Shown one piece after another: positions 1-64,000 of a DNA stretch of 64,000 nucleotides; within the stretch, counting starts at the first letter, position 1, and each line of letters begins with the position of its first letter. The stretch covers positions 1 through 64,000 of the forward strand of contig NZ_FOZK01000005.1 of the NCBI RefSeq assembly GCF_900114435.1, read 5' to 3'. The notes under the pieces are model-generated. The model was given only the letters and a program-made list of their open reading frames with translations, had not been told where the DNA came from and did not search any database. This DNA comes from Halomicrobium zhouii (lineage in GTDB: Archaea > Halobacteriota > Halobacteria > Halobacteriales > Haloarculaceae). Position numbers and translations under genes: made by a program.

Positions 1-106
1 CGCCGCCGCCGCTGACGACTGAGCTCACCGACGATCCGACGACCGCCGCCGCCGCTGACGACTGAGCTCACCGACGATCCGACGACCGCCGCCGCTGACG
101 ACTGAG
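1..106. repeat. 43-bp tandem repeat, 2.5 copies
   Basis: Two perfect 43-base copies (1-43 and 44-86) are followed by a shortened third copy (87-106) lacking one GCC triplet. In the + frame starting at base 2 the first copy reads Ala-Ala-Ala-Ala-Asp-Asp-stop, with the stop at 20-22. The start of the window is therefore probably the tail of a + strand gene lying mostly outside it. Because 43 is not a multiple of three, the extra copies fall after that stop in shifted frames. It looks like a slippage duplication of a gene end. The repeat itself is certain; the coding reading rests on only 22 bases. Confidence 0.75.
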
Positions 107-159
107 AGGCGTTTTTCGGGAGAACGAGGACTGTGCGAAAAAGGTGAGCGGAGGGCGGT

Positions 160-945
160 TCAGTCGCGCCAGACGAACAGCCCGAGGCCGGCCAGGCCGG
201 CCACGGCGACCACCGCACCAATCTGGAGCACGGTCGCGAGTCCGGGGGAACCGCCCGAAACTCCGGGCGCCGCGCCGGCGTCTTCTTGCCCGCCGGTTGC
301 GCCCGAGCTGGAGCCTTGCTGACCGGCGCTCCCGGCCGAGCCGGACCCGCCCCCGCTCGCGGCCGATCCGACGCTGAGGGTTCCGGCCTCGACGGCCGGC
401 CGGACCTTGCTGCCGCCGTCGGCGTCGACCTGGAGCTCGGTCGCCGTGAGTTTTGCCGTGCCGTTCTCCTGGCCCGTCACCGAGACGTACGCCAGCGTTA
501 CGTTCGTCGCGCCGGGCGTGACGACGTTCCCGAGGTCGGCGGCCTCCAGCGTGATGGTCCGCCCCGACTCACCGACGGCGGGGTCGGTCGTCGGCTGGTA
601 GTCCTCGGGGTAGCGGGCGCCGGTGAACGACCCCGTCGCATTCGAGTCGAACGCCAGCGTCACCTCGAAGCCCGCGAGTCCCTCGGGGACCCGGTCCAGC
701 GACAGCCTGACGGTGTCGTTCGCGTGCGGTTCGACCGTCGCGTCGCCGACGGTGAGCGTCGTCTCGTTGGCGGCGGTCTGGGCGTCGCTCGCGCCGGGTA
801 CGCCACTCACACCGGCCGCACTCGCTGGGCCGGATGCACTGGCCGCGCTGGCCGCACCGACGAGCACCGCGAGGATCAGGGCGGCGGCCAGCAGACCGCC
901 CCACGTCGTCAGCGGGAACCGCCGGTTCGTGGATACTGAGATCAT
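160..945 (-). CDS. Exported cohesin-like domain protein with C-terminal membrane anchor
   Basis: A 261-residue protein. It has an N-terminal hydrophobic export segment (about 13-37), one beta-rich domain (about 62-190), a Gly/Ser/Ala linker (about 192-232), and a C-terminal membrane helix (about 236-257) ending in a short Arg-Asp tail. The beta domain has the alternating pattern of cohesin-type modules, with recognisable stretches such as GLAGFEVTLAFDS and NVTLAYVSVTG. A similar module occurs inside the protein encoded just upstream, which ends in a dockerin. Only 30 bases separate the two genes on the same strand, so co-transcription is likely. Inferred role: a cell-surface module that may hold a dockerin-bearing partner. 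The export and anchor calls are firm; the cohesin call is by pattern only. Confidence 0.7.
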   Translation of the reverse strand: MISVSTNRRFPLTTWGGLLAAALILAVLVGAASAASASGPASAAGVSGVPGASDAQTAANETTLTVGDATVEPHANDTVRLSLDRVPEGLAGFEVTLAFDSNATGSFTGARYPEDYQPTTDPAVGESGRTITLEAADLGNVVTPGATNVTLAYVSVTGQENGTAKLTATELQVDADGGSKVRPAVEAGTLSVGSAASGGGSGSAGSAGQQGSSSGATGGQEDAGAAPGVSGGSPGLATVLQIGAVVAVAGLAGLGLFVWRD

Positions 946-975
946 GGATGGAAGAGACCGGGAGCGCCCGGTCGA

Positions 976-3675
976 TCAGGTCTCGCGGTAGAGTTCGACG
1001 ACGTCGTCGTAGTCGATCTCGCCGTTCTCGTTGAAGTCGTAGGCGTCGACGTTCAGCTGGACGGCGTCCGATTCGAGGTGTTCGAACAGCAGGCTGACGT
1101 CGTCGTAGTCGATGCGGCCGTTGCCGTTGAGGTCCTCGAACTTACCGTCGCCGTCGGGATCGGTCGGTGGCCGGCCGCTGCCGCCGGGGCCGCCGCCGAG
1201 CTGCGGCGGGCCGGTGACGACGACGCCGCGGCGGGCGTCGACAGTGACCGAATCGCCGTCGTCGTCGTCCAGCGCGGGGATGCCGGGGACGACGTCGGTC
1301 GTGCCGCCGGACTGCCCCTCGACTTCGACCGTCGCCAGCGTCACGTCCGTCGCACCGTCCTGGATCTCCTCGTCGACGTCGCTGAATCGGAAGCTGGCGG
1401 CCGAGCCGTCGTCTTCGACGGTGGCCGGCACGGTCAGCGAGAAGGCGTCGCCGTAGCTCGCGTCGGTGATGGTCGCGACCTCGGGGTTACTGAGTTCGAC
1501 CGTCAGTTCGCCGCCGGAGAGGCCGTCGGGTAGCGAATCCGCGGTGATCTCGACGGTGCCGGACTCGCCCTGTGCGACGGCGAGCGAGCCGGCCTGGACG
1601 TTCGTCGGCGGCTCGTAGACGTAGAGGCAGTCGTTGGGGTACGAGCGGTTGGACTCGGCGAAGCCGTCCTCGCAACAGATGACGCGGCCGTCGCGCATCG
1701 CGTAGACGTTGTCGATGTTGCGGAGCGAGTCGTTGGCGTCGCCGGCGGGGTCGGTGAAGTCGGGGCCGACGATCACCGGCTCCAGGCGGGAGACGTCGTA
1801 GTCCTCGTCGAGACGGGCGCGGTAGACGACGCCGCCGTCGACGCGCTCCATCTGGAGGTCGCCCTCGCTGTTGGCCATGTCGTCGTTGAACTCGGAGATG
1901 CCGAAGTAGACGAAGTCGCCGGGGCCGGCCTCGTCGACGCTGTCGACGCCCTCCGCCTTGTTGAACTCGATGGTGGCGCCGATCTCCTTGGCCGCCGCGC
2001 GGGTCTCGAGGAAGGGGACCTTCCGGAGCTCTTCGTCGACGCCGTCGTGGCCGTCGGCCTCGTACTGCTCGGCCCACTCGACGATCTCCTCGTTGGAGAT
2101 GTAGTTCTGGTTGCCCGCTTCGACGACCGTGCGGTCGGCCGCTTCGAGGACTTCGTCGGTGACCTCGTCACCCTCGCTCCACTCGGAGTGGGCTTCGAGA
2201 TAGTCGGCCTGGGTGACGTCGTCGTACTCGGCGATCCACGCCTCGCACTCGGCGTTGCTGGCGTGGCCCAGCGGGAGCCAGTCGAAGACGAGGTCGGTGT
2301 CGGCCGGGGAGTTGCGCGACCCCGAGTCGGCGACCGACGCGGCGTCGTTGGTGACCTTCGGGGCGTAGAGGGTGCCCGCGACCTGCATCGGGTCGTCGTA
2401 CTCGTCGATGGGCTCGTCGGCGACGAACTTGTAGATCCCCTTGCTGTCGCCGTCGGAGCAGCCGTAGACGGTCTTGCGGTCGCCCACGAAGTCCGGGGAC
2501 TCCCAGGAGGCGCGACCCATGACGTAGTACTTGATGGGCTGGGGGGTCTCCGCGGCGGGTTCGCGGAAGTCCACGTGGTAGCCGTACCGGTACGGGTTCG
2601 GGTAGACGTCCGTGATCGGTTCGGTGGTGTTCGCGTCCTCTCCCTGGTCGACCCGCGCTGCGCCCAGGTAGTACGCGAGGAACTCCACGCCGGTCAGCGC
2701 CCAGTACCCCTGGACGTTCCAGCCCTCGTCGTAGTACTCGCCGATGGCGTCGCCGATCGACGACGGGTTCGGCCGGTTCCAGAACTGGCAGCCGGCGACG
2801 AGGCCCTCGCCGCTGCCGGCCTCGACGATGTCGCTCACGGTGTTGGTCAGGGCGACGCGCGTGTGGGCGTAGTTCTCCTCCGAGGAGACCATCGTGCCCC
2901 ACGGCGTCAGGTCGCCGTAGCAGTTGATCCGCGTGCCGCCGAGTTCGCGCAGCGGCTCGGTGTTGGCGAGGTTGAGAGCGTTCTCCAGGTCCGCCTCCCA
3001 CTCGCCGTCGCCGGTCATCTCGATGGGGACGCGTGTCACGTTGCCGGGGCTGTTCTCCCAGTTGGTGAAGAGGTACCCCTCGGTCCCCTCCTCGTCGGTG
3101 GGGACGAACTGGTTGCAGTCGGGGTTGGTCGCCGCGCCCCCGTACTGGGTCCCCTCGAAGGTCGACTGCGTGACGTCCGTGCCGTCGGGGGTCTGGGTCA
3201 CGCCGAGGCGCTCGTCGCCGCCCTGGATCTCCTCGCGGGCCTGGGCGAGCATCACGAACTCGTGGTTCGCCGAGCGGACCTGGCCTTGCTCTTCGACCGT
3301 GTTCGGGATGCCCAGTTCCTCGAAGTCGTCGTTGTCGCCGTCGAACTTGAAGGCGAAGCCGCTGAAGTAGCCCACGCCGGCCCGGTCGTAGGGCGGCTGG
3401 TTGGCCTTCGCGCCGCCGTTCGAGAATCCGTCGCCCCGGGTTCCCGTCGAGGGGTGCTGGAGGCTGTACAGCAGGCCACCGTTCTGGAAGACGAACGGGC
3501 CCGTCACTTCCGCGCCGAAGGACGTGTGGGAGAAGCGCTTGAGATCTCCCAGCACGCTCGGGGCGCCGGGCGTGTCCGTCTCGTCGACGTCTGCGCTCGC
3601 GACGCCGACCGCGCTGGCACCGAGCGCGGCGGCGACTGTCGATTTCATCAGGTTCCGTCTGTTGAGGTTCACCAT
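976..3675 (-). CDS. Tat-exported DUF839/PhoX-like protein with cohesin-like module and dockerin
   Basis: An 899-residue secreted protein. The ATG at 3675 is chosen because it begins directly before a twin-arginine signal (NLNRRNLMKSTVAAALG), and an AT-rich TATA-like stretch lies at 3707-3719; the upstream GTG at 3699 is too close to that box. Residues about 40-680 match the DUF839/PhoX family of large beta-propeller phosphatase-like proteins. A cohesin-like beta domain follows (about 690-815), then a Gly/Pro linker. Two EF-hand-like repeats form a type I dockerin (about 838-899), with cores DLNGNGRIDYDD and DFNENGEIDYDD. It is the first gene of a likely two-gene unit with the anchored cohesin-like gene downstream. 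Phosphatase activity is inferred from family; substrate unknown. The dockerin repeats are clear. Confidence 0.85.
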   Translation of the reverse strand: MVNLNRRNLMKSTVAAALGASAVGVASADVDETDTPGAPSVLGDLKRFSHTSFGAEVTGPFVFQNGGLLYSLQHPSTGTRGDGFSNGGAKANQPPYDRAGVGYFSGFAFKFDGDNDDFEELGIPNTVEEQGQVRSANHEFVMLAQAREEIQGGDERLGVTQTPDGTDVTQSTFEGTQYGGAATNPDCNQFVPTDEEGTEGYLFTNWENSPGNVTRVPIEMTGDGEWEADLENALNLANTEPLRELGGTRINCYGDLTPWGTMVSSEENYAHTRVALTNTVSDIVEAGSGEGLVAGCQFWNRPNPSSIGDAIGEYYDEGWNVQGYWALTGVEFLAYYLGAARVDQGEDANTTEPITDVYPNPYRYGYHVDFREPAAETPQPIKYYVMGRASWESPDFVGDRKTVYGCSDGDSKGIYKFVADEPIDEYDDPMQVAGTLYAPKVTNDAASVADSGSRNSPADTDLVFDWLPLGHASNAECEAWIAEYDDVTQADYLEAHSEWSEGDEVTDEVLEAADRTVVEAGNQNYISNEEIVEWAEQYEADGHDGVDEELRKVPFLETRAAAKEIGATIEFNKAEGVDSVDEAGPGDFVYFGISEFNDDMANSEGDLQMERVDGGVVYRARLDEDYDVSRLEPVIVGPDFTDPAGDANDSLRNIDNVYAMRDGRVICCEDGFAESNRSYPNDCLYVYEPPTNVQAGSLAVAQGESGTVEITADSLPDGLSGGELTVELSNPEVATITDASYGDAFSLTVPATVEDDGSAASFRFSDVDEEIQDGATDVTLATVEVEGQSGGTTDVVPGIPALDDDDGDSVTVDARRGVVVTGPPQLGGGPGGSGRPPTDPDGDGKFEDLNGNGRIDYDDVSLLFEHLESDAVQLNVDAYDFNENGEIDYDDVVELYRET

Positions 3676-3972
3676 GCACCCGTATCCGAGATTGCGCACA
3701 CAAAGCGGTTTTATATTACGTCTCTTGGCCGTAGATAATCCACCCGCCCGCTATGTCCCGTCGGGTCGGGCACCCCTCGTTATTGTGAGTACGTAGTCAT
3801 GTAGTGATCAGTCGGGATCGCCTGGGTGCCACGGTCGCGGTCGTCGGAGAGACGGACAACTGGCGGGCGTCGCTGCGACGGTGCGGAAAAGGGGGAACCG
3901 GTTGTCGATTACTGGCCGTCGGCGCCGGCCCGTCGCCGTCGCGGACCGGGAAGAATCCCGACGACGATGCCG
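3676..3972. other. Intergenic region with promoter of the PhoX-like gene
   Basis: No coding sequence is supported here. The right part of the PhoX-like promoter (AT-rich 3707-3719, read on the minus strand) is the only recognisable signal. The rest is the 3' flank of the minus-strand gene ending at 3973. Confidence 0.5.
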
Positions 3973-4419
3973 TCACTCGGTGCCGCGCTCTCGCACTCCC
4001 TGGCGGATGCTCTCGGCACGCTTTCGGACGTTGTCGAGCATCCGCTGGGCCTTCTCCGGCTTGTGGGCGAAGAAGGATCCGAGCCACTCCAGGTCGACGT
4101 GTTCGCGCGTGTAGAGGTAGGCGGCGATGGTGTCCCGGCCCGCCTGGAACATCACGGGCGGGATGCCCCGCTCGCCGGTCCCGGCCTCCTGGAACCCGTT
4201 GACGTCGAAGTAGACGTCCGCGTACAGCGCCGCCTTCTCGGGGTCCGCGAACGTCTCGCCCCGGTGCTGGGGCGCCTCGAACCGGTACCGCCGCTCGTCC
4301 GGGCCGCGGTCCGAGTCCCCGTCGCCGGGGGCACACTCGACGATCCGGACGTCCAGGACGTACGCGCGATACACTGACTCGGTCGGTCCGTCCGTCCCTT
4401 GCCCGCTGGACTGCGCCAT
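3973..4419 (-). CDS. Conserved haloarchaeal protein of unknown function
   Basis: A 148-residue soluble, acidic protein with no signal or membrane helix. The middle is a compact alpha/beta domain with motifs RYRFEAPQHRGETF and ALYADVYFDVNGFQEAG. The C-terminal third is helical and charged (EKAQRMLDNVRKRAESIRQG). The ATG at 4419 is preceded by an AATAA-rich TATA-like box at about 4441-4448 on the minus strand, the right distance for a leaderless message. It shares the region upstream of the cupin gene, which runs the other way. I do not recognise a function. Confidence 0.75.
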   Translation of the reverse strand: MAQSSGQGTDGPTESVYRAYVLDVRIVECAPGDGDSDRGPDERRYRFEAPQHRGETFADPEKAALYADVYFDVNGFQEAGTGERGIPPVMFQAGRDTIAAYLYTREHVDLEWLGSFFAHKPEKAQRMLDNVRKRAESIRQGVRERGTE

Positions 4420-4594
4420 ACTGGCCGTCTGGGCCCGGGTTATTTCACCCTGGGTATTTGTGATATATATCGGTCCCCGGAGTCCGTGTGACAGCGATAC
4501 CCAACCGTCTCAGACCGGTCCCGACCGGCCGCGTTCGGCGGCGAAGCGATCCGCGGGCTCTACGCCTTTATGCCCGGCGCGTGAACGCGCCCGT

Positions 4595-4915
4595 ATGACC
4601 CACACGAAGGTCAGCTACGAGGACGTGGAACCGGTCTCGGACGGACTGTACTTCCTGCGCGACCCGCTTGACGCCGAGAACCTCGGCGTCTCTGTCCTGG
4701 AGTGCGAACCGGGCTACACCGGGCTGGAACACGACCACGCCGAGGACGGGCAGGAGGAGGTGTACGTGCTCGTCGAGGGCGAGGCGACCGTGACGGTCGA
4801 CGGCGAGGACGTCGAGATGGCGGCCGGCGACGCACTCCGCATCCCGCCGGAGGCCACCCGGAAGATAACCAGCGTCGATGCGGAGAGCCAGTTCGTGCTG
4901 ACCGGCGCCCCCTGA
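4595..4915 (+). CDS. Small single-domain cupin protein
   Basis: A 106-residue cupin. The conserved motif 1 region reads GYTGLEHDHAEDGQEEVYVLVEGE, seen here in parts (LEHDHAEDGQEEVYVL), and motif 2 lies around AAGDALRIPPEATRKI. It supplies the His/Glu ligands expected to bind one metal ion. The ATG at 4595 is chosen over a longer reading because a TATA-like box (CTTTATG, 4566-4572) sits 23-29 bases upstream and because the longer N-terminus is unlike the family. Single cupins act as small isomerases, dioxygenases or sugar-binding sensors; the substrate cannot be read here. It stands alone, with the histidine kinase gene starting about 110 bases downstream. Confidence 0.85.
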   Translation: MTHTKVSYEDVEPVSDGLYFLRDPLDAENLGVSVLECEPGYTGLEHDHAEDGQEEVYVLVEGEATVTVDGEDVEMAAGDALRIPPEATRKITSVDAESQFVLTGAP

Positions 4916-5025
4916 GAGGGATTCCTTCCCCTGTTTTCGAGACATCCGGCGAAACGACGACGGCCACCGCCGTCGGGTGTCAGCGGACACGACGTTTATC
5001 AGAACCGGGACTCTCTACACGGTGT

Positions 5026-7698
5026 ATGAGCGAACCGGCCGACCGTTCCGACGCCGCGTTCTGGGGCGACGCGGACGACGGCGAGGCCCGTCGACGCTAC
5101 CGGTCCCTGTTGCATTCACTCGGCGAGGGGGTGGTTCGGCTCGACGGCGAGGGGCGAATCGCCGCCGTCAACGACCCACTCGTCGAACTGAGCGGCTACG
5201 ACCGTGCGGCACTCCATGGCGAGGGCGTCGCCGCGCTGTTCGGCGACGACGGGGCTGCCATCGCAGACGCGGTCGACCGCGGTGAGGCGACCAGCACCGA
5301 CAGCGGCGACGGCAGCGACCCGATTCGATGCAGCGTGCAGCGCGCCGACGGCACGACGGTCGGCTGTACCGTCCGGGTCGCCGGGACGGAGGGAACCGAC
5401 GACGCCGAGGCGACCGTCTGCGTCGCCCGCCGGTCGGCCGACGACGGGCGACCGGAGCATGCGGCCGGCGAGAACCGGGGGGACGCCGACCGGCAACACG
5501 GCCTGGAGGGCTACGAGACCATCGTCGAGACGGTCAGTGACGGCGTCTACGTCGTCGACCAGAACGGTCGATTCACGACGGTCAACCGTGCGTACGCGGA
5601 GCTGCTGGGCTACGACCGCGAGGAACTCGTCGGCGAACACGTCTCGCTGGTCGTCGACGACGACGTGGAGGCGCTCGCCCAGCAGACCGAGACAGCGATG
5701 GTCGACGACGAGATGGAGGGTCCAGTGATCGAGGCGGACCTCGAGACCGCGGACGGCGACCGTATCACGGCCGAAGCCACCTTCGCGCTGTTGACGGACG
5801 TCGAAGGCGAGACGCGCCGGATCGGCGTCGTCCGCGACGTCACGGAGCGAAAGCGGGCGATCCGCCGGCTCGAACAGGAACGCGACATGTTCGCCCAGGG
5901 GCCCGTCGTCGTCTTCCAGTGGAAGAACGAGCCGGGGTGGCCGGTCGAGCGCGTCTCCGACAACGTGGCCGCGGTCTTCGGTTACACTCCCGAGGAACTC
6001 GAATCGGGCGAGGTCCCCTACACCGACCTGCTCCTCGCGGAGGAACGCGACCGGATCGCCGCGGAGGTGGCGGACGCCGCGGACGCGGGGATCGAGCAGT
6101 TCAGCCACGAACCGTATCGGATCCGGACCAGCGACGGCGACGTCCGGTGGGTGACGGACACGACGAAGATCGTCCGGGACGAGTCCGGCGAGGTCGTCCG
6201 CTACCTGGGCTACCTCGTCGACATCACCGAACGGAAGCGACGCGAGCGCGAACTCCGGAAGTACGAGACCATCGTCGAGACCATCAACGACGGTATCTAC
6301 GTCAAAGACGCGGACGGTTACTTCACGATGGTCAACGAGGCGTACGCGGAGCTGACGGGGTACGACCGCGAGGAACTCGTCGGCGCCCACGCCTCGCTCG
6401 TCGTCGACGAGGCCACCATCGACCAGTCCGAGGTGATCCGGTCGGCGGCCGACACCGAGGCGACGAACCCGACGATGGAGGCGACCATCCAGACCGCCGA
6501 CGGCGACGAGGTCCCCGCCGAGGGGACCTTCGCGACGATACCGGCCGAGGACGGCCCGGCGAAACGCGTCGGCGTCGTCCGCGACATCACCGAGCGCAAG
6601 GAACAGCGCCGGCGCATCGAGGAGAGCGAACGGCGCTACCGGACGCTGGCCGAGCACTTCCCGAACGGCGCCGTCGGCGTCTTCGACGAGGACCTCCGGT
6701 TCACGCTGGCCGAAGGCGCGGTCCTGGGCGATTCGCTTCCGAGCGCCGACCGGCTGGAGGGCACCCGGGTCCCGGAGCTGTTCTCCGGGGAGACCGTCGC
6801 CGACCTCGTCCCGCTGTTCCGGGCGGCAATCGAGGGCGGCGAGACCCACACCACGGAGACGGAACTCGCCGGCCGACACTGGCAGGTGTGGGCGACGCCG
6901 CTTCGGGACGCCGACGGCGAGATATTCGCCGGACTGAGCTTCGCCCAGGACGTCACCGAACAGGTCGAGCGCGAGCACCGCCTCGAAGAACTCGTCGACC
7001 GCCTGGAGGCGTCAAACGAACGCCTCGAACAGTTCGCCTACGCCGCCTCCCACGACCTCCAGGAGCCGTTGCGGATGGTGTCGAGCTACCTCCGCCTGAT
7101 CGAGCAGCGCTACGCCGACGAACTCGACGACGACGGGCAGGAGTTCATCGACTACGCCGTCGACGGCGCCGACCGCATGCGCGACATGATCGAGGGACTG
7201 CTCCAGTACTCCCGGGTCGACACCGGCGGCGGCTCCTTCGAACCGGTGGACCTGGACGCCGTCCTCGCCGACGTCCGCGCGGACCTCCAGGTGACGCTCG
7301 AGGAGAGCGACGCCGAGGTCACCGTCGACGAGCTTCCCACCGTCGAGGGCGACGTCGACCAGTTGCGACAGCTGTTCCAGAACCTGCTCGACAACGCCGT
7401 CGAGTACAGCGGCGACGAGCCGCCGCGTATCGAAATCGACGCCGAGCGGGCTGGCGACGAGTGGCGCGTCTCGGTGAGCGACGACGGCATCGGCATCGGC
7501 GCCGACGACGCCGACCGCGTCTTCGAGGTGTTCCAGCGCCTCCACGCGCCCGACGACTACTCGGGGACTGGCATCGGCCTGGCGCTGTGTGAACGCATCG
7601 TCGAGCGCCACGGCGGCGACATCTGGGTCGACTCGGAACCCGGCGAGGGGGCGACGTTCACGTTCACCCTCCCGGCCGCGGGTGAACGCGATGCGTGA
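5026..7698 (+). CDS. Multi-PAS sensor histidine kinase
   Basis: An 890-residue soluble sensor kinase with no membrane helix, so it probably senses a cytoplasmic signal such as redox state or light. Five PAS-type domains lie at about 25-130, 162-275, 288-405, 413-527 and 537-650. The second and fourth are close copies (both start YETIVET and share YDREELVG), a sign of internal duplication. A HisKA domain follows with phospho-acceptor His676 in SHDLQEPLR, then an HATPase domain from about 780 (N box [10 protein letters not shown] box [13 protein letters not shown]). ATG 5026 has TTTATC at 4995-5000. Its stop overlaps the start of the receiver gene by 8 bases, so the two are co-translated and probably phosphorelay partners. 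Confidence 0.93.
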
Positions 7699-8155
7699 GG
7701 AGCGCCACGGGTCCGACCCGGCCGAGATACTGCTGGTCGAGGACAACCCAGGGGACGTCCGCCTCACGCAGGAGGCCTTCGAAGAGGGGAAGATACGCAA
7801 CGAACTCCACGTGGTGAAAGACGGCGTCGCTGCCCTGGACTTTCTCCACCAGCGCGGGGAGTACGCCGACGCACCGCGGCCGGACATCGTCCTGCTCGAC
7901 CTCAACCTCCCGCGGAAGAACGGCGACGAGGTGCTCGCGGCGATTCGCGACGACGATGACCTGCACAGCCTCCCCGTCGTCGTCCTGACGAGCTCGGACG
8001 CCCAGGAGGACGTCGTCAGGTCCTACGAGCTACAGGTCAACGCCTACCTGACCAAGCCCGTCGACCCGGCGGCGTTCATCGAGACGGTCCAGTCCTTCCA
8101 GGAGTTCTGGCTCTCCGTCGTCCGGTTCCCGCCGGACGACGACGCCGAGGGGTGA
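7691..8155 (+). CDS. Single-domain response regulator, Rcp1-like
   Basis: A 154-residue receiver with no output domain, like Rcp1-type partners of phytochrome-related kinases. Acidic residues are in [12 protein letters not shown], phospho-acceptor Asp70 in [12 protein letters not shown], the conserved Ser/Thr in VVLTSSDAQ, and Lys122 in LTKPVD. The ATG lies inside the end of the five-PAS kinase gene (8-base overlap), pointing to that kinase as partner. A close paralogue sits at 61513-61980 with Asp70 and Lys122 at the same positions. With no DNA-binding region it must pass the signal by protein contact or act as a phosphate sink. Confidence 0.93.
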
Positions 8156-8231
8156 GCCGTTCCCGCGTGGGCGAGCCCGCGTCCGTTCGCGAGCGGTCGC
8201 CCGGAACGGCGCGCCTCGTAGCGACGTCGCT

Positions 8232-8639
8232 TCACTCGGACGGTAAGTACATCCCCTTCGACGCGGGAGCGGTCCGCTCGAATCCCCACTGTTCGTAGAA
8301 CCCGTCGACGTCGGCCATGAGATTCACGTAGGCCGTCTCCGGCGCGTGTTCGTCGACGTACGCCATCAGCGCGTCCATCATCCGCGACCCGAGCCCTTCT
8401 CCCTGGTGTGCCGGCTCGACGACCATGTCACAGACGTGGTAGACACAGCCGCCGTCGCCGACGATTCGGGCCATCCCGACAGGCTCGCCGGTCGCCGTCG
8501 CCACCATCGAGACGCCGTAGCGGGTGTTCCCGAGACCCCGCCGGGCTGCTTCGAGCGACCGCGGCGCCATTCCGGCGGCCTCGCGCAGGGCGACGAACGT
8601 CTCCGGGTCGGGGACGGACTCCCGCAGTTCGTAGGACAT
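8232..8639 (-). CDS. GNAT family N-acetyltransferase
   Basis: A 135-residue GNAT-fold enzyme that should transfer an acetyl group from acetyl-CoA to an amine. The acetyl-CoA pyrophosphate loop is visible as HQGEGLGSRMMDALM, after the beta-4 strand VCDMVVEPAHQ. The C-terminal part NLMADVDGFYEQWGFERT is typical of the family. The ATG at 8639 (MSYELRES) is preferred to the further upstream start, as it fits the usual length. The substrate is not evident. It is a single gene, convergent with the receiver gene. Confidence 0.88.
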   Translation of the reverse strand: MSYELRESVPDPETFVALREAAGMAPRSLEAARRGLGNTRYGVSMVATATGEPVGMARIVGDGGCVYHVCDMVVEPAHQGEGLGSRMMDALMAYVDEHAPETAYVNLMADVDGFYEQWGFERTAPASKGMYLPSE

Positions 8640-8721
8640 GGTCGGCGCGTGGTGGGCGAGCGGCAAAGCGGCTTTCCTTCGCCCCGCTCCGTCGTTCCCG
8701 CGGCCGTGCTCCCAGTGACGA

Positions 8722-9000
8722 TCACATACCCCAGGCGATCCGGTCCCACAGCCGCTCGTACCCGTAGTAGGTCCCCGTCTTGACGACGTTCGCGACGAGC
8801 CCGATGCTCAGCGCTTCGCCCGTGTTCCCCGTGACGACGAAGGCCACGACGACCGTGATGACGATCATCAGGACCCGGTAGCACAGCGTCTTGACCAGCG
8901 CACGCGACATCCGCTGGTGTGGCGACCGGATGAACAGGCCCGATAGCGCCTCCCTCACCGCGTCGAACAGGGACATCTCTCGTCCGGAACTGGACGCCAT
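8722..9000 (-). CDS. DUF2061 small membrane protein
   Basis: A 92-residue protein with two membrane helices (about 44-62 and 66-84). It has the family pattern HQRMSRALVKTLCYRVLMI near the first helix and VVKTGTYYGYERLWDRIAWG at the C-terminus, diagnostic of DUF2061. In bacteria the domain occurs alone or fused to sulfate-assimilation proteins; its function is unsettled. The ATG at 9000 is the only sensible start. It is divergent from the non-coding stretch that follows. Confidence 0.85.
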   Translation of the reverse strand: MASSSGREMSLFDAVREALSGLFIRSPHQRMSRALVKTLCYRVLMIVITVVVAFVVTGNTGEALSIGLVANVVKTGTYYGYERLWDRIAWGM

Positions 9001-9269
9001 CGGGGAATAGTGATTGCGGATGGTGCAACGGCGGAGCGGTACTCGTTCCGAACACGACAGTGCGGCCGCTCACCGGTCGAAAACGAAAGGAAAAATCGGT
9101 CGAACGTCGATTCAGCCGGGCGTCGGTGACGGAGCAGGGTGGAACGGAGGGAACGGCGCAACGAGCCTCGCGGGCTACGCCCGCTCGGCTTCACGCAGAT
9201 TCTCGCTTCGCTCCGAATCTGCCTACTGCTCGCGTGTCGCTCACTTCGTTCGCTCCCGCTCGCAATTCC
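9001..9269. other. Non-coding stretch with several small palindromes
   Basis: No gene is supported. The right half is rich in short inverted repeats. One is clear: GCAGATTC at 9195-9202 pairs with GAATCTGC at 9215-9222, giving an 8-base stem with a 12-base loop. Alternating CGCTC/GAGCG words nearby give further weak stems. It lies between the 3' hairpin of the thermosome gene and the DUF2061 promoter. Confidence 0.5.
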
Positions 9270-9294
9270 GAAGACCTCCTTTCAGGAGGTCTTC
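9270..9294 (-). terminator. Perfect 11-bp hairpin directly after the thermosome stop
   Basis: GAAGACCTCCT (9270-9280) and AGGAGGTCTTC (9284-9294) form a perfect 11-base stem with a 3-base loop, abutting the stop codon at 9295-9297. There is no U-run after it on the minus strand. It may therefore be an mRNA 3' stability or processing structure rather than a classic terminator. Confidence 0.6.
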
Positions 9295-10986
9295 CTACAT
9301 CATGCCGCCCATACCGCCACCCATGCCGCCCATGCCGCCGCCCATTCCGCCGGGCGCGCCGCCTGGGCCGCCGGGGGCGTCGTCCTCGTCGTCGTCGGAG
9401 CCGCCGCCCTTCAGGTCGCCGGCCGCGATGACGTCGTCGATGCGGAGGATCATCACGGCGGCCTCCGTCGCGCTCTCGACTGCCTGGGTCTTCACTCGGA
9501 GCGGCTCGACGACGCCGTCCTCGTTCATGTCGACGACGTCGCCGGTGTAGGCGTCGAGGCCGGCGCTGGTGTCGCCGCCGTCGTGCTTGCTGCGCAGGTC
9601 GACCAGCGAGTCGATGGGGTCGAGTCCGGCGTTCTCGGCGAGCGTGCGCGGGACGACGTCGATGGCGTCGGCGAACGCCTCGATGGCCAGCTGCTCGCGG
9701 CCGCCGACGGAGTCGGCGTGGTCGCGCAGGCCGAGGGCGAGTTCGGTCTCGGGGGCACCGCCGCCGGGGAGGACCTTGCCGTCCTCCAGCGTGGCGGCGA
9801 CGACGCCGAGCGAGTCGTCGATGGCGCGTTCGACCTCGTCGACGACGTGTTCGGTGCCGCCGCGGAGGATGAGCGTGACCGCGCGGGCGTCCTCGACGTC
9901 CTCGACGAAGATGCGCTCGTCGCCGCCGACGTCCTTCTGGGCGACGGAGCCGGCGAAGCCGAGGTCGTCCTCGGTGACGTCGTCGATGTTGGAGACGACG
10001 CGGGCGCCCGTGGACCGGGAGAGCGCCTTGATGTCGGACTTCTTGGCGCGGCGGACGGCCAGGATGCCTTCCTGGGCCAGGTAGTGCTGGGCCATGTCGT
10101 CGATGCCCTTCTGGGCGATGACGACGTCGGCGCCGGCCTCGGTGAGGTTCTCGACCATCTCCTTGAGCTGGGCCTCTTCCTGGTCGAGGAACTGCTGGAG
10201 CTGGTCGGGGTCGGTGACGTTGACCTCGGTGTCGAGCTCCGTCTCGGGCACCTCGATGGCCGTGTCGAGGAGGGCGACGTCGGCGTCCTCGACGGCGTAG
10301 GGCATGTTGTCGTGGACGCGCTCCTTGTCGATGATGACGCCCTCGACGAGCTCGGACTCGTCGGTGGAGCCGCCGACGACGGTCTCGACCTGGATGTTGT
10401 CGGTGTCGACGACGCCGTCGTCAGCGACCGACTGGACGGCCTTGACGACGAGCTCCGAGAGGACGTCCTTCGAGGACTCCGCGCCCTTGCCGGTCATGGC
10501 GGTGGCCGCGACCTTCTCGAGCTGTTCGGTGTCCTCGGGCGTGACCTCGATGGCCTGCTCCTCGAGGATCTCCTTGGCCTTCTCGGCGGCCTGACGGTAC
10601 CCCTGGGCCAGGATGGTGGCGTGGATGTCCTGGTCGAGCAGGTCCTCGGCCTTCGAGAGGAGTTCGCCCGCGATGACGACCGCCGTCGTCGTGCCGTCGC
10701 CGACCTCGTCCTCCTGGGTCTGGGCGACTTCGACGATCATGTTGGCGGCCGGGTGCTCGATGTCCATCTCGTCGAGGATGGTGACACCGTCGTTGGTGAC
10801 GACGACGCCGCCCGCGTCGTCGACGAGCATCTTGTCCATCCCCTTCGGACCGAGCGTGGTCCGCACGGCCTCGGCGACGGCCTGGGCGGCCGTGATGTTC
10901 ATCGACTGTGCGTCTTTGCCCGAGGTCCGCGAGGACTCCTCGGACAGTACGAGCATGGGCTGATTACCCATCTGTCGCTGGCTCAT
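9295..10986 (-). CDS. ths: Thermosome subunit (group II chaperonin)
   Basis: A 563-residue ATP-driven chaperonin subunit that builds the double-ring thermosome for folding cytosolic proteins. The ATP-binding loop [13 protein letters not shown] and the catalytic motif [11 protein letters not shown] are intact. The apical domain lies mid-protein and the second equatorial part carries LPGGGAPE. The C-terminus is the haloarchaeal Gly-Gly-Met repeat tail. The ATG at 10986 ([10 protein letters not shown]) is chosen over the GTG two codons upstream: a strong TATA box at 11013-11020 lies 27-34 bases before it. It is monocistronic, and a hairpin follows the stop at once. Likely heat and salt regulated, as known for such genes. 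Confidence 0.97.
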
Positions 10987-11012
10987 AGTCACTGATTGAT
11001 TGAATGTGATTC

Positions 11013-11020
11013 TATATAAA
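11013..11020 (-). promoter_or_regulatory. TATA box of the thermosome gene
   Basis: TTTATATA on the minus strand, 27-34 bases before the ATG at 10986. It is one of the best TATA matches in the window, consistent with a strong leaderless or short-leader promoter. Confidence 0.75.
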
Positions 11021-11135
11021 GGTGGTGGTGCCGGACGAGTCGTCCGCGACGCTCGCGGCGGTTTTCCGGTGTGTCAACGGTTAGCAAATGGCTGGTTTAA
11101 GTACGGGCCGGTGCGCCGACGCCGGTGAGCGGAGG

Positions 11136-12236
11136 CTATCCCATCGCGAACTGGCGATGGCGGAGTTCCGGGGTCACCTTGATCCGGTCGATGTCCTGGC
11201 CGCTCCGGAACCAGACGAACCCCGCCCGCGTGAACAGCTCGCGACACTCCAGGCGGACCTCCCGGGGGTTCCCGCCCGTCCGCTCGTAGACGTCCTCGAT
11301 TGCGGCCTGGGTGAACAGCTCCTGGGACTGGCCCTCGTAGGGTTCGTCGCGGAAGTACGCCAGCGACCGCTCGACGTACTCGGCGACTTCGGCCGGCCCG
11401 AACGGCTCGATGCCGTCGTAGAACCGCACGCGGGAGTCGAGCGTCGCGCGGACGTCGGACAGCCGCTCCTTGCCGGTGGGCGTCCCGCTCAGGAACAGCC
11501 GAACGCCGGCGTCGCCGGCGACCTGGATGGCCGGCAGCAGCGACTCGGGCAGGTCCTCCAGTTCGTCGACTACCAGCAGGATGGTCTTCCCGTCCGCCCG
11601 GATGGCGTCGGTGACCTCTTCGACGGCCTGTTTCGTCTCGTCGGTCGCCCACGGGATGCCGTCGTTCACCTGCCAGTAGTCGGACGTGTCTATCTCGTAG
11701 CCGGCGTCGAAGGCCGTCCGGAGGATCCGCTCGTACAGTCCCCGCGGCGTCGTCTCGGCGGGGTTCTCGATATAGGCGACGACGAAGTCCTCGCGCTCTC
11801 CCAGGTCGCGCCGCAGGATCTCCCGGAACGCCGTCTTGCCCGTGCCGTACGGGCTGACCAGGCCGATGTGCTGGTCCTGAAGGAGCCAGCTCGTCACCTG
11901 GTTAAGCAGCCCGCGGTCGTGGCGGACGTACAGCGGCTCGGGCATCCCGTCGAGCCCGGCCTCCTCCGTAAACGGCAGGTCGCCCAGGTCGGCGGGGTCG
12001 CCACCGAGCGCCCGGCCGAACGCGAGGAGCCGGTCCTCGACCTGGTCGAGCTGGTCGAGGATGACGCCCCCGTCGGTCCCGTGCGAGCGCTGGCTGCTCT
12101 GCTCGTGAGTCCGTCGCGATTCGGCGGCTGTGTCGTCCGCGGCGCGACCCGGGCTTTCGCCGTCGCCGGTCCGGACCCCGTCGTCCGGTCGCCTGCGCCC
12201 GCTGTCGCTCGAGTGGCCCCCACGCTGTCTCCCCAT
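11136..12236 (-). CDS. AAA+ ATPase of the Orc1/Cdc6- or ExeA-like type
   Basis: A 366-residue protein. The first 55 residues are polar and disordered. An AAA+ ATPase domain follows with Walker A (SPYGTGKT, about 135), Walker B (ILLVVDELED) and a sensor-1 strand (RLFLSGTPTG). A helical lid includes YERTGGNPREVRLECRELF. The fold resembles Cdc6/ExeA-type ATPases, but I see no winged-helix DNA-binding domain of a true origin protein. The ATG at 12236 has a TTTAAA-type TATA box at about 12260-12270. It stands between the thermosome gene and a divergent small zinc-ribbon gene. The cellular role is unknown. Confidence 0.8.
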   Translation of the reverse strand: MGRQRGGHSSDSGRRRPDDGVRTGDGESPGRAADDTAAESRRTHEQSSQRSHGTDGGVILDQLDQVEDRLLAFGRALGGDPADLGDLPFTEEAGLDGMPEPLYVRHDRGLLNQVTSWLLQDQHIGLVSPYGTGKTAFREILRRDLGEREDFVVAYIENPAETTPRGLYERILRTAFDAGYEIDTSDYWQVNDGIPWATDETKQAVEEVTDAIRADGKTILLVVDELEDLPESLLPAIQVAGDAGVRLFLSGTPTGKERLSDVRATLDSRVRFYDGIEPFGPAEVAEYVERSLAYFRDEPYEGQSQELFTQAAIEDVYERTGGNPREVRLECRELFTRAGFVWFRSGQDIDRIKVTPELRHRQFAMG

Positions 12237-12392
12237 GTCGACCGACCACTCACCCCGCCCGGACTTTAAATTGATGACTGTTCTAGTCGAAACCAGGCCG
12301 GGCGTCGCTTAGGACCCTGCTAACCCCCGGCAATACTGACCTGAACCACGCCACGGTGCTGTTTCCGTCCCCGGAATCGACACCTCCGCAGG

Positions 12393-12590
12393 GTGACTGT
12401 TACGAGCGAGGCGGCCCAATCGTCGGCTGTGACTTCGACGCACACGTGCACGTGCGGGGCGACGCTTCGCTACCGCCAGGACATGGTCCGCGAGCAGTCG
12501 GGCGTCTACCCGACCTGGAAGTGCAAGGACTGCCTGACGCCGGTGCCGAGTACGGTCGCCGAGCGGATCAAACACCAGCATCCGTCGTGA
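12393..12590 (+). CDS. Small zinc-ribbon-like protein
   Basis: A 65-residue protein beginning at GTG 12393. Two cysteine pairs, CTCG in THTCTCGATLRYR and CKDC in PTWKCKDCLTPV, should bind one zinc ion. A basic tail (AERIKHQHPS) follows. Such tiny ribbons are common in haloarchaea and can act in protein or nucleic-acid contacts. No partner gene is adjacent: the ATPase gene diverges upstream and the KH gene converges downstream. The start is uncertain, since the next ATG would remove the first cysteine pair. Confidence 0.7.
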   Translation: MTVTSEAAQSSAVTSTHTCTCGATLRYRQDMVREQSGVYPTWKCKDCLTPVPSTVAERIKHQHPS

Positions 12591-12638
12591 GCCGGTGACG
12601 GCGAGCGGAGCGGTGGCGAAGAACGGACGTCTCGCGGG

Positions 12639-13187
12639 TCAGCCGTGGAACTGGTGGTAGTTCAGTCCCTGTTTCTTCATCTCGTTGTGGCGGCGTTCGA
12701 GGAAGGAGTACACCGAACCGTGCGGCGCACCCTCCAGGAGCATCTCGGCGGCTTCGCGGACGGTGTCGACCTGCTCGGGCCCGCCGATGATGCCCAGCGT
12801 CGACCCGTAGATGACGACAGAGGCGCCGGAGAGGTCCTCCATGAGTTCCCTGGTTCGTCCGCCCTCGCCGATGAGGCGGCCCTTCTGGCGGGTGAAATCG
12901 TTCCGGTTGCGGGAGGCGGCGTCGATGTCGATGATGTCGAACAGCATCACTTCGTCGTCGAGCAGCCGGAAGGCGTCCTCGGGGGCGAACCCGCGGCCGA
13001 TGGCCTTCACGATGTCCGGCCCCTTCAGCGCCGTGACCGGGTCACCGACGGACTCGACCTTCACCGCGCCGGTCTCGGAGTCGATGTCGAGGCGAACCTC
13101 GGCGCGCTCTTCGATCTCGCGCATGGTCTCACCCCCTTCACCGATGACCGCACCGATCCGGTCCTGCGGAATCTTCACGTGTTGCAT
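12639..13187 (-). CDS. pno1: KH-domain RNA-binding protein, Pno1/Dim2 family
   Basis: A 182-residue protein with two KH domains, each showing the GxxG RNA-binding loop: IGAVIGEGGETMREIEE near residue 15 and GRLIGEGGRTRELMEDL near 104. This double-KH layout is that of archaeal Pno1/Dim2, which binds pre-16S rRNA near its 3' end during small-subunit maturation. In that process it works with Rio1, whose gene is also in this window together with aIF1A. The ATG at 13187 has a CTTAAC-type box at about 13216-13223. Not adjacent to rio1 here. Confidence 0.9.
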   Translation of the reverse strand: MQHVKIPQDRIGAVIGEGGETMREIEERAEVRLDIDSETGAVKVESVGDPVTALKGPDIVKAIGRGFAPEDAFRLLDDEVMLFDIIDIDAASRNRNDFTRQKGRLIGEGGRTRELMEDLSGASVVIYGSTLGIIGGPEQVDTVREAAEMLLEGAPHGSVYSFLERRHNEMKKQGLNYHQFHG

Positions 13188-13323
13188 AGATGCCCGGAAG
13201 TACTTGGTCCGCGCAGTTAAGCCTTCGTCTGTCGATGGCCCGCCGCTGTCGGGCCCTGCAGGCCGTTCCCGGTCCGAGATCTCGCCGGTTCAGACTCGGG
13301 GTCAGTGACCGGCGGTCGTCCGT

Positions 13324-14535
13324 TCAGACCCAGATCCCTTCCCGATAGTTCTCGACCACCTGAGGCGCGTTCGCGAGCGTCGGTATGCGGTCTTCCGGCG
13401 CTATCGAGGCCTCCGTCGTCTCCGTGGCTGTCTCGGCCGCCGTCGCGGTTTCGGTCCCGTTCGGCGTCGCCGTGGCGGTTCCGTTCGCGGTCGGCGACGC
13501 GGTGGCGGTCGCCGTCTCCGTCTCGGTGGTGGCGTCGCCGCTCCCGTCCCGGACTCGTTCCACGATTTCGCCGTTGTTGCCGACGGCGACGTCGACGCCG
13601 CTGGTTCCGTAGGCGACGCCGCGGAGCTTCGTCTTCACCGGGGTCTGGAACCGCTCCCACTGGCCGGTCGAGGTCCGGTCGTACACCTTCCCGCCGTCGC
13701 CGGCCGCGACGCCCGCGTCGGGCGTCCGGTCCACCGAGCGGATGCTCTGGCGCCCGCCGTCGACGACGTGTGGCGTCCACCGGTGGCCGTCGTACCGGTA
13801 GACGATGCCGTTGCCGGCGGCCACGTTGACGTCCCGTCGCCCGACGCTGGCGACGTCGAAGAAGCTGGTTCCGGCGAAGTCGATGCCGATCTGGTTCCAG
13901 GACTCGCCGCCGTCTGTCGATTGTGCGACGTACTGGCTCGTCGAACAGACGTGCCCGTTCGACCGGGAGTGGAAGTCGATGCCGGGGATGGTCGACCCGC
14001 CGCCGGGCTTGATCACCTTCTGGTACTTCACGGCGCCGCTGTCCTGCCGGTCGCCGACGAGCAACTCGCCCGACCCGTTGACGAAGTAGAGTCGCTCGTT
14101 CTCGCCCGCCGTCCCGCGCACCGCGCAGTCCTCCCACGTGCTGGTCTTGCCCTTCGGCGCCGAGTAGTTCGTCAGTGTCTTCGTGGCGACGTTGTACTCG
14201 CCGATGACGCCGCTGCCGCCGACGAACCAGATGGCGTTCCCGCCGTCGGTCACGTCGACGCCCGTGAGTGGCCGACTCCGGGCCTGTGGTCCGTACTCGA
14301 CGACCTTCTGCCAGCCGTCGTCGAATCGACCGAGGACGTCGCCCCCGCCGCCGACCGCGAAGGGCCCCTCGGTCGTATCGACGACGTCGTTGAGCGGTTT
14401 GTCCGTGGGCGATTCGGCCGCCGCCCACTCTCCCCCGCCGTCACTCTGGGCCAGGGCCGTCGCAGACGTCCCCGTGATTCCGACCGTGGTCGCTCCTGCA
14501 AGCTGTACGAACCGCCGTCGCGTGTGTTCTGTCAC
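13324..14535 (-). CDS. Tat-exported beta-propeller (BNR/YCF48-like) protein
   Basis: A 403-residue secreted protein. It has a twin-arginine signal (TEHTRRRFVQLAGATTVG), then repeating blades of about 45 residues containing Gly-Gly/Asp-Gly turns and Trp (for example GGESWNQIGIDFAG and TGQWERFQTPVKTKLRGVAYG). These are typical of BNR/WD-like propellers. A Thr/Ala/Glu-rich tail (about 335-375) is probably a glycosylated surface stalk, and a short C-terminal segment follows. GTG 14535 has a GGAGGG ribosome-binding site about 7 bases upstream, unlike the leaderless genes around it. Propellers of this kind bind ligands; no enzyme residues are seen. Confidence 0.8.
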   Translation of the reverse strand: MTEHTRRRFVQLAGATTVGITGTSATALAQSDGGGEWAAAESPTDKPLNDVVDTTEGPFAVGGGGDVLGRFDDGWQKVVEYGPQARSRPLTGVDVTDGGNAIWFVGGSGVIGEYNVATKTLTNYSAPKGKTSTWEDCAVRGTAGENERLYFVNGSGELLVGDRQDSGAVKYQKVIKPGGGSTIPGIDFHSRSNGHVCSTSQYVAQSTDGGESWNQIGIDFAGTSFFDVASVGRRDVNVAAGNGIVYRYDGHRWTPHVVDGGRQSIRSVDRTPDAGVAAGDGGKVYDRTSTGQWERFQTPVKTKLRGVAYGTSGVDVAVGNNGEIVERVRDGSGDATTETETATATASPTANGTATATPNGTETATAAETATETTEASIAPEDRIPTLANAPQVVENYREGIWV

Positions 14536-15189
14536 TGTCGTCCCTCCACCACTCGATCGGATCGGTGCGCGTATGTATTACCGACAATAATTAGATTTCT
14601 GGACTGTCCGCTGGCCGGCCGAGGGCCCAGCTGTGCCTCGTGCCCGCCGTCGGGTGGGGGCGACGTTCGGTGGTCCACCGACCGCGCTCTGACTTGAAAT
14701 TATTATAGAAACAGAGATGTATACGAAGTCTGTGACTATGTGGGTGATCGAATCCGTCTGGCGATCGAAAGACGACGGGCGTACAGGGTCGCCTTTCGAG
14801 ATTCTATTAGAGTGACTCTTCACTTTCCAATCGTCTCTTAACACTCGGTTTAGCATGGGAGATGGGGAGAAATACACCAATAATCTCGCAATTCGACACA
14901 TTCTGTGGCGGTTTCGGTTCCAAAACTGGTTTATCTCTACCGACAGAAAATAACACTTCCAAATGTATACTGTAGATCTGTCACATTTGCCGTTGGGTGC
15001 CGGTGGGCTCCGGACGCGTATCGCCCTCACGGTAAGGCGGAGGAACCGCCAGCGGAGCGTCGGCGGGCCCCGTCGCGGCAGGTCGTCCGAAGACTGTTGG
15101 TGAATAACAGGATTAATATTGTTATTAGATGCCCTTTTCGCAACCGGCTCGGTCGAGGTGGAAAGGGCGTTCGGCGCCCCCACCGAACC
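14536..15189. other. Low-GC non-coding gap
   Basis: A stretch of about 650 bases without a supported gene. The part from about 14690 to 15125 is much richer in A and T than the rest of the window. It holds short A/T runs and an imperfect palindrome around 15107-15126 (AATAACAGGATTAATATTGTTATT). Reading frames exist on both strands but have basic, non-haloarchaeal composition and no family pattern. It may be the remnant of an inserted element or a regulatory region. The left edge holds the promoter and leader of the propeller gene. Confidence 0.5.
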
Positions 15190-15206
15190 GTTCGCGGCTG
15201 GCGAAC
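15190..15206. promoter_or_regulatory. Palindrome GTTCGC-N5-GCGAAC, site 1
   Basis: GTTCGC and GCGAAC half-sites separated by exactly five bases (GGCTG). One of four such sites around the IclR gene, lying 3' of it. Probably an IclR-type dimer operator. Confidence 0.65.
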
Positions 15207-15253
15207 GATCTGGGGCGGGTGCGAGGGGTTCTCACCCGAAGTCGGCCGGGCGC

Positions 15254-15270
15254 GTTCGCTAGTCGCGAAC
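15254..15270. promoter_or_regulatory. Palindrome GTTCGC-N5-GCGAAC, site 2
   Basis: Same half-sites with spacer TAGTC. It overlaps the stop codon of the IclR gene. Its centre is 64 bases from site 1, close to six helical turns. Confidence 0.65.
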
Positions 15271-16038
15271 GCCAGCCGCCGCCTCCCGACCCATGGCGTT
15301 CTCGACGGAGCGGGACGCGCTGACGAGGAGTCCCTGGGTTCCCTCCTCGATGGGGGTGCCGTCGAGGTCGTCGGTCGTCCCCGAGATCACGATGGCACCA
15401 ACGGGATCGCCGGGCGATCGGACGATGGGGGCGGCGACGCACTCGACGCCCTCGACGTACTCCTCGCGGTCGACGGCGGTTCTGCGCTGCCGGACTGCCT
15501 CGAGCTCGGCCCGTAACGCGTCCGAATCGGTGACCTTCTCGCCGGTGGACGGGGCGAGGTCGCCCTCTAGAACCCGTTCCTGGACCGTTTCGCCCGCGTA
15601 CGCCAGGATGACCTTGCCGGCGGCTGTCGAGTGGAGCGGCTGCGTGTCTCCTCTGGCGGGGCCCATCCCCTCCGTGGACGCCGCGTTGTTCACGTAGGTG
15701 ACGACCGCCGTCTCCGCCTCGTACAGCACCAGGGCGACCGTCCGGTCGACGGAGGCCGCCAGGCTGTCGACGGCATTCTCCCCATTCTCCGTGGGGAATC
15801 GTGCGAGCGTGTCGGTCCCGAGCGCCCACGTCCCGAGGCCGACGTGGTACTCGTGGTCCTGCTGGACGAGGTACCCACCTGCCGCCAGCGTCTTGACGTG
15901 CTTGAACACGCCGCTCTTCGACCGGTCGAGGTGGCGAGCGATCTCGCTGACCCCCGCACCGTCGAGTTCACGAACGGCTTCGAGCACCTCGAAACTCGTC
16001 GCCGCCGCGTTGACCAGCCGAGCGTCGTCCTCTGTCAT
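15259..16038 (-). CDS. IclR family transcriptional regulator
   Basis: A 259-residue IclR-type regulator. An N-terminal winged helix-turn-helix (about 8-75, with GVSEIARHLDRSKSGVFKHVKTL) precedes the GAF-like IclR effector domain (about 80-250), with motifs LHSTAAGKVILAY and EYVEGVECVAAPI. IclR proteins act as dimers or tetramers on palindromic sites, and a sugar or aromatic metabolite alters binding. The ATG at 16038 has ATTAAT at 16064-16069. Site 3 of the palindrome family (16071-16087) abuts that box, so autoregulation is likely. Nearby sugar import and hydrolase genes are possible targets, by inference only. Confidence 0.92.
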   Translation of the reverse strand: MTEDDARLVNAAATSFEVLEAVRELDGAGVSEIARHLDRSKSGVFKHVKTLAAGGYLVQQDHEYHVGLGTWALGTDTLARFPTENGENAVDSLAASVDRTVALVLYEAETAVVTYVNNAASTEGMGPARGDTQPLHSTAAGKVILAYAGETVQERVLEGDLAPSTGEKVTDSDALRAELEAVRQRRTAVDREEYVEGVECVAAPIVRSPGDPVGAIVISGTTDDLDGTPIEEGTQGLLVSASRSVENAMGREAAAGVRD

Positions 16039-16063
16039 ACGAACCCGTTCGAAGCGACGCCAC

Positions 16064-16069
16064 ATTAAT
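16064..16069 (-). promoter_or_regulatory. TATA-like box of the IclR gene
   Basis: ATTAAT, 26-31 bases before the ATG at 16038, directly adjoining palindrome site 3 where the BRE would lie. A bound regulator there would touch TFB. Confidence 0.6.
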
Positions 16070-16070
16070 C

Positions 16071-16087
16071 GTTCGCCATCAGCGAAC
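16071..16087. promoter_or_regulatory. Palindrome GTTCGC-N5-GCGAAC, site 3
   Basis: Half-sites with spacer CATCA, immediately upstream of the IclR TATA-like box. Best candidate for an autoregulatory operator. Confidence 0.7.
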
Positions 16088-16400
16088 GCCTGGCCGACCA
16101 GCTGGCTCGCGCCGTTCCAGGCACCGCCTCCAGTCAGTCAGATGTCAGGACCCGTCCCCAGCCGGCCCGACGTGCTCACCGGCTATCGTTCGCAAGATCG
16201 GGGGAGCCCACCCGGCTACGCGGCCGAATCGACGGCCGGGTACACCGATCGTTCGCCAGTAGCGAACGACGTTCCCTGCCGAGTGGCCGCTCTCACGCCG
16301 GTCATCGGCCCCCCTCGGACCGGATACCGGCCGACATCGCCGTGGGCAGGGGGAAACTGTTACCTTCTCGCGGCGAGCATGCAGTGCAAGCACCCGAACC
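16088..16400. other. Divergent intergenic region between iclR-type and transducer genes
   Basis: No gene is supported. It holds palindrome site 4 and otherwise shows no pattern I recognise. The transducer start at 16401 lacks a clear TATA box at the standard distance. Confidence 0.45.
16251..16267. promoter_or_regulatory. Palindrome GTTCGC-N5-GCGAAC, site 4
   Basis: Half-sites with spacer CAGTA, 180 bases from site 3 and about 135-150 bases before the transducer gene. The spacing would allow looping with site 3. Confidence 0.65.
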
Positions 16401-18305
16401 ATGGCAGATCAGCCCCGGTCTGAAGTAAGCAGGGACGACGGCTTCTCGTCGGTCGTCCGCGCCGTCGTCCCGGACGTCGTCAGGCGGCGGTACACGCTGA
16501 AGTTCGCGCTGATCCTCTTGATCATGGGTATCACCGTGGGCGTCATCGGTGCCACGGCCACGGGGATGCTCTCCTCGGAGGTGGAGAACAACGTCGAACA
16601 GGAGTACGAGGACCTGGCGACGCAGCAGGCAAACGCCGTCGAGAAGTGGGTCCAGCGCAACTCCGTCTCAGTCAAACTCGCCTCGAAGAACGCCGTCCTC
16701 TCCCGGACGGACCCGAGCGCCCGCTACGACATCCGGCGCGAACTCGCGACGACCGGCGGGAACCTCTACGGCGCTCGCTCGACGTACGTCATCAACCGGT
16801 CGGATTCGAGCACGCGGATCGTCGCCAGCCCGCAGTTCCCCTACGACGTGGACGTCTCCGAGACGTCGCGACACTGGATCGCCAACGTCTCGCTGACCGA
16901 GATGGGGGTCGCCGACGTGCGCGTCACCGACGTCCACGACGTCGGGAACGGACCGGTGATCGCCTTCATCAGCCCCATCCAGAACGCCCCGAACCGGTTC
17001 CTGGTCATCGAGTACGACGTCAACCGCCTCGCGCGCTCGCTCGAACAGGGTCGCTCCTCGCGGTTCACACAGGTCGTCGACGACGAGGGGACGGTCCAGG
17101 TCGCCTCCGGGTCCTCGGAGATCCTCCGGCCATACGGTAGCGAGGCGGCCCAGGAGCCGCTCAGGCGCGCCGCGGCGCTCCAGGGATCGGGCGAGTCCGC
17201 CGGCGTCATCGCCCGGTTCGGACCCCATCCCGAGGTGCTCGACGAGGAGTACACCGTCGGGTTCGCGCCCGTGACCGTCCAGAACACGGACCTGGACTGG
17301 ACGGTGGTGGTCCACCAGCCGACGAGCGAGGCCTTCGCGTTCGTCGAGGCCATCTCCCTGTACGGCCGGCTGGCGACGGTCGCAGGGATGACGTTCATCG
17401 TCCTGATCGGCGCAGCTATCGGCCTGAGCACGACCCGGTCGATCAACCGCCTGCGCCACCTGGCCGAACAGCTCCAGGCGGGCGACCTCGACGTCGACGT
17501 CCACTCGCCGCGCATCGACAGCATCGGGGAGCTGTACGGCGCGTTCGACGACATGCGGGCGTCGCTCAAGCGACAGATCGAGGAGGCCGAGCAGGCCCGC
17601 GAGGAGGCGGAGGTCTCCCGCGCCGAGGCGGTCCAGATGAACGCCTACCTCCAGAACAAGGCCGCCGAGTACTCCGAGACGATGCGCGAGTGCGCGGCCG
17701 GCGACCTCACGCGCCGCCTGGAGACCGACGGCGAGAACGAGGCGATGGACCGCATCGCGACCGAGTTCAACGCGATGGTCGAGGAGCTGGAGGCGACCAC
17801 CGCCGAGGTCAAACGCTTCGCCGAGGAGGTCGAGGAGGCCGGCGAAGTGCTCCAGACGAGCTCCGACAGCGTCCGCGTCACGAGCGAGCACGTCGCCGAC
17901 TCGGTCCAGGCCATCTCGGACGACGCCTACGACCAGAAGGAGCGACTCGAGGCCGTCGCCGAGGAGATCGACGAGGTGGTCGACGCGCTCGTCGACTACG
18001 CGGACGACCACGACGAAGTCGACTTCGAGGAGCCCCTGACGCAGTTCAACGAGATCGTCCAGCAGGTCCACGACGTGGCGACGACCAGCCAGAAGACCCT
18101 GGCCGAGTCCGAACTCGTCGCGGGCGCGGCCGAGGAACAGGCGGCAGAACTCAACGAGGTCTCCGGCCGAGCCCAGGAGCTGACGCGCAACGCGCGGGCG
18201 CTCGGTGACGTCCTCGACACCTTCGAGGTCGACGCGGACGCCGGGGCTGACCGCGGCGAGGACGGGCCACGGACGAACGGCGACTCGCCCGAGCCGGAGC
18301 GCTGA
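16401..18305 (+). CDS. Chemoreceptor-like transducer with Cache and HAMP domains, no signalling hairpin
   Basis: A 634-residue membrane protein. A first membrane helix (about 33-56) is followed by an external double-Cache-like sensor domain (about 57-325). A second helix lies at about 330-353, then a HAMP domain, and a second HAMP-like segment (about 415-470, with AGDLTRRLETDG). The C-terminal part is a coiled coil of roughly 130 residues. The highly conserved hairpin tip of methyl-accepting proteins, which contacts CheA and CheW, is absent, so the protein may not signal through the usual chemotaxis kinase. Alternatives: a truncated receptor or a sensor that works through other partners. It precedes the sugar importer genes. 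Confidence 0.85.
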   Translation: MADQPRSEVSRDDGFSSVVRAVVPDVVRRRYTLKFALILLIMGITVGVIGATATGMLSSEVENNVEQEYEDLATQQANAVEKWVQRNSVSVKLASKNAVLSRTDPSARYDIRRELATTGGNLYGARSTYVINRSDSSTRIVASPQFPYDVDVSETSRHWIANVSLTEMGVADVRVTDVHDVGNGPVIAFISPIQNAPNRFLVIEYDVNRLARSLEQGRSSRFTQVVDDEGTVQVASGSSEILRPYGSEAAQEPLRRAAALQGSGESAGVIARFGPHPEVLDEEYTVGFAPVTVQNTDLDWTVVVHQPTSEAFAFVEAISLYGRLATVAGMTFIVLIGAAIGLSTTRSINRLRHLAEQLQAGDLDVDVHSPRIDSIGELYGAFDDMRASLKRQIEEAEQAREEAEVSRAEAVQMNAYLQNKAAEYSETMRECAAGDLTRRLETDGENEAMDRIATEFNAMVEELEATTAEVKRFAEEVEEAGEVLQTSSDSVRVTSEHVADSVQAISDDAYDQKERLEAVAEEIDEVVDALVDYADDHDEVDFEEPLTQFNEIVQQVHDVATTSQKTLAESELVAGAAEEQAAELNEVSGRAQELTRNARALGDVLDTFEVDADAGADRGEDGPRTNGDSPEPER

Positions 18306-18354
18306 CCCCCACGTCCCGCCAACGTACTGCGAAGATCGTTACAGATATAGAAAA

Positions 18355-18362
18355 GCATATAT
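18355..18362 (+). promoter_or_regulatory. TATA-like box of the sugar ABC importer genes
   Basis: GCATATAT lies 25-32 bases before ATG 18387, in an A/T-rich patch after the transducer stop. It separates the importer transcript from the transducer gene. Confidence 0.55.
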
Positions 18363-18386
18363 GGCCAAATGTGAGTATGATTGTCC

Positions 18387-19535
18387 ATGGCGAACGTCTC
18401 ACTGGCGGCTGCGACCAAAACCTTCGACGACGACGGCGACAAGATCGTCGCGGTCGACGAACTCGACCTGGACATCCGGGACGGGGAATTCCTGGTGCTC
18501 GTGGGTCCGTCGGGCTGTGGGAAGTCGACGACGCTCCGGATGGTGGCTGGTCTCGAATCCCCGTCGTCGGGCACGATCACGCTCGGCGACGAGGTGATCA
18601 ACGACAAGACACCCCAGGAGCGGGACATCGCGATGGTGTTCCAGTCCTACGCCCTGTACCCCCACATGACTGTCCGGGGGAACATGGCGTTCGGGCTCGA
18701 GGAGTCGACCGACCTCTCCGACGCGGAGATCACCGACCGGGTGGACGAGGCCGCCGACATCCTCGGCATCACCGACCTGCTCGACCGCAAGCCCGGTGAG
18801 CTCTCCGGTGGCCAGCAACAGCGGGTCGCGCTCGGCCGGGCCATCGTCCGCGACCCGAAGGTGTTCCTGCTCGACGAGCCGCTGGCGAACCTGGACGCGA
18901 AACTCCGCGCGGAGATGCGCACGGAGCTCCAGCAGCTCCAGGAGGACCTGGATACGACGACCATCTACGTCACGCACGACCAGACGGAGGCGATGACGAT
19001 GTCCGACCGCATCGCCATCCTCGACGGCGGCGAGCTCCAGCAGGTCGGCACACCGATGGAGTGTTACCACGAACCGGCCAACGTCTTCGTCGCCGGCTTC
19101 ATCGGCGAGCCCTCGATGAACTTCTTCGACGTCACCAACGAGGGCGACGTGCTCGTCGGCGAGGACTTCCGCTACCCCGTCTCCGATGCGGCCGCGGCCG
19201 CGGTCCAGGGTCACGACGACCTGGTGCTCGGCATCCGCCCGGAGAACATCGAGATCGTCGAGGATCCGATGGCCGACGACGTCCTTCCGGCCGTCGTCGA
19301 CGTCGTCGAACCCCACGGCAACGAGAACGCGGTCCACCTCCGCTTCGCGGACCAGAGCGGCGAGACGCGCTTTACCGCCACGGTCGGCGGCATGCGCAGC
19401 CTCTCCGGGGGCCAGGATGTCGGCGTTCGCTTCCCGGAAGACGCGCTCCACCTGTTCGACGGTCACAGCGGCGACGCGCTCCGGAACCGGATCGTCGAGG
19501 ACCTCGACCAGGTCGAGCAGATCGGCACGACGTAG
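18387..19535 (+). CDS. Sugar ABC importer ATPase, MalK/UgpC type
   Basis: A 382-residue cytoplasmic ATPase that powers the two permeases encoded downstream. Walker A GPSGCGKST (about 39), Q loop VFQSYALYPHMTV, signature LSGGQQQR, Walker B VFLLDEPLANLD and H loop YVTHDQTEA are all intact. After about residue 240 comes the TOBE-containing C-terminal domain of MalK/UgpC proteins (IRPENIEIVED). The ATG at 18387 (MANVSLAA) is preferred to the TTG two codons upstream. Placing the ATPase first, before the binding protein and permeases, is common in haloarchaeal sugar systems. The exact sugar is not evident. Confidence 0.95.
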   Translation: MANVSLAAATKTFDDDGDKIVAVDELDLDIRDGEFLVLVGPSGCGKSTTLRMVAGLESPSSGTITLGDEVINDKTPQERDIAMVFQSYALYPHMTVRGNMAFGLEESTDLSDAEITDRVDEAADILGITDLLDRKPGELSGGQQQRVALGRAIVRDPKVFLLDEPLANLDAKLRAEMRTELQQLQEDLDTTTIYVTHDQTEAMTMSDRIAILDGGELQQVGTPMECYHEPANVFVAGFIGEPSMNFFDVTNEGDVLVGEDFRYPVSDAAAAAVQGHDDLVLGIRPENIEIVEDPMADDVLPAVVDVVEPHGNENAVHLRFADQSGETRFTATVGGMRSLSGGQDVGVRFPEDALHLFDGHSGDALRNRIVEDLDQVEQIGTT

Positions 19536-19693
19536 CGCCTCGCTTTCTCCCACGGCCGGCCGGTTCTGGTCGGCTCTCCCTCGGCTCTCCCGCCGCCGGC
19601 CAGCGCTGGTCGGTTCTGGCGGTCCGTCCGGCCCGTTCGTCCGCCGGGAGCACCGTCGCTTCCCGGAGTGACCCCAACTGACGCACCATAATG

Positions 19694-19701
19694 ATTAAAT
19701 A
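19694..19701 (+). promoter_or_regulatory. TATA-like box of the solute-binding protein gene
   Basis: ATTAAATA, 24-31 bases before ATG 19725. A separate promoter allows the binding protein to be made in excess over the ATPase. Confidence 0.6.
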
Positions 19702-19724
19702 GTTTGGAAGGGATCCACTACCAT

Positions 19725-21107
19725 ATGCCTGAGAACGGTGACTCAGACGGCGACAGCTTCGTAACGCGGCGAAAGATGATCGGTACCGGCGTCGCCGGTA
19801 TCGGCGCGATGGTGGCCGGGTGCAGCGGCGACGGCGGCGACGGTGGCAGTGGCGGCGACGGCGGCGACGGTGGCAGTGGCGGCGACGGCGGTGACGGCGG
19901 CGATGGCGGCGACGGCGGAAGTACGCCGACGGTGACGGACAACCCGATGGAGGCGCTCCACGGGTGGACCGGTGGCGACGGCGCCGCGGCCGCCGAGCAG
20001 ATCGTCTCGATGTGGGAGGAGCGACACCCCGACTGGGAACACCAGATCGAACCCATCGGCGGCGACGCGAACGAGAACCTCAACGCGACGGTCGCTCGCC
20101 GGCTCGCGAACCGCAACCCGCCGGACGCCTTCGCCGGGTGGCCGGGCCTGAACATGACCCAGTACGGTGGCATGCTCTCGAACCTCTCGCCGGTCTTCGA
20201 GGAGCACGGCTGGGAGGACGTCATGCACCCCAAGGCCCTGGAGGCCTGCAAGATGAACGACGAGTACCGGGCCGTCCCGCTCGGTTCCCACCGGCTGAAC
20301 AACCTGTTCTACAACGTCAGCGTCCTCGAGGAGGCGGGCGTCAATCCCGACGACGTCACCGACTGGGACTCGTTCGTCGAGGCGCGCCAGATGATCGCCG
20401 ACAACACGGACTACACGCCGGTGACGACGACGACCGTCGCGCCCTGGGCCGTGCTCCAGTACTTCGCCCAGATCATGCTCGGGACGGAGGGCCAGGACGC
20501 CTACCGGGCCTGGCTCGACGGTGAGGGCGACGAGCAGGCGCTCGTCAACGCCCTCGACAAGACCCAGGACTTCGTCGAGACGGGCACCAACGAGGACCGC
20601 TCGACGCTCAGTTTCCCCGAAGCCAACGACATGATCATCAACGGCGAAGCGGGCTTCTTCACGATGGGCAACTGGGCGGCCGGTATGTACCGGAACGCCG
20701 AAGACTTCGAGTTCGAGGAGGACTGGGGCTGGATCCCATTCCCCGGCACCGGCGACATGTACGTCTGGCACCTCGACTCGTTCATGTTCCCGCAGGACGG
20801 CAACGCCCCGGTCAAGTCCGAGGCCTTCGCCGAGCTCATCGGCGACGCCGAACTGCAGATCGCCTTCAACAACCTGAAGGGGTCGATCCCGCTCCGCACC
20901 GACATCGACGGCGGCGAGCTCCACCCCTTCCTCAACCTCAACGTCGAGGACCTGAACAACCTAGAGCAGTTCCCGCCGACGCTCGCCCACGGGCTGGCGT
21001 GCACGCCCGAGCAGCTCGACGCCTGCAAGGGAGCCATCGCAGACAACTTCATGGGTCCGTACAACTCCCAGGACGCGGCCTCGGCCCTGATGGCGGTCTT
21101 CGAATAG
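19725..21107 (+). CDS. Sugar ABC transporter substrate-binding lipoprotein
   Basis: A 460-residue binding protein of the family 1 (maltose/multiple-sugar) type. A twin-arginine motif (FVTRRKMIG) is followed by a lipobox with Cys33 (MVAGC), so it is probably a Tat-exported lipoprotein held at the outer face of the membrane. A Gly-Asp-Gly-Ser linker of about 35 residues separates the anchor from the binding lobes. Typical stretches are GWTGGDGAAAAEQIVSMWEE and NGEAGFFTMGNWAAGMY. The start matches the TATA box at 19694-19701. The two permease genes follow at once. The ligand cannot be read from sequence. Confidence 0.94.
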   Translation: MPENGDSDGDSFVTRRKMIGTGVAGIGAMVAGCSGDGGDGGSGGDGGDGGSGGDGGDGGDGGDGGSTPTVTDNPMEALHGWTGGDGAAAAEQIVSMWEERHPDWEHQIEPIGGDANENLNATVARRLANRNPPDAFAGWPGLNMTQYGGMLSNLSPVFEEHGWEDVMHPKALEACKMNDEYRAVPLGSHRLNNLFYNVSVLEEAGVNPDDVTDWDSFVEARQMIADNTDYTPVTTTTVAPWAVLQYFAQIMLGTEGQDAYRAWLDGEGDEQALVNALDKTQDFVETGTNEDRSTLSFPEANDMIINGEAGFFTMGNWAAGMYRNAEDFEFEEDWGWIPFPGTGDMYVWHLDSFMFPQDGNAPVKSEAFAELIGDAELQIAFNNLKGSIPLRTDIDGGELHPFLNLNVEDLNNLEQFPPTLAHGLACTPEQLDACKGAIADNFMGPYNSQDAASALMAVFE

Positions 21108-21139
21108 GCACGGAACCGTCCACCTAACTCTATTCATTT

Positions 21140-22102
21140 ATGGCAAGCTCAGAAGACACGGTAACCGGTTCCCGTTCGATAGCGGCCGGCGAGACCCGCG
21201 GCGACTGGCGAGACCGGGCGCGGCGCTTCTCCAAGAGCGACTTCGTCCGCAGTCTCCCCTACTGGTTTATCCCGTTCAGCATCATGGGGCTCGGCGTCTA
21301 CGGCGGCATCGGCTGGAACACGCTCATCTCGCTGACCGACTACGAGGGATTCCAGCCGCCGGACTTCACCGACCTGGACTTCAGTATGTACGTCCAGGCG
21401 CTGCAGGACCCCTCGGTCATCCTCGTCACGAAGAACACCTTCGTCCTGATGGTCGCGTTCACGACCATCACGATGATCCTGGGACTGTTCCTCGCGATCG
21501 TCCTCGACCGGGGAATCAGGTACCGGGAGAAGATCCAGACCATCTACCTGTTGCCGATGGCGCTGTCGTTCGTCGTGACGGCCCAGTTCTGGCTCTGGAT
21601 GTACAACATCAACAACGGTCTGGTCAACGCGGTGATCGGCCTGTTCGGGCTGGGGCCGTACAACTGGATCGGCAACCCCGATCTCGTGCTCGGGTCGGTC
21701 GTCTTCGCGCTGATCTGGCAGTTCAGCGGCTACGCCATGGTCGTGTTCCTGGCGGGGCTGCAGTCACTGCCCGACGACCAGTTCGAGGCCGCCCGTATCG
21801 ACGGCGCGAGCACGTTCAAGACCTACTGGCGGGTCATCATCCCGCAGCTCAAGTCGTCGTCGGTGAGCGCGGCCGTCATCCTGGTGATCTTCGCGCTGAA
21901 GGCCTTCACCTTCCTCTACTCGATGTTCGGTCAGTACCGCGTCCCGCGGGCGACGGACATCCTGGCGACGCTGATGGTGCGAGAGGCCTTCCAGCTCCAG
22001 AACTGGGCGTTCGCGGCCGCGATCGCGACGATCCTGCTCGTCATGTCGCTCGCCGTCATCGCACCGTACCTCTACTACCAGTACAAGCAGGGGAGCCTCT
22101 GA
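21140..22102 (+). CDS. Sugar ABC importer permease 1 (MalF/UgpA type)
   Basis: A 320-residue inner permease with a cytoplasmic N-terminus of about 45 residues and six membrane helices. The EAA loop that docks the ATPase reads EAARIDGASTFKTYWRVIIP (about 215-234). It starts 32 bases after the binding-protein stop and ends one base before the second permease ATG, so translation is tightly coupled. It forms a heterodimeric channel with the product of the next gene. Confidence 0.94.
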   Translation: MASSEDTVTGSRSIAAGETRGDWRDRARRFSKSDFVRSLPYWFIPFSIMGLGVYGGIGWNTLISLTDYEGFQPPDFTDLDFSMYVQALQDPSVILVTKNTFVLMVAFTTITMILGLFLAIVLDRGIRYREKIQTIYLLPMALSFVVTAQFWLWMYNINNGLVNAVIGLFGLGPYNWIGNPDLVLGSVVFALIWQFSGYAMVVFLAGLQSLPDDQFEAARIDGASTFKTYWRVIIPQLKSSSVSAAVILVIFALKAFTFLYSMFGQYRVPRATDILATLMVREAFQLQNWAFAAAIATILLVMSLAVIAPYLYYQYKQGSL

Positions 22103-22103
22103 C

Positions 22104-23039
22104 ATGAGCAACGCAACCAACTCACGCGCGGAAAGTATCGCTCGCGTCCTGCCGGCGCTCGACTACTCGAAGATCGCCATCTACCTGCTGGTGATGTTCT
22201 TCGCGACGTTCTTCATCGCGCCCATCTGGACCGGGCTGGTGACGGCGTTCAAGACGACCGGTGCCGTCACGGCGACGACGCCGTTTCTCCCGCCCGGCTC
22301 CGAGGGGTTCACGCTTCAGAAGTGGACGACGGCGATCGAGTACCTCTCGACGGGGATGACCAACAGCCTCCTCATGTCGTTCCCGGCGACCATCGCCAGC
22401 GTCACCCTGGGCAGTACCGCGGCCTACGGGCTGACGCTCGTCGACTGGCACAAGCGGACGCAGTTCGCCGTCCTGGTGCTGTTCATGTTCGGGATCTTCA
22501 TCCCGTACCAGGCGGTGCTCGTCCCGCTGTCGGACTTCTGGATCAACATCGTCGGCGTCGACGGCCTGGTCGGACCGGTGCTGGGGGGCCTCCCCTTCTT
22601 CACGGAGCGCCACTCGCGGCTGTTCGCGGTGACTGTCACCCACGTCGTCTACGGCATCCCGATCTGTATGCTGCTGTTCCGCGGCTACTACGTCGCGCTC
22701 TCGGACGAACTCATTGAGGCGGCCAAGATCGACGGCGCCTCGATCACGAGCATCTACCGGCGCATCGTGCTCCCGCTGTCGAAGCCGATGTTCGGCGTCG
22801 TCTTCATCTACCAGTTCACGATGATCTGGAACGAGTTCCTGTTCTCGCTGACGCTGATCGGGAGTTCGTCCAGCCCCGCTGCGACGGTGACGCTCGTCCT
22901 CTCCGGCCTGGGGAGCGACCTCACCGGCGTCGACTTCGGGCTCCGGATGGCCGGCGCCTTCGTCGCCGCCCTCCCGACGCTGATCATCTACGTCCTCTTC
23001 GCCGAGCAGTTCGCGAAGGGGCTGGCCTCGGACAACTAG
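22104..23039 (+). CDS. Sugar ABC importer permease 2 (MalG/UgpE type)
   Basis: A 311-residue permease with six membrane helices. The EAA loop is EAAKIDGASITSIYRRIVLP. The ATG follows the stop of permease 1 after a single base. The last gene of the importer cluster; an A/T-rich patch (about 23070-23094) follows and starts a new transcription unit. Confidence 0.94.
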   Translation: MSNATNSRAESIARVLPALDYSKIAIYLLVMFFATFFIAPIWTGLVTAFKTTGAVTATTPFLPPGSEGFTLQKWTTAIEYLSTGMTNSLLMSFPATIASVTLGSTAAYGLTLVDWHKRTQFAVLVLFMFGIFIPYQAVLVPLSDFWINIVGVDGLVGPVLGGLPFFTERHSRLFAVTVTHVVYGIPICMLLFRGYYVALSDELIEAAKIDGASITSIYRRIVLPLSKPMFGVVFIYQFTMIWNEFLFSLTLIGSSSSPAATVTLVLSGLGSDLTGVDFGLRMAGAFVAALPTLIIYVLFAEQFAKGLASDN

Positions 23040-23162
23040 TCCGGGCTGCCGATTTTCGTAGCCGATCCGTGTATACTCATTCTCTTATATGTTATCGCGG
23101 CCGACAGTTACCGGTCTAGCGACGCATTCGTCTCCGGAGAGCGGGACGATGGCGTAACGGCA

Positions 23163-23963
23163 GTGAAGCGACCGATACGAGAGGAACTGTCGAGACGGGG
23201 CTCCGGACGACCAGACGGAGCGTTTCAGCGGTCACTCGCGGACATCCGGGCCCTCTCCGACGGCGAACGGTCCGGTGACCGCGTTTCGAGCGGTCAGTTC
23301 CGAGCGTGCGCCGTACCGCTGCCGAATGATGTGGAATATGACTATTCCGAGGAAACATACGTGCTCCGTCACGACGGTAGCGTCGTCGATCACTACCTCG
23401 AAACCGTTACGGTCGTCGGGGCGGCAACGTCCATCCATGCACTCTCGTCGTCCGCCCCGCTCTCCGCCCCGACGGACGTCGGGCCAGCCCAGTCCCCGCG
23501 AGGAGTGTCACCCACCGACGGCCGCCTGCCGGCGGCGTGGTGGCCGATGACGGCCGACCGCGGGGTCGCGGCCTCGTGGGCCATCGGGATGGGGTTGCTC
23601 CTGGGGGCCGTCGCCGGGACGGTGGTCTCGACGCGGACGCCCGGCGAGGAGGTCCGCCGCGTCGCCGGGTTCGCGCTGCTCTTCGTTCCCGCGCTGTACG
23701 CGATGATCGTCAGCCGGTGGGACCACTGGCACCAGAAGAACCCCTACGTCCGGTTCGCCGTGCTCTTCCTCGGCGGCTTCGCCGCCATCGGGCTGGTGAC
23801 GGCCCCCGTCGTCCTGCTGTTCGGCGGCACCGGCCTGGTGGCCACCGTCGCGGAGTTCCTGGCCGCCCTCGGGGGTTTCGGCGTCGCCGCCTGGATCGCC
23901 TTCTACGGCGGCGACGAGCGGATCTGGGCGGTCGTCGTCGACCGGCTGGACATCGAGTGGTGA
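23163..23963 (+). CDS. Membrane protein of unknown function
   Basis: As drawn, 266 residues from GTG 23163. The C-terminal half is firm: four membrane helices (about 138-158, 168-186, 196-220 and 224-250) separated by short charged loops such as SRWDHWHQKNPYVR. The first 125 residues are uncertain. They contain an acidic stretch (NDVEYDYSEETYVLRHDG) that looks coded, but also low-complexity text. A shorter start at ATG 23547 would give 138 residues with the helices only. A TATA-like CTTATATG at about 23084-23091 favours an upstream start. Located between the importer and the cellulase-like gene. No family recognised. Confidence 0.6.
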   Translation: MKRPIREELSRRGSGRPDGAFQRSLADIRALSDGERSGDRVSSGQFRACAVPLPNDVEYDYSEETYVLRHDGSVVDHYLETVTVVGAATSIHALSSSAPLSAPTDVGPAQSPRGVSPTDGRLPAAWWPMTADRGVAASWAIGMGLLLGAVAGTVVSTRTPGEEVRRVAGFALLFVPALYAMIVSRWDHWHQKNPYVRFAVLFLGGFAAIGLVTAPVVLLFGGTGLVATVAEFLAALGGFGVAAWIAFYGGDERIWAVVVDRLDIEW

Positions 23964-24032
23964 ACGCCGATCCCGGTACGAGTTCGCACACTTCGCGAAT
24001 CGTTAAGTGAGGACCGGCTGTAGCGAGCCGGT

Positions 24033-25142
24033 ATGTCGCTGACCGACAGGGAGTCGCCCTACGCCATCACGATGTGGGACTTCTCGTGGCTCGAACGCCG
24101 GTACAAGGGCGGCGGGTACGCCGACTGGGACCGGACGCTGGACGAACTGGTCGAGCGGGGGTACGACGCGGTCCGCATCGACGCCTACCCGCACCTAGTT
24201 TCCCGGGACCCGGACCGGACCTGGACGCTGCCGCCCGCTTTCGAGGCCAGCGACTGGGGCGCACCGGACACCTGCGAAGTCACTGTCGGCCCGGCCCTGA
24301 CCGAGTTCGTCGGGAAGTGCGCCGAGCGCGACGTGGCGGTTGCGCTCTCCTCGTGGTTTCGCGAGGACGAGACCGGCGCCCGGCGGGGGATCCGGACCCC
24401 GGCGGACCTGGCGACGGTCTGGGTGGACACCCTCGACCACCTCGCCGACGCCGGCCTGCTCGACGCCGTCGCCTGGGTGGACCTGGTCAACGAGTTCCCC
24501 CTGGCCGAGTGGGCACCGTTCTTCAACGACCCCGAGGCGCCCCGTTCCGACCGCCTCGACCGCGACACGCCCGCGGGTCGCCGGTGGATCAACGAGTCCA
24601 TCGCGGGCGTCCGCGAGGCGTACCCGGACCAGGAGTACTGCCTCTCGGAGACGGCCGGCCCTGGCAAGGAGTGGGGTCGAGAGCCGGCCGACGGGATGGA
24701 CCTGCTGGAAACGCACCTCTGGCTGCAGAACACGACCGACTACTACCCGTGGGCGGCGTTCGACCACGGCATCGACACCGACGCCCACTACGAGTGGCTC
24801 CGCGACGTCGGCCGGGAGCGCTACCGCGAGGACCCCGACCGCTGGCAGGCGGCGCTCGAAGCCGAGATCGAGGCCGCCGCCGAGTGGTCCAGAGACGTCG
24901 GCCTCCCCCTCGCGACGACGGAGTCCTGGGCGACGATTCACTTCAAGGACTGGCCCGGTCTGGAGTGGGACTGGCATAAGGAACTGTGTGCCGTCGGCAC
25001 CCGGAAAGCCGCCGAGACCGGTCGCTGGACGGCCATCTCGACGAGTAACTTCTGCGGTCCGCAGTTCAGCGGGATGTGGGACGACGTCGCGTGGCACCGC
25101 GAGCAGACGGCCGCTATCAAGGACGCGACCGTCGACGTGTAG
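24033..25142 (+). CDS. Cellulase-like TIM-barrel glycoside hydrolase
   Basis: A 369-residue cytoplasmic protein (no signal) of the cellulase-like, clan GH-A type. It starts with the beta-1 strand motif AITMWDFSWLERRY. Likely acid/base Glu154 lies in VDLVNEFPLAEW and likely nucleophile Glu297 in LATTESWATIHF, matching the two catalytic positions of GH5-like barrels. Without a signal it would act on imported oligosaccharides, which fits its place about 1 kb after a sugar importer. It ends opposite the HTTM gene with a shared inverted repeat between them. The fold is well supported; the exact substrate is not. Confidence 0.85.
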   Translation: MSLTDRESPYAITMWDFSWLERRYKGGGYADWDRTLDELVERGYDAVRIDAYPHLVSRDPDRTWTLPPAFEASDWGAPDTCEVTVGPALTEFVGKCAERDVAVALSSWFREDETGARRGIRTPADLATVWVDTLDHLADAGLLDAVAWVDLVNEFPLAEWAPFFNDPEAPRSDRLDRDTPAGRRWINESIAGVREAYPDQEYCLSETAGPGKEWGREPADGMDLLETHLWLQNTTDYYPWAAFDHGIDTDAHYEWLRDVGRERYREDPDRWQAALEAEIEAAAEWSRDVGLPLATTESWATIHFKDWPGLEWDWHKELCAVGTRKAAETGRWTAISTSNFCGPQFSGMWDDVAWHREQTAAIKDATVDV

Positions 25143-25168
25143 GTCGGTCTATCGAGAACCGGGGTCTC

Positions 25169-25250
25169 ATAGTGGTGGTTGTAACTTTTTACCGGCGTTC
25201 GACGTGGCCGGTGCCGGCGAACGCCGGAACGGGCTTACAACCACCACTAT
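25169..25250. terminator. Nested inverted repeat between convergent genes
   Basis: A perfect 16-base outer stem (25169-25184 with 25235-25250) encloses a perfect 10-base inner stem (25192-25201 with 25218-25227). A TTTTT run (25186-25190) lies just inside the left arm. The right arm touches the stop codon of the minus-strand gene. It fits a shared bidirectional transcription end. Confidence 0.65.
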
Positions 25251-26764
25251 CACCCACCGAAGCAGTCGTGTCGCCAGATCGTTCGCTGCTCCGGCGGTTC
25301 GTCGCCGTCGGGCCCGGTCTGTTCGAGGACGTAGACGATGCGGAACGTCTCCAGCCTCGCGCCCCGGTCCCGGTCGTCGTTCCACTCGCGACAGTGGTAC
25401 TGGCCGTAGTAGAGGCGGTAGTCGCTGTAGGAGCGCTGCCAGAGGTTCATCATGTACTTGCGCGACCGCGCGTCGTCGTACTGGGCGGAGACGTCGGCCG
25501 GTTTGTCGAAGCTGACCGGTGCGCCGCCGCGGTAGACGTCGACCTGGGTGCCGTTAGTGAGCGTCCCGGGCATCACGTACCAGCCGTCGTCGCGTAGCGG
25601 GTCGGGGGCGAACATGGTCCAGTACTGGGGCAACTGCAGCGTCTCGCCCCACCGGTCGAGGGGCTGGGGGACGATGTCGCGGTGCTCGGTGGAGTAGCTT
25701 GTCCGGTCGTCGACGAGCTGGACGTTCCACAGGCCGACGAACACCAGCGAGGTGACAGCGACGGCGAGGGCCGTGAGTCGGACGCCACGGCGGGCGTGCC
25801 GGGCGACGTCGTCGTCGGCGAACGAGAGCCCGACGCTCCCGCGCTCGGCGACGGTCCGGGCCCACGACGGCGTCCACCGTCCGGTGTCCTCGGGGATCAG
25901 GCGGTCCCAGACGACGGGCGGCACGAAGGCCGTGAGGGCGACGACGGCGACGAAGGGGAACAGTCCCAGGTGCATCGTCAGGAACATGCCGAGGTGGGCG
26001 CCGACGAAGGACGCCGCCAGCGCCGCGCGCGGCCACCACGTCAACAGGATCAACAGCGGCGCGGCCGTCCAGAGGACGACGATGGCCCAGTTCAAGGCGA
26101 CCATCACGCCCGGCATCCCCGCGAGCGCGTCGCCGAGGGGCGTCGTGAACTGTTCGAGGCTCATCGCGTAGGCGAGGCCGTCGCCCCGGAGCCAGACGTC
26201 GCCGTCGTGTTTCATCGCGACGTTGGCGGCGTACATCAGGACGACCTGGCAGAGCAGGCCGACGGTCCCGATGGAGAGGACTCGCCCCTCGCGGCCGCCG
26301 GTCCGGAGCGCGTCGACGGAGAAGCGCGCCCCCATCGGCGCGAACATCGCCCAGAACAGCACCAGCCGGAGCAGGGTGTCGCCGCCGTTCAGCACCAGCG
26401 GCATCCGGGCGTGCAGCGACGCCCAGAGGAGCCACGCCAGCACGCTCGCGACGCGGGTCCGGTAGCCCACGAGAAAGGCGACGGCCACGAGCGCCTGCAC
26501 GGCGAACAGCGCGCCGACCAGTTCGACGCTCCCCGCCGCGAGGTGGATCGAGAGTTCCGACCGCTCGGTCAACAGCGCCCACCGCGGGAGGACGCCGGCG
26601 TCGGTGTAGTGGGCCCGCAGGTGGGTCGCCCGCATCGCCAGGTCCGCGAGCAGGAGGACGCCCAGGCCGATGCGAACGGCGCCCAGCGCGCGAGCGTCGA
26701 CGCCCAGACGCGGCTCCAGGAGGGCCCGCACCCGCTGCCACCGCCGCCCCGCCGGGAGAGACAT
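25250..26764 (-). CDS. HTTM-domain membrane protein (vitamin K carboxylase-related)
   Basis: A 504-residue protein. The N-terminal 330 residues hold several membrane helices of the HTTM fold, related to vitamin K-dependent gamma-carboxylase; YTDAGVLPRWAL and LNGGDTLLRLVLFWAMF are typical. A last helix near residue 350 is followed by an outer domain of about 140 residues with YWTMFAPDPLRDDGWYVMPG. The key carboxylase lysine is not obvious, so vitamin K carboxylation is not claimed. ATG 26764 is preferred to GTG 26776; an A/T-rich box lies about 25 bases upstream on the minus strand. Function in archaea is unknown. Confidence 0.82.
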   Translation of the reverse strand: MSLPAGRRWQRVRALLEPRLGVDARALGAVRIGLGVLLLADLAMRATHLRAHYTDAGVLPRWALLTERSELSIHLAAGSVELVGALFAVQALVAVAFLVGYRTRVASVLAWLLWASLHARMPLVLNGGDTLLRLVLFWAMFAPMGARFSVDALRTGGREGRVLSIGTVGLLCQVVLMYAANVAMKHDGDVWLRGDGLAYAMSLEQFTTPLGDALAGMPGVMVALNWAIVVLWTAAPLLILLTWWPRAALAASFVGAHLGMFLTMHLGLFPFVAVVALTAFVPPVVWDRLIPEDTGRWTPSWARTVAERGSVGLSFADDDVARHARRGVRLTALAVAVTSLVFVGLWNVQLVDDRTSYSTEHRDIVPQPLDRWGETLQLPQYWTMFAPDPLRDDGWYVMPGTLTNGTQVDVYRGGAPVSFDKPADVSAQYDDARSRKYMMNLWQRSYSDYRLYYGQYHCREWNDDRDRGARLETFRIVYVLEQTGPDGDEPPEQRTIWRHDCFGG

Positions 26765-26848
26765 GGTTCCATTCACCGAACCGGACGACGAAAAATGTTA
26801 CGTACTGATCACTAGCCGGTAGCGGGCCCACCGGCGGTCATCCCGTGC

Positions 26849-28048
26849 TCACTCCCCGAGCGACGGCTGCAGGGCTGCGCGCTCGTCCCCGGTCAGTCGG
26901 AACGGTGCCAGCTCCTCGGCGAGCGGCCCGAGCGCGTTCCGTCGTTCCTGGTGTGCCCGCAGGAACTCGCCGACCGTCTCCGCGGCGTACTGCTTCAGCT
27001 CGCCGCTGAGTAGCTCCCCGTGTCGGTACTCCCCGGCGAGTCGTTCGACCGCCTCGTCGTCGGGTTCCAGGAAGTAGTACAGCAGCTGGTAGGCCACGTC
27101 GACTTCGGGGTCGCCGCCGTGTTCGCGGTGTGCGTCGACGTCAGCGCGGCCGCCGGAGTAGGCGTGCTGCACGATCGTCTCGCGGGCGTCTTCGGGGTCG
27201 TCGGTGAGTTCGATGCCGGGCGCGTCGTCGGAGGAACTCATCTTCCCCGGGCCCGCCAGGCTCGGGAGGAACTTGCCCAGCAGTGCCCCCGGCTTTTCGA
27301 CGTCGAAATCCTCCTTCGCGGCGACGTCGCGGGCGACCCGGACGTGCGGGTCCTGGTCGATGGCGACCGGCACCAGCGTCGGGTGGCGCCCGTGGACGAG
27401 CTGTGGCAGCAGGAGGTGGGCGGCCTGCACCGCCGGGTAAAAGGAGAGCCCGACGTTCGGCGGCTCGCCGTAGACGGCGTCGACGGTCGACTGGGTGATC
27501 CGTTTTGCCATCCGGACCGCCGTCGGGTAGACCACGTCGGCGTCGAGGGTGTCGACGAGGATGCGCGTCCGCTCGGGGTCGAACCCGACGGCGAGCAGAT
27601 CCCGGAGGTTGTCCCGCGTGTGCCCGCGGATTTCCTCGACTGACTGGTCCTTCAGGAGGTACTTCTCGTCGTCGGAGAGGGGAATGTAGACGCGAGCGCC
27701 GGTCTCGTCCTGGATCCGCTTCGCGAGGTAGAACGGCATGACGTGGCCCAGGTGCAGCGGTCCGGACGGGCCGACCCCGGTAACGATGGAGTGAGTCGTC
27801 CCGCGCTCGGCGGCGTCGAGGAACTGGTCGACGTCGCGACCGGCGTAGTAGATGCGCCGGCGGACCAGCGGGTGGTCCGGGAAGCGGGCGGCCTGCTCGT
27901 CGGTCAGCCGGTCGGCGCCGAAGCGGTCGAGGAGCTTCTCGTAGTCGACGTCCCCCTCGATGTCGTACGGCGTGACGGTGAACTCGTCCTCGTCGGTGTT
28001 CGTCGGTCGATCACTGGCTGTCGGGTCGGTGTCGTCGTCGGCTGGCAT
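26849..28048 (-). CDS. trpS: Tryptophanyl-tRNA synthetase
   Basis: A 399-residue class I synthetase that charges tRNA-Trp. The HIGH-type motif is HLGH (residues 99-102, in GPSGPLHLGHVMPF) and the KMSKS loop is KMSSS (269-273, in GPGKMSSSDD). The N-terminal extension TPYDIEGDVDYEKLLDRFGA is that of the archaeal/eukaryotic TrpRS form. The ATG at 28048 (MPADDDTDP) is chosen because the further upstream codons are basic and unlike the family. It begins after a 214-base gap with no other gene. Confidence 0.95.
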   Translation of the reverse strand: MPADDDTDPTASDRPTNTDEDEFTVTPYDIEGDVDYEKLLDRFGADRLTDEQAARFPDHPLVRRRIYYAGRDVDQFLDAAERGTTHSIVTGVGPSGPLHLGHVMPFYLAKRIQDETGARVYIPLSDDEKYLLKDQSVEEIRGHTRDNLRDLLAVGFDPERTRILVDTLDADVVYPTAVRMAKRITQSTVDAVYGEPPNVGLSFYPAVQAAHLLLPQLVHGRHPTLVPVAIDQDPHVRVARDVAAKEDFDVEKPGALLGKFLPSLAGPGKMSSSDDAPGIELTDDPEDARETIVQHAYSGGRADVDAHREHGGDPEVDVAYQLLYYFLEPDDEAVERLAGEYRHGELLSGELKQYAAETVGEFLRAHQERRNALGPLAEELAPFRLTGDERAALQPSLGE

Positions 28049-28262
28049 CGGTGTCGTAAGTGGATTCGCGTCGGTGGTCGCGCGTCGGTACCGAGTGAGA
28101 GAACGAGTGAGCGTCGACCCGCCGCCGGGACGGTTACGCCGCCCCGGAGGCGCTGCCGACACTGTCCGCTCCCGGAGTCTGCGTGCGCCAGCGCCACGCG
28201 GGAGCGGACTGCATCAGTGTGAACCAGTCGACCGGTTTACAAAACGGTTTCGAACAGCTAAC

Positions 28263-29147
28263 TCAGTCCTCGCGTACCGCGTCGACGACAGACAGGTCCT
28301 CGTCGAGAGTCACCGCGAGCGTCTCGCCGCCGTGCTCCACGTCGACGCGAACCCGGAGCGGGTCCTCTGCCAGCACAGTCGTCGCCTCTCGCCGCAGGAA
28401 CGGCAGATGCCAGGGCGGCTGGTCCCGCAAGTCGACGCTGTGGTCGCGGTAGAACGCAATGACGGCGGGGTGGGTCAGCAGGACAGCGCCCGGTGAGGCC
28501 TGCAGCGAGTTCTGGCACCGCTCACAGCGGAAAACGGCGAGCGGGAAGTCGTCCACGTCGAACGAGGGAACGCTTCCCCGTTCGAGCCGGCCCGTCGTCG
28601 GCCCCGAACAGAGCGTACAGAACCCCGCCATTGACTTCCGCAACGTAGCGTCCAGGTACCGGCCGAAGGCGGCCGGGATCTCCTCTCGCGGGCGTCCCTC
28701 AACCGCGGCTGGCGGGAGCGCACACCCGGCGACCACTCTGTCGCAGTCGACGCAGCCGACCGTCATGCGCTCGTCCTCGTAGCGCGCTTCGAGCCCCGCG
28801 CCGCAGGACGGACAGACGTCGCGGTCGGCCGACAGCGGGACCGGATCCACCGACAGCGACGCCGTATACGCCCCTGAGAGGATGGCGCCATACACCTGTG
28901 CGCCCGCGGTGGTGAGTTCGTATCCGTCCTCGCCCTTTCGGACGAATCGGTCGAGGAGCTTCTGGAGGTGGTAGTTGAAGCCGGCGCTGTCTCGGACGCC
29001 GACGCGCGCTCGGAGTTCCGAGAACCCGAGTGCGTCGGGTTGCGCTTCGGCGAGTGCCCGAACGATGTCGACTCGCGTCTCGTCCCCGAGCACGGCGAAT
29101 GCCTGTTCGGGCGGCACGTCGGCCTCGGTGTCGTCGGAGTCGGTCAC
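28263..29147 (-). CDS. ArsR-like HTH protein with two zinc-ribbon regions
   Basis: A 294-residue putative regulator starting at GTG 29147, which has ATAAAAA at 29170-29176 (23-29 bases upstream). The N-terminal winged helix (about 10-90) has ArsR-like text: AFAVLGDETRVDIVRALAEA and SAGFNYHLQKLLDRFV. After it come four CxxC pairs: CPSCG, CVDCD, CTLCSG and CERCQ. They probably fold two zinc ribbons around residues 118-150 and 180-225. The C-terminal domain is beta-rich. Proteins with this build are widespread in haloarchaea; target genes are unknown. It lies next to, but is separate from, the rio1-eif1A unit. Confidence 0.85.
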   Translation of the reverse strand: MTDSDDTEADVPPEQAFAVLGDETRVDIVRALAEAQPDALGFSELRARVGVRDSAGFNYHLQKLLDRFVRKGEDGYELTTAGAQVYGAILSGAYTASLSVDPVPLSADRDVCPSCGAGLEARYEDERMTVGCVDCDRVVAGCALPPAAVEGRPREEIPAAFGRYLDATLRKSMAGFCTLCSGPTTGRLERGSVPSFDVDDFPLAVFRCERCQNSLQASPGAVLLTHPAVIAFYRDHSVDLRDQPPWHLPFLRREATTVLAEDPLRVRVDVEHGGETLAVTLDEDLSVVDAVRED

Positions 29148-29236
29148 TCTCGGAACGTCGACCGCCGGGATAAAAACAGATACCGGTGGCCAGACCGCTG
29201 GCGGAGGCCCGAGAGCCTGCCGGAGAAATAACGCGC

Positions 29237-30139
29237 CTACGCGTCGTCGTCGTCCTCGTCGGCGGTGACGAACTCGTACAGGTCGTCGGCCGTCACGTCG
29301 ACGCCTTCGCCGGCGAAGAAGTTCGCGATGTTCTGACAGTCCCGTTCGAGGAACTCCCGGGCGTTGCCGTGGTGGGTCGTCACCGCCTGCCCGAGGTCGA
29401 TGACGACCAGCTGGCCCTCGTGGAAGACGATGTTGTACTCCGAGAGGTCGCCGTGGACGAGGCCGGCGCGGTGGAGCCGGCGCATGTACTCGCGGACCAC
29501 CTCGAAGGCCGTCTCGGGGTTCTCGACGTGGACCTCGTTGAGTCGCTTGGCCCGCCCGCCCTCGTCGGTGGCGATGTACTCCATGACGAGGACGTTGCGC
29601 TCGACGGCCAGCGGTTCCGGCGCCCGGACGCCCGCCGCGCGCGCTCGCTTGAGGTTGGCGAACTCCTTGCGGACCCAGGCGGTGACGACCTTCTTCTTGT
29701 CCGAGCCGATGCCCTCGAAGCGCGGGTCGCCGTCGAGGTACCCCCGCATGTCCTTGAAATCCGAGGCGTTGATGCGGTACACCTTGACGGCCACTTCCGG
29801 TGACTCCGCCCGGCCCAGTTCGTCGCGGGCGGTGTCGCCGCCCAGCGCGGTGTAGACGTTGGCCTCCTTGCCGGTCGAGATGGGACCGCCGAAGGCGTCG
29901 ATGTAGCCGTCCTGGACGAGCTTGTACAGCGCGCCGAAGGTGGCGTCGTCGAACACCGACGCCTCGACTTTGAACTGCTCGGTGTTCTTGATCCGCTTGC
30001 GCCACTGGCTGAACTCGCGGTCCCGCTCGCGGGCGATGCGGTCCGCGTCGGTGTCGGAGACGTCGATCTCTTCCCACTCGTCGCCGACGCCCTCGACCTC
30101 CTCGGGCTCCAGCAGGTCGAACTCCGCGTCGCCGGTCAT
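29237..30139 (-). CDS. rio1: Rio1 atypical protein kinase/ATPase
   Basis: A 300-residue RIO1 protein needed for final maturation of the small ribosomal subunit. The glycine-loop counterpart is STGKEANVYTALGG, the catalytic loop is VHGDLSEYNIVFH and the metal-binding motif is VIDLGQAV. The RIO N-lobe starts with TEQFKVEASVFDDATF. It begins 41 bases after the eif1A stop, the usual haloarchaeal order. Its functional partner Pno1 is encoded at 12639-13187. Confidence 0.95.
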   Translation of the reverse strand: MTGDAEFDLLEPEEVEGVGDEWEEIDVSDTDADRIARERDREFSQWRKRIKNTEQFKVEASVFDDATFGALYKLVQDGYIDAFGGPISTGKEANVYTALGGDTARDELGRAESPEVAVKVYRINASDFKDMRGYLDGDPRFEGIGSDKKKVVTAWVRKEFANLKRARAAGVRAPEPLAVERNVLVMEYIATDEGGRAKRLNEVHVENPETAFEVVREYMRRLHRAGLVHGDLSEYNIVFHEGQLVVIDLGQAVTTHHGNAREFLERDCQNIANFFAGEGVDVTADDLYEFVTADEDDDDA

Positions 30140-30180
30140 CGCCGCTCACCCGGGGCCGTGAGGAAAGTCATGTGAAGTGG

Positions 30181-30468
30181 CTACTCCTGGATGTGTCCCT
30201 CCTCGCGTAACTGGTCTGCCTCCTGCTTCTCGTAGCGCCACGTGATGTCGGCCTTCTCGTCCTGCCAGTCCCAGGGCTCGACGAGGACGACGTCGTCTTC
30301 GCGGATCCAGATCCGCTTTTGCATCTTGCCAGGGATGCGAGCAGTCCGCTCGGTCCCGTCCATACACCGGACCTCGACGCGGTTGGCTCCCAGCATGTTC
30401 GTCACGACGGCGAACACCTCGTCCTCGTCCGGCATGCGGAGATCTTTCCTGCTCTCGTTGTCGCTCAT
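30181..30468 (-). CDS. eif1A: Translation initiation factor aIF1A
   Basis: A 95-residue OB-fold factor that binds the A site of the small ribosomal subunit during initiation. Conserved stretches are [19 protein letters not shown] and [20 protein letters not shown]. The ATG at 30468 has an AACTTAACC box at 30492-30500, fitting a leaderless mRNA. First gene of the eif1A-rio1 unit. Confidence 0.97.
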
Positions 30469-30491
30469 GGTCGCCTCTTGGCCGGGGGGAC

Positions 30492-30500
30492 GGTTAAGTT
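30492..30500 (-). promoter_or_regulatory. TATA-like box of eif1A-rio1
   Basis: AACTTAACC on the minus strand, 24-32 bases before ATG 30468. Confidence 0.55.
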
Positions 30501-30567
30501 TTGCAAAAACTGCTCTCTGGAACAGTCGGAACCGCGTTTGTTGCTGCCGAGAGCGACTGTAACCACA

Positions 30568-30779
30568 AGAAAGCCCCGACGCGTTCACCTCCCGCGGGTC
30601 GTTGCGGTCCTTGCGTCCCCGGGGTTCGGTGAACGCGTCGCCCCTTTCAGTCCCGCCCGCCTGGTCAATCAAACCGGGCGGGACTGAAAGGGGCCGGTCG
30701 CTCGTGGAGCGAGACCCACCAAGCACGCCGAAGGCGCGCGCAGGTGCGGTCGCAGCCCACGAGCGACCGGGGGCTTTCT
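30568..30779. repeat. Nested palindromic element, copy A
   Basis: A non-coding element of about 210 bases between eif1A and the SCP2-like gene. Ends: AGAAAGCCCC (30568-30577) and GGGGCTTTCT (30770-30779). Inside are three perfect stems. The first pairs 30578-30589 with 30628-30639 (12 bases). The second pairs 30641-30659 with 30675-30693 (19 bases, containing CCCTTTCAGTCC). The third pairs 30696-30707 with 30757-30768 (12 bases). A CAAGCAC word sits in the last arm. Copies B (55.4 kb) and C (63.7 kb) keep the same order of motifs with different stem sequences. Confidence 0.8.
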
Positions 30780-30880
30780 GGTTCTACTTTTCGTTGGAGT
30801 TCCCACTCCTGCCACGAGCCTCTTCGATTCGACGTCGCGAGTGGTAACGTACAAAACCCGCCCGGCTAAAACACGGACAG

Positions 30881-31300
30881 ATGACGCCGACGTTGCCCGA
30901 CGAGGCCGACGCGTGGGTTCGCGCCTGGCGCGACCGGCTGAACGACTCGGAGGAGTTCGTCGACGCCGCTGGGGAGTTCGAGGCGGCGATACTGTTCGTC
31001 GTCCAGCCTGACGAGAGTTACGACGGCGACCCGGTCCGCATGCTCGTCGACGTGGCCGACGGCGAGTGCGTGACCGCGGCGGCAGTCGCTGTCGACGCCG
31101 ACAGGCAGTACGACTACGCGCTCCGGGGCCCTTACGCGGCCTGGAAGGCGCTCCTGCGGGACGAACTCGACACCGCCGAGGCGGTGATGGGCGGCCCCTT
31201 CGACGTCGAGGGCGACACCCTGGCGCTGATGAGCCACCGGAAGGCCTTCCTCGCGATGGTCGCGACGGCCCGCGACGTGGACGTCGAGTTCGCCCACTAG
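30881..31300 (+). CDS. SCP-2 sterol-transfer-like protein
   Basis: A 139-residue soluble protein resembling the SCP2 lipid-binding fold. It has an N-terminal helix with WVRAWRDRLNDSEEF and a beta sheet with EFEAAILFVVQPDE. It ends with GPFDVEGDTLALMSHRKAFLAM, the C-terminal helix region that closes the hydrophobic pocket. The ATG at 30881 follows an ACAAAAC box at about 30850. Its ligand, if any, is unknown. The palindromic element lies just upstream. Confidence 0.75.
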   Translation: MTPTLPDEADAWVRAWRDRLNDSEEFVDAAGEFEAAILFVVQPDESYDGDPVRMLVDVADGECVTAAAVAVDADRQYDYALRGPYAAWKALLRDELDTAEAVMGGPFDVEGDTLALMSHRKAFLAMVATARDVDVEFAH

Positions 31301-31358
31301 CCGACGGGACCGTTTCCGGACCGTAGCGCTTACCGCCGTGGCACTGGCAGGTGGGAGT

Positions 31359-31574
31359 ATGCTCGACAAACTCGGGATGGCCGGCATCCTCGGTGTGCTC
31401 GTCATGCTGGCCGGAATCGCCATCGTCGCCTGGCAGAACCTCTTCCTGGCCGCCGGCCTCGCCTTCGTCGTGGCCGGCATCGGACTCATCGTCTACGGCA
31501 TGGTCACGAACCTCCTCTCCGCGTTCGGCCTCGGCGGCGGTGGGATGGGCGGGATGGGCGGCGGTCTGCAGTAG
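31359..31574 (+). CDS. Small two-helix membrane protein with Gly-Met tail
   Basis: A 71-residue protein, almost entirely two membrane helices (about 7-26 and 30-55), ending in a Gly-Gly-Met-rich tail. ATG 31359 follows a GCTTACC box at 31327-31333. This small family is common in haloarchaea and of unknown function. It converges with the DUF460 gene, with 19 bases between stops. Confidence 0.75.
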   Translation: MLDKLGMAGILGVLVMLAGIAIVAWQNLFLAAGLAFVVAGIGLIVYGMVTNLLSAFGLGGGGMGGMGGGLQ

Positions 31575-31593
31575 AACGCCGGGACGTATCGCG

Positions 31594-33648
31594 CTAGTCG
31601 CTCTGCCCTCTCTCACCAGCCCGGTGCTCGGAGATCAGCCGGTCGACCATCTCGGCGTTGCGGTCCCGCCGGCGTTCCTCGGCGCGTTCCTCCCAGTCCG
31701 CGATGGCGGCCTCGACTTCCTCCTCGCGGGCGACGGCGAGTTCGTCCACCTCCTGGACGGTGACCATCTCGGCGGGGGCGACGGGAATTCCGTGTTCGAA
31801 GAGGATAGTGTCCGCCACGTCCGAGAGCCCGCCGGTCCGGAGGACGAGCTTGGGGTCCACGTCGGCCAGTTTCTGGGCAGTGCTTCGGCCGGCGCCCGAG
31901 GCGTCCCTGAGGAGGACGATGTCGTCCTCGATGAGCCCGATGCTCTCGTCGGCCTCGCGGATGGCGCCCGTGGTGAACTGGTCGACCACCTTCACCGACG
32001 TGAGGCCCTGCTTCTTCTCGGAGACGTCGGCGAAGTTCGAGTGGTCGAGCTTCCACAGCGCCTTGAGCCGGTCGAGTTTCCCCTCCAGGTTCTCGTTGCG
32101 CTCCCGTTCCTCCTCGAGTTCGTACTCCAGGCGCTCGGTCTTCCGCCGGAGTCTCGTCACCTCGCTGTCCCGCCGGACCTCGATGCGCTCGTCGCTGCGT
32201 GCCTGGGAGAGCGCCTCTTCTTTCTCGGCCAGCTCGTCGTCTTTCTCCGCGATGGTGTCCTCCAGCGACTCGGCGTGGTCCTGGAGGCGCTCGACCTGTT
32301 TCCGTAGCTCCTTGATCGTCTGCTCTTCTTCGGTGAGTTCGCGTGGCTGGTGGTCCTCGCTCCCGTCTGCTCCGTCGTGACCACCGTCACCGTCGCCGTC
32401 CTCACCGAGGTCCGCCAGCACGGTCTCGACGGACTCCTCGCCGGCGACGACTCTGGCGGTCACCTCGCCGGTGTCGACGCGCGGCGGTACTTTCCGCGCG
32501 ATGCGCTCGAACTGGTCCTCGTGGGCGTCGTAGGCCGACAGCGCTGCCGCCATCGCGTCCCGCTGGTGGTCGTTGTCGTACCCCTCGTCCCGGGTCCGGT
32601 GCTGTTTCTCGTCGACCGGCAGGTCGGACTGCGGCGTCCACCCCGCCGCGTCGAACGACCGGCGGAGCTTCTCGACGGTCTCGGGCATCGGCGTCACGTC
32701 CGCGGCGACGATGATCGGTCGCCCCTGCTCGACGATCCACTCGGTGACGTCGGCGGCGTCGACGGTCCGCGAGGAGAAGACGTCCAGCACGGAGCCGTCG
32801 AGGCCCACCACTGCGGCGGCTGTCGTCGTCCCGGGGTCGACCCCCACCACGACGTGGTCCCGCCGTTTCGCGAGCGGTCGGAACTCGATGCCGTCGCGGC
32901 GCTCGCGCTCGATTTCGATGCGCGTGTCGCCCGCCCGCTCCCTGGAGACGGGGATGTCCTGGGGTCGGGCAGAGACTGTGAAGATTGCCTGCGAGAACCC
33001 GCCGTACTTTTCGGTGACGTCCTTCTCGTAGTCCAGACCGGCGCCCTCCAGCTCGGACTCGACCTCGCGGGCCCGGCGCTTGACCGAGCCGTGGATCCGG
33101 CGGGTGAACCGGTCCTCAGACCAGCCGCCACCGCCACCCGTGGAGCGCCCGCGCGAGACCTTCACCTCCGTCGTGTTCGTAAAGGCCGACACCTCCTGGC
33201 CGACGTTGGCCGCCGCGAGCCTGGCCGCCGCCTCGGCCTCTTTCATCGGTTCCTTGGCGTAGGGGACCCCGTGGCGCGAGGCGACCCTGGAGAGTGGCTC
33301 CGGTCGCTCCGCTCCGGTCACCTGGACGAGTTTCGTCTCGTCCGGCAGCTCGCCGAGGAAGTGGACCAGCGAGTCCTTGTCCTCGGCGAGTTCGTACATG
33401 TTGTCCGTCGCGACGATGGCCGGCTCCTCGCTCTCGATGCGCCGCCGGAGTTTGCGGTGGCTGACGACGTCCCGTTCCACCTCCTCCCCGCCGTCAGAAC
33501 GCTCCCCGTCCTGACGTGCTCGGGAGACTCCCGTCTCCCGACCGTCGAAGACGACGAGCGCGTAGGAGGGGGCGTCGCCGCGGACGTCACCGCTCTGGAC
33601 GTCCACCCCGAAGACGACCGCGTCCAGCGCTCCCGTGCGCGTGTTCAC
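31594..33648 (-). CDS. DUF460 protein with RNase H-like fold and coiled coil
   Basis: A 684-residue archaeal DUF460 protein. An N-terminal domain (about 1-150) starts with VVFGVDVQSGDVRGDAPSYA. An RNase H-like nuclease domain follows (about 265-400) with VVVGVDPGTTTAAAVVGLDG and the acidic HQRDAMAAALSAY. Then come a long coiled coil (about 450-545) and a C-terminal domain with PKLVLRTGGLSDVADTILF. The family is predicted to act on nucleic acid, but no activity is established. GTG 33648 is the start, with GTTATGG at about 33674-33681. Single gene. Confidence 0.9.
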   Translation of the reverse strand: MNTRTGALDAVVFGVDVQSGDVRGDAPSYALVVFDGRETGVSRARQDGERSDGGEEVERDVVSHRKLRRRIESEEPAIVATDNMYELAEDKDSLVHFLGELPDETKLVQVTGAERPEPLSRVASRHGVPYAKEPMKEAEAAARLAAANVGQEVSAFTNTTEVKVSRGRSTGGGGGWSEDRFTRRIHGSVKRRAREVESELEGAGLDYEKDVTEKYGGFSQAIFTVSARPQDIPVSRERAGDTRIEIERERRDGIEFRPLAKRRDHVVVGVDPGTTTAAAVVGLDGSVLDVFSSRTVDAADVTEWIVEQGRPIIVAADVTPMPETVEKLRRSFDAAGWTPQSDLPVDEKQHRTRDEGYDNDHQRDAMAAALSAYDAHEDQFERIARKVPPRVDTGEVTARVVAGEESVETVLADLGEDGDGDGGHDGADGSEDHQPRELTEEEQTIKELRKQVERLQDHAESLEDTIAEKDDELAEKEEALSQARSDERIEVRRDSEVTRLRRKTERLEYELEEERERNENLEGKLDRLKALWKLDHSNFADVSEKKQGLTSVKVVDQFTTGAIREADESIGLIEDDIVLLRDASGAGRSTAQKLADVDPKLVLRTGGLSDVADTILFEHGIPVAPAEMVTVQEVDELAVAREEEVEAAIADWEERAEERRRDRNAEMVDRLISEHRAGERGQSD

Positions 33649-33722
33649 GTTCGCGTGGTAGGGCGTCCCGGACCATAACGCTCACGCCGGGATCGGTCCG
33701 GCGACCAGTAGCGGCCGCGGTC

Positions 33723-34091
33723 CTATAGCGACTCGATGAACTCCAGCGTGTACCCCTCGGGGTCCTCGACGAACGCGACGTAGGCGTCCGCCGCTTCGAC
33801 GGTGAGGGGATCCGTGACGACGGTGCCGCCGGCCTCGACCGCTCGCTCGACGGTCGCGTCGAGGTCGTCGACGGTCAGGGCGACGTGGTCGACGTCGGCC
33901 CGGCCCGGCGCGATGGGCGTCGTCCGGTCCGGGTCGTGTTTGAGCTGCAGTTCGCCGTGTTCGTCGCCGAGGTAGATATTCTCGACGCCGTCCATCTCGA
34001 AGGACCAGGTGCGTTCGAGGCCGAGGGCCTCGTAGAACTCGATCGCCCGGTCGACGTCCGATACCCACAGCGCGACGTGTGCGACGTCCAT
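33723..34091 (-). CDS. VOC/glyoxalase superfamily protein
   Basis: A 122-residue protein with two beta-alpha-beta-beta-beta units. The first starts MDVAHVALWVSDVDRAIEFY, the second DVDHVALTVDDLDATVERAV. Metal ligands expected of the family are His5, Glu47-area GELQLKHD, His70-area and the C-terminal GYTLEFIESL glutamate. It may be a lactoylglutathione lyase-like or methylmalonyl-CoA epimerase-like enzyme; the reaction cannot be set from sequence. Divergent from the aldo/keto reductase gene. Confidence 0.88.
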   Translation of the reverse strand: MDVAHVALWVSDVDRAIEFYEALGLERTWSFEMDGVENIYLGDEHGELQLKHDPDRTTPIAPGRADVDHVALTVDDLDATVERAVEAGGTVVTDPLTVEAADAYVAFVEDPEGYTLEFIESL

Positions 34092-34223
34092 GGTTCCACT
34101 CTCGAACCGCGCTGAAATGACAGTACCGACTCGGTCGTCCGTGGTCTCGCTGGGTTCCCATCAGGCCGTTCGTGTCGGAAAGTTGGCGTCGACTTTTTCC
34201 ACTCGTCCCCCGACCTCCGTCGC

Positions 34224-35195
34224 ATGGAGTACACGACCCTCGGTTCGACCGGGATGGAGGTCTCGAAGATCTGTCTGGGCTGCATGAGCTTCGGGAGCGG
34301 CGACGAGTGGATGCTCGACGAAGACGACTCGCGGGAACTCATCGAGCGCGCGATCGACCTCGGAATCAACTTCTTCGACACGGCGAACGTCTACTCGTCG
34401 GGCGAATCCGAGGAGATCCTCGGGAACGTGCTGGCCGACTACGACCGGGACGAGCAGGTCGTCGCGACGAAGGTCCGCTGGCCCGGTGCGAAAGAACATC
34501 GCAACGCCGAGGGGCTGTCGCGGAAGACCATCGAACAGGAACTCGCCCACTCGCTGGACCGGCTGGGAATGGACACCGTCGACCTCTACCAGATCCACCG
34601 CTGGGACTACGACACGCCCATCGAGACGACGCTGCGGGCGCTGGACGACGCGGTCCGCCGGGGGCAGGTCCGGCACCTCGGCGCGTCGTCGATGTACGCC
34701 CACCAGTTCCAGCGCGCGCTACACGTCAGCGACCGCGAGAACCTCGCGCGCTTCGAGGCGATGCAGGACCTCCACCACCTCACCTACCGCGAGGAGGAAC
34801 GCGAGATGTACCCGGTCTGCGACCGCGAGAACGTCGGCGTCCTGCCGTGGAGTCCGCTCGGGGCGGGCTACCTCACCCGGCCACACGAGGAGTTCAGCGC
34901 CACCACGCGGGGCGAACACGAGATCGACTACGGCACCCCGTATCACGAGGGCCCCGGCAGCGAAGAGATAAACGAGCGCGTCCAGGAACTGGCCGCCGAC
35001 AAGGGAGTTACGATGGCCCAGATCGCGATGGCCTGGCAGTTCCAGCACGACGCCGTCACCGCGCCCATCCTCGGGACCTCGAGCATCGAACACCTCGAGG
35101 AGGCCGTCGAAGCGCTCGATATCGACCTCTCGGCCTCGGACGTCGAGTACCTCGAAGAGCCCTACCACCCGGTGCCGGTCTACGGCCACGAGTAG
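34224..35195 (+). CDS. Aldo/keto reductase
   Basis: A 323-residue NAD(P)H-dependent oxidoreductase of the larger, YhdN/Tas-like subgroup. The catalytic tyrosine lies in FFDTANVYSSGESEEILG (with Asp before it), Lys in VVATKVRW and His in LYQIHRWDY. The cofactor end is AVTAPILGTSSIEHLEEAVE. ATG 34224 follows GACTTTTTCC at about 34191-34199. A second, shorter aldo/keto reductase lies at 56008-56820. The natural carbonyl substrate is unknown. Confidence 0.93.
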   Translation: MEYTTLGSTGMEVSKICLGCMSFGSGDEWMLDEDDSRELIERAIDLGINFFDTANVYSSGESEEILGNVLADYDRDEQVVATKVRWPGAKEHRNAEGLSRKTIEQELAHSLDRLGMDTVDLYQIHRWDYDTPIETTLRALDDAVRRGQVRHLGASSMYAHQFQRALHVSDRENLARFEAMQDLHHLTYREEEREMYPVCDRENVGVLPWSPLGAGYLTRPHEEFSATTRGEHEIDYGTPYHEGPGSEEINERVQELAADKGVTMAQIAMAWQFQHDAVTAPILGTSSIEHLEEAVEALDIDLSASDVEYLEEPYHPVPVYGHE

Positions 35196-35243
35196 GGTCT
35201 CCCATCCCCGTCCTTCTTGCCTGCAGCGTCCGTCCGATCCGAC

Positions 35244-36179
35244 ATGTCCGACGCGGACGACGCCGTCGTGTTGGTGACTGGGGGAACGAGCGGCATCGGC
35301 CGCGAGACGGTTCGCGGGCTGGCGGATCGGGGTGCGACCGTCCTCGTCCACGGACGCGACCGCGGCCGGGGTGAGCGCGTCTGTGAGATGGTCCGCGAAC
35401 GCACGCCGGGTGCGGCCACCTTCTACCCGGCCGACTTCGCTGACTTCGACCAGGTGCGAACCCTCGCTGGCGCGGTTGCCGACGACCACGACCGACTCGA
35501 CGCGCTCGTCAACAACGCGGGGACCTGGCAGGACGAGCGACGTCTCACGGACGCAGTCGGTGACCGCTCCGATGGGTCACGAGTCAGGATAGAACTGACC
35601 GTCGCGGTGAACCACTGCGCCCACTTTTTGCTCACCCACCGTCTCTTCCCGCTCCTCGACGCCGCGGACGGGCGCGTGGTCACGGTTTCGTCGGACCTCC
35701 ACCGGCGAGCCTCCTTCGACCTGGACGCTCTCACCGGACCGGACGGGCCGACCGGGCGCGACGCCTACGCGCTCTCGAAACTGGCGAACGTGCTGTTCAC
35801 GTTCGGCCTGGCGCGTCGCGCAGCGGCCGCGGGTGTCACGTCGAACGCGTGCCACCCCGGGGTGGTCCCGTCCAGCCGCCTCGCCCGGGATTCGAGCGGC
35901 CTGTCCTCGCTCGTCTGGAAGGCATTCGGCGCTCTCGGTGCGAGGATCCCGATCGGCCCGGTCGTCGACGAACGCGAGGCAGCGCGGACCTCAGTCTACC
36001 TGGCGGCGTCGGACGACGTCGCCGGGACGACCGGCCAGTACTTCGCCGACCGTGAGCCCCGGTCGGCGGCGCCGAGCGCGTCAGACCGCGAGCGACAGGA
36101 CGCGCTCTGGGAGTGGACTGCCGACGCCACCGACGTCGACGCCCGGCTACCGGGGGTCCCTCACTCCTCGTCGGGGTAG
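35244..36179 (+). CDS. Short-chain dehydrogenase/reductase (retinol dehydrogenase-like)
   Basis: A 311-residue SDR. The cofactor motif is TGGTSGIGRETVRGLADRG. NNAG lies in LVNNAGTWQDERR. The catalytic pair appears as YALSKLANVLFT and the upstream Ser in TVSSDLHRRA. Length and text resemble retinol dehydrogenase/WWOX-type SDRs. ATG 35244 gives the usual N-terminus. The 3' end overlaps the RNase Z gene on the other strand by 19 bases, so the two are convergent. Confidence 0.92.
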   Translation: MSDADDAVVLVTGGTSGIGRETVRGLADRGATVLVHGRDRGRGERVCEMVRERTPGAATFYPADFADFDQVRTLAGAVADDHDRLDALVNNAGTWQDERRLTDAVGDRSDGSRVRIELTVAVNHCAHFLLTHRLFPLLDAADGRVVTVSSDLHRRASFDLDALTGPDGPTGRDAYALSKLANVLFTFGLARRAAAAGVTSNACHPGVVPSSRLARDSSGLSSLVWKAFGALGARIPIGPVVDEREAARTSVYLAASDDVAGTTGQYFADREPRSAAPSASDRERQDALWEWTADATDVDARLPGVPHSSSG

Positions 36180-37087
36180 GGCACCCGGAGTTTCTGGCCG
36201 TCCTGGGCGACGAAGCTCTCGCCCTCGAACGCATCGGCGGCCTCGTGGGCAAGTGGCGACGGGTCCCCGCCGTAGCGCGTCGAGACGTGCGTGAGCGCGA
36301 GGCGTTTGGCCCCCGCTCGCTGGGCCACCTCGGCGGCCTGCTTCGCCGTGGAGTGCGCCGTCGCCTGCGCCCGGTCCCGGCGGTCTTCGGCGAAGGTAGC
36401 GTCGTGGATCAAGAGGTCGGCGTCCTCGCTGGCCGCGGCCACGGCGTCGGTGGGCTCCGTGTCGCCGGTGTACACGAGGGTACGACCAGGCCTGGCCGGG
36501 CCGACGACCTCCTCGGGTTCGACGACGCGGCCGTCGTCGAGTTCGACGGACTCGCCGCGGTGGAGCTTGGAGTAGGCGGGACCAGGCGAGATGCCCAGTT
36601 CGTTCTCCGCCTTCTCGCGGTCGAACCGGCCCTTCCGGTCGTCCTCGACGACGGCGTAGCCCACGGAGTTGCAGCGGTGCTCGGTCCTGATCGCGCGGAC
36701 CTCGTACTCCTCACGGTCGACGACGACGTCGCCGGGCGAGACCTGGTGGATTCGCACTGGAAACGCGGGGTCGTTCCCGCCGACGTGGATCAGGTCTTCG
36801 ATCTGGCTGCGAGTGCCCGTGGGGGCGTGGATGGCCAGGGGCTCCTCTCGGTCGTTGAAGTCCCACGTCTGGACCAGGCCCGGAAGGCCCAGGATGTGGT
36901 CGCCGTGGAGGTGGGTGACGAAGACGTGCTCGACCGCGAAGCCGGTGTTGTACCGCATCATCTGGCGCTGGGTCCCCTCGCCGCAGTCGAACAGCAGCTG
37001 GTCCCCTTCCCGGTTGACGAAGACGGCGCTCGTGTTGCGCTCGGTCGTGGGCACGGCGCCGCTGGTCCCGAGAAACGTTACCCGCAT
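36161..37087 (-). CDS. rnz: Ribonuclease Z
   Basis: A 308-residue metallo-beta-lactamase fold endonuclease that removes the 3' trailer of tRNA precursors. The zinc motif is THLHGDHILGLPG. The N-terminal text MRVTFLGTSGAVPTTERNTS and the later IHDATFAEDRRDRAQATAHST and LTHVSTRYGGD match RNase Z. The ATG at 37087 is chosen as it begins this standard sequence. Convergent with the SDR gene, overlapping by 19 bases. Confidence 0.96.
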   Translation of the reverse strand: MRVTFLGTSGAVPTTERNTSAVFVNREGDQLLFDCGEGTQRQMMRYNTGFAVEHVFVTHLHGDHILGLPGLVQTWDFNDREEPLAIHAPTGTRSQIEDLIHVGGNDPAFPVRIHQVSPGDVVVDREEYEVRAIRTEHRCNSVGYAVVEDDRKGRFDREKAENELGISPGPAYSKLHRGESVELDDGRVVEPEEVVGPARPGRTLVYTGDTEPTDAVAAASEDADLLIHDATFAEDRRDRAQATAHSTAKQAAEVAQRAGAKRLALTHVSTRYGGDPSPLAHEAADAFEGESFVAQDGQKLRVPYPDEE

Positions 37088-37447
37088 GGCGAATCGTCGG
37101 CGGGGGAGGGGTAAACCCGTGTCGGATTTCCACCGAGACGCCACTGGCCAGGGGGACGGACGCCTCGATCTCCCGCCGTTCGTTCACGTTGCGGAGGGAC
37201 ACCACGACACGCCCCGTCCAATCGCAAGACGGCGGCCGGAAACCGGGACGTATTTCAGTGGGGGGTTCGGGAAAGCAAGGCTGACTCGCCCTCGTGCCTG
37301 TCGGGGGTTCTCCCCCTCGATTCCGGTGGGACCAAGGCTTCTCTTAGAACCGACAGAATCGCACTAGGGCGGGCCTGTCACCGCCCCCAGGACTGAACGA
37401 ACTCTCCGGTTTATCTGTTGATCGAACGACGTTTCGACTGCATCGTC
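37088..37447. other. Intergenic region upstream of the large surface protein
   Basis: No gene is supported. A TATA-like GGTTTATC at 37409-37416 predicts transcription start near 37440, giving the surface protein gene a leader of about 40 bases. The rest shows only loose C/G-rich inverted repeats; I tested it by eye for a tRNA cloverleaf and found none. Confidence 0.5.
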
Positions 37448-37479
37448 ATGACAGTACCAACACCTGACCAGAGAGTAGT

Positions 37480-37483
<4 letters not shown>
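37448..37483 (+). other. Possible 11-codon upstream ORF
   Basis: ATG 37448 opens an 11-codon frame (MTVPTPDQRVV) whose stop TGA overlaps the surface protein ATG in an ATGA junction at 37480-37483. It begins just after the predicted transcription start. It could couple translation to the main gene, or may be chance. Confidence 0.35.
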
Positions 37484-41316
<3,833 letters not shown>

Positions 41317-41420
41317 CGCGATCCGCCCGGCTTCATTTTTCGACTCGCGATCGAGTTCCGTAGCTCCGCGGCCGCTCGTGGAGGGCTAGCGTTTTTAGCC
41401 CTGGTACCATACACCATGGT

Positions 41421-42077
41421 ATGAAGTTCGTCATCGTCGGCTACGGACGCGTTGGGATGCGGACCGCCGGCATTCTGGCCCCGGAGGGCCACGACGTCGT
41501 CGTCGTCGACAACGACCCGGACAAGGTAGACCGAGCACGGACGGAGGGGTTCGAGACCGTCGCGGGCGACGGCACGGACGAGAGCGTCCTCGAGGAGTCC
41601 GGACTGGCCGACGCCGACGCCATCGGCGGGCTGACCGGCGACCTCAACACCAACTTCACGGCCTGCATGATCGGCAAGGAGTACGGCTGCCGGACCGTGT
41701 TGCGCATCGACGAGGACTACCGCGAGGAGATCTACGAGAAGTACGACGCGGACGTCGACGAGATAATCTACCCCGAACGCCTGGGCGCGGCGGGGGCCAA
41801 GACCGCACTGCTCGGGGGCGACTTCAACGTCATCGCCGACCTCGCCGAACAGCTGACTGTCGCGACGGTGGACATCCCCGAGGGCGCGCCCGTGGTCGGC
41901 TCGCGCGTCGTCGAGGTCGACCTCCCGAGCCAGGCGCGCATCTACGCCCACGGCCACGACAAGGAACCCATGACCATCCCGCTGCCGCGGACGGAGATCG
42001 AAGCGGGCGACCACGTGGCGGTCCTCTCCGATCCCGACGCCATCACGGAGGTCCGGACGGCGCTCAGGGGAGCGTAG
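41421..42077 (+). CDS. trkA: TrkA-type potassium uptake regulator
   Basis: A 218-residue cytoplasmic subunit that binds NAD(H) and gates a Trk potassium transporter, central to a salt-in halophile. The Rossmann motif is FVIVGYGRVGMRTAGIL, followed by VVVDNDPDK. The TrkA-N domain spans about 1-125, the TrkA-C domain about 135-215 (VVGSRVVEVDLPSQARI, IEAGDHVAVLSDP). ATG 41421 follows TTTTTAG at 41392-41398. No membrane transporter gene is adjacent. Confidence 0.95.
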   Translation: MKFVIVGYGRVGMRTAGILAPEGHDVVVVDNDPDKVDRARTEGFETVAGDGTDESVLEESGLADADAIGGLTGDLNTNFTACMIGKEYGCRTVLRIDEDYREEIYEKYDADVDEIIYPERLGAAGAKTALLGGDFNVIADLAEQLTVATVDIPEGAPVVGSRVVEVDLPSQARIYAHGHDKEPMTIPLPRTEIEAGDHVAVLSDPDAITEVRTALRGA

Positions 42078-42343
42078 TCACTCCGGAGAGTGGAGAGGGG
42101 GTCGAGCGCGACCCGTCCGGAGGGCAGCCGGCGCGTACCGAAAGAGGATGGGTCGCGTCGTCCGGGCGCGCGATGGGAGGATGGGATACGGGCGCACCGT
42201 CGTCCTGTCCGGCGACGGCACGCGAGCCGTACGTGCGCACCCGTCGAGTCGGACCCGTGGCTCTCACTTAAACACCCGTCAGACGGTCGTCTCACACGGC
42301 CGTCCGCCGGGGATTTTTGGTCGCGCCGTCCCTCGATACGCCC

Positions 42344-42439
42344 ATGACATGGGGAACGCTCTTCGAGCGCGCAGACGAGTACGACGTCACCGTCGAGGCC
42401 ATCGACCGGGCGCTCTCGGAGCACAGGGATGACCGCTGA
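42344..42439 (+). CDS. Tiny acidic protein overlapping a PIN-like gene
   Basis: A 31-residue protein (MTWGTLFERADEYD then VTVEAIDRALSEHRDDR). It is predicted to be two helices. GATTTTTGG (42312-42320) lies 24-32 bases before the ATG, right for a leaderless message. Its last 11 bases overlap the start of the PIN-like gene, so translation is coupled. Size, order and overlap resemble an antitoxin before its toxin. Role inferred only from the pairing. Confidence 0.65.
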   Translation: MTWGTLFERADEYDVTVEAIDRALSEHRDDR

Positions 42440-42896
42440 CCCGACCCGCGTCGTCGCCGACGCCGACGTCCTCGCCGCGGACCTCCTCGTCGGTGGTGAC
42501 GCCCGCGCGGCCCTCGACCACGTCCGCAGGCACTCCTGGGTAACTCTGGTCGCCAGCGATCCGCTGCTCGACGACGCCGAAGCGGTGATCACTGACCTGG
42601 CCGACGCCGACCTCGCCGCGGACTGGCGCGAGCGAATCGAGCAGGAACGGGAACCGGTCGACCACCCCGACGACGACCATCCGGCGCTGGCCTCCGCCTA
42701 CCGCGGCGAGGCGGCCCACCTTCTCACGTTCGACGAGTCGCTGCGCAGCGCCGAGGCCGGTCTCTCCCTGCAACCGCGCGTCTCGGTCAGCGTCCGCTCG
42801 CCGGACGCGTTCGCGACCGTCTTCGACGCCGAATCCCTGTACGAGGCGACCCGCGACGGCGAGTATCCGGGACCGGACCGCGACCCCAGGGACTAG
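42429..42896 (+). CDS. PIN-like domain protein
   Basis: A 155-residue acidic protein with a PIN-like layout. It has an N-terminal Asp strand RVVADADVLAADLLVGG, a middle acidic helix VASDPLLDDAEAVITDLAD, and a C-terminal Asp loop EAAHLLTFDESLRSAEAG. These would supply the metal-binding carboxylates of a PIN ribonuclease. The tail DAESLYEATRDGEYPGPDRD is unusual. It begins within the tiny upstream gene. The fold call is by pattern; some catalytic positions may be lost, in which case it could be a binding protein instead. Confidence 0.75.
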   Translation: MTADPTRVVADADVLAADLLVGGDARAALDHVRRHSWVTLVASDPLLDDAEAVITDLADADLAADWRERIEQEREPVDHPDDDHPALASAYRGEAAHLLTFDESLRSAEAGLSLQPRVSVSVRSPDAFATVFDAESLYEATRDGEYPGPDRDPRD

Positions 42897-42942
42897 CACT
42901 CACTCACTCTCGCCAGCGGCCGCTCGTGGCCGCTACCGCCCG

Positions 42943-43710
42943 TTACCGGCCACCGTTGACGATCCGGGCGCCCCAGCGACGGAGTCGCCGGGGACAGATC
43001 CGCAGGAACAGGGTCAGGAGTTTCATCGGCAGACCGGGGATCACGACCGCCTCGCCGGCCTGGAGACCGTCGTACGCCGCTCTCGCGACCTCATCGGGCG
43101 TGTGGGAGAACACCTGTGCGACGGTGGAGTCGCCCATGCCGGCGCGTTCCTGGAACTCGGTGTCGACCGGACCTGGACAGACCACGGTCACGTCGATCGC
43201 GGTGTCGCGGTACTCCGATGCTAGCGCCTCCGAGAAGCTGTTCACGTAGGCCTTGCTGGCGTAGTAGCCGGCCAGCAGCGGCCCGGGCGTGAAGCCCGCG
43301 ACGGAGCCGACGTTCAGGACCTGCCCCCGGGACCGGCCGTCGAGGAACCGGTGGGTGAGTTCCACGAGCACGTCGACGTTCAGCCGGAGCTGGGTCCGCT
43401 GGTCGGCCAGGTCGCCCTCGCCGAAGCGGCCGTAGACGCCGACGCCGACGTTGTTGACGAGGGTGTCGAGGGAGATTCCCCGGCCGTCGAGTGAGTCGAA
43501 CAGCCGGTCCGGTGCGTCGTCGTCGGTGAGGTCAATCGGGATGGCGGTCGCGTCGACGCCGTAGTCGGTTTCGAGTTCGTCGGCGAGCGACCGGAGGCGC
43601 TCCTCGCGCCGGGCGACGAGGACCAGGTCGTGGCCGTGCCTGGCGAACTCGGTCGCGAGCGCGCGGCCGATGCCCGCGCTGGCACCGGTGACGAGGGTAG
43701 TTGGAGCCAT
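42943..43710 (-). CDS. Short-chain dehydrogenase/reductase
   Basis: A 255-residue SDR of the DltE/YqjQ-like type. Cofactor motif TGASAGIGRALATEFARHG, NNVG in DTLVNNVGVGVYG, catalytic Ser in NVGSVAGF and Tyr-x3-Lys as YYASKAYVNSFSEAL. A C-terminal hydrophobic, basic tail (MKLLTLFLRICPRRLRRWG) may touch the membrane. It begins 7 bases after the rdgB stop, so the two are co-transcribed. Substrate unknown; lipid carbonyls are plausible from the tail. Confidence 0.92.
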   Translation of the reverse strand: MAPTTLVTGASAGIGRALATEFARHGHDLVLVARREERLRSLADELETDYGVDATAIPIDLTDDDAPDRLFDSLDGRGISLDTLVNNVGVGVYGRFGEGDLADQRTQLRLNVDVLVELTHRFLDGRSRGQVLNVGSVAGFTPGPLLAGYYASKAYVNSFSEALASEYRDTAIDVTVVCPGPVDTEFQERAGMGDSTVAQVFSHTPDEVARAAYDGLQAGEAVVIPGLPMKLLTLFLRICPRRLRRWGARIVNGGR

Positions 43711-43717
43711 CAGCCGG

Positions 43718-44302
43718 TCAGACCCGTCCGGTCTCGTCGAGCCAGTCGCCCAGTTTCGCCAGCGCCCGGCCGCGGTGGGAGACGGCGTTCTTTTCTTCAG
43801 TGCTCATCTCCGCGAACGTCGTCCCGTCGTGTTCGAAGATGGGGTCGTAGCCGAACCCGCCGTCTCCGCGGGGGGCGACGATGGTCCCCGGAACGACGCC
43901 CTCGAAAACCTTGACCGGCGGGTCGCCGTCGCGGACGGAGTCGGTACTGTCCGACGCTTCGAACCCCTCACCGTCGCAGTACGCGACGACCGTCCTGAAT
44001 TTGGCCCCGTGGTCGTCCTCGGGTTCCGTGAGCCGCCAGACCCGATCGATACCGACGTGGGACTCGACGTAGGAGGAGTACGGCCCGGGGAAGCCGTCGA
44101 AGGCGTCGACGAACAGCCCGGAGTCGTCGACGATGACCGGCCCGCCGGCCTCCCGGTAGGCCTCCCGGGCGCCGTGGGCGGCGATGGCGCCCAGGTCCTC
44201 GCCCTGTACCTCGGTGTAGTCGAAGTCCAACTGCTCGACCGACCCCAGGTACTGCTCGGCCTCGTGGACCTTCCCGGGGTTGGTCGTGACGAACGTGAGC
44301 AT
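43718..44302 (-). CDS. rdgB: XTP/dITP pyrophosphatase (RdgB/HAM1)
   Basis: A 194-residue house-cleaning enzyme that hydrolyses deaminated purine nucleotides to monophosphates. The N-terminal FVTTNPGKVHEAEQYL, the SGLFVDAFDGFPGPYSSYV substrate loop and the GYDPIFEHDGTTFAEMSTEEK region are diagnostic. It has an insertion-free archaeal length. Placed between the DUF5808 gene and the SDR, in the run that includes KEOPS, the usual haloarchaeal neighbourhood. Confidence 0.95.
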   Translation of the reverse strand: MLTFVTTNPGKVHEAEQYLGSVEQLDFDYTEVQGEDLGAIAAHGAREAYREAGGPVIVDDSGLFVDAFDGFPGPYSSYVESHVGIDRVWRLTEPEDDHGAKFRTVVAYCDGEGFEASDSTDSVRDGDPPVKVFEGVVPGTIVAPRGDGGFGYDPIFEHDGTTFAEMSTEEKNAVSHRGRALAKLGDWLDETGRV

Positions 44303-44356
44303 ACCGCTACTCCGGCGAGGGCGGGAAAATAGGCGTCGGTTTCGCGAATGCTCCCC

Positions 44357-44629
44357 TCAGTCGACGATAACTTCGACCGGTTCTTCGTCGCGCTCGGCTG
44401 GGCCCTGGGACCGGCTCTTGCCCTCCTGCCACAGGAGCGCACCGACGACGGCCAGCGCCACCCAGGAGCGCCAGTTGGCGAGGTTCAGCGTGTAGCCGAT
44501 GCCGAAGGGCTTCTCGACGAGCATGCCGTCGTCCGGTTGCCAGTACGAAGAGAGCAGTCGCCGGACGCTGGGGCGGTCGAAGTTGTACGGCACGCCGAAA
44601 ATCTCGCCAGACTGTGGTTTGTCGGCCAT
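44357..44629 (-). CDS. DUF5808 membrane-associated protein
   Basis: A 90-residue protein. The N-terminal part FGVPYNFDRPSVRRLLSSYW and PFGIGYTLNLANWRSW match the DUF5808 pattern, followed by one membrane helix (about 57-70) and a charged tail. ATG 44629 has a GTTAAG-type box at about 44651-44660. Function unknown. Confidence 0.82.
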   Translation of the reverse strand: MADKPQSGEIFGVPYNFDRPSVRRLLSSYWQPDDGMLVEKPFGIGYTLNLANWRSWVALAVVGALLWQEGKSRSQGPAERDEEPVEVIVD

Positions 44630-44691
44630 ACGCGACGGTTGGGCACGCGCCGTTAAGTCGTTTTTCCCGCCGATAGTGACGACTGGCGGTC

Positions 44692-45153
44692 TTATCCCAG
44701 CAGCGTCGTCACGGGGCCGTCGAAGTTGAGGATGATCGCCTGGGCGCGGTCGCCGAAGACGGCCTTCCCCGTCGGCGAGCGCTTCTTGCCGGTGAGGAAC
44801 ACGTGGTCCGTGTCGTTTTTCTCCGCGCTCTGCAGGATCCGGTCGGCCTCAGTCTCGGAGTCGCCGAGGCGGGCGGCGACGACGTCCCAGTCGAGGTCGA
44901 GGCCGTCGAGCGTCTCCTCGACAGTCCCCTCGGAGCGCTGGCGGAGGTTGTCGAGGACCGCCCGCTCGTTGTACGTCGTGTGTTCTCCCTTTCCGGCGGC
45001 CTCGAGGCTCTCCCGCTTCTCCTCGTACTCCTCCGGCGTCATCAGCGCCAGCACGTCGAGGTGGGCGTCCACCCCGGCGGCGAGCTCGCTGGCTTCGCGG
45101 AGTATCGTCTGCCCGTCCTCGCCCGTCTCCAGAACCACGAGTGCTCGTTCCAT
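44692..45153 (-). CDS. Universal stress protein family protein
   Basis: A 153-residue UspA-like protein. It begins with ERALVVLETGEDGQTILREA and ends with the pattern DHVFLTGKKRSPTGKAVFGD and VTTLLG. The Gly-2x-Gly-9x-Gly(S/T) nucleotide motif is only partly matched (GKKRSPTGKAVFGDRAQAI), so ATP binding is uncertain. ATG 45153 has a GATTAAG box at about 45178-45184. It follows the KEOPS gene. Confidence 0.88.
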   Translation of the reverse strand: MERALVVLETGEDGQTILREASELAAGVDAHLDVLALMTPEEYEEKRESLEAAGKGEHTTYNERAVLDNLRQRSEGTVEETLDGLDLDWDVVAARLGDSETEADRILQSAEKNDTDHVFLTGKKRSPTGKAVFGDRAQAIILNFDGPVTTLLG

Positions 45154-45184
45154 GGCTTGGTTTCGGGTAGCTGACCACTTAATC

Positions 45185-46873
45185 TCACTGGTAGCGGCCA
45201 CGCCCTTCGATCTCCCGTAGCTGGTCGATGACGGCCCCGTCACGCTCGCTGGTCTCGCGGTAGGCGTCCTCGGCCACGTCCCGGAGCACCCCGGCGTCGT
45301 CGGTCGTCCCCGCCAGCGACTGTGCGAGCACGTGCAGGTCCATCGCGTGGTCCTCCTCGTCCTGGGTGTAGTAGCCCAGGCCGAAGTCGATGAGGAAGGT
45401 CTGGATAGCGCCGTCTCCCTCCGCTGGCCCCACGCGGACGTTCCGCGTCGTCGGGTCGCCGTGGACGAATCCCGCGTCGTGGATCCGCGCGAGGTGTCGG
45501 CCCACGTCACGGACAGTCGCCTCGGTCAGTGCCTCCCGGAGGTCGTTCTCACCGACGTGCTGGAAGACGATGCGGGACTCCCAGGGGTCGACGTCGCGGA
45601 TCACCGGCGTCGGGACGCCGTGGCGGCGGGCCTCGCTCGTCAGCCGCGCCTCCTGCCGGGTGCGTTCGACCCGCAGACGCTCGTCGAGTGCCGGATGGCG
45701 GTAGGACCGGGGCTTCCGCTCCTTGACGACGCGGTCCCCCTCGAACCGGACGGTGGCCTCCGCGCCCTGGAGTTCGCGGTCATCGACGGTTGCCGATTCG
45801 TCGGGCCGCTTCGCGCCCCGACCCCGCCAGCTGACGTCCACCTGATCCGGCCGGTAGTCCGAATCGACGCGCGACTCCTCGATGGCGACGGTGTCGCCAG
45901 CCGCGAACATCTTGGCGCCGAGGACGGCGATCATGCCGGCGTTGTCCCGCAGGAACTTCGCCGGCGGGGCGTAGAAGTCGGCGCCGCGCTGGTCGCACAT
46001 CTCGGCGAGCATCGCCCGCAGGCGGTCGTTCTGGGCGACGCCGCCGCCGAGGACGAGTTCGTCGCCGTCGGTCAGCGACAGCGCCCGCTCCGAGACTTCG
46101 GTGAGCATCGCGAAGATCGTCTCCTCCAGCCCGCGGCAGACGTCCTCGACGGCCTCCCCCTCGTCGACGGCCTGCTTCGCGGCGGACATGATCCCCGAGA
46201 AGGAGAAGTCCATCCCCTTGACGACGTAGGGGAGGTCGAGGTACTCGCCCTCCTTCGCGTGGCGCTCGACCTTCGGCCCGCCGGGGTGGCTCCAGCCGAC
46301 GTGGCGGGTGAACTTGTCCAGCGCGTTGCCGACGCCGGTGTCCATCGTCTCGCCCAGCACCCGGTAGCGCCCGTTGCGATAGCCCAGGATGTGTGCGTTC
46401 GCGCCGGAGGCGTTCAGGCAGACGGGGTCGTCGAACCCCGAGAAGTGCCGGCCCACCTCCAGATGGGCGACCATGTGGTTGACACCCACGAGGGGAACGT
46501 CGAAGCGCTGGGCGACGGCACGGGCCGCGGTGCCGACGATGCGGAGGCACGGTCCGAGACCCGGACCACGGGAGAAGGCGACGGCGTCGATGGGCGACGC
46601 TGGATCCTCGCTGGACTCTGCGACTCGCTCTTCGGCGTGTTCGATGGCCGTCTCGACGACCTGTGGAACCGCCTCACCCATGTGCTCGGCGGCCTCCCGG
46701 GGGTGGATGCCGCCGCTCGCGGGCTGGTAGGCGTCGCTCTCGATGAAGACGTGCTCGTCGTCGGTGTGGGTCGACGGGTCCGCCGTCTCGAAAACGGCTG
46801 CGCTGGCCGCCCAGGCGGTCCCCTCGATGCCCAGTACTCGCATTCGGTCGCCCGATCCGGCCGATTCGCTCAT
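45185..46873 (-). CDS. kae1: Fused Kae1-Bud32, KEOPS tRNA t6A synthesis
   Basis: A 562-residue fusion of two KEOPS subunits. The N-terminal Kae1 part (about 11-335) transfers threonylcarbamoyl to A37 of tRNAs that read ANN codons. Its iron/zinc ligands are in HMVAHLEVGRHFSG, and DFSFSGIMSAAKQAV and LGGGVAQNDRLRAML are typical. The C-terminal Bud32 kinase/ATPase (about 350-560) has VVKERKPRSYRHP, VHGDPTTRNVRV and LIDFGLGYYTQDEEDHAMDL. The fusion is known in haloarchaea and some methanogens. Start chosen at ATG 46873 from a CTTTTCC box near 46905; ATG 46843 is the alternative. Confidence 0.96.
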   Translation of the reverse strand: MSESAGSGDRMRVLGIEGTAWAASAAVFETADPSTHTDDEHVFIESDAYQPASGGIHPREAAEHMGEAVPQVVETAIEHAEERVAESSEDPASPIDAVAFSRGPGLGPCLRIVGTAARAVAQRFDVPLVGVNHMVAHLEVGRHFSGFDDPVCLNASGANAHILGYRNGRYRVLGETMDTGVGNALDKFTRHVGWSHPGGPKVERHAKEGEYLDLPYVVKGMDFSFSGIMSAAKQAVDEGEAVEDVCRGLEETIFAMLTEVSERALSLTDGDELVLGGGVAQNDRLRAMLAEMCDQRGADFYAPPAKFLRDNAGMIAVLGAKMFAAGDTVAIEESRVDSDYRPDQVDVSWRGRGAKRPDESATVDDRELQGAEATVRFEGDRVVKERKPRSYRHPALDERLRVERTRQEARLTSEARRHGVPTPVIRDVDPWESRIVFQHVGENDLREALTEATVRDVGRHLARIHDAGFVHGDPTTRNVRVGPAEGDGAIQTFLIDFGLGYYTQDEEDHAMDLHVLAQSLAGTTDDAGVLRDVAEDAYRETSERDGAVIDQLREIEGRGRYQ

Positions 46874-46976
46874 CTGGTTGTGGTGGATTCGGATACCCAC
46901 GGAAAAGACGACTTCGATACGCGCGGGCGCCAGGCGCCGACGCTGGAGCCGCCCTCGGACCCTGTCGCTGGCGCGG

Positions 46977-47564
46977 TCAGGACTGGTCGTCGAACTCACT
47001 GCCGTTCCGGGACCGAGAGAGCGCGGCCGCCCCCGTCGCGAACGCGACCTGCGTGGCGACGCCGGTCGCGAGCGAGACGTCGCAGGCCAGGCCCGCCCAC
47101 CGGACGACCGACCAGGTCGAATCCCCGGCCGCGAGCACTTCGACGGCGACGGGGAACGCGATCTGGTACCCGAGAACCGCGCCGACTGGAAACAGTGCGG
47201 CGCCGACCAGCGCGAGGAACGCGCGACGGGATCCGGCGTGCGACGTACTGGCCCACCACCGGCGGAGAACGACAGCCTCCAGCGCCAGGACGAACCCGAC
47301 GACCAGTGCGACCCGAACCTGCGCGAGGATGACGTCGAACGGGGTGACCCTGAAGTGCGTCTCGACGGTCGCCGCGTCGTTCAGGCTGCTTTGCAGTACG
47401 TCCCAGAGGACCGCCTGCATGGCGAACACCGTCACCGGGACCGCGGCCAGGAAGGTGACTACCCCGAGGACGATCGCCAGTGGGTCGCCGAGCGTGCCCA
47501 CGATGACGGCACGGACGCTCGACCGATCGTCGGCCGTCTGGCGAGCGGATGACGAACTGGTCAT
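46977..47564 (-). CDS. Four-helix membrane protein, possibly a short TatC-like protein
   Basis: A 195-residue protein with membrane helices at about 30-52, 79-99, 114-140 and 160-185. The middle text (FRVTPFDVILAQVRVALVVG and ALFPVGAVLGYQIAFPVAVE) recalls the TatC region between its second and fourth helices. The normal six-helix length of about 250 and the conserved N-terminal Glu site are not met. ATG 47564 has a TTGATAC box at about 47590. It sits between S27ae and KEOPS. TatC relation is tentative. Confidence 0.6.
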   Translation of the reverse strand: MTSSSSARQTADDRSSVRAVIVGTLGDPLAIVLGVVTFLAAVPVTVFAMQAVLWDVLQSSLNDAATVETHFRVTPFDVILAQVRVALVVGFVLALEAVVLRRWWASTSHAGSRRAFLALVGAALFPVGAVLGYQIAFPVAVEVLAAGDSTWSVVRWAGLACDVSLATGVATQVAFATGAAALSRSRNGSEFDDQS

Positions 47565-47678
47565 TCGTCCGAACGGTTCGTCGGTCGGGGTATCAATCTA
47601 CTGGGACCGAACGGGATGAGAGGCCGCGCGAACGCAGTCGCTACCGGAGAAGATGCGTCGAAAGCGGAAAAACGGCCC

Positions 47679-47813
47679 TTACTTCCACTCGGTGTAACCG
47701 CACTTGCCGCAGTGCTGGCGGTCGTCGTGCTCGGCGAGGAACGCGTCGCCACAGCGGGGACAGCGTTCGCGGGCCTCCTGGCCGTCGTCGTCGTAGTACT
47801 CGTTTCGGGCCAT
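47679..47813 (-). CDS. rps27ae: 30S ribosomal protein S27ae
   Basis: A 44-residue zinc-binding ribosomal protein. Its four cysteines ([18 protein letters not shown] and GKCGYTEW) bind zinc. It starts 4 bases after the rps24e stop, the standard archaeal pair, so the two are co-translated. Confidence 0.96.
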
Positions 47814-47817
47814 CGGA

Positions 47818-48135
47818 TCAGGCCTCCTCCGCCTCTTCGCCGTCGCCCTCGCCGTCGGCGACGATCTTGTTGCGTTCGAGCATGTGGTCCTGTTCGACGT
47901 CGCGGGCCTGCTCGGCGCTGTCGTACACCTTGGCGTAGCCGATGGTCCGGCGCATGCCGAACTTCGTGTCGAGTTCGTGGACGACGGTCTCTTCGGCGTC
48001 TTTGTTCAACATTGCGGCCAGCGAGTCGCGGACGGAGAGACGAGAGGGGGTCGCGTCCTCGTGTCGCACCTCGAACCGAACGTCGGTCCGGTGCAACATG
48101 GGGTTCTCGTCTTCCTCGATGATTTCGATGTCCAT
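47818..48135 (-). CDS. rps24e: 30S ribosomal protein S24e
   Basis: A 105-residue ribosomal protein. The N-terminal [19 protein letters not shown] and the core [20 protein letters not shown] are diagnostic. The C-terminus is an acidic Glu/Asp/Gly tail, normal for halophiles. ATG 48135 is preceded by a CTTTTACG box at about 48167-48175, leaving a short leader. First gene of the S24e-S27ae pair. Confidence 0.97.
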
Positions 48136-48196
48136 GTTTCGTTGTGTGTTTCTAGCCCTTGAGTCGCGTAAAAGGATTTCGAAGCCGTCGGTGGCC

Positions 48197-48439
48197 TCAC
48201 TCGACAGTGCTGGCGTCGTCGTCGGACCCGCTGGCGGCGGATGCGTTTTCATGTGCTGGGACCCGAATCCCCCGGCGGACGGCCGTTTCGAGACCCGAGA
48301 ACAGGCCCACGGCGAGGAGAAAGCTCCCGAAGAGGACCATGCCGCCGACGGCGAGCGCGCCGCTGGTCGAATCCATCGTTCCGAGTGCCACGCTGACTGC
48401 TCCGATGGCGACCAAACCTGCGTCTTCCCAGTAGGCCAT
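48197..48439 (-). CDS. Small membrane protein
   Basis: An 80-residue protein with two membrane helices (about 7-22 and 27-48) and an acidic Ser/Asp tail. ATG 48439 has a TAAATTTAC box at about 48466-48474. No family recognised. It is read in the same direction as the ribosomal genes but has its own promoter. Confidence 0.65.
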   Translation of the reverse strand: MAYWEDAGLVAIGAVSVALGTMDSTSGALAVGGMVLFGSFLLAVGLFSGLETAVRRGIRVPAHENASAASGSDDDASTVE

Positions 48440-48562
48440 GACCGACGTGTCTCCTGCACGACGTGTAAATTTACCGTGACGGGAGTTCACTATCGATCGC
48501 TGGTTCCGCCGAACGAGTCAACGAACGGAACGGTTTTCACTTCTGTGGCTGAATCCCCTCCC

Positions 48563-48958
48563 GTGCCCGAACGCCGTCACCGAAACCTGATCCTCGGGAC
48601 GATGGCCCTCCTGATCGCCGCCTTCGCCGCAGCCGACGTCCTCGCGCTCGGTGGAACGTCGACCGACCTCGGGCGCTTCGACGCCGTCGTCTGGAGCGTC
48701 GTCGCCACCGTCGCCCTCGTCCCCTACGCCTCCGCACGGGCTCGCCGGATTCGCGATCGCGCTCTCGGGAGCCGGCCGGTCCGCGTCGCCTTCGGTCTCT
48801 TCGGCGTGGGGTTGCTGGCGCTCGCCGGCGGTTTGCTGCTCGAAATCTCTGGGTCGTGGGGCCGTGCATCGCGTCCGTCCCGTTTGAGCGCCGGCTTCTG
48901 GATAGCCGTCTTTGGTCTCGGTGGCGTCGGCGCCCTCTGGACGGCACTCGACGGGTGA
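48563..48958 (+). CDS. Four-helix membrane protein of unknown function
   Basis: A 131-residue protein starting at GTG 48563, which has GGTTTTCA at 48532-48539 (24-31 bases upstream). Helices lie at about 8-28, 40-57, 74-94 and 108-126, with a basic loop SARARRIRDRALGSRPVR. No family recognised. Confidence 0.65.
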   Translation: MPERRHRNLILGTMALLIAAFAAADVLALGGTSTDLGRFDAVVWSVVATVALVPYASARARRIRDRALGSRPVRVAFGLFGVGLLALAGGLLLEISGSWGRASRPSRLSAGFWIAVFGLGGVGALWTALDG

Positions 48959-49136
48959 CTGGATCCGGCGCACCGCGGAGGCGACAGGGCTATACCGGCC
49001 GACAGCCCCCTGTACGTCATGTGGTGTCCCATGACGTTCTCATCGCCCGGGCGCCGTCACCGGCGAACCGCGAGGCCCGACGCAGTGCGACGCGTTTTGC
49101 CCGGATCCGGTGTGCGTCCGGTGCTGGTCGACGGGG

Positions 49137-50933
49137 ATGAGTGACGGGTCGCGCGAGCGGGACCGGGCCGTCGACGCCGACGAGCTACTGGCGGCGCTGC
49201 CGGACCCGGTTCTCGTCGTCGCCGGTGACGACGTGATCGTCCGTGTGAACGAGGCGTTCTGCCGCTCCTTCGGCGTCGAGTCCGATCACGCCGTCGGCCG
49301 CTCCCTGGACCGGGTCGCGGGCGTCCCCGGCACAGTGATCGGTGCCGTCTCCGAGTGCGTCGCCGACGCTCGCTCCGGTGCCGCCCAGGGCCCGGTCGAG
49401 GCGGCGGTCCGGAGCGACGGCGCGGTATCGACGGTCGAGATCGACGCCGGCGTCCTCGACACCGACGACGGCCGGGTCATCGTCGTCGTCCGCGACGTGA
49501 CCGAGCGGGCCGAACGCGAGCGCGTGCTCGCCGACGGCGAGCGGCGGTTCCGGGCCGTGTTCGAGGGGACGACCGACGCGCTCGTCGTCGCGGACGACGA
49601 CGGCGAGTACGTCGACGCGAACCCCGCGGCCTGTGACCTGTTCGGCCTCGACAGAGCGGCCCTCCTGGAACGCAACGTCTCGGCGTTCGCCGACGCCGAC
49701 TACGACGTCGCGGCCGCGTGGGACCGGTTCCTGGCCGAGGGTGCGATGACCGGCGAGTTCGAACTGGTCCGGCCAGACGGCGACCGACGGACCGTCGAGT
49801 TCACGGCGACCGCGGACGTGACGCCGGGGCGCCACCTCGCGACGCTCCGGGACGTCACCGACCGCCGACGGATCGAGGCGGACCTCCGTGAGAGCGAGAC
49901 CCGCTTCCGGCAGATCGTCGGCCGGGTCGAGGAGACGATCTGGATGGCCGAGGCCGAGACCACCGACCTCCTCTACGTCAGCCCCGGCATCGAGGCGCTG
50001 ACGGGCCGCCCGCCCGCCTACTTCGTGGACGACCCGATCTGGAACTTCGTGGCTGACGTCCACCCCGACGACGCGCCGGCGGCGCGGGCCGCCGTCGAAG
50101 AGTGGCTCGCCGACGTCGAGTCGGGCGACCCCGACGACGAGTACCACTTCCAGTTCCGGTACGTCCGGTCCGACGACGCCGTCGCCTGGCTCCACGTCGA
50201 CGCCAGCGTCGTGACGGATGCGACGGGCCGGCCCGACCGCATCGTCGGCATCATCGACGACGTGACCGACATGAAGTGTCGCGAGCGAGAACTGGAACGG
50301 AAGAACGAGCGCCTCGAGGAGTTCGCGGGGATGGTGAGCCACGATCTGCGCAACCCGCTCCAGGTCGTCGTCGGGCGGGTCGCGCTCCTCCGCGAGGAAG
50401 GCGTGGCGACCGAGTCGGTCGCCGACATCGAACGCGCGGTCGACCGGATGGCACAGCTCATCGACGACCTGCTGACGCTCGCGAGGGGTGGCGACGACGT
50501 CGACACCGTCGAGCCCGTCTCGCTAGAGGTCGTCGCGAGCCAGGCCTGGGGGACGGTCGCCAGCACAGACGCGTCGTTCGCCGTCGTCGACCGCGCGGTC
50601 GTCACGGCAGACGAGGGCCGGTTCCGCCAGCTCTTCGAGAACCTCTTTCGCAACGCGATCGAACACGCCGGCCCTGCGGTCGCTATCGAGGTCGGCGTCG
50701 TCCGCGACGACGGCGTCGCGACCGGCTTCTACGTCGCAGACGACGGCCCGGGAATTCCCCCGGCCGACTGCGACCGGGTGTTCGAACCCGGCTTCTCCAC
50801 CGCCACCGACGGCACCGGATTCGGCCTGGACATCGTCGCCGTGGTCGCTGCGGCCCACGGCTGGACGGTCACCGTCACGGAGGGCGCCAGCGGCGGCGCT
50901 CGCTTCGAGTTCACCGACGTCGACGTCGCGTGA
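49137..50933 (+). CDS. PAS-domain sensor histidine kinase
   Basis: A 598-residue soluble kinase. Three PAS-type domains start near 14, 135 (FRAVFEGTTDALVVADDDG) and 252 (FRQIVGRVEETIWMAEAETT). The HisKA domain has phospho-acceptor His402 in MVSHDLRNPLQ. The HATPase domain (about 490-595) has LFRNAIEHAG and DGTGFGLDIVAVVA. ATG 49137 begins the normal sequence. No receiver gene is adjacent, so its partner is elsewhere; the free-standing receivers in this window are candidates. Confidence 0.93.
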   Translation: MSDGSRERDRAVDADELLAALPDPVLVVAGDDVIVRVNEAFCRSFGVESDHAVGRSLDRVAGVPGTVIGAVSECVADARSGAAQGPVEAAVRSDGAVSTVEIDAGVLDTDDGRVIVVVRDVTERAERERVLADGERRFRAVFEGTTDALVVADDDGEYVDANPAACDLFGLDRAALLERNVSAFADADYDVAAAWDRFLAEGAMTGEFELVRPDGDRRTVEFTATADVTPGRHLATLRDVTDRRRIEADLRESETRFRQIVGRVEETIWMAEAETTDLLYVSPGIEALTGRPPAYFVDDPIWNFVADVHPDDAPAARAAVEEWLADVESGDPDDEYHFQFRYVRSDDAVAWLHVDASVVTDATGRPDRIVGIIDDVTDMKCRERELERKNERLEEFAGMVSHDLRNPLQVVVGRVALLREEGVATESVADIERAVDRMAQLIDDLLTLARGGDDVDTVEPVSLEVVASQAWGTVASTDASFAVVDRAVVTADEGRFRQLFENLFRNAIEHAGPAVAIEVGVVRDDGVATGFYVADDGPGIPPADCDRVFEPGFSTATDGTGFGLDIVAVVAAAHGWTVTVTEGASGGARFEFTDVDVA

Positions 50934-50969
50934 GCGGCTGGGCCACCGGACGGATAGGACTCCCGACAC

Positions 50970-51992
50970 TCAGGCCCGTCCCGCGGCTATCTCACCAATC
51001 TCGGCGAGCAAGTGACTCAGGTGGATCCGGTCGCTCGTCCCCTCCACGAGGTCGGCGTCGATTTCGCCGGCCAGCGCGTGGATCCGGGCGACCCGCTCGC
51101 CCGAATACCGCGACCGGGACACGGCGAGGATGTCGTCCAGCACGTCCGACCCGCTGTGGCCCTCGTCGACGAGCAAGTCGTCCAGCGTCGAGCGGGCGTC
51201 GGTGAACTCCCCTTCCTCGGCGGCGTCGAGCATCTTCTCGACCGCGTCGTCGGCCTCGACCTCGTTGAGCGACTCGTACGAGTTCTGCATCGTGACGGCG
51301 CCGTGCTGTTCGTGGGTGGTCTGGGCGCCCAGCACGGCCTTCCGGAGGTCGCCGTCGGCGTAGCCCGCGACGTACTCCAGGCCGTCGTCGTCGTACTCGA
51401 CTCCTTCGGCCTCGACGATGCGTTCCAGCGCGCCGACGGTCTCCTCGTGGGTCGGCGCGCGCATGACGACCGGGAAACACCGCGAGCGAATAGGCGGGAT
51501 GAGCTGTGAGGGCTGGCGCGTCGCGATGACGAACTGCGTCGCCTCGTAGTACTGCTCCATCACGCGGCGCAGCGCCTGCTGGAAGTCCTCGCGCATCCCC
51601 TCGGCGTTGTCCAGCAGGATGGTCTTGTAGCTCCCCGACATCGGCGTGTAGCTGGCCGACTCCTTGAGCACGTGGTTGATCAGGTCCGCCTTGGAGGACT
51701 CCCGCCGACGCTTCGAGTCGATGAACGGACTGAAGCGCGGGTCGTTCGATATCTCCTTCTTGGTCATGTCGAAGACGTCGGCGACGTTGATCTCGATGAG
51801 GTCCGCGTCGGGGTTCTCGTGGACTTCCTGGGCGAGTGCCCGGACGCCCGCCGTCTTGCCCGCCCCCTTCGGCCCGTGGACCAGGAGGTTCATCGGCTCC
51901 TCGATGGCGCCCCGGAGGTGCTCGCGTGCCTGCGGCTGGGGTACGTCGTCGAGCGCCGGCGCGTAGGTCTCCGTCCACAGCGGCCCCTTCAT
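50970..51992 (-). CDS. rfcC: Replication factor C small-subunit protein
   Basis: A 340-residue clamp-loader subunit that opens the PCNA ring at primer ends. Walker A is HGPKGAGKT, and the RFC box with the arginine finger is IPPIRSRCFPVVM. The Walker B strand reads TILLDNAEGM, where the usual Asp-Glu is Asp-Asn, so its own ATP hydrolysis may be weak. The C-terminal collar runs from about 230. The low match to standard RFC-small sites fits the second small subunit known in haloarchaea. Paralog naming is by analogy. ATG 51992 has a TTGATAC box near 52020. Confidence 0.9.
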   Translation of the reverse strand: MKGPLWTETYAPALDDVPQPQAREHLRGAIEEPMNLLVHGPKGAGKTAGVRALAQEVHENPDADLIEINVADVFDMTKKEISNDPRFSPFIDSKRRRESSKADLINHVLKESASYTPMSGSYKTILLDNAEGMREDFQQALRRVMEQYYEATQFVIATRQPSQLIPPIRSRCFPVVMRAPTHEETVGALERIVEAEGVEYDDDGLEYVAGYADGDLRKAVLGAQTTHEQHGAVTMQNSYESLNEVEADDAVEKMLDAAEEGEFTDARSTLDDLLVDEGHSGSDVLDDILAVSRSRYSGERVARIHALAGEIDADLVEGTSDRIHLSHLLAEIGEIAAGRA

Positions 51993-52079
51993 TGGGTGTA
52001 CGTGTGGCGACGCCCGCGTATCAATCCCGCGAAAGTCGCTGTCGTTCTCGCTCCTGTTCCGCCGCTCACGGTGACCCGT

Positions 52080-52808
52080 TCAGCACAGGTCTCGCACCGT
52101 CTCGGCGGCCTCGTCCAGCGTCTCCAGGGGGTCCTCGCCGGGATACTCGTAGATGAGCCAGTCGGAGTCGTTCTCGGCGACGGCGTCGCTGACGCCGTCC
52201 AGGTCCAGGTCGCCCTCGCCGACGGGGACGGACTCGCCGGCGTCGACGTCGTAGTCCTTCAGGTGGACGAGGTCGGAGCGCTCGCCCAGCTGGCGCAACC
52301 TGGCGACGGGGTCGTCACCGGCGGCCAGCGCCAGCCCGAGGTCGAGTTCGACGTGGAATTCGGTCTGGTCCAGGAACGCATCGAACCCGGTCTCGCCGTT
52401 CAGGTCGACGTACTCGTGGTCGTGGTTGTGGTAGTGGAACTCCATCCCGTGCTCGTCGAGTTCGGCGTCGAGGAACTCCAGGCGTTCGACGGCCTCGTCG
52501 ATGGCCTCGTGGGACGCGAAGTGCTCCCGGTCGAGCCAGGGAACGACGATGTCGTCGGCCGTCAGCTTCTCGTAGCGCGTGACGGTCTCGGCGAACTCGT
52601 CTTCCAGTTCGTCGATCTCGACGTGGGCGCCGGCGACCGCCAGTTCCGTCTCGTTGAGCGCCTCGACCACGTCGTCGGGGTCCTCGTCGGCCACGCGGAA
52701 GGCGAACTCGACGCCCTCGAAGCCGGCGTCGGCCACGAGTTCGAGCAGTTCGGTGAACGGCCGGTCCACGTTACGGAGCGTGTACAGCTGGATGGCGGGG
52801 CGGGTCAT
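52080..52808 (-). CDS. Xylose isomerase-like TIM-barrel sugar phosphate isomerase/epimerase
   Basis: A 242-residue TIM barrel of the AP-endonuclease-2/xylose-isomerase group. It begins PAIQLYTLRNVDRPFTELL. Metal ligands are likely in FHYHNHDHEY, HVELDLGLAL, LVHLKDYD and IYEYPG. Such proteins isomerise or epimerise sugars, inositols or keto-sugars. It diverges from the CE15-like esterase gene across a 112-base shared promoter region (52809-52920), so the two are probably regulated together. Confidence 0.9.
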   Translation of the reverse strand: MTRPAIQLYTLRNVDRPFTELLELVADAGFEGVEFAFRVADEDPDDVVEALNETELAVAGAHVEIDELEDEFAETVTRYEKLTADDIVVPWLDREHFASHEAIDEAVERLEFLDAELDEHGMEFHYHNHDHEYVDLNGETGFDAFLDQTEFHVELDLGLALAAGDDPVARLRQLGERSDLVHLKDYDVDAGESVPVGEGDLDLDGVSDAVAENDSDWLIYEYPGEDPLETLDEAAETVRDLC

Positions 52809-52888
52809 GGTTCGAAATTGGGGCCTCGAGCGGAAAGACGTTCGCGTCTGACAGTTTGCGATTCGGCGTCCGGTGGCCGGCGGCTGAC

Positions 52889-52896
52889 GTTTATCT
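52889..52896 (+). promoter_or_regulatory. TATA-like box of the CE15-like esterase gene
   Basis: GTTTATCT, 25-32 bases before ATG 52921, in the shared divergent promoter region. Confidence 0.55.
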
Positions 52897-52920
52897 ACCA
52901 TGGGTTTGCACAGTGCTACC

Positions 52921-54225
52921 ATGGAGGTCCCCACCGACCCCTCGCGGCCGCCGTCCCTGCGGTCGGCGCCGGCCCACGAGTTGCCCCCGCCGACCGAACT
53001 CCCCGACCCCGCGGACCTTCCCGCCGACCCCGACCTGCCGGACCCCTTCGAGACGTTCGGCGGGGAAGCGGTCGAGCGGCGGGCCGACTGGCTCGCCCGC
53101 CGTGCCGAGATTCTCGACCTGTTCCGCCGCTACGTCTACGGCTACGCGCCAGATCCCCCCGAGATAGAGACCGCGGCCGAGCGGACGCCGGGGGTCCTCG
53201 ACGGCGCGGCGACGCTGACCGAGGTGACGATTTCGTTCCCCGACCTGCCCGCCGACGCGCCGTCGATCACGATGGCGCTGTTCCTGCCGGCGAATGCTGA
53301 CCCGAACGCCGACACCGACACCGACGGCGACTCACCCGCCGAGACCGGGGTCCCGGTCGTGCTGGGGCTCAACCGCGCCGGCAACCAGGTGACCGTCGCG
53401 GACGACGCGGTGACGATACTGGGTGACGCACCGCGGGGCGCCCGGCAGGAGTTCTGGTGCGTCGACCGGATCCTCGACCGCGGCTACGGCTTCGCGACGT
53501 ACTTCTGCGGGGAACTGGCGCCCGACAGCGAGGACGTGGGCGGCGCAACCGCCGGCGGCGGGAGCACCGCTGGCATCCACGCCACCTACGACGCCGCGGC
53601 CCTCCCCGGCCCGCCAGGGAGCGAGTGGGGAACTATCGCCGCCTGGGCGTGGGGACTCCACCGCTGCGTCGACGTCCTCCGCGCGGTCGAGGGCGTCCGT
53701 GCTCACCAGATCGCCGTCCTCGGCCACTCCCGCCGGGGCAAGGCGGCGGTGTGGGCCGGCGCGACGGACGAGCGCATCGCCCTGGTGGTCCCTCACCAGT
53801 CCGGTACCGGCGGCGTGACCCTCTCCCGGGCGAACGACCAGGAGTCGGTCGCCGACATCACCGGCGCGTTCCCCCACTGGTTCGCCGACGACTTCGACGC
53901 CTTCGCCGGGCGCGAGGCCCACCTTCCGGTCGACCAGCACCTCCTCGTCGCCTGCGTCGCGCCGCGGCCCCTGCTCGACACGGAGGGGTCGCTGGACTTC
54001 TGGGCCAACCCCGACCTGGCCCACGAGTCGCTCCGGGCCGCTGCGCCGGTCTGGACGTTCCTCGACGCCGACGGCATGGTCGGCGACGGCCTGCTGGCCG
54101 GCGACGACGAGATATCGCGAGCCACTGCGGGCGACCTGTGCCAGTACCGCCGGGACACCGAACACACCCTGAACCGGGGGTACTGGGATGCCATCCTCGA
54201 CTTCGCGGACGCTCACTTCGAGTGA
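52921..54225 (+). CDS. CE15-like (glucuronoyl) esterase family protein
   Basis: A 434-residue alpha/beta hydrolase resembling carbohydrate esterase family 15, enzymes that cleave esters between glucuronic acid in xylan and lignin alcohols. The nucleophile is Ser270 in GHSRRGKAAVWAGATDERI, the form of the family motif seen in prokaryotes. The oxyanion region HQSGTGGVTLSRANDQESV and the late His in DTEHTLNRGYWDAI fit. No signal peptide is seen at either candidate start, so location is unclear. ATG 52921 is chosen from the TATA-like box at 52889-52896. Alternative: an acetyl-xylan or general sugar esterase. Confidence 0.82.
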   Translation: MEVPTDPSRPPSLRSAPAHELPPPTELPDPADLPADPDLPDPFETFGGEAVERRADWLARRAEILDLFRRYVYGYAPDPPEIETAAERTPGVLDGAATLTEVTISFPDLPADAPSITMALFLPANADPNADTDTDGDSPAETGVPVVLGLNRAGNQVTVADDAVTILGDAPRGARQEFWCVDRILDRGYGFATYFCGELAPDSEDVGGATAGGGSTAGIHATYDAAALPGPPGSEWGTIAAWAWGLHRCVDVLRAVEGVRAHQIAVLGHSRRGKAAVWAGATDERIALVVPHQSGTGGVTLSRANDQESVADITGAFPHWFADDFDAFAGREAHLPVDQHLLVACVAPRPLLDTEGSLDFWANPDLAHESLRAAAPVWTFLDADGMVGDGLLAGDDEISRATAGDLCQYRRDTEHTLNRGYWDAILDFADAHFE

Positions 54226-54343
54226 GTTGCGGAGTCGCGGATCCGGCCGGCCGCGGTCGCGACCGTCACCGTTCGCCACTCCGCCGCCGGCCGACCTTGC
54301 GCCGAACGTCAGCCTTTTTCGCCGACCGCGCGACTGACAGCGT

Positions 54344-55276
54344 ATGACAGACTGGGTCGCCGACCACCCCATCGAGAGCCGCGAGGCGGCCGACCCGCAC
54401 CTCGCCCACGTCCAGCGATTTCCCGTCAAGTCGCTCGACCCCGAAGAGCGCGAGGAGGCGACGCTCACCACCGTGGGCGCCCTCGAGGGCGACCGCGAGT
54501 GGGCCATCCTCGACCGCGCCGGCACCGAGCCCTACGACCCCAAATCGGCCGACGTCGGCGGCAGCGGTGACTACGTCAACGGGAAGAAGACCGACGCCGT
54601 CCACCGGCTCTGGTCGCAGTACGTCCCGCGCGACCAGGGCGGGCCCGCGCTGGCCCTGCGGCGACGGGACGACGACCCGGACACCAGCCGCCTGTTTCCG
54701 CTCTACGACGGCCGCTCCGGCGAGAACCCCGCCACCGAACGCGACGTCCACGGCGACCTGAACCGCTGGCTCTCCGAGTACTTCGACCGGCAGGTGAGCG
54801 TCCGCTGGGACGGCCGCGGCCAGCACGACGACCGCGAGCGCCACGGCCCGACCGTCGTCTCGACCGCCACGCTCCGGGAGGTCGCCGCCTGGTTCGACTT
54901 CGACGTCGCGTCGGCCCGCCGGCGCTTCCGCGCCAACCTCGAGATCGGCGGCGTCCCGCCGTTCTGGGAGGACCAGCTGTTCACCGACGAGGGCGAGGTC
55001 GTCCGGTTCCAGGTCGGCGACGCCGCCGTCGACGGCGTCCACCCCTGCCAGCGCTGCGTAGTGCCGGGACGGGACCCGGACACCGGCGCGGAGACGCCGG
55101 GCTTCCGGGAGACGTTCATTCAGCGTCGACAGGAGACCATGCCCGAGTGGACCGGCTGCGACCGCTTCGACCACGCCTTCCGCCTGATGGTCAACACGCG
55201 CGTTCCCGAGGAGTCCGATGGAACGTCGGTTCGGGTCGGCGACCCCGTTCAGATCGTCGGGACTCGGTCTGAGTAG
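54344..55276 (+). CDS. MOSC-domain protein
   Basis: A 310-residue protein with a MOSC N-terminal beta-barrel (about 20-120, HVQRFPVKSLDPEE) and a MOSC domain (about 140-305). The conserved cysteine that may bind a molybdenum cofactor or sulfur lies in HPCQRCVVPGRDPDTG; ANLEIGGVPPFWEDQ is also typical. Archaeal members may reduce hydroxylated compounds, as mARC proteins do; this is inference. ATG 54344 follows a CCTTTTTCG box at about 54312-54321. Confidence 0.9.
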   Translation: MTDWVADHPIESREAADPHLAHVQRFPVKSLDPEEREEATLTTVGALEGDREWAILDRAGTEPYDPKSADVGGSGDYVNGKKTDAVHRLWSQYVPRDQGGPALALRRRDDDPDTSRLFPLYDGRSGENPATERDVHGDLNRWLSEYFDRQVSVRWDGRGQHDDRERHGPTVVSTATLREVAAWFDFDVASARRRFRANLEIGGVPPFWEDQLFTDEGEVVRFQVGDAAVDGVHPCQRCVVPGRDPDTGAETPGFRETFIQRRQETMPEWTGCDRFDHAFRLMVNTRVPEESDGTSVRVGDPVQIVGTRSE

Positions 55277-55364
55277 GTAGGTGAGCCTGATGTCGGGACT
55301 GATCAGCGAGTGTAACGAACTCACCCCGATCGTTAGCAGTCGAGGGCGATACTGCAAAGGCCTC
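55277..55364. other. Short spacer before palindromic element copy B
   Basis: The 3' flank of the MOSC gene. No coding or RNA pattern seen. Confidence 0.4.
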
Positions 55365-55816
55365 GAAAGCCCTCGGCGCGCTCGCGGTCGCTCAACGGGA
55401 TACCCTCACGCCCGTTCGGGTAGGGCCCGCTGAGCGACTGCCTTCCAGCGCGACCGCACCTCGCCCTTTCATTCCTCCAGGACAGCATCGCTCGCGCGAT
55501 AAAACGCGCGAGCACTTCCCTCCCCACTCCTCCCCGGATTCGCGGCGTCCGCCGCGAATCACGCTTCCTGACCGCACCGCCCGGTGATCGGCCGGGAGCA
55601 CGTGCCCGAACGAATGTGAGGGCCGTGCGACCAGGGGAAGGGCAGGGCTGCTGTCCTGGGGGAATGAAAGGGTGAGGCGGGCTCCGGGAACCCCGGCCCA
55701 GCAAGCACCGGAACGAAGTGAGGAGCGCAGCGGGGCCGCGGGACCGGAGCGCGCCGAGGGCTTTCTGGTTGTCGTTGGATCCGAAGTCAGCTCCAGAGAG
55801 CGCGCCGAGGGCTTTC
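55365..55816. repeat. Nested palindromic element, copy B
   Basis: A non-coding element of about 400-450 bases. A perfect 19-base terminal inverted repeat (GAAAGCCCTCGGCGCGCTC) occurs at 55365-55383 and, inverted, at 55747-55765. The right end is repeated once more in direct orientation at 55798-55816. Subterminal CTCGCCCTTTCATTCCTCC (from 55460) pairs with a near-perfect inverse at about 55650-55678. Inner hairpins are GCTCGCGCG with CGCGCGAGC (about 55490-55514), and GATTCGCGGC with GCCGCGAATC (about 55538-55560). Reading frames across it are shadows. Up to 56007 no gene is seen. Confidence 0.85.
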
Positions 55817-56007
55817 TGGTTATTAGCTGTTGTAGGAGTCGCGGATCCAGCCACTCCAACAGGCCCGATCAAATCACGCCCTCCCCAGACTCCAGCGCCG
55901 TCCCTCGAATCCGCGTTCAAACCCGCCGAAGACGACCCAAAACCAACGACTTCGGAACACCGGAACAACCGCCAGAGCATTAGGACCGTCCGTCCAACCA
56001 GTGATCG
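55817..56007. other. Intergenic region before the second aldo/keto reductase
   Basis: No gene is supported; the region has lower GC than the coding sequence. It presumably holds the promoter of the downstream reductase, but no strong TATA box stands out. Confidence 0.4.
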
Positions 56008-56820
56008 ATGCCAATCGACTCGTTGCCGAGGATCGGCCTCGGGACATACTCCGACGACAACAGAGCGCAGTGGCGCGACAACGTCCGGACGGCACTCGAC
56101 GTGGGCTACCGGCACGTAGACACGGCCCAGGTGTACGAGAACGAGGAGTACGTGGGCCAGGCCATCGCGGAGAGCGACGTCGACCGCGAGGACGTCTTCC
56201 TCTCGACGAAGACGGTCCACGTCGACGTGCCCCCGGAGCCGGAGGACACCGCCGACGCCATCGACGGCTGTCTGGACCGCCTCGGCGTCGACTACGTCGA
56301 CATGCTGTACGTCCACTGGCCGGCTGACAACTACGACCCCGAGGTGGTCCTGCCCGCCTTCGACGAGGCCTACGAGCAGGGCAAGACCCGCAACGTCGCG
56401 CTCTCCAATTTCTCGCCGGCGTTGCTCGACGAGGCCCGCGAGATCCTCGGCGCGCCGCTGGCGGCCCACCAGGTCGAGTGCCATCCGCTCCTCCAGCAGG
56501 AGGAACTCCGGGAGTACGCCGTCGAGCACGACCACTGGCTGGTCTGCTACTCGCCGCTGGGGAAGGGCGCGGTGTTCGACGAGCCGGTGATCCAGGACGT
56601 CGCCGAGAAACACGACGTCTCGCCGGCCCAGGTGAGCCTGGCGTGGCTGCTCTCGAAGGAGAACGTCGCGGTCATCCCCAAGGCGTCCAGTCGCGAGCAC
56701 ATGGAACAGAACCTCGCCGCCCGGGACCTCGAACTCGACGACGACGATATCCAGCGCATCGACGACATCGACCGGACCTACCGGGAGATCGACCCCCAGC
56801 ACGGGGTCTGGAATCAGTAG
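56008..56820 (+). CDS. Aldo/keto reductase, classical size
   Basis: A 270-residue NADPH-dependent reductase. Catalytic Asp and Tyr are in VDTAQVYENEEYVG, Lys in FLSTKTVHVD, His in DMLYVHWPAD. The NADP-binding end AVIPKASSREHMEQNLAARD is intact. It resembles 2,5-diketo-D-gluconate reductase-type enzymes. ATG 56008. It follows palindromic element B. Its stop codon sits in a 25-base imperfect tandem repeat. Confidence 0.94.
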   Translation: MPIDSLPRIGLGTYSDDNRAQWRDNVRTALDVGYRHVDTAQVYENEEYVGQAIAESDVDREDVFLSTKTVHVDVPPEPEDTADAIDGCLDRLGVDYVDMLYVHWPADNYDPEVVLPAFDEAYEQGKTRNVALSNFSPALLDEAREILGAPLAAHQVECHPLLQQEELREYAVEHDHWLVCYSPLGKGAVFDEPVIQDVAEKHDVSPAQVSLAWLLSKENVAVIPKASSREHMEQNLAARDLELDDDDIQRIDDIDRTYREIDPQHGVWNQ

Positions 56821-56855
56821 CGTCCGCGAGATCTGGAACCAGTAGCGTCTGCGAG
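56806..56855. repeat. 25-bp imperfect tandem repeat spanning a stop codon
   Basis: Units 56806-56830 and 56831-56855 differ at three positions. The first contains the end and stop of the aldo/keto reductase gene; the second is its non-coding copy. It resembles the duplicated gene end at 1-106. Confidence 0.75.
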
Positions 56856-56928
56856 AAACGGCCGGAATTTCTGCGGTGACCCCGCAGTCGACCCGCAACC
56901 GACCAGCGCTCGACTCGCAGCCTATGCG

Positions 56929-58353
56929 CTAGTCGTCGTCCGAGTGGTCGTGGTCGTGGTCGTGATCGTGGTCGGCGTGGTCGTGATCGTGATCGTGGCC
57001 ACCGTCGGAGGCGGCCTCCGCGTCGCTGTCGCCGGCACCGGAGATGTCGCCGCCAGCGACGAGGGCGTCGTGGTCGCCCTCGATCATGTCCAGGTTCTTC
57101 AGGTTGTCACGCTCCTCGAAGTCGGTGACGGCCTCGCGCAGGTCCTGCTGGGTGAGCGTCGTCCGCTCCTCGGTGAGCGCCTCCAGGACGGCCTCGCGGA
57201 GGACGAGCCTGAGGTCGCTCCCGGTGAGTCCCTCGGTGATGTCGGCCAGTTCGTCCGGGTCGAACTCGTCGATGTCCATCTGCTGGGTGACCACGCGCAG
57301 GATGTCCGAGCGCATCCCGTAGTCCGGCTTGGGGAAGTTGACGATCTCGTCGAAGCGGCGCCAGACGGCGGCGTCGAGCTGGTCGGGGTGGTTGGTCGCG
57401 CCGATGAGGAGCACCTCGTCCTCGATGAGCGAGACCTCGTCGATGCTCTTGAGCAGCGTGTTGACGGCGCGCTTGATGGCGGCGTGTTCGTCCGAGGAGC
57501 GCGTCTTGGCGACGAAGTCGAACTCGTCCATGAAGAGGATACAGGGGGCGAGTCGCTTCGCGACCTCGAAGGTCTTCTCGACGTTCTTGGCCGTCTCGCC
57601 GAGGTACTGGGAGGTGATCATCGAGAGCTTCACCTCGACGAAGGGGAGCTGGAGGTCGTGGGCGAGCGCTCGCGCGACGCTGGTCTTCCCGGTGCCCGGT
57701 GGGCCGACGAACAGGAGCTTCCCGATCTCGCGCAGGCCGATGCGGGCGAGGTAGTCGCGGTGCTCGATGGCCTTGACGATCTTCTCGATCTCGCCCTCCT
57801 GGTCCGGCGTCAGGACGAGCTGGTCCATCGTCATCTGGACCTCTTCGGGGGCGCGGATGTCGACGAGGTCGAGCATGTTGTCGCCGTCCTCCTCGTCTTC
57901 GCCGTCGTTCCCGAAGGCGTCGTCGAGCAGCGCGTCGATGAACGCGCGGTCGGCCCGCGCGGGGCGGTTCTGCTCCCGGGCCAGTTCGTAGTCGACGCCG
58001 TCAATCTGGTCCTCCCACTCGGCGGCGAGCACCGGGTTCTCGTTGACGTGGTCGGCGTCGACGCGCTTGCGGAACCACTCCTCGGCCATGTCGCGGTCGG
58101 TGAACTCGACGGTCCCCGCGAACTCGTCGCGGTCGGTGAACATCAGGCTGGAGATGGCCTCCCAGGGGCGCTCGACGTCGGTCGCCTCGGCGATGGCGCC
58201 CTGGTCGGCCGTCAGCGGTCGTTCGATGGTCGCGTCGCTCCAGAACGGCGCCCGATACGCCGGGGGGAGGTCGTCCGGGTCCAGGTCGCGACGGTCGTTG
58301 AACAGCTGCGTCGTCAGCATGAATTCGACGACATCGACGTCGGGGTCACTCAT
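56929..58353 (-). CDS. AAA ATPase with histidine-aspartate tail
   Basis: A 474-residue AAA ATPase. An N-terminal domain (about 1-175) of unknown fold ends in an acidic stretch. The AAA module (about 185-430) has Walker A VGPPGTGKTSVAR, Walker B CILFMDEFDFVAK, sensor-1 LLIGATNHPDQ and an Arg finger in VWRRFDEIVNF. The lid (ITEGLTGSDLRLVLREAVL) is of the proteasome/CDC48 kind. The last about 22 residues alternate His and Asp, nine His in all, an apparent metal-binding tail. ATG 58353. Single gene; substrate unknown. Confidence 0.88.
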   Translation of the reverse strand: MSDPDVDVVEFMLTTQLFNDRRDLDPDDLPPAYRAPFWSDATIERPLTADQGAIAEATDVERPWEAISSLMFTDRDEFAGTVEFTDRDMAEEWFRKRVDADHVNENPVLAAEWEDQIDGVDYELAREQNRPARADRAFIDALLDDAFGNDGEDEEDGDNMLDLVDIRAPEEVQMTMDQLVLTPDQEGEIEKIVKAIEHRDYLARIGLREIGKLLFVGPPGTGKTSVARALAHDLQLPFVEVKLSMITSQYLGETAKNVEKTFEVAKRLAPCILFMDEFDFVAKTRSSDEHAAIKRAVNTLLKSIDEVSLIEDEVLLIGATNHPDQLDAAVWRRFDEIVNFPKPDYGMRSDILRVVTQQMDIDEFDPDELADITEGLTGSDLRLVLREAVLEALTEERTTLTQQDLREAVTDFEERDNLKNLDMIEGDHDALVAGGDISGAGDSDAEAASDGGHDHDHDHADHDHDHDHDHSDDD

Positions 58354-58442
58354 TCCCACCCAAGTTCGCCGGGCGGTGGGATAAGTGACTCGAATCGGAA
58401 CGTGGCGCCGTCCTGGGCGCCCTCCCCTGACAATATAAACCG

Positions 58443-58449
58443 TATAAAA
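58443..58449 (+). promoter_or_regulatory. TATA box of the DUF1508-repeat gene
   Basis: TATAAAA, 20-26 bases before ATG 58469; it supports a leaderless start there or at ATG 58481. Confidence 0.65.
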
Positions 58450-58468
58450 GTATTAGTAAGTCGGTAAC

Positions 58469-60007
58469 ATGTGGCATATCATGGCGATGAAAGCTCCGGG
58501 GCCGCTCGCAGACTGGTACCAGGCGCGGATCGGGACGCCGTCGACCGGGGACGAAGTGCTCGGTTACTGGATATTCTCGCTGGGTATCATCCTCGGGACG
58601 CTAGGGCTGGTGCAGTTCTTCTTCTCGCCGGCCAACTCCGCCTTCCGGATGCTCGGCTACCTCATGGGGGCCGTCGGACTCGTCGCGCTCATTATCGGGC
58701 CGACGATCCGGCTCCCGCTGAGCAGGCGGGCGACGACGCTCTCCTCCGTCGGCGCCGTCGCCTGTCTGGCCGCCATCGCCTGGTTCCTCCTGGTCTACCC
58801 GGGGAACTGGGAGCGGCCGGTCGGCCACGTCGGGGTCGTGTCGCTGTACGCCGCCGGCCTCGTGCTCACCGCCGTGGGGGCGGTGTTCGCGCCGATCCTG
58901 ACCGGCCCGCGCGGCACGCTCGAAGAGACCACCGCGGCCGTCGAGGCCGCCGAGGCCGAACGCGACGCCCTCGGCGAGGACCTGTCTGCCCGGGACGCGG
59001 CACTCGCGGACGTGCTGGCCGACCGCGACGCCACGGCGGCGGAACTCGCCGTCGCCCGCGAGACAATCGCCGGCCACGAGGAGAGCAAGGCCGCCTTCGA
59101 ACTGTACGAGGACAAGAGTGGCCAGTGGCGCTGGCGGCTCCGCCACCGCAACACGAACATCGTCGCCGACTCGGGCGAGGGGTACGCCTCTCGCCAGAAG
59201 GCGATGCAGGGGCTCCAGAGCGTCAGGTCGAACGCGCTGGGCGCCGCCGTCACCGTCCACGAAGTCGAGGCGGACGCCGTCGACGAACCGCCGGAAATCC
59301 TGGTCGCCGAGAGCCAGGGCACCTTCGAGTACTACGAGGACAAGGGCGGCCAGTTCCGCTGGCGCCTCCGCCACGACAACGGCGAGGTCGTCGCGGACTC
59401 CGGCGAGGGGTACGCCTCGAAGTCGAACGTCCGCCGCGCGATGGACACCATCCGCCGCGTCGCCGACGGCGCGGTCGCACTGGAGATAGACCCCGTCGGT
59501 TTCGAGGTGTACGCCGACGCGGGCGGCCAGTACCGCTGGCGGCTGCTCCACAGGAACGGCAACATCCTGGCCGACTCGGGCGAGGGGTACGTCTCTCGCT
59601 CGAACGCGCGCCGGGCCGTCGACACCGTCCGCGAGGTCGCCGCAGACGCCGACAACTTCGACCTGTACGAGGACCACGCGGGGGAGACCCGCTGGCGACT
59701 CGTCGCCGGCAACGGCGAGACCGTGGCGGACTCGGGCGAGGGGTACGCCTCGAAGTCCAACGCCGAGGACGCCGTCGAGCGCGTCAGTTCGTACGCGCCC
59801 GAGGCCGACGCGCTCGACGTGGGCGCGGCCGCCTTCGAGATATACGAGGACCGCGCCGAGGAGTACCGCTGGCGCCTCCGGGCCCGCAACGGCGAGACGG
59901 TCGCGGACTCGGGCGAGGGCTACTCCCGGCGCGCCGAGGCCCGGGCCGCCGTCGACCGGGTGAAGCGCCACGTGCCCGGCGCCGACGAGGAGTCCGTCGA
60001 GAACTGA
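58469..60007 (+). CDS. Membrane protein with five DUF1508/UPF0339 repeats
   Basis: A 512-residue protein. Four membrane helices (about 30-50, 60-78, 90-108 and 122-145) are followed by a coiled coil (about 150-205). Then come five DUF1508 (YegP/UPF0339-type) repeats starting near 207, 283, 344, 397 and 454. Each has an aromatic-Glu-Asp core such as FELYEDKSGQWRWRLRH and ends in ADSGEGY followed by a Ser/Arg-rich helix. Single or double DUF1508 proteins are small and soluble; five in a row on a membrane anchor is unusual. The helical bundle suggests an oligomeric stalk. Function unknown. ATG 58469 fits the TATA box. Confidence 0.85.
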   Translation: MWHIMAMKAPGPLADWYQARIGTPSTGDEVLGYWIFSLGIILGTLGLVQFFFSPANSAFRMLGYLMGAVGLVALIIGPTIRLPLSRRATTLSSVGAVACLAAIAWFLLVYPGNWERPVGHVGVVSLYAAGLVLTAVGAVFAPILTGPRGTLEETTAAVEAAEAERDALGEDLSARDAALADVLADRDATAAELAVARETIAGHEESKAAFELYEDKSGQWRWRLRHRNTNIVADSGEGYASRQKAMQGLQSVRSNALGAAVTVHEVEADAVDEPPEILVAESQGTFEYYEDKGGQFRWRLRHDNGEVVADSGEGYASKSNVRRAMDTIRRVADGAVALEIDPVGFEVYADAGGQYRWRLLHRNGNILADSGEGYVSRSNARRAVDTVREVAADADNFDLYEDHAGETRWRLVAGNGETVADSGEGYASKSNAEDAVERVSSYAPEADALDVGAAAFEIYEDRAEEYRWRLRARNGETVADSGEGYSRRAEARAAVDRVKRHVPGADEESVEN

Positions 60008-60132
60008 GCAGGTAGCGCCGCGCGCCGTTCAGTTTTCGGGGTCCGATTTTGCGCTGATGCCGCTGGATCAACGCCGAACACCGCACTCGCCGTTTGTCAG
60101 GGCTTAACACGACCGGAGCCCTAGGCGGGGGT

Positions 60133-61272
60133 ATGTCAGACCAGACCCCCGTCGTCGTCGCCGCGAAGCGGACCCCGCTGGGCAAGGCAGACGGCGTCTT
60201 CGCCGACGTCCGGAGCGAGGACCTCTCCGTGCCTCTGATAGACGAGCTACTCGCCGACACCGGCGTCGAGAGCGAGGCCGTCGACGACCTGATGTGGGGC
60301 TGTGCACAGCAGCGCGGGGAACAGGGCAACAACATGGCTCGCGTTATCGCGTTGCTCTCGGAGCTGGGGGAGTCGGTGCCCGGCACGACGATCAACCGCT
60401 GGTGTGCCTCGTCGGCCCAGGCCATCGCGTCGGCGGCCGACGCCGTCACCGCCGGCCAGCGCGACTGCGTCGTGGCCGGCGGCGTCGAGTCGATGTCCCG
60501 CGTCGAACTCGGCGAGAACATGCACACCGTCCACCCGCGGATGGCCGAGGAGTACAACGTCGGCGACCTCCAGATGGGCATGACCGCCGAGAAGGTCGCC
60601 GACCGCTTCGACGTCTCCCGCGAGGCACAGGACGAGTACGCCCTCCGGAGCCACGAGCGCGCGGCGGCGGCCACCGACGACGGCCGCTTCGCCGAGGAGA
60701 TCGTCCCGATCGACACCGAGGACGGCCTCGTCGAGGTCGACGAGGGGATCCGCCGCGACACCAGCCTGGACCAGCTCGCCGAGCTCCCGACCGTGTTCAA
60801 GGGCGACGGGACGGTGACGCCCGGCAACGCCTCGCAGATGACCGACGGCGCCGCCGCGGTCATGGTCACCTCCCGCGCGTTCGCGGACGACCACGACCTG
60901 GACGTCCTCGCCGAGGTCGGTGACCACGAGGTCGCCGGCGTCGACCCGACGATCATGGGCGTCGGCCCGGTCCCGGCGGTCCGGAACCTCGCCGAGCGCA
61001 CCGGCCGCGACGTCGACGACTACGACCTGGTCGAACTGAACGAGGCCTTCGCCAGCCAGTGCCTGTACTGTCAGCGCGAACTCGGCTTCGACGACGAGAT
61101 ATACAACGTCAACGGCGGCGCCATCGCCATCGGCCACCCCCTCGGCGCGACGGGCGCCCGGCTGCCCGTGACGCTGATCCACGAGATGCGCCGCCGCGGC
61201 GACGACCTCGGGCTGGCGACGGAGTGCGTCGGTTTCGGCCAGGGCATGGCCATCGAGTTCCACGTGCCGTAG
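60133..61272 (+). CDS. Acetyl-CoA C-acyltransferase (thiolase)
   Basis: A 379-residue thiolase that condenses acyl-CoA with acetyl-CoA or cleaves 3-ketoacyl-CoA. Nucleophile Cys91 is in [11 protein letters not shown], His335 in [13 protein letters not shown] and the second Cys365 in [14 protein letters not shown]. The NEAF motif ([10 protein letters not shown]) is intact. ATG 60133 has CTTAAC at 60103-60108. It could serve ketoacid/fatty-acid breakdown, mevalonate supply or polyhydroxyalkanoate synthesis; no pathway partner is adjacent. Confidence 0.95.
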
Positions 61273-61512
61273 TCGCGCATCCGCCGAACGAAGTGAGGCG
61301 GTTCACCGCGAGCGCCCCTCCACGATACGAGACTTTACGGGTGCGCCGACCCATCGTTCACAGAATGAGTTCGGTGCGTCCACGAACGTCGAATCCCGAG
61401 TCTTGCAACCGTCCGGTCCGGCCGGGGGGCCACCACGGGATTCGGTGGAGAAAATCGGGGGGCGGCGACGGATCGACGTTTTCATTCACGCCCCACTCCG
61501 AGGGGATGACGA
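61273..61512. other. Intergenic region before receiver gene
   Basis: No supported gene. A 51-codon frame (61364-61519) has unlikely composition and overlaps the receiver start. A weak A/T patch (ACGTTTTCATTC, about 61477-61488) may be the receiver promoter. Confidence 0.4.
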
Positions 61513-61980
61513 ATGAGTGACTCGCCCGGCCCGAGCGATCCCGCGGACATCCTGCTCGTCGAGGACAACCCAGGCGACGTTCGCCTCACGCGGGAGGCGT
61601 TCGAGGAGGGCCAGATCGCCAACAACCTCCACGTCGCGACGGACGGCGTCGAGGCCCTGGAGTTCCTCCACCAGCGCGGCGACCACGTCGACGCGCCGCG
61701 GCCGGACATCGTCCTGCTCGACCTCAACCTCCCGCGGAAGAACGGCGACGAGGTGCTCGCGGAGATCGACGACGACCCCGTGCTCTCCCGCATCCCGGTC
61801 ATCGTCCTGACGAGTTCGGAGGCCGAAGAGGACGTCGTCCAGTCCTACGAACTGCAGGCCAACGCCTACCTGACCAAACCGGTCGACCCGGCGGCGTTCA
61901 TCGAGATCGTCCGGTCGTTCCAGGAGTTCTGGCTCTCTGTCGTCCGGCTCCCGCCCATGGAGAGTGACGATGTCGAGTGA
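61513..61980 (+). CDS. Single-domain response regulator, Rcp1-like
   Basis: A 155-residue receiver. [18 protein letters not shown], phospho-acceptor Asp70 in [12 protein letters not shown], the Thr/Ser in IVLTSSEAEED and Lys122 in [10 protein letters not shown]. Very close to the receiver at 7691-8155, with Asp and Lys at identical positions. Its end overlaps the Bat-type regulator ATG by 11 bases, so the two are coupled. It probably relays phosphate within that module, perhaps from a kinase outside the window. Confidence 0.93.
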   Translation: MSDSPGPSDPADILLVEDNPGDVRLTREAFEEGQIANNLHVATDGVEALEFLHQRGDHVDAPRPDIVLLDLNLPRKNGDEVLAEIDDDPVLSRIPVIVLTSSEAEEDVVQSYELQANAYLTKPVDPAAFIEIVRSFQEFWLSVVRLPPMESDDVE

Positions 61981-63610
61981 CCCGCTCAGCGTCCTCCTGA
62001 TCGAGGACAACCCCGGCGACGCCCGCCTGTTCGAGGAGATGCTGCGGGAGACGGCCGAACTGCCCCGCCGCACCGACGCCGGCGACTCCGGCGACGCCCT
62101 CTCGTTCGCCCACGAACAGCGCCTCGACGACGGCCTGGACGCGCTCACGGCGGGCGACGCCGACGTCGTGTTGCTGGACCTGAACCTCCCCGACAGCACC
62201 GGGCTCGACACGCTCGCGACGGTCGTCGACGAGACGGGGATGCTCCCCATCATCGTCCTCACCGGCCTCGACGACCGGGAGGTCGGCATCCAGGCGATCG
62301 AACGGGGCGCACAGGACTACCTCGTCAAGGACAACGTCACGAGCGACCTGCTGGTCCGCTCGATCCACCACGCGCTCGAACGGAACCGACAGGACCGGGA
62401 ACAGGCCCGCCGCCGCGAGCAACTGGAGGCGCTCAACCGCCTCAACCGGATCGCCCAGGACGTCACCCACGCCGTCATCACGACCTCGACCCAGGAGGAA
62501 CTGGAGCAGGCGGTGTGTGACCGACTCGTCGACTCCGACGCCTACCGCTTCGCGTGGATCGGCGACGTGAGCGGTGCGGCCGGCGACGTCACGCCCCGGG
62601 CATCGGCGGGCCTCGAGGAGGGCTACCTCGACGGCGTCTCGATCACGGCCAGCGACGACACCGAGAAGGGGCCGACCGGACGGGCGATCCAGACCGGGGC
62701 GGTCCAGGTCATGCAGAACATCCGGACGGACCCGGCCTACGAACCGTGGCGCGAGGACGCGCTCGAACGCGGCTACCAGTCCTCGGCCGCGATCCCGATA
62801 CTCTACGGGGACGTCCTCTACGGCGTGTTGAACGTCTACGCGTCGTCGCCGAACGCCTTCTCCGACCCGGAGGCGGAGATCCTGGCCCGGCTCGGCAGCG
62901 TCATCGGCCACGCCATCGCCGCCATCGAGCGCAAGGAGGCGCTGGTGAGCGACGCCGTCACGGAACTCGAGTTCGCGGTCGACGACTTCGCCGAGGAACT
63001 GACGTCCGTGACCGCCCAGCACGACTGTACCGTCGAGATCGACAACCTCATCCAGAACGACGAGGCGGTGCTCGCCTACGCCCACGTCGACGGCCTCTCC
63101 CGCGAGCGGTTCAGCGAGGCGGTCGACCGCTCGGCCGTCCTCGACGACGCGCGGATCCTGGGCGGTGACGCCGAGGAGTTCGAGGTCGAACTCGTCACCG
63201 ACGCGGCCATGGCGCTGTTCGAGGCGCTCGCGACCCACGGCGGCAACGTCGACTCCGCTACCGTCGCCGACGGGGAGTTCCGCTTCGTCACAGAGGTCCC
63301 GGGCGGCCGCGACACCCGTCCCCTGATCGACATCGTCACGGACCACTGCCCCGGCGCGTCGCTGCTGGCCCAGCGGACGGGCCAGGCTCGTGACGAGAAC
63401 TCCGCCCGCAGCCTCGCCTTCGAGGACCGGCTCACCGACAAGCAGCGAACGGCGCTTGAGACGGCCTACCTCGCCGGCCACTTCGAGTGGCCCCGGGAGA
63501 CCAACGGCGAGGAGATCGCCGACCGCCTGGGCATCTCCCCGCCGACGTTCCACCAGCACCTCCGGGCCGCCGAGAAGGAAGTGTTCAGTCTGATGTTCGA
63601 AGATGAGTGA
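61970..63610 (+). CDS. Bat-type regulator: receiver, GAF, BAT and HTH-10 domains
   Basis: A 546-residue transcription regulator of the bacterioopsin-activator type. The receiver domain (1-125, Asp70 in [12 protein letters not shown]) is followed by a short helix. A GAF domain (about 160-305) contains GPTGRAIQTGAVQVM and SSAAIPILYGDVLYGVL. A BAT domain follows (about 320-480), then an HTH-10 (about 487-545) with KQRTALETAYLAGHFEWPRE and GISPPTFHQHLRAAEKEV. In haloarchaea such proteins sense redox or light and bind promoters. ATG 61970 overlaps the receiver gene, so they form one module. Targets unknown. Confidence 0.93.
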   Translation: MSSDPLSVLLIEDNPGDARLFEEMLRETAELPRRTDAGDSGDALSFAHEQRLDDGLDALTAGDADVVLLDLNLPDSTGLDTLATVVDETGMLPIIVLTGLDDREVGIQAIERGAQDYLVKDNVTSDLLVRSIHHALERNRQDREQARRREQLEALNRLNRIAQDVTHAVITTSTQEELEQAVCDRLVDSDAYRFAWIGDVSGAAGDVTPRASAGLEEGYLDGVSITASDDTEKGPTGRAIQTGAVQVMQNIRTDPAYEPWREDALERGYQSSAAIPILYGDVLYGVLNVYASSPNAFSDPEAEILARLGSVIGHAIAAIERKEALVSDAVTELEFAVDDFAEELTSVTAQHDCTVEIDNLIQNDEAVLAYAHVDGLSRERFSEAVDRSAVLDDARILGGDAEEFEVELVTDAAMALFEALATHGGNVDSATVADGEFRFVTEVPGGRDTRPLIDIVTDHCPGASLLAQRTGQARDENSARSLAFEDRLTDKQRTALETAYLAGHFEWPRETNGEEIADRLGISPPTFHQHLRAAEKEVFSLMFEDE

Positions 63611-63680
63611 TCTGTTCTCTGGTGTAGTGTGCGGGTGGTTCTATGGGCTTTCATTGGAAGAAACGGCACCGCTAACACCC

Positions 63681-64000
63681 AGAAAGCCCTCGCGGCGCTC
63701 GACCGCTCCGGGGCTCGCTGCGCTCCAGTTGGTGCTTGCGTCGCCCGGGAGGGTTCGACCGCCGCTCGCCCTTTCATTCCGCCAGGCCCGCTACCGCAGC
63801 CCTGCCCTTCCCCTGGTCGCGCGATGAAACGCGCTCCCGGCCGACCGCCGGGCGGTTGCGGGGCGGGCAGGAAGCGTGATTCGCGGCGGACGCCGCGAAT
63901 TCGGGGAGGTTTGGTGGTAATAATCGCGAGCGCGTTTCATCGCGCGAGCGAGGCTGGACCTGGCGGAATGAAAGGGCGAGGCGCGGTCGCGTGGGCTGAG
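63681..64000. repeat. Nested palindromic element, copy C (cut by window end)
   Basis: A non-coding element that begins with AGAAAGCCCTCGCGGCGCTC (63681-63700). The subterminal CTCGCCCTTTCATTCC (63765-63780) has its perfect 16-base inverse at 63965-63980. The inner hairpin around 63878-63901 (GATTCGCGGCG...) and GCGCG-type stems match copy B in reverse order. The right terminal motif would lie beyond base 64000. Confidence 0.8.

Follow-up and report, generated by a model that had tools for sequence, protein, structure and literature searches.

The locus and its related copies

The window, a stretch of 64,000 nucleotides from the Halomicrobium zhouii genome (G000), holds a palindromic element, copy A, between two diverging neighbors, a gene for translation initiation factor 1A (eIF-1A) and an SCP2-like open reading frame (ORF) (Table 1). 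Copy A spans 30568-30779 and is divided without gaps into a closing stem, a left, a middle and a right hairpin, and the return strand of the closing stem. The first-pass annotation had described a repeat with three perfect stems, and these are present where it placed them, with lengths of 12, 20 and 13 bp. The left stem pairs GACGCGTTCACC with GGTGAACGCGTC (30578-30589/30628-30639), the right stem pairs CGGTCGCTCGTGG with CCACGAGCGACCG (30695-30707/30757-30769), and the stem of the middle hairpin includes the shoulder motif CCTTTCAGTCC (30643-30653) and its inverse GGACTGAAAGG (30681-30691).

Table 1. Coordinates of copy A, its neighbors and related features.
Feature	Position	Strand	Remarks
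eIF-1A gene	30181-30468	-	PF01176, E 7.7e-27
Copy A, closing stem P0, 5' strand	30568-30577	.	end motif AGAAAGCCCC
Copy A, left arm hairpin	30578-30639	.	shortened loop
Copy A, middle hairpin P2	30640-30694	.	perfect 20-bp stem, 30640-30659/30675-30694
Copy A, right arm hairpin	30695-30769	.	internal CAAGCAC
Copy A, closing stem P0, 3' strand	30770-30779	.	GGGGCTTTCT
SCP2-like ORF	30881-31300	+	PF02036, E 3.5e-5
Copy B, long class	55365-55765	+	19-bp perfect end repeat, 55365-55383/55747-55765
Copy C, long class	63681-64000	-	inner part inverted relative to copy B
Plasmid region of about 470 nt with arm unit	L092:4470-5110		Natrinema thermotolerans CP031298

The inner part, conserved and about 200 nt long, is common to copies B and C. 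In copy B it measures about 185 nt and lies between shoulders at 55465-55475 and 55661-55671, while copy C runs past the window, its right end falling at about 64065 of the same contig (G000:C5). The order of parts that had been claimed for the three copies holds, but details of the ends and of CAAGCAC do not: the left end of copy B reads CGAAAGCCC, an extra end unit at 55809-55817 gives that copy a second right end 51 bp farther out, and the right arm of copy C lacks CAAGCAC, its left arm having GTGCTTG instead. Within the window, AGAAAGCCC occurs five times against 0.22 expected, and for CCTTTCANTCC, with up to one mismatch allowed, 2.06 occurrences are expected and six, none of them with a mismatch, are observed; the end motif is found far more often than chance predicts.

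Copy number and distribution

Across the genome of the window the shoulder motif CCTTTCANTCC has 193 matches, compared with 3 for a reversed-pattern control, and the element is one of many copies rather than of a few. Elsewhere in the genus the counts reach 226 in G006, 81 in G025 and 77 in G041, with few in most other genomes, so that they range from 2 to 226 within the genus. The earlier guess that similar repeats may occur in other genomes is amply borne out, since an extended motif turns up in 175 of the 292 Halobacteria genomes that were sampled, with very few matches for the control, and also in named genera such as Haloarcula, Halorussus, Natrinema and Haladaptatus. The distribution in Halobacteria is patchy and amplified. 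One G003 locus (C2:2733627-2733801) carries a tandem array in which CCTTTCAGTCC is repeated five times in one orientation, at a spacing of exactly 41 bp. No match was found among 50,697 phage records, and 70 pattern matches on viral contigs came one per contig and did not exceed a rough chance estimate for 14 specified bases. Neither Rfam nor the searchable papers, with most subscription journals lying outside that search, held a name or a description, in agreement with the first-pass annotation, which knew of no named family. A repeat present in more than half of the sampled Halobacteria genomes, and very abundant in some of them, is without a name in the searchable literature; the family is large, gene-less and apparently undescribed.

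Family anatomy

The family is built from units of about 105 nt, each composed of a conserved foot, GAAAGCCC(C/T), a hairpin, and a second conserved foot, GCCCTTTCANTCC. The basal stem of the hairpin varies and its internal loop is conserved, with TGCGCT opposite TGCTTG. A full element consists of two such units in inverted orientation, which renders the sequence foldable as a four-way junction on either strand. In the short class, to which copy A belongs with its 15-nt middle loop, a few tens of bases occupy the middle. In the long class this space spans 190-370 nt and includes conserved motifs, among them CACGCTTCCTGACCGC and GGGGAAGGGCAGGGC; this conserved inner part is asymmetric, and further out lie conserved, non-identical outer ends that bring the total to about 550 bp.

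Some long copies possess extra end units of 50 or 51 bp (GAAAGCCCTCGGCGCGCTCTCTGGAGTCGGAATC...). These flank the copies in tandem and in varying number, as seen in the window (55758-55817), at loci L030, L047 and L063, and in G006 (C16, 184898-185510). A coding repeat of 17 amino acids at the element ends was discarded as a reading, since the spacing of the units is not always 51 bp but can also be 50 bp.

In an automatic test, most of the short copies checked, from Halomicrobium and other genera, followed the order P0-arm-P2-arm with zero unpaired junction bases. The few that failed this gap-free four-way test had nested inserts or a different choice of ends.

Folding and covariation

The minimum-energy fold of copy A is a cloverleaf on both single DNA strands (z −11.2 and −11.6), and the same cloverleaf is obtained for RNA (z −12.1). 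A tRNA-like cloverleaf was considered and discarded; ARAGORN found no tRNA gene in 30000-31500.

Covariation was assessed in an extracted sample, a part of all copies, comprising initially 41 complete pairs and overall 114 distinct arm units. Watson-Crick pairs filled 373 of 403 arm-stem cells in the short class (216.5 ± 10.4 in shuffled sets), 675 of 884 in the long class (523 ± 10) and 343 of 400 in a cross-genus set (186 ± 10), although the shuffles ignore relatedness and closely related copies inflate the comparison. The covariation is confined to the two arm stems. In P0 and P2 the sequence is fixed and no covariation is seen, and therefore the end and middle stems lend no independent support to folding; we infer the closed four-way form from complementarity.

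The first-pass annotation had read stems that change while pairing is kept as a sign of selection. For the arms the observation stands; the end and middle stems are conserved in sequence. Selection, moreover, is not the sole reading of the matched arms, as hairpin-templated repair could also match stems.

DNA or RNA

The same annotation left it undecided whether the folded molecule was RNA or DNA. A structured non-coding RNA family, whose copies are transcribed and work as folded RNA, would explain the matched stems, and the very stable RNA fold, the strong arm covariation and the asymmetric inner part of the long copies are consistent with it. In structured RNA, G-U pairs should be tolerated and A-C mismatches avoided on the transcribed strand. 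Here, no excess of G-U over A-C appears in either orientation. Among arm-stem departures the G-T/A-C counts are 4/6 and 7/12, about equally rare; folds of all arms give 43/59 and the long inner parts 10/13. Departures in the long class are uneven, with 33 A-C and 12 G-T, mostly from two columns. Furthermore, within an element the strand that gives the more stable fold differs between the two arms, so that one transcript would carry non-equivalent arms, and the conserved core is a dyad with the same sequence on either strand. By rough heuristic gene calls, the neighboring genes are convergent at 12 sites, divergent at 11 and tandem at 17, which shows no preferred orientation by those calls. Every copy looked at is intergenic, as had been claimed. 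Rfam yielded zero matches in the window at the gathering threshold, and relaxing the threshold gave nothing credible, the sub-threshold miRNA-type matches being chance hairpin matches. Together with the disruption of the copy A ortholog described below, these observations make an RNA family quite unlikely.

DNA is favored because G-T is about as rare as A-C (in the short class and the all-arm folds), the core is a dyad and gene orientation is mixed. From the near equality of G-T and A-C, the arms that are stablest on opposite strands and the strand-symmetric conserved parts, we infer that the structure lies at the DNA level, and of the two molecules originally proposed DNA is thus the more likely. 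With hundreds of natural copies, DNA-level and RNA-level stem covariation can be told apart, which calls for caution before covarying repeats are called RNA.

Presence, absence and decay

Orthologous sites differ in whether they carry the element. At one Haloarcula site, one genome has a copy of about 385 bp placed after a stop codon and before the next promoter; two others of the 25 genomes have related or reduced copies there, and it is absent from most of the 25, some of which have nearly joined flanks. At a second Haloarcula site the repeat is complete, reduced to a remnant that has lost its core, or absent, depending on the genome, and an element of about 600 bp in G006 is absent from the genome of the window. 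These absences could partly be deletions. The direct repeat TAGCAGA flanks one Haloarcula copy; across 61 copies, flanking direct repeats do not exceed chance, and no target duplication above that level was detected in that set.

The ortholog of copy A in G006 retains the left stem, has two nested hairpin elements in the left arm, lacks the right arm, and carries an IS630-type element (DDE_3, PF13358) inside the shoulder motif; therefore the intact structure is dispensable at that site. In the copy B ortholog (G006:C16 178000-178540), a truncated copy adjoins an apparent IS200/IS605-type end sequence.

Such decay bears on the possibility that the repeat is a chromosomal site useful to the host, for instance a protein-binding or supercoiling-relief site between genes. 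Its intergenic placement with mixed gene orientation would suit such a role, yet motif counts run from near zero to more than 200 within one genus and the G006 ortholog is disrupted, and we hold this reading to be very unlikely.

The presence of Y1 transposase (TnpA) genes does not track copy number, and this enzyme was rejected as the driver. PF01797 matched nothing in the copy-rich genomes G029, G008, G018 and G041, of which G018 and G041 are incomplete, and matched several times in the copy-poor genomes G026, G034 and G042. No transposase was linked to the family. The repeat may point to a novel mobilising enzyme.

Nested elements, MITE-like context and a plasmid unit

The loops of arm hairpins contain nested two-hairpin elements of 51-58 nt, arranged as hairpin-TGATGA-hairpin-AACCA; other nested elements have the junctions GGCTC and GGNG. 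Their junctions are kept while their stems change. Those of 51-58 nt occur at L043, L061, L178, L203, L135 and other loci, and are common to several genera. At L164 (342-1217), about 860 nt separate the shoulders and contain a pair of similar ORFs for small membrane proteins, as though cargo had entered the middle loop. At L121 (1435-1805), L122 (1455-1830) and L120, a MITE-like repeat bounded by inverted GTGTTCAGATAAG ends encloses relatives of the core, and an apparent target duplication of 8-10 bp is present at L121 and L122.

The elements might also be passive palindromes, spread by ordinary recombination or inside captured MITEs, with stems matched through misaligned replication or repair and no selection on structure. 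The frequent swaps between C-G and G-C, with rare G-T intermediates, fit this account, as does the core that rides in a MITE-like repeat with other terminal repeats among Halomicrobium relatives. The feet, shoulder and internal loop, however, are conserved at fixed places across genera, so repair alone is insufficient as an explanation, and we regard the passive account as unlikely.

On haloarchaeal plasmids, a gene for an SSB/RPA-like protein with an OB fold is directly preceded by a non-coding region of about 470 nt that is conserved, and a lone arm unit lies a few tens of bases beyond this region at a near-constant distance (Table 1). The region matches 165 plasmid records, and the arm unit was detected in 43 of them. 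The region may serve in replication or transfer or be an RNA element, and the family may in this way point to a conserved plasmid region adjoining an SSB-like gene.

A probable mobile DNA family

On the sequence comparisons above, copy A probably belongs to a class-wide family of palindromic, non-autonomous mobile DNA in haloarchaea. The element would be moved or copied by a protein that acts in trans and recognises its conserved feet and loop when the DNA is single-stranded or cruciform. Matching in the arm stems may be maintained by hairpin repair, which would re-copy mutations from the arm's partner strand, and selection for a foldable arm may add to this.

A more specific proposal is that this class-wide mobile DNA is active as a folded four-way junction, read through its shape and junction sequence by a non-Y1 enzyme, with arms that rewrite themselves and stay matched, and that the plasmid unit beside the SSB-like gene is its functional ancestor. 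This proposal is speculative and, as a whole, rather doubtful.

Comparison with known systems

Among known repeats, SMR-A and PATE of Haloquadratum walsbyi (PMC3119063) are haloarchaeal, transposase-free, palindromic and numerous, and resemble the present family in the lack of detected target duplication, in core deletions and in nested insertion into palindromes. PATE has near-terminal palindromes related to IS605-type transposon ends and no target duplication; SMR-A comprises single elements of about 110 bp with prominent inverted ends and no duplication, which insert into PATE/IS605 palindromes (PMC3119063). Compared with these published descriptions, the present family differs in its two inverted hairpin units, its symmetric cloverleaf and its freely changing stems. 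On the features of PATE that were compared, it showed no duplication above chance in 61 copies and no tracking with TnpA.

MITEs are likewise short, lack a transposase gene and have inverted repeats, and the core is found inside one such MITE-like repeat. The family as a whole, however, has no common terminal repeat with target duplication, L121 and L122 being the exception: flanking direct repeats are not in excess and the outer ends of the long class are non-identical.

REP, BIME and REPIN sequences share inverted hairpin pairs, conserved feet, variable stems, an intergenic location and amplification in some genomes. As described in PMC3733652, they are palindromes of 20-40 bp whose foot carries GTAG or CGTC as a tag; compared with that description, the unit here is about 105 nt, its feet are GAAAGCCC and GCCCTTTCANTCC without such a tag, and it does not track with a Y1 (RAYT-type) transposase. 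We read the family as REPIN-, PATE- and SMR-like in style and file it as a member of none of these.
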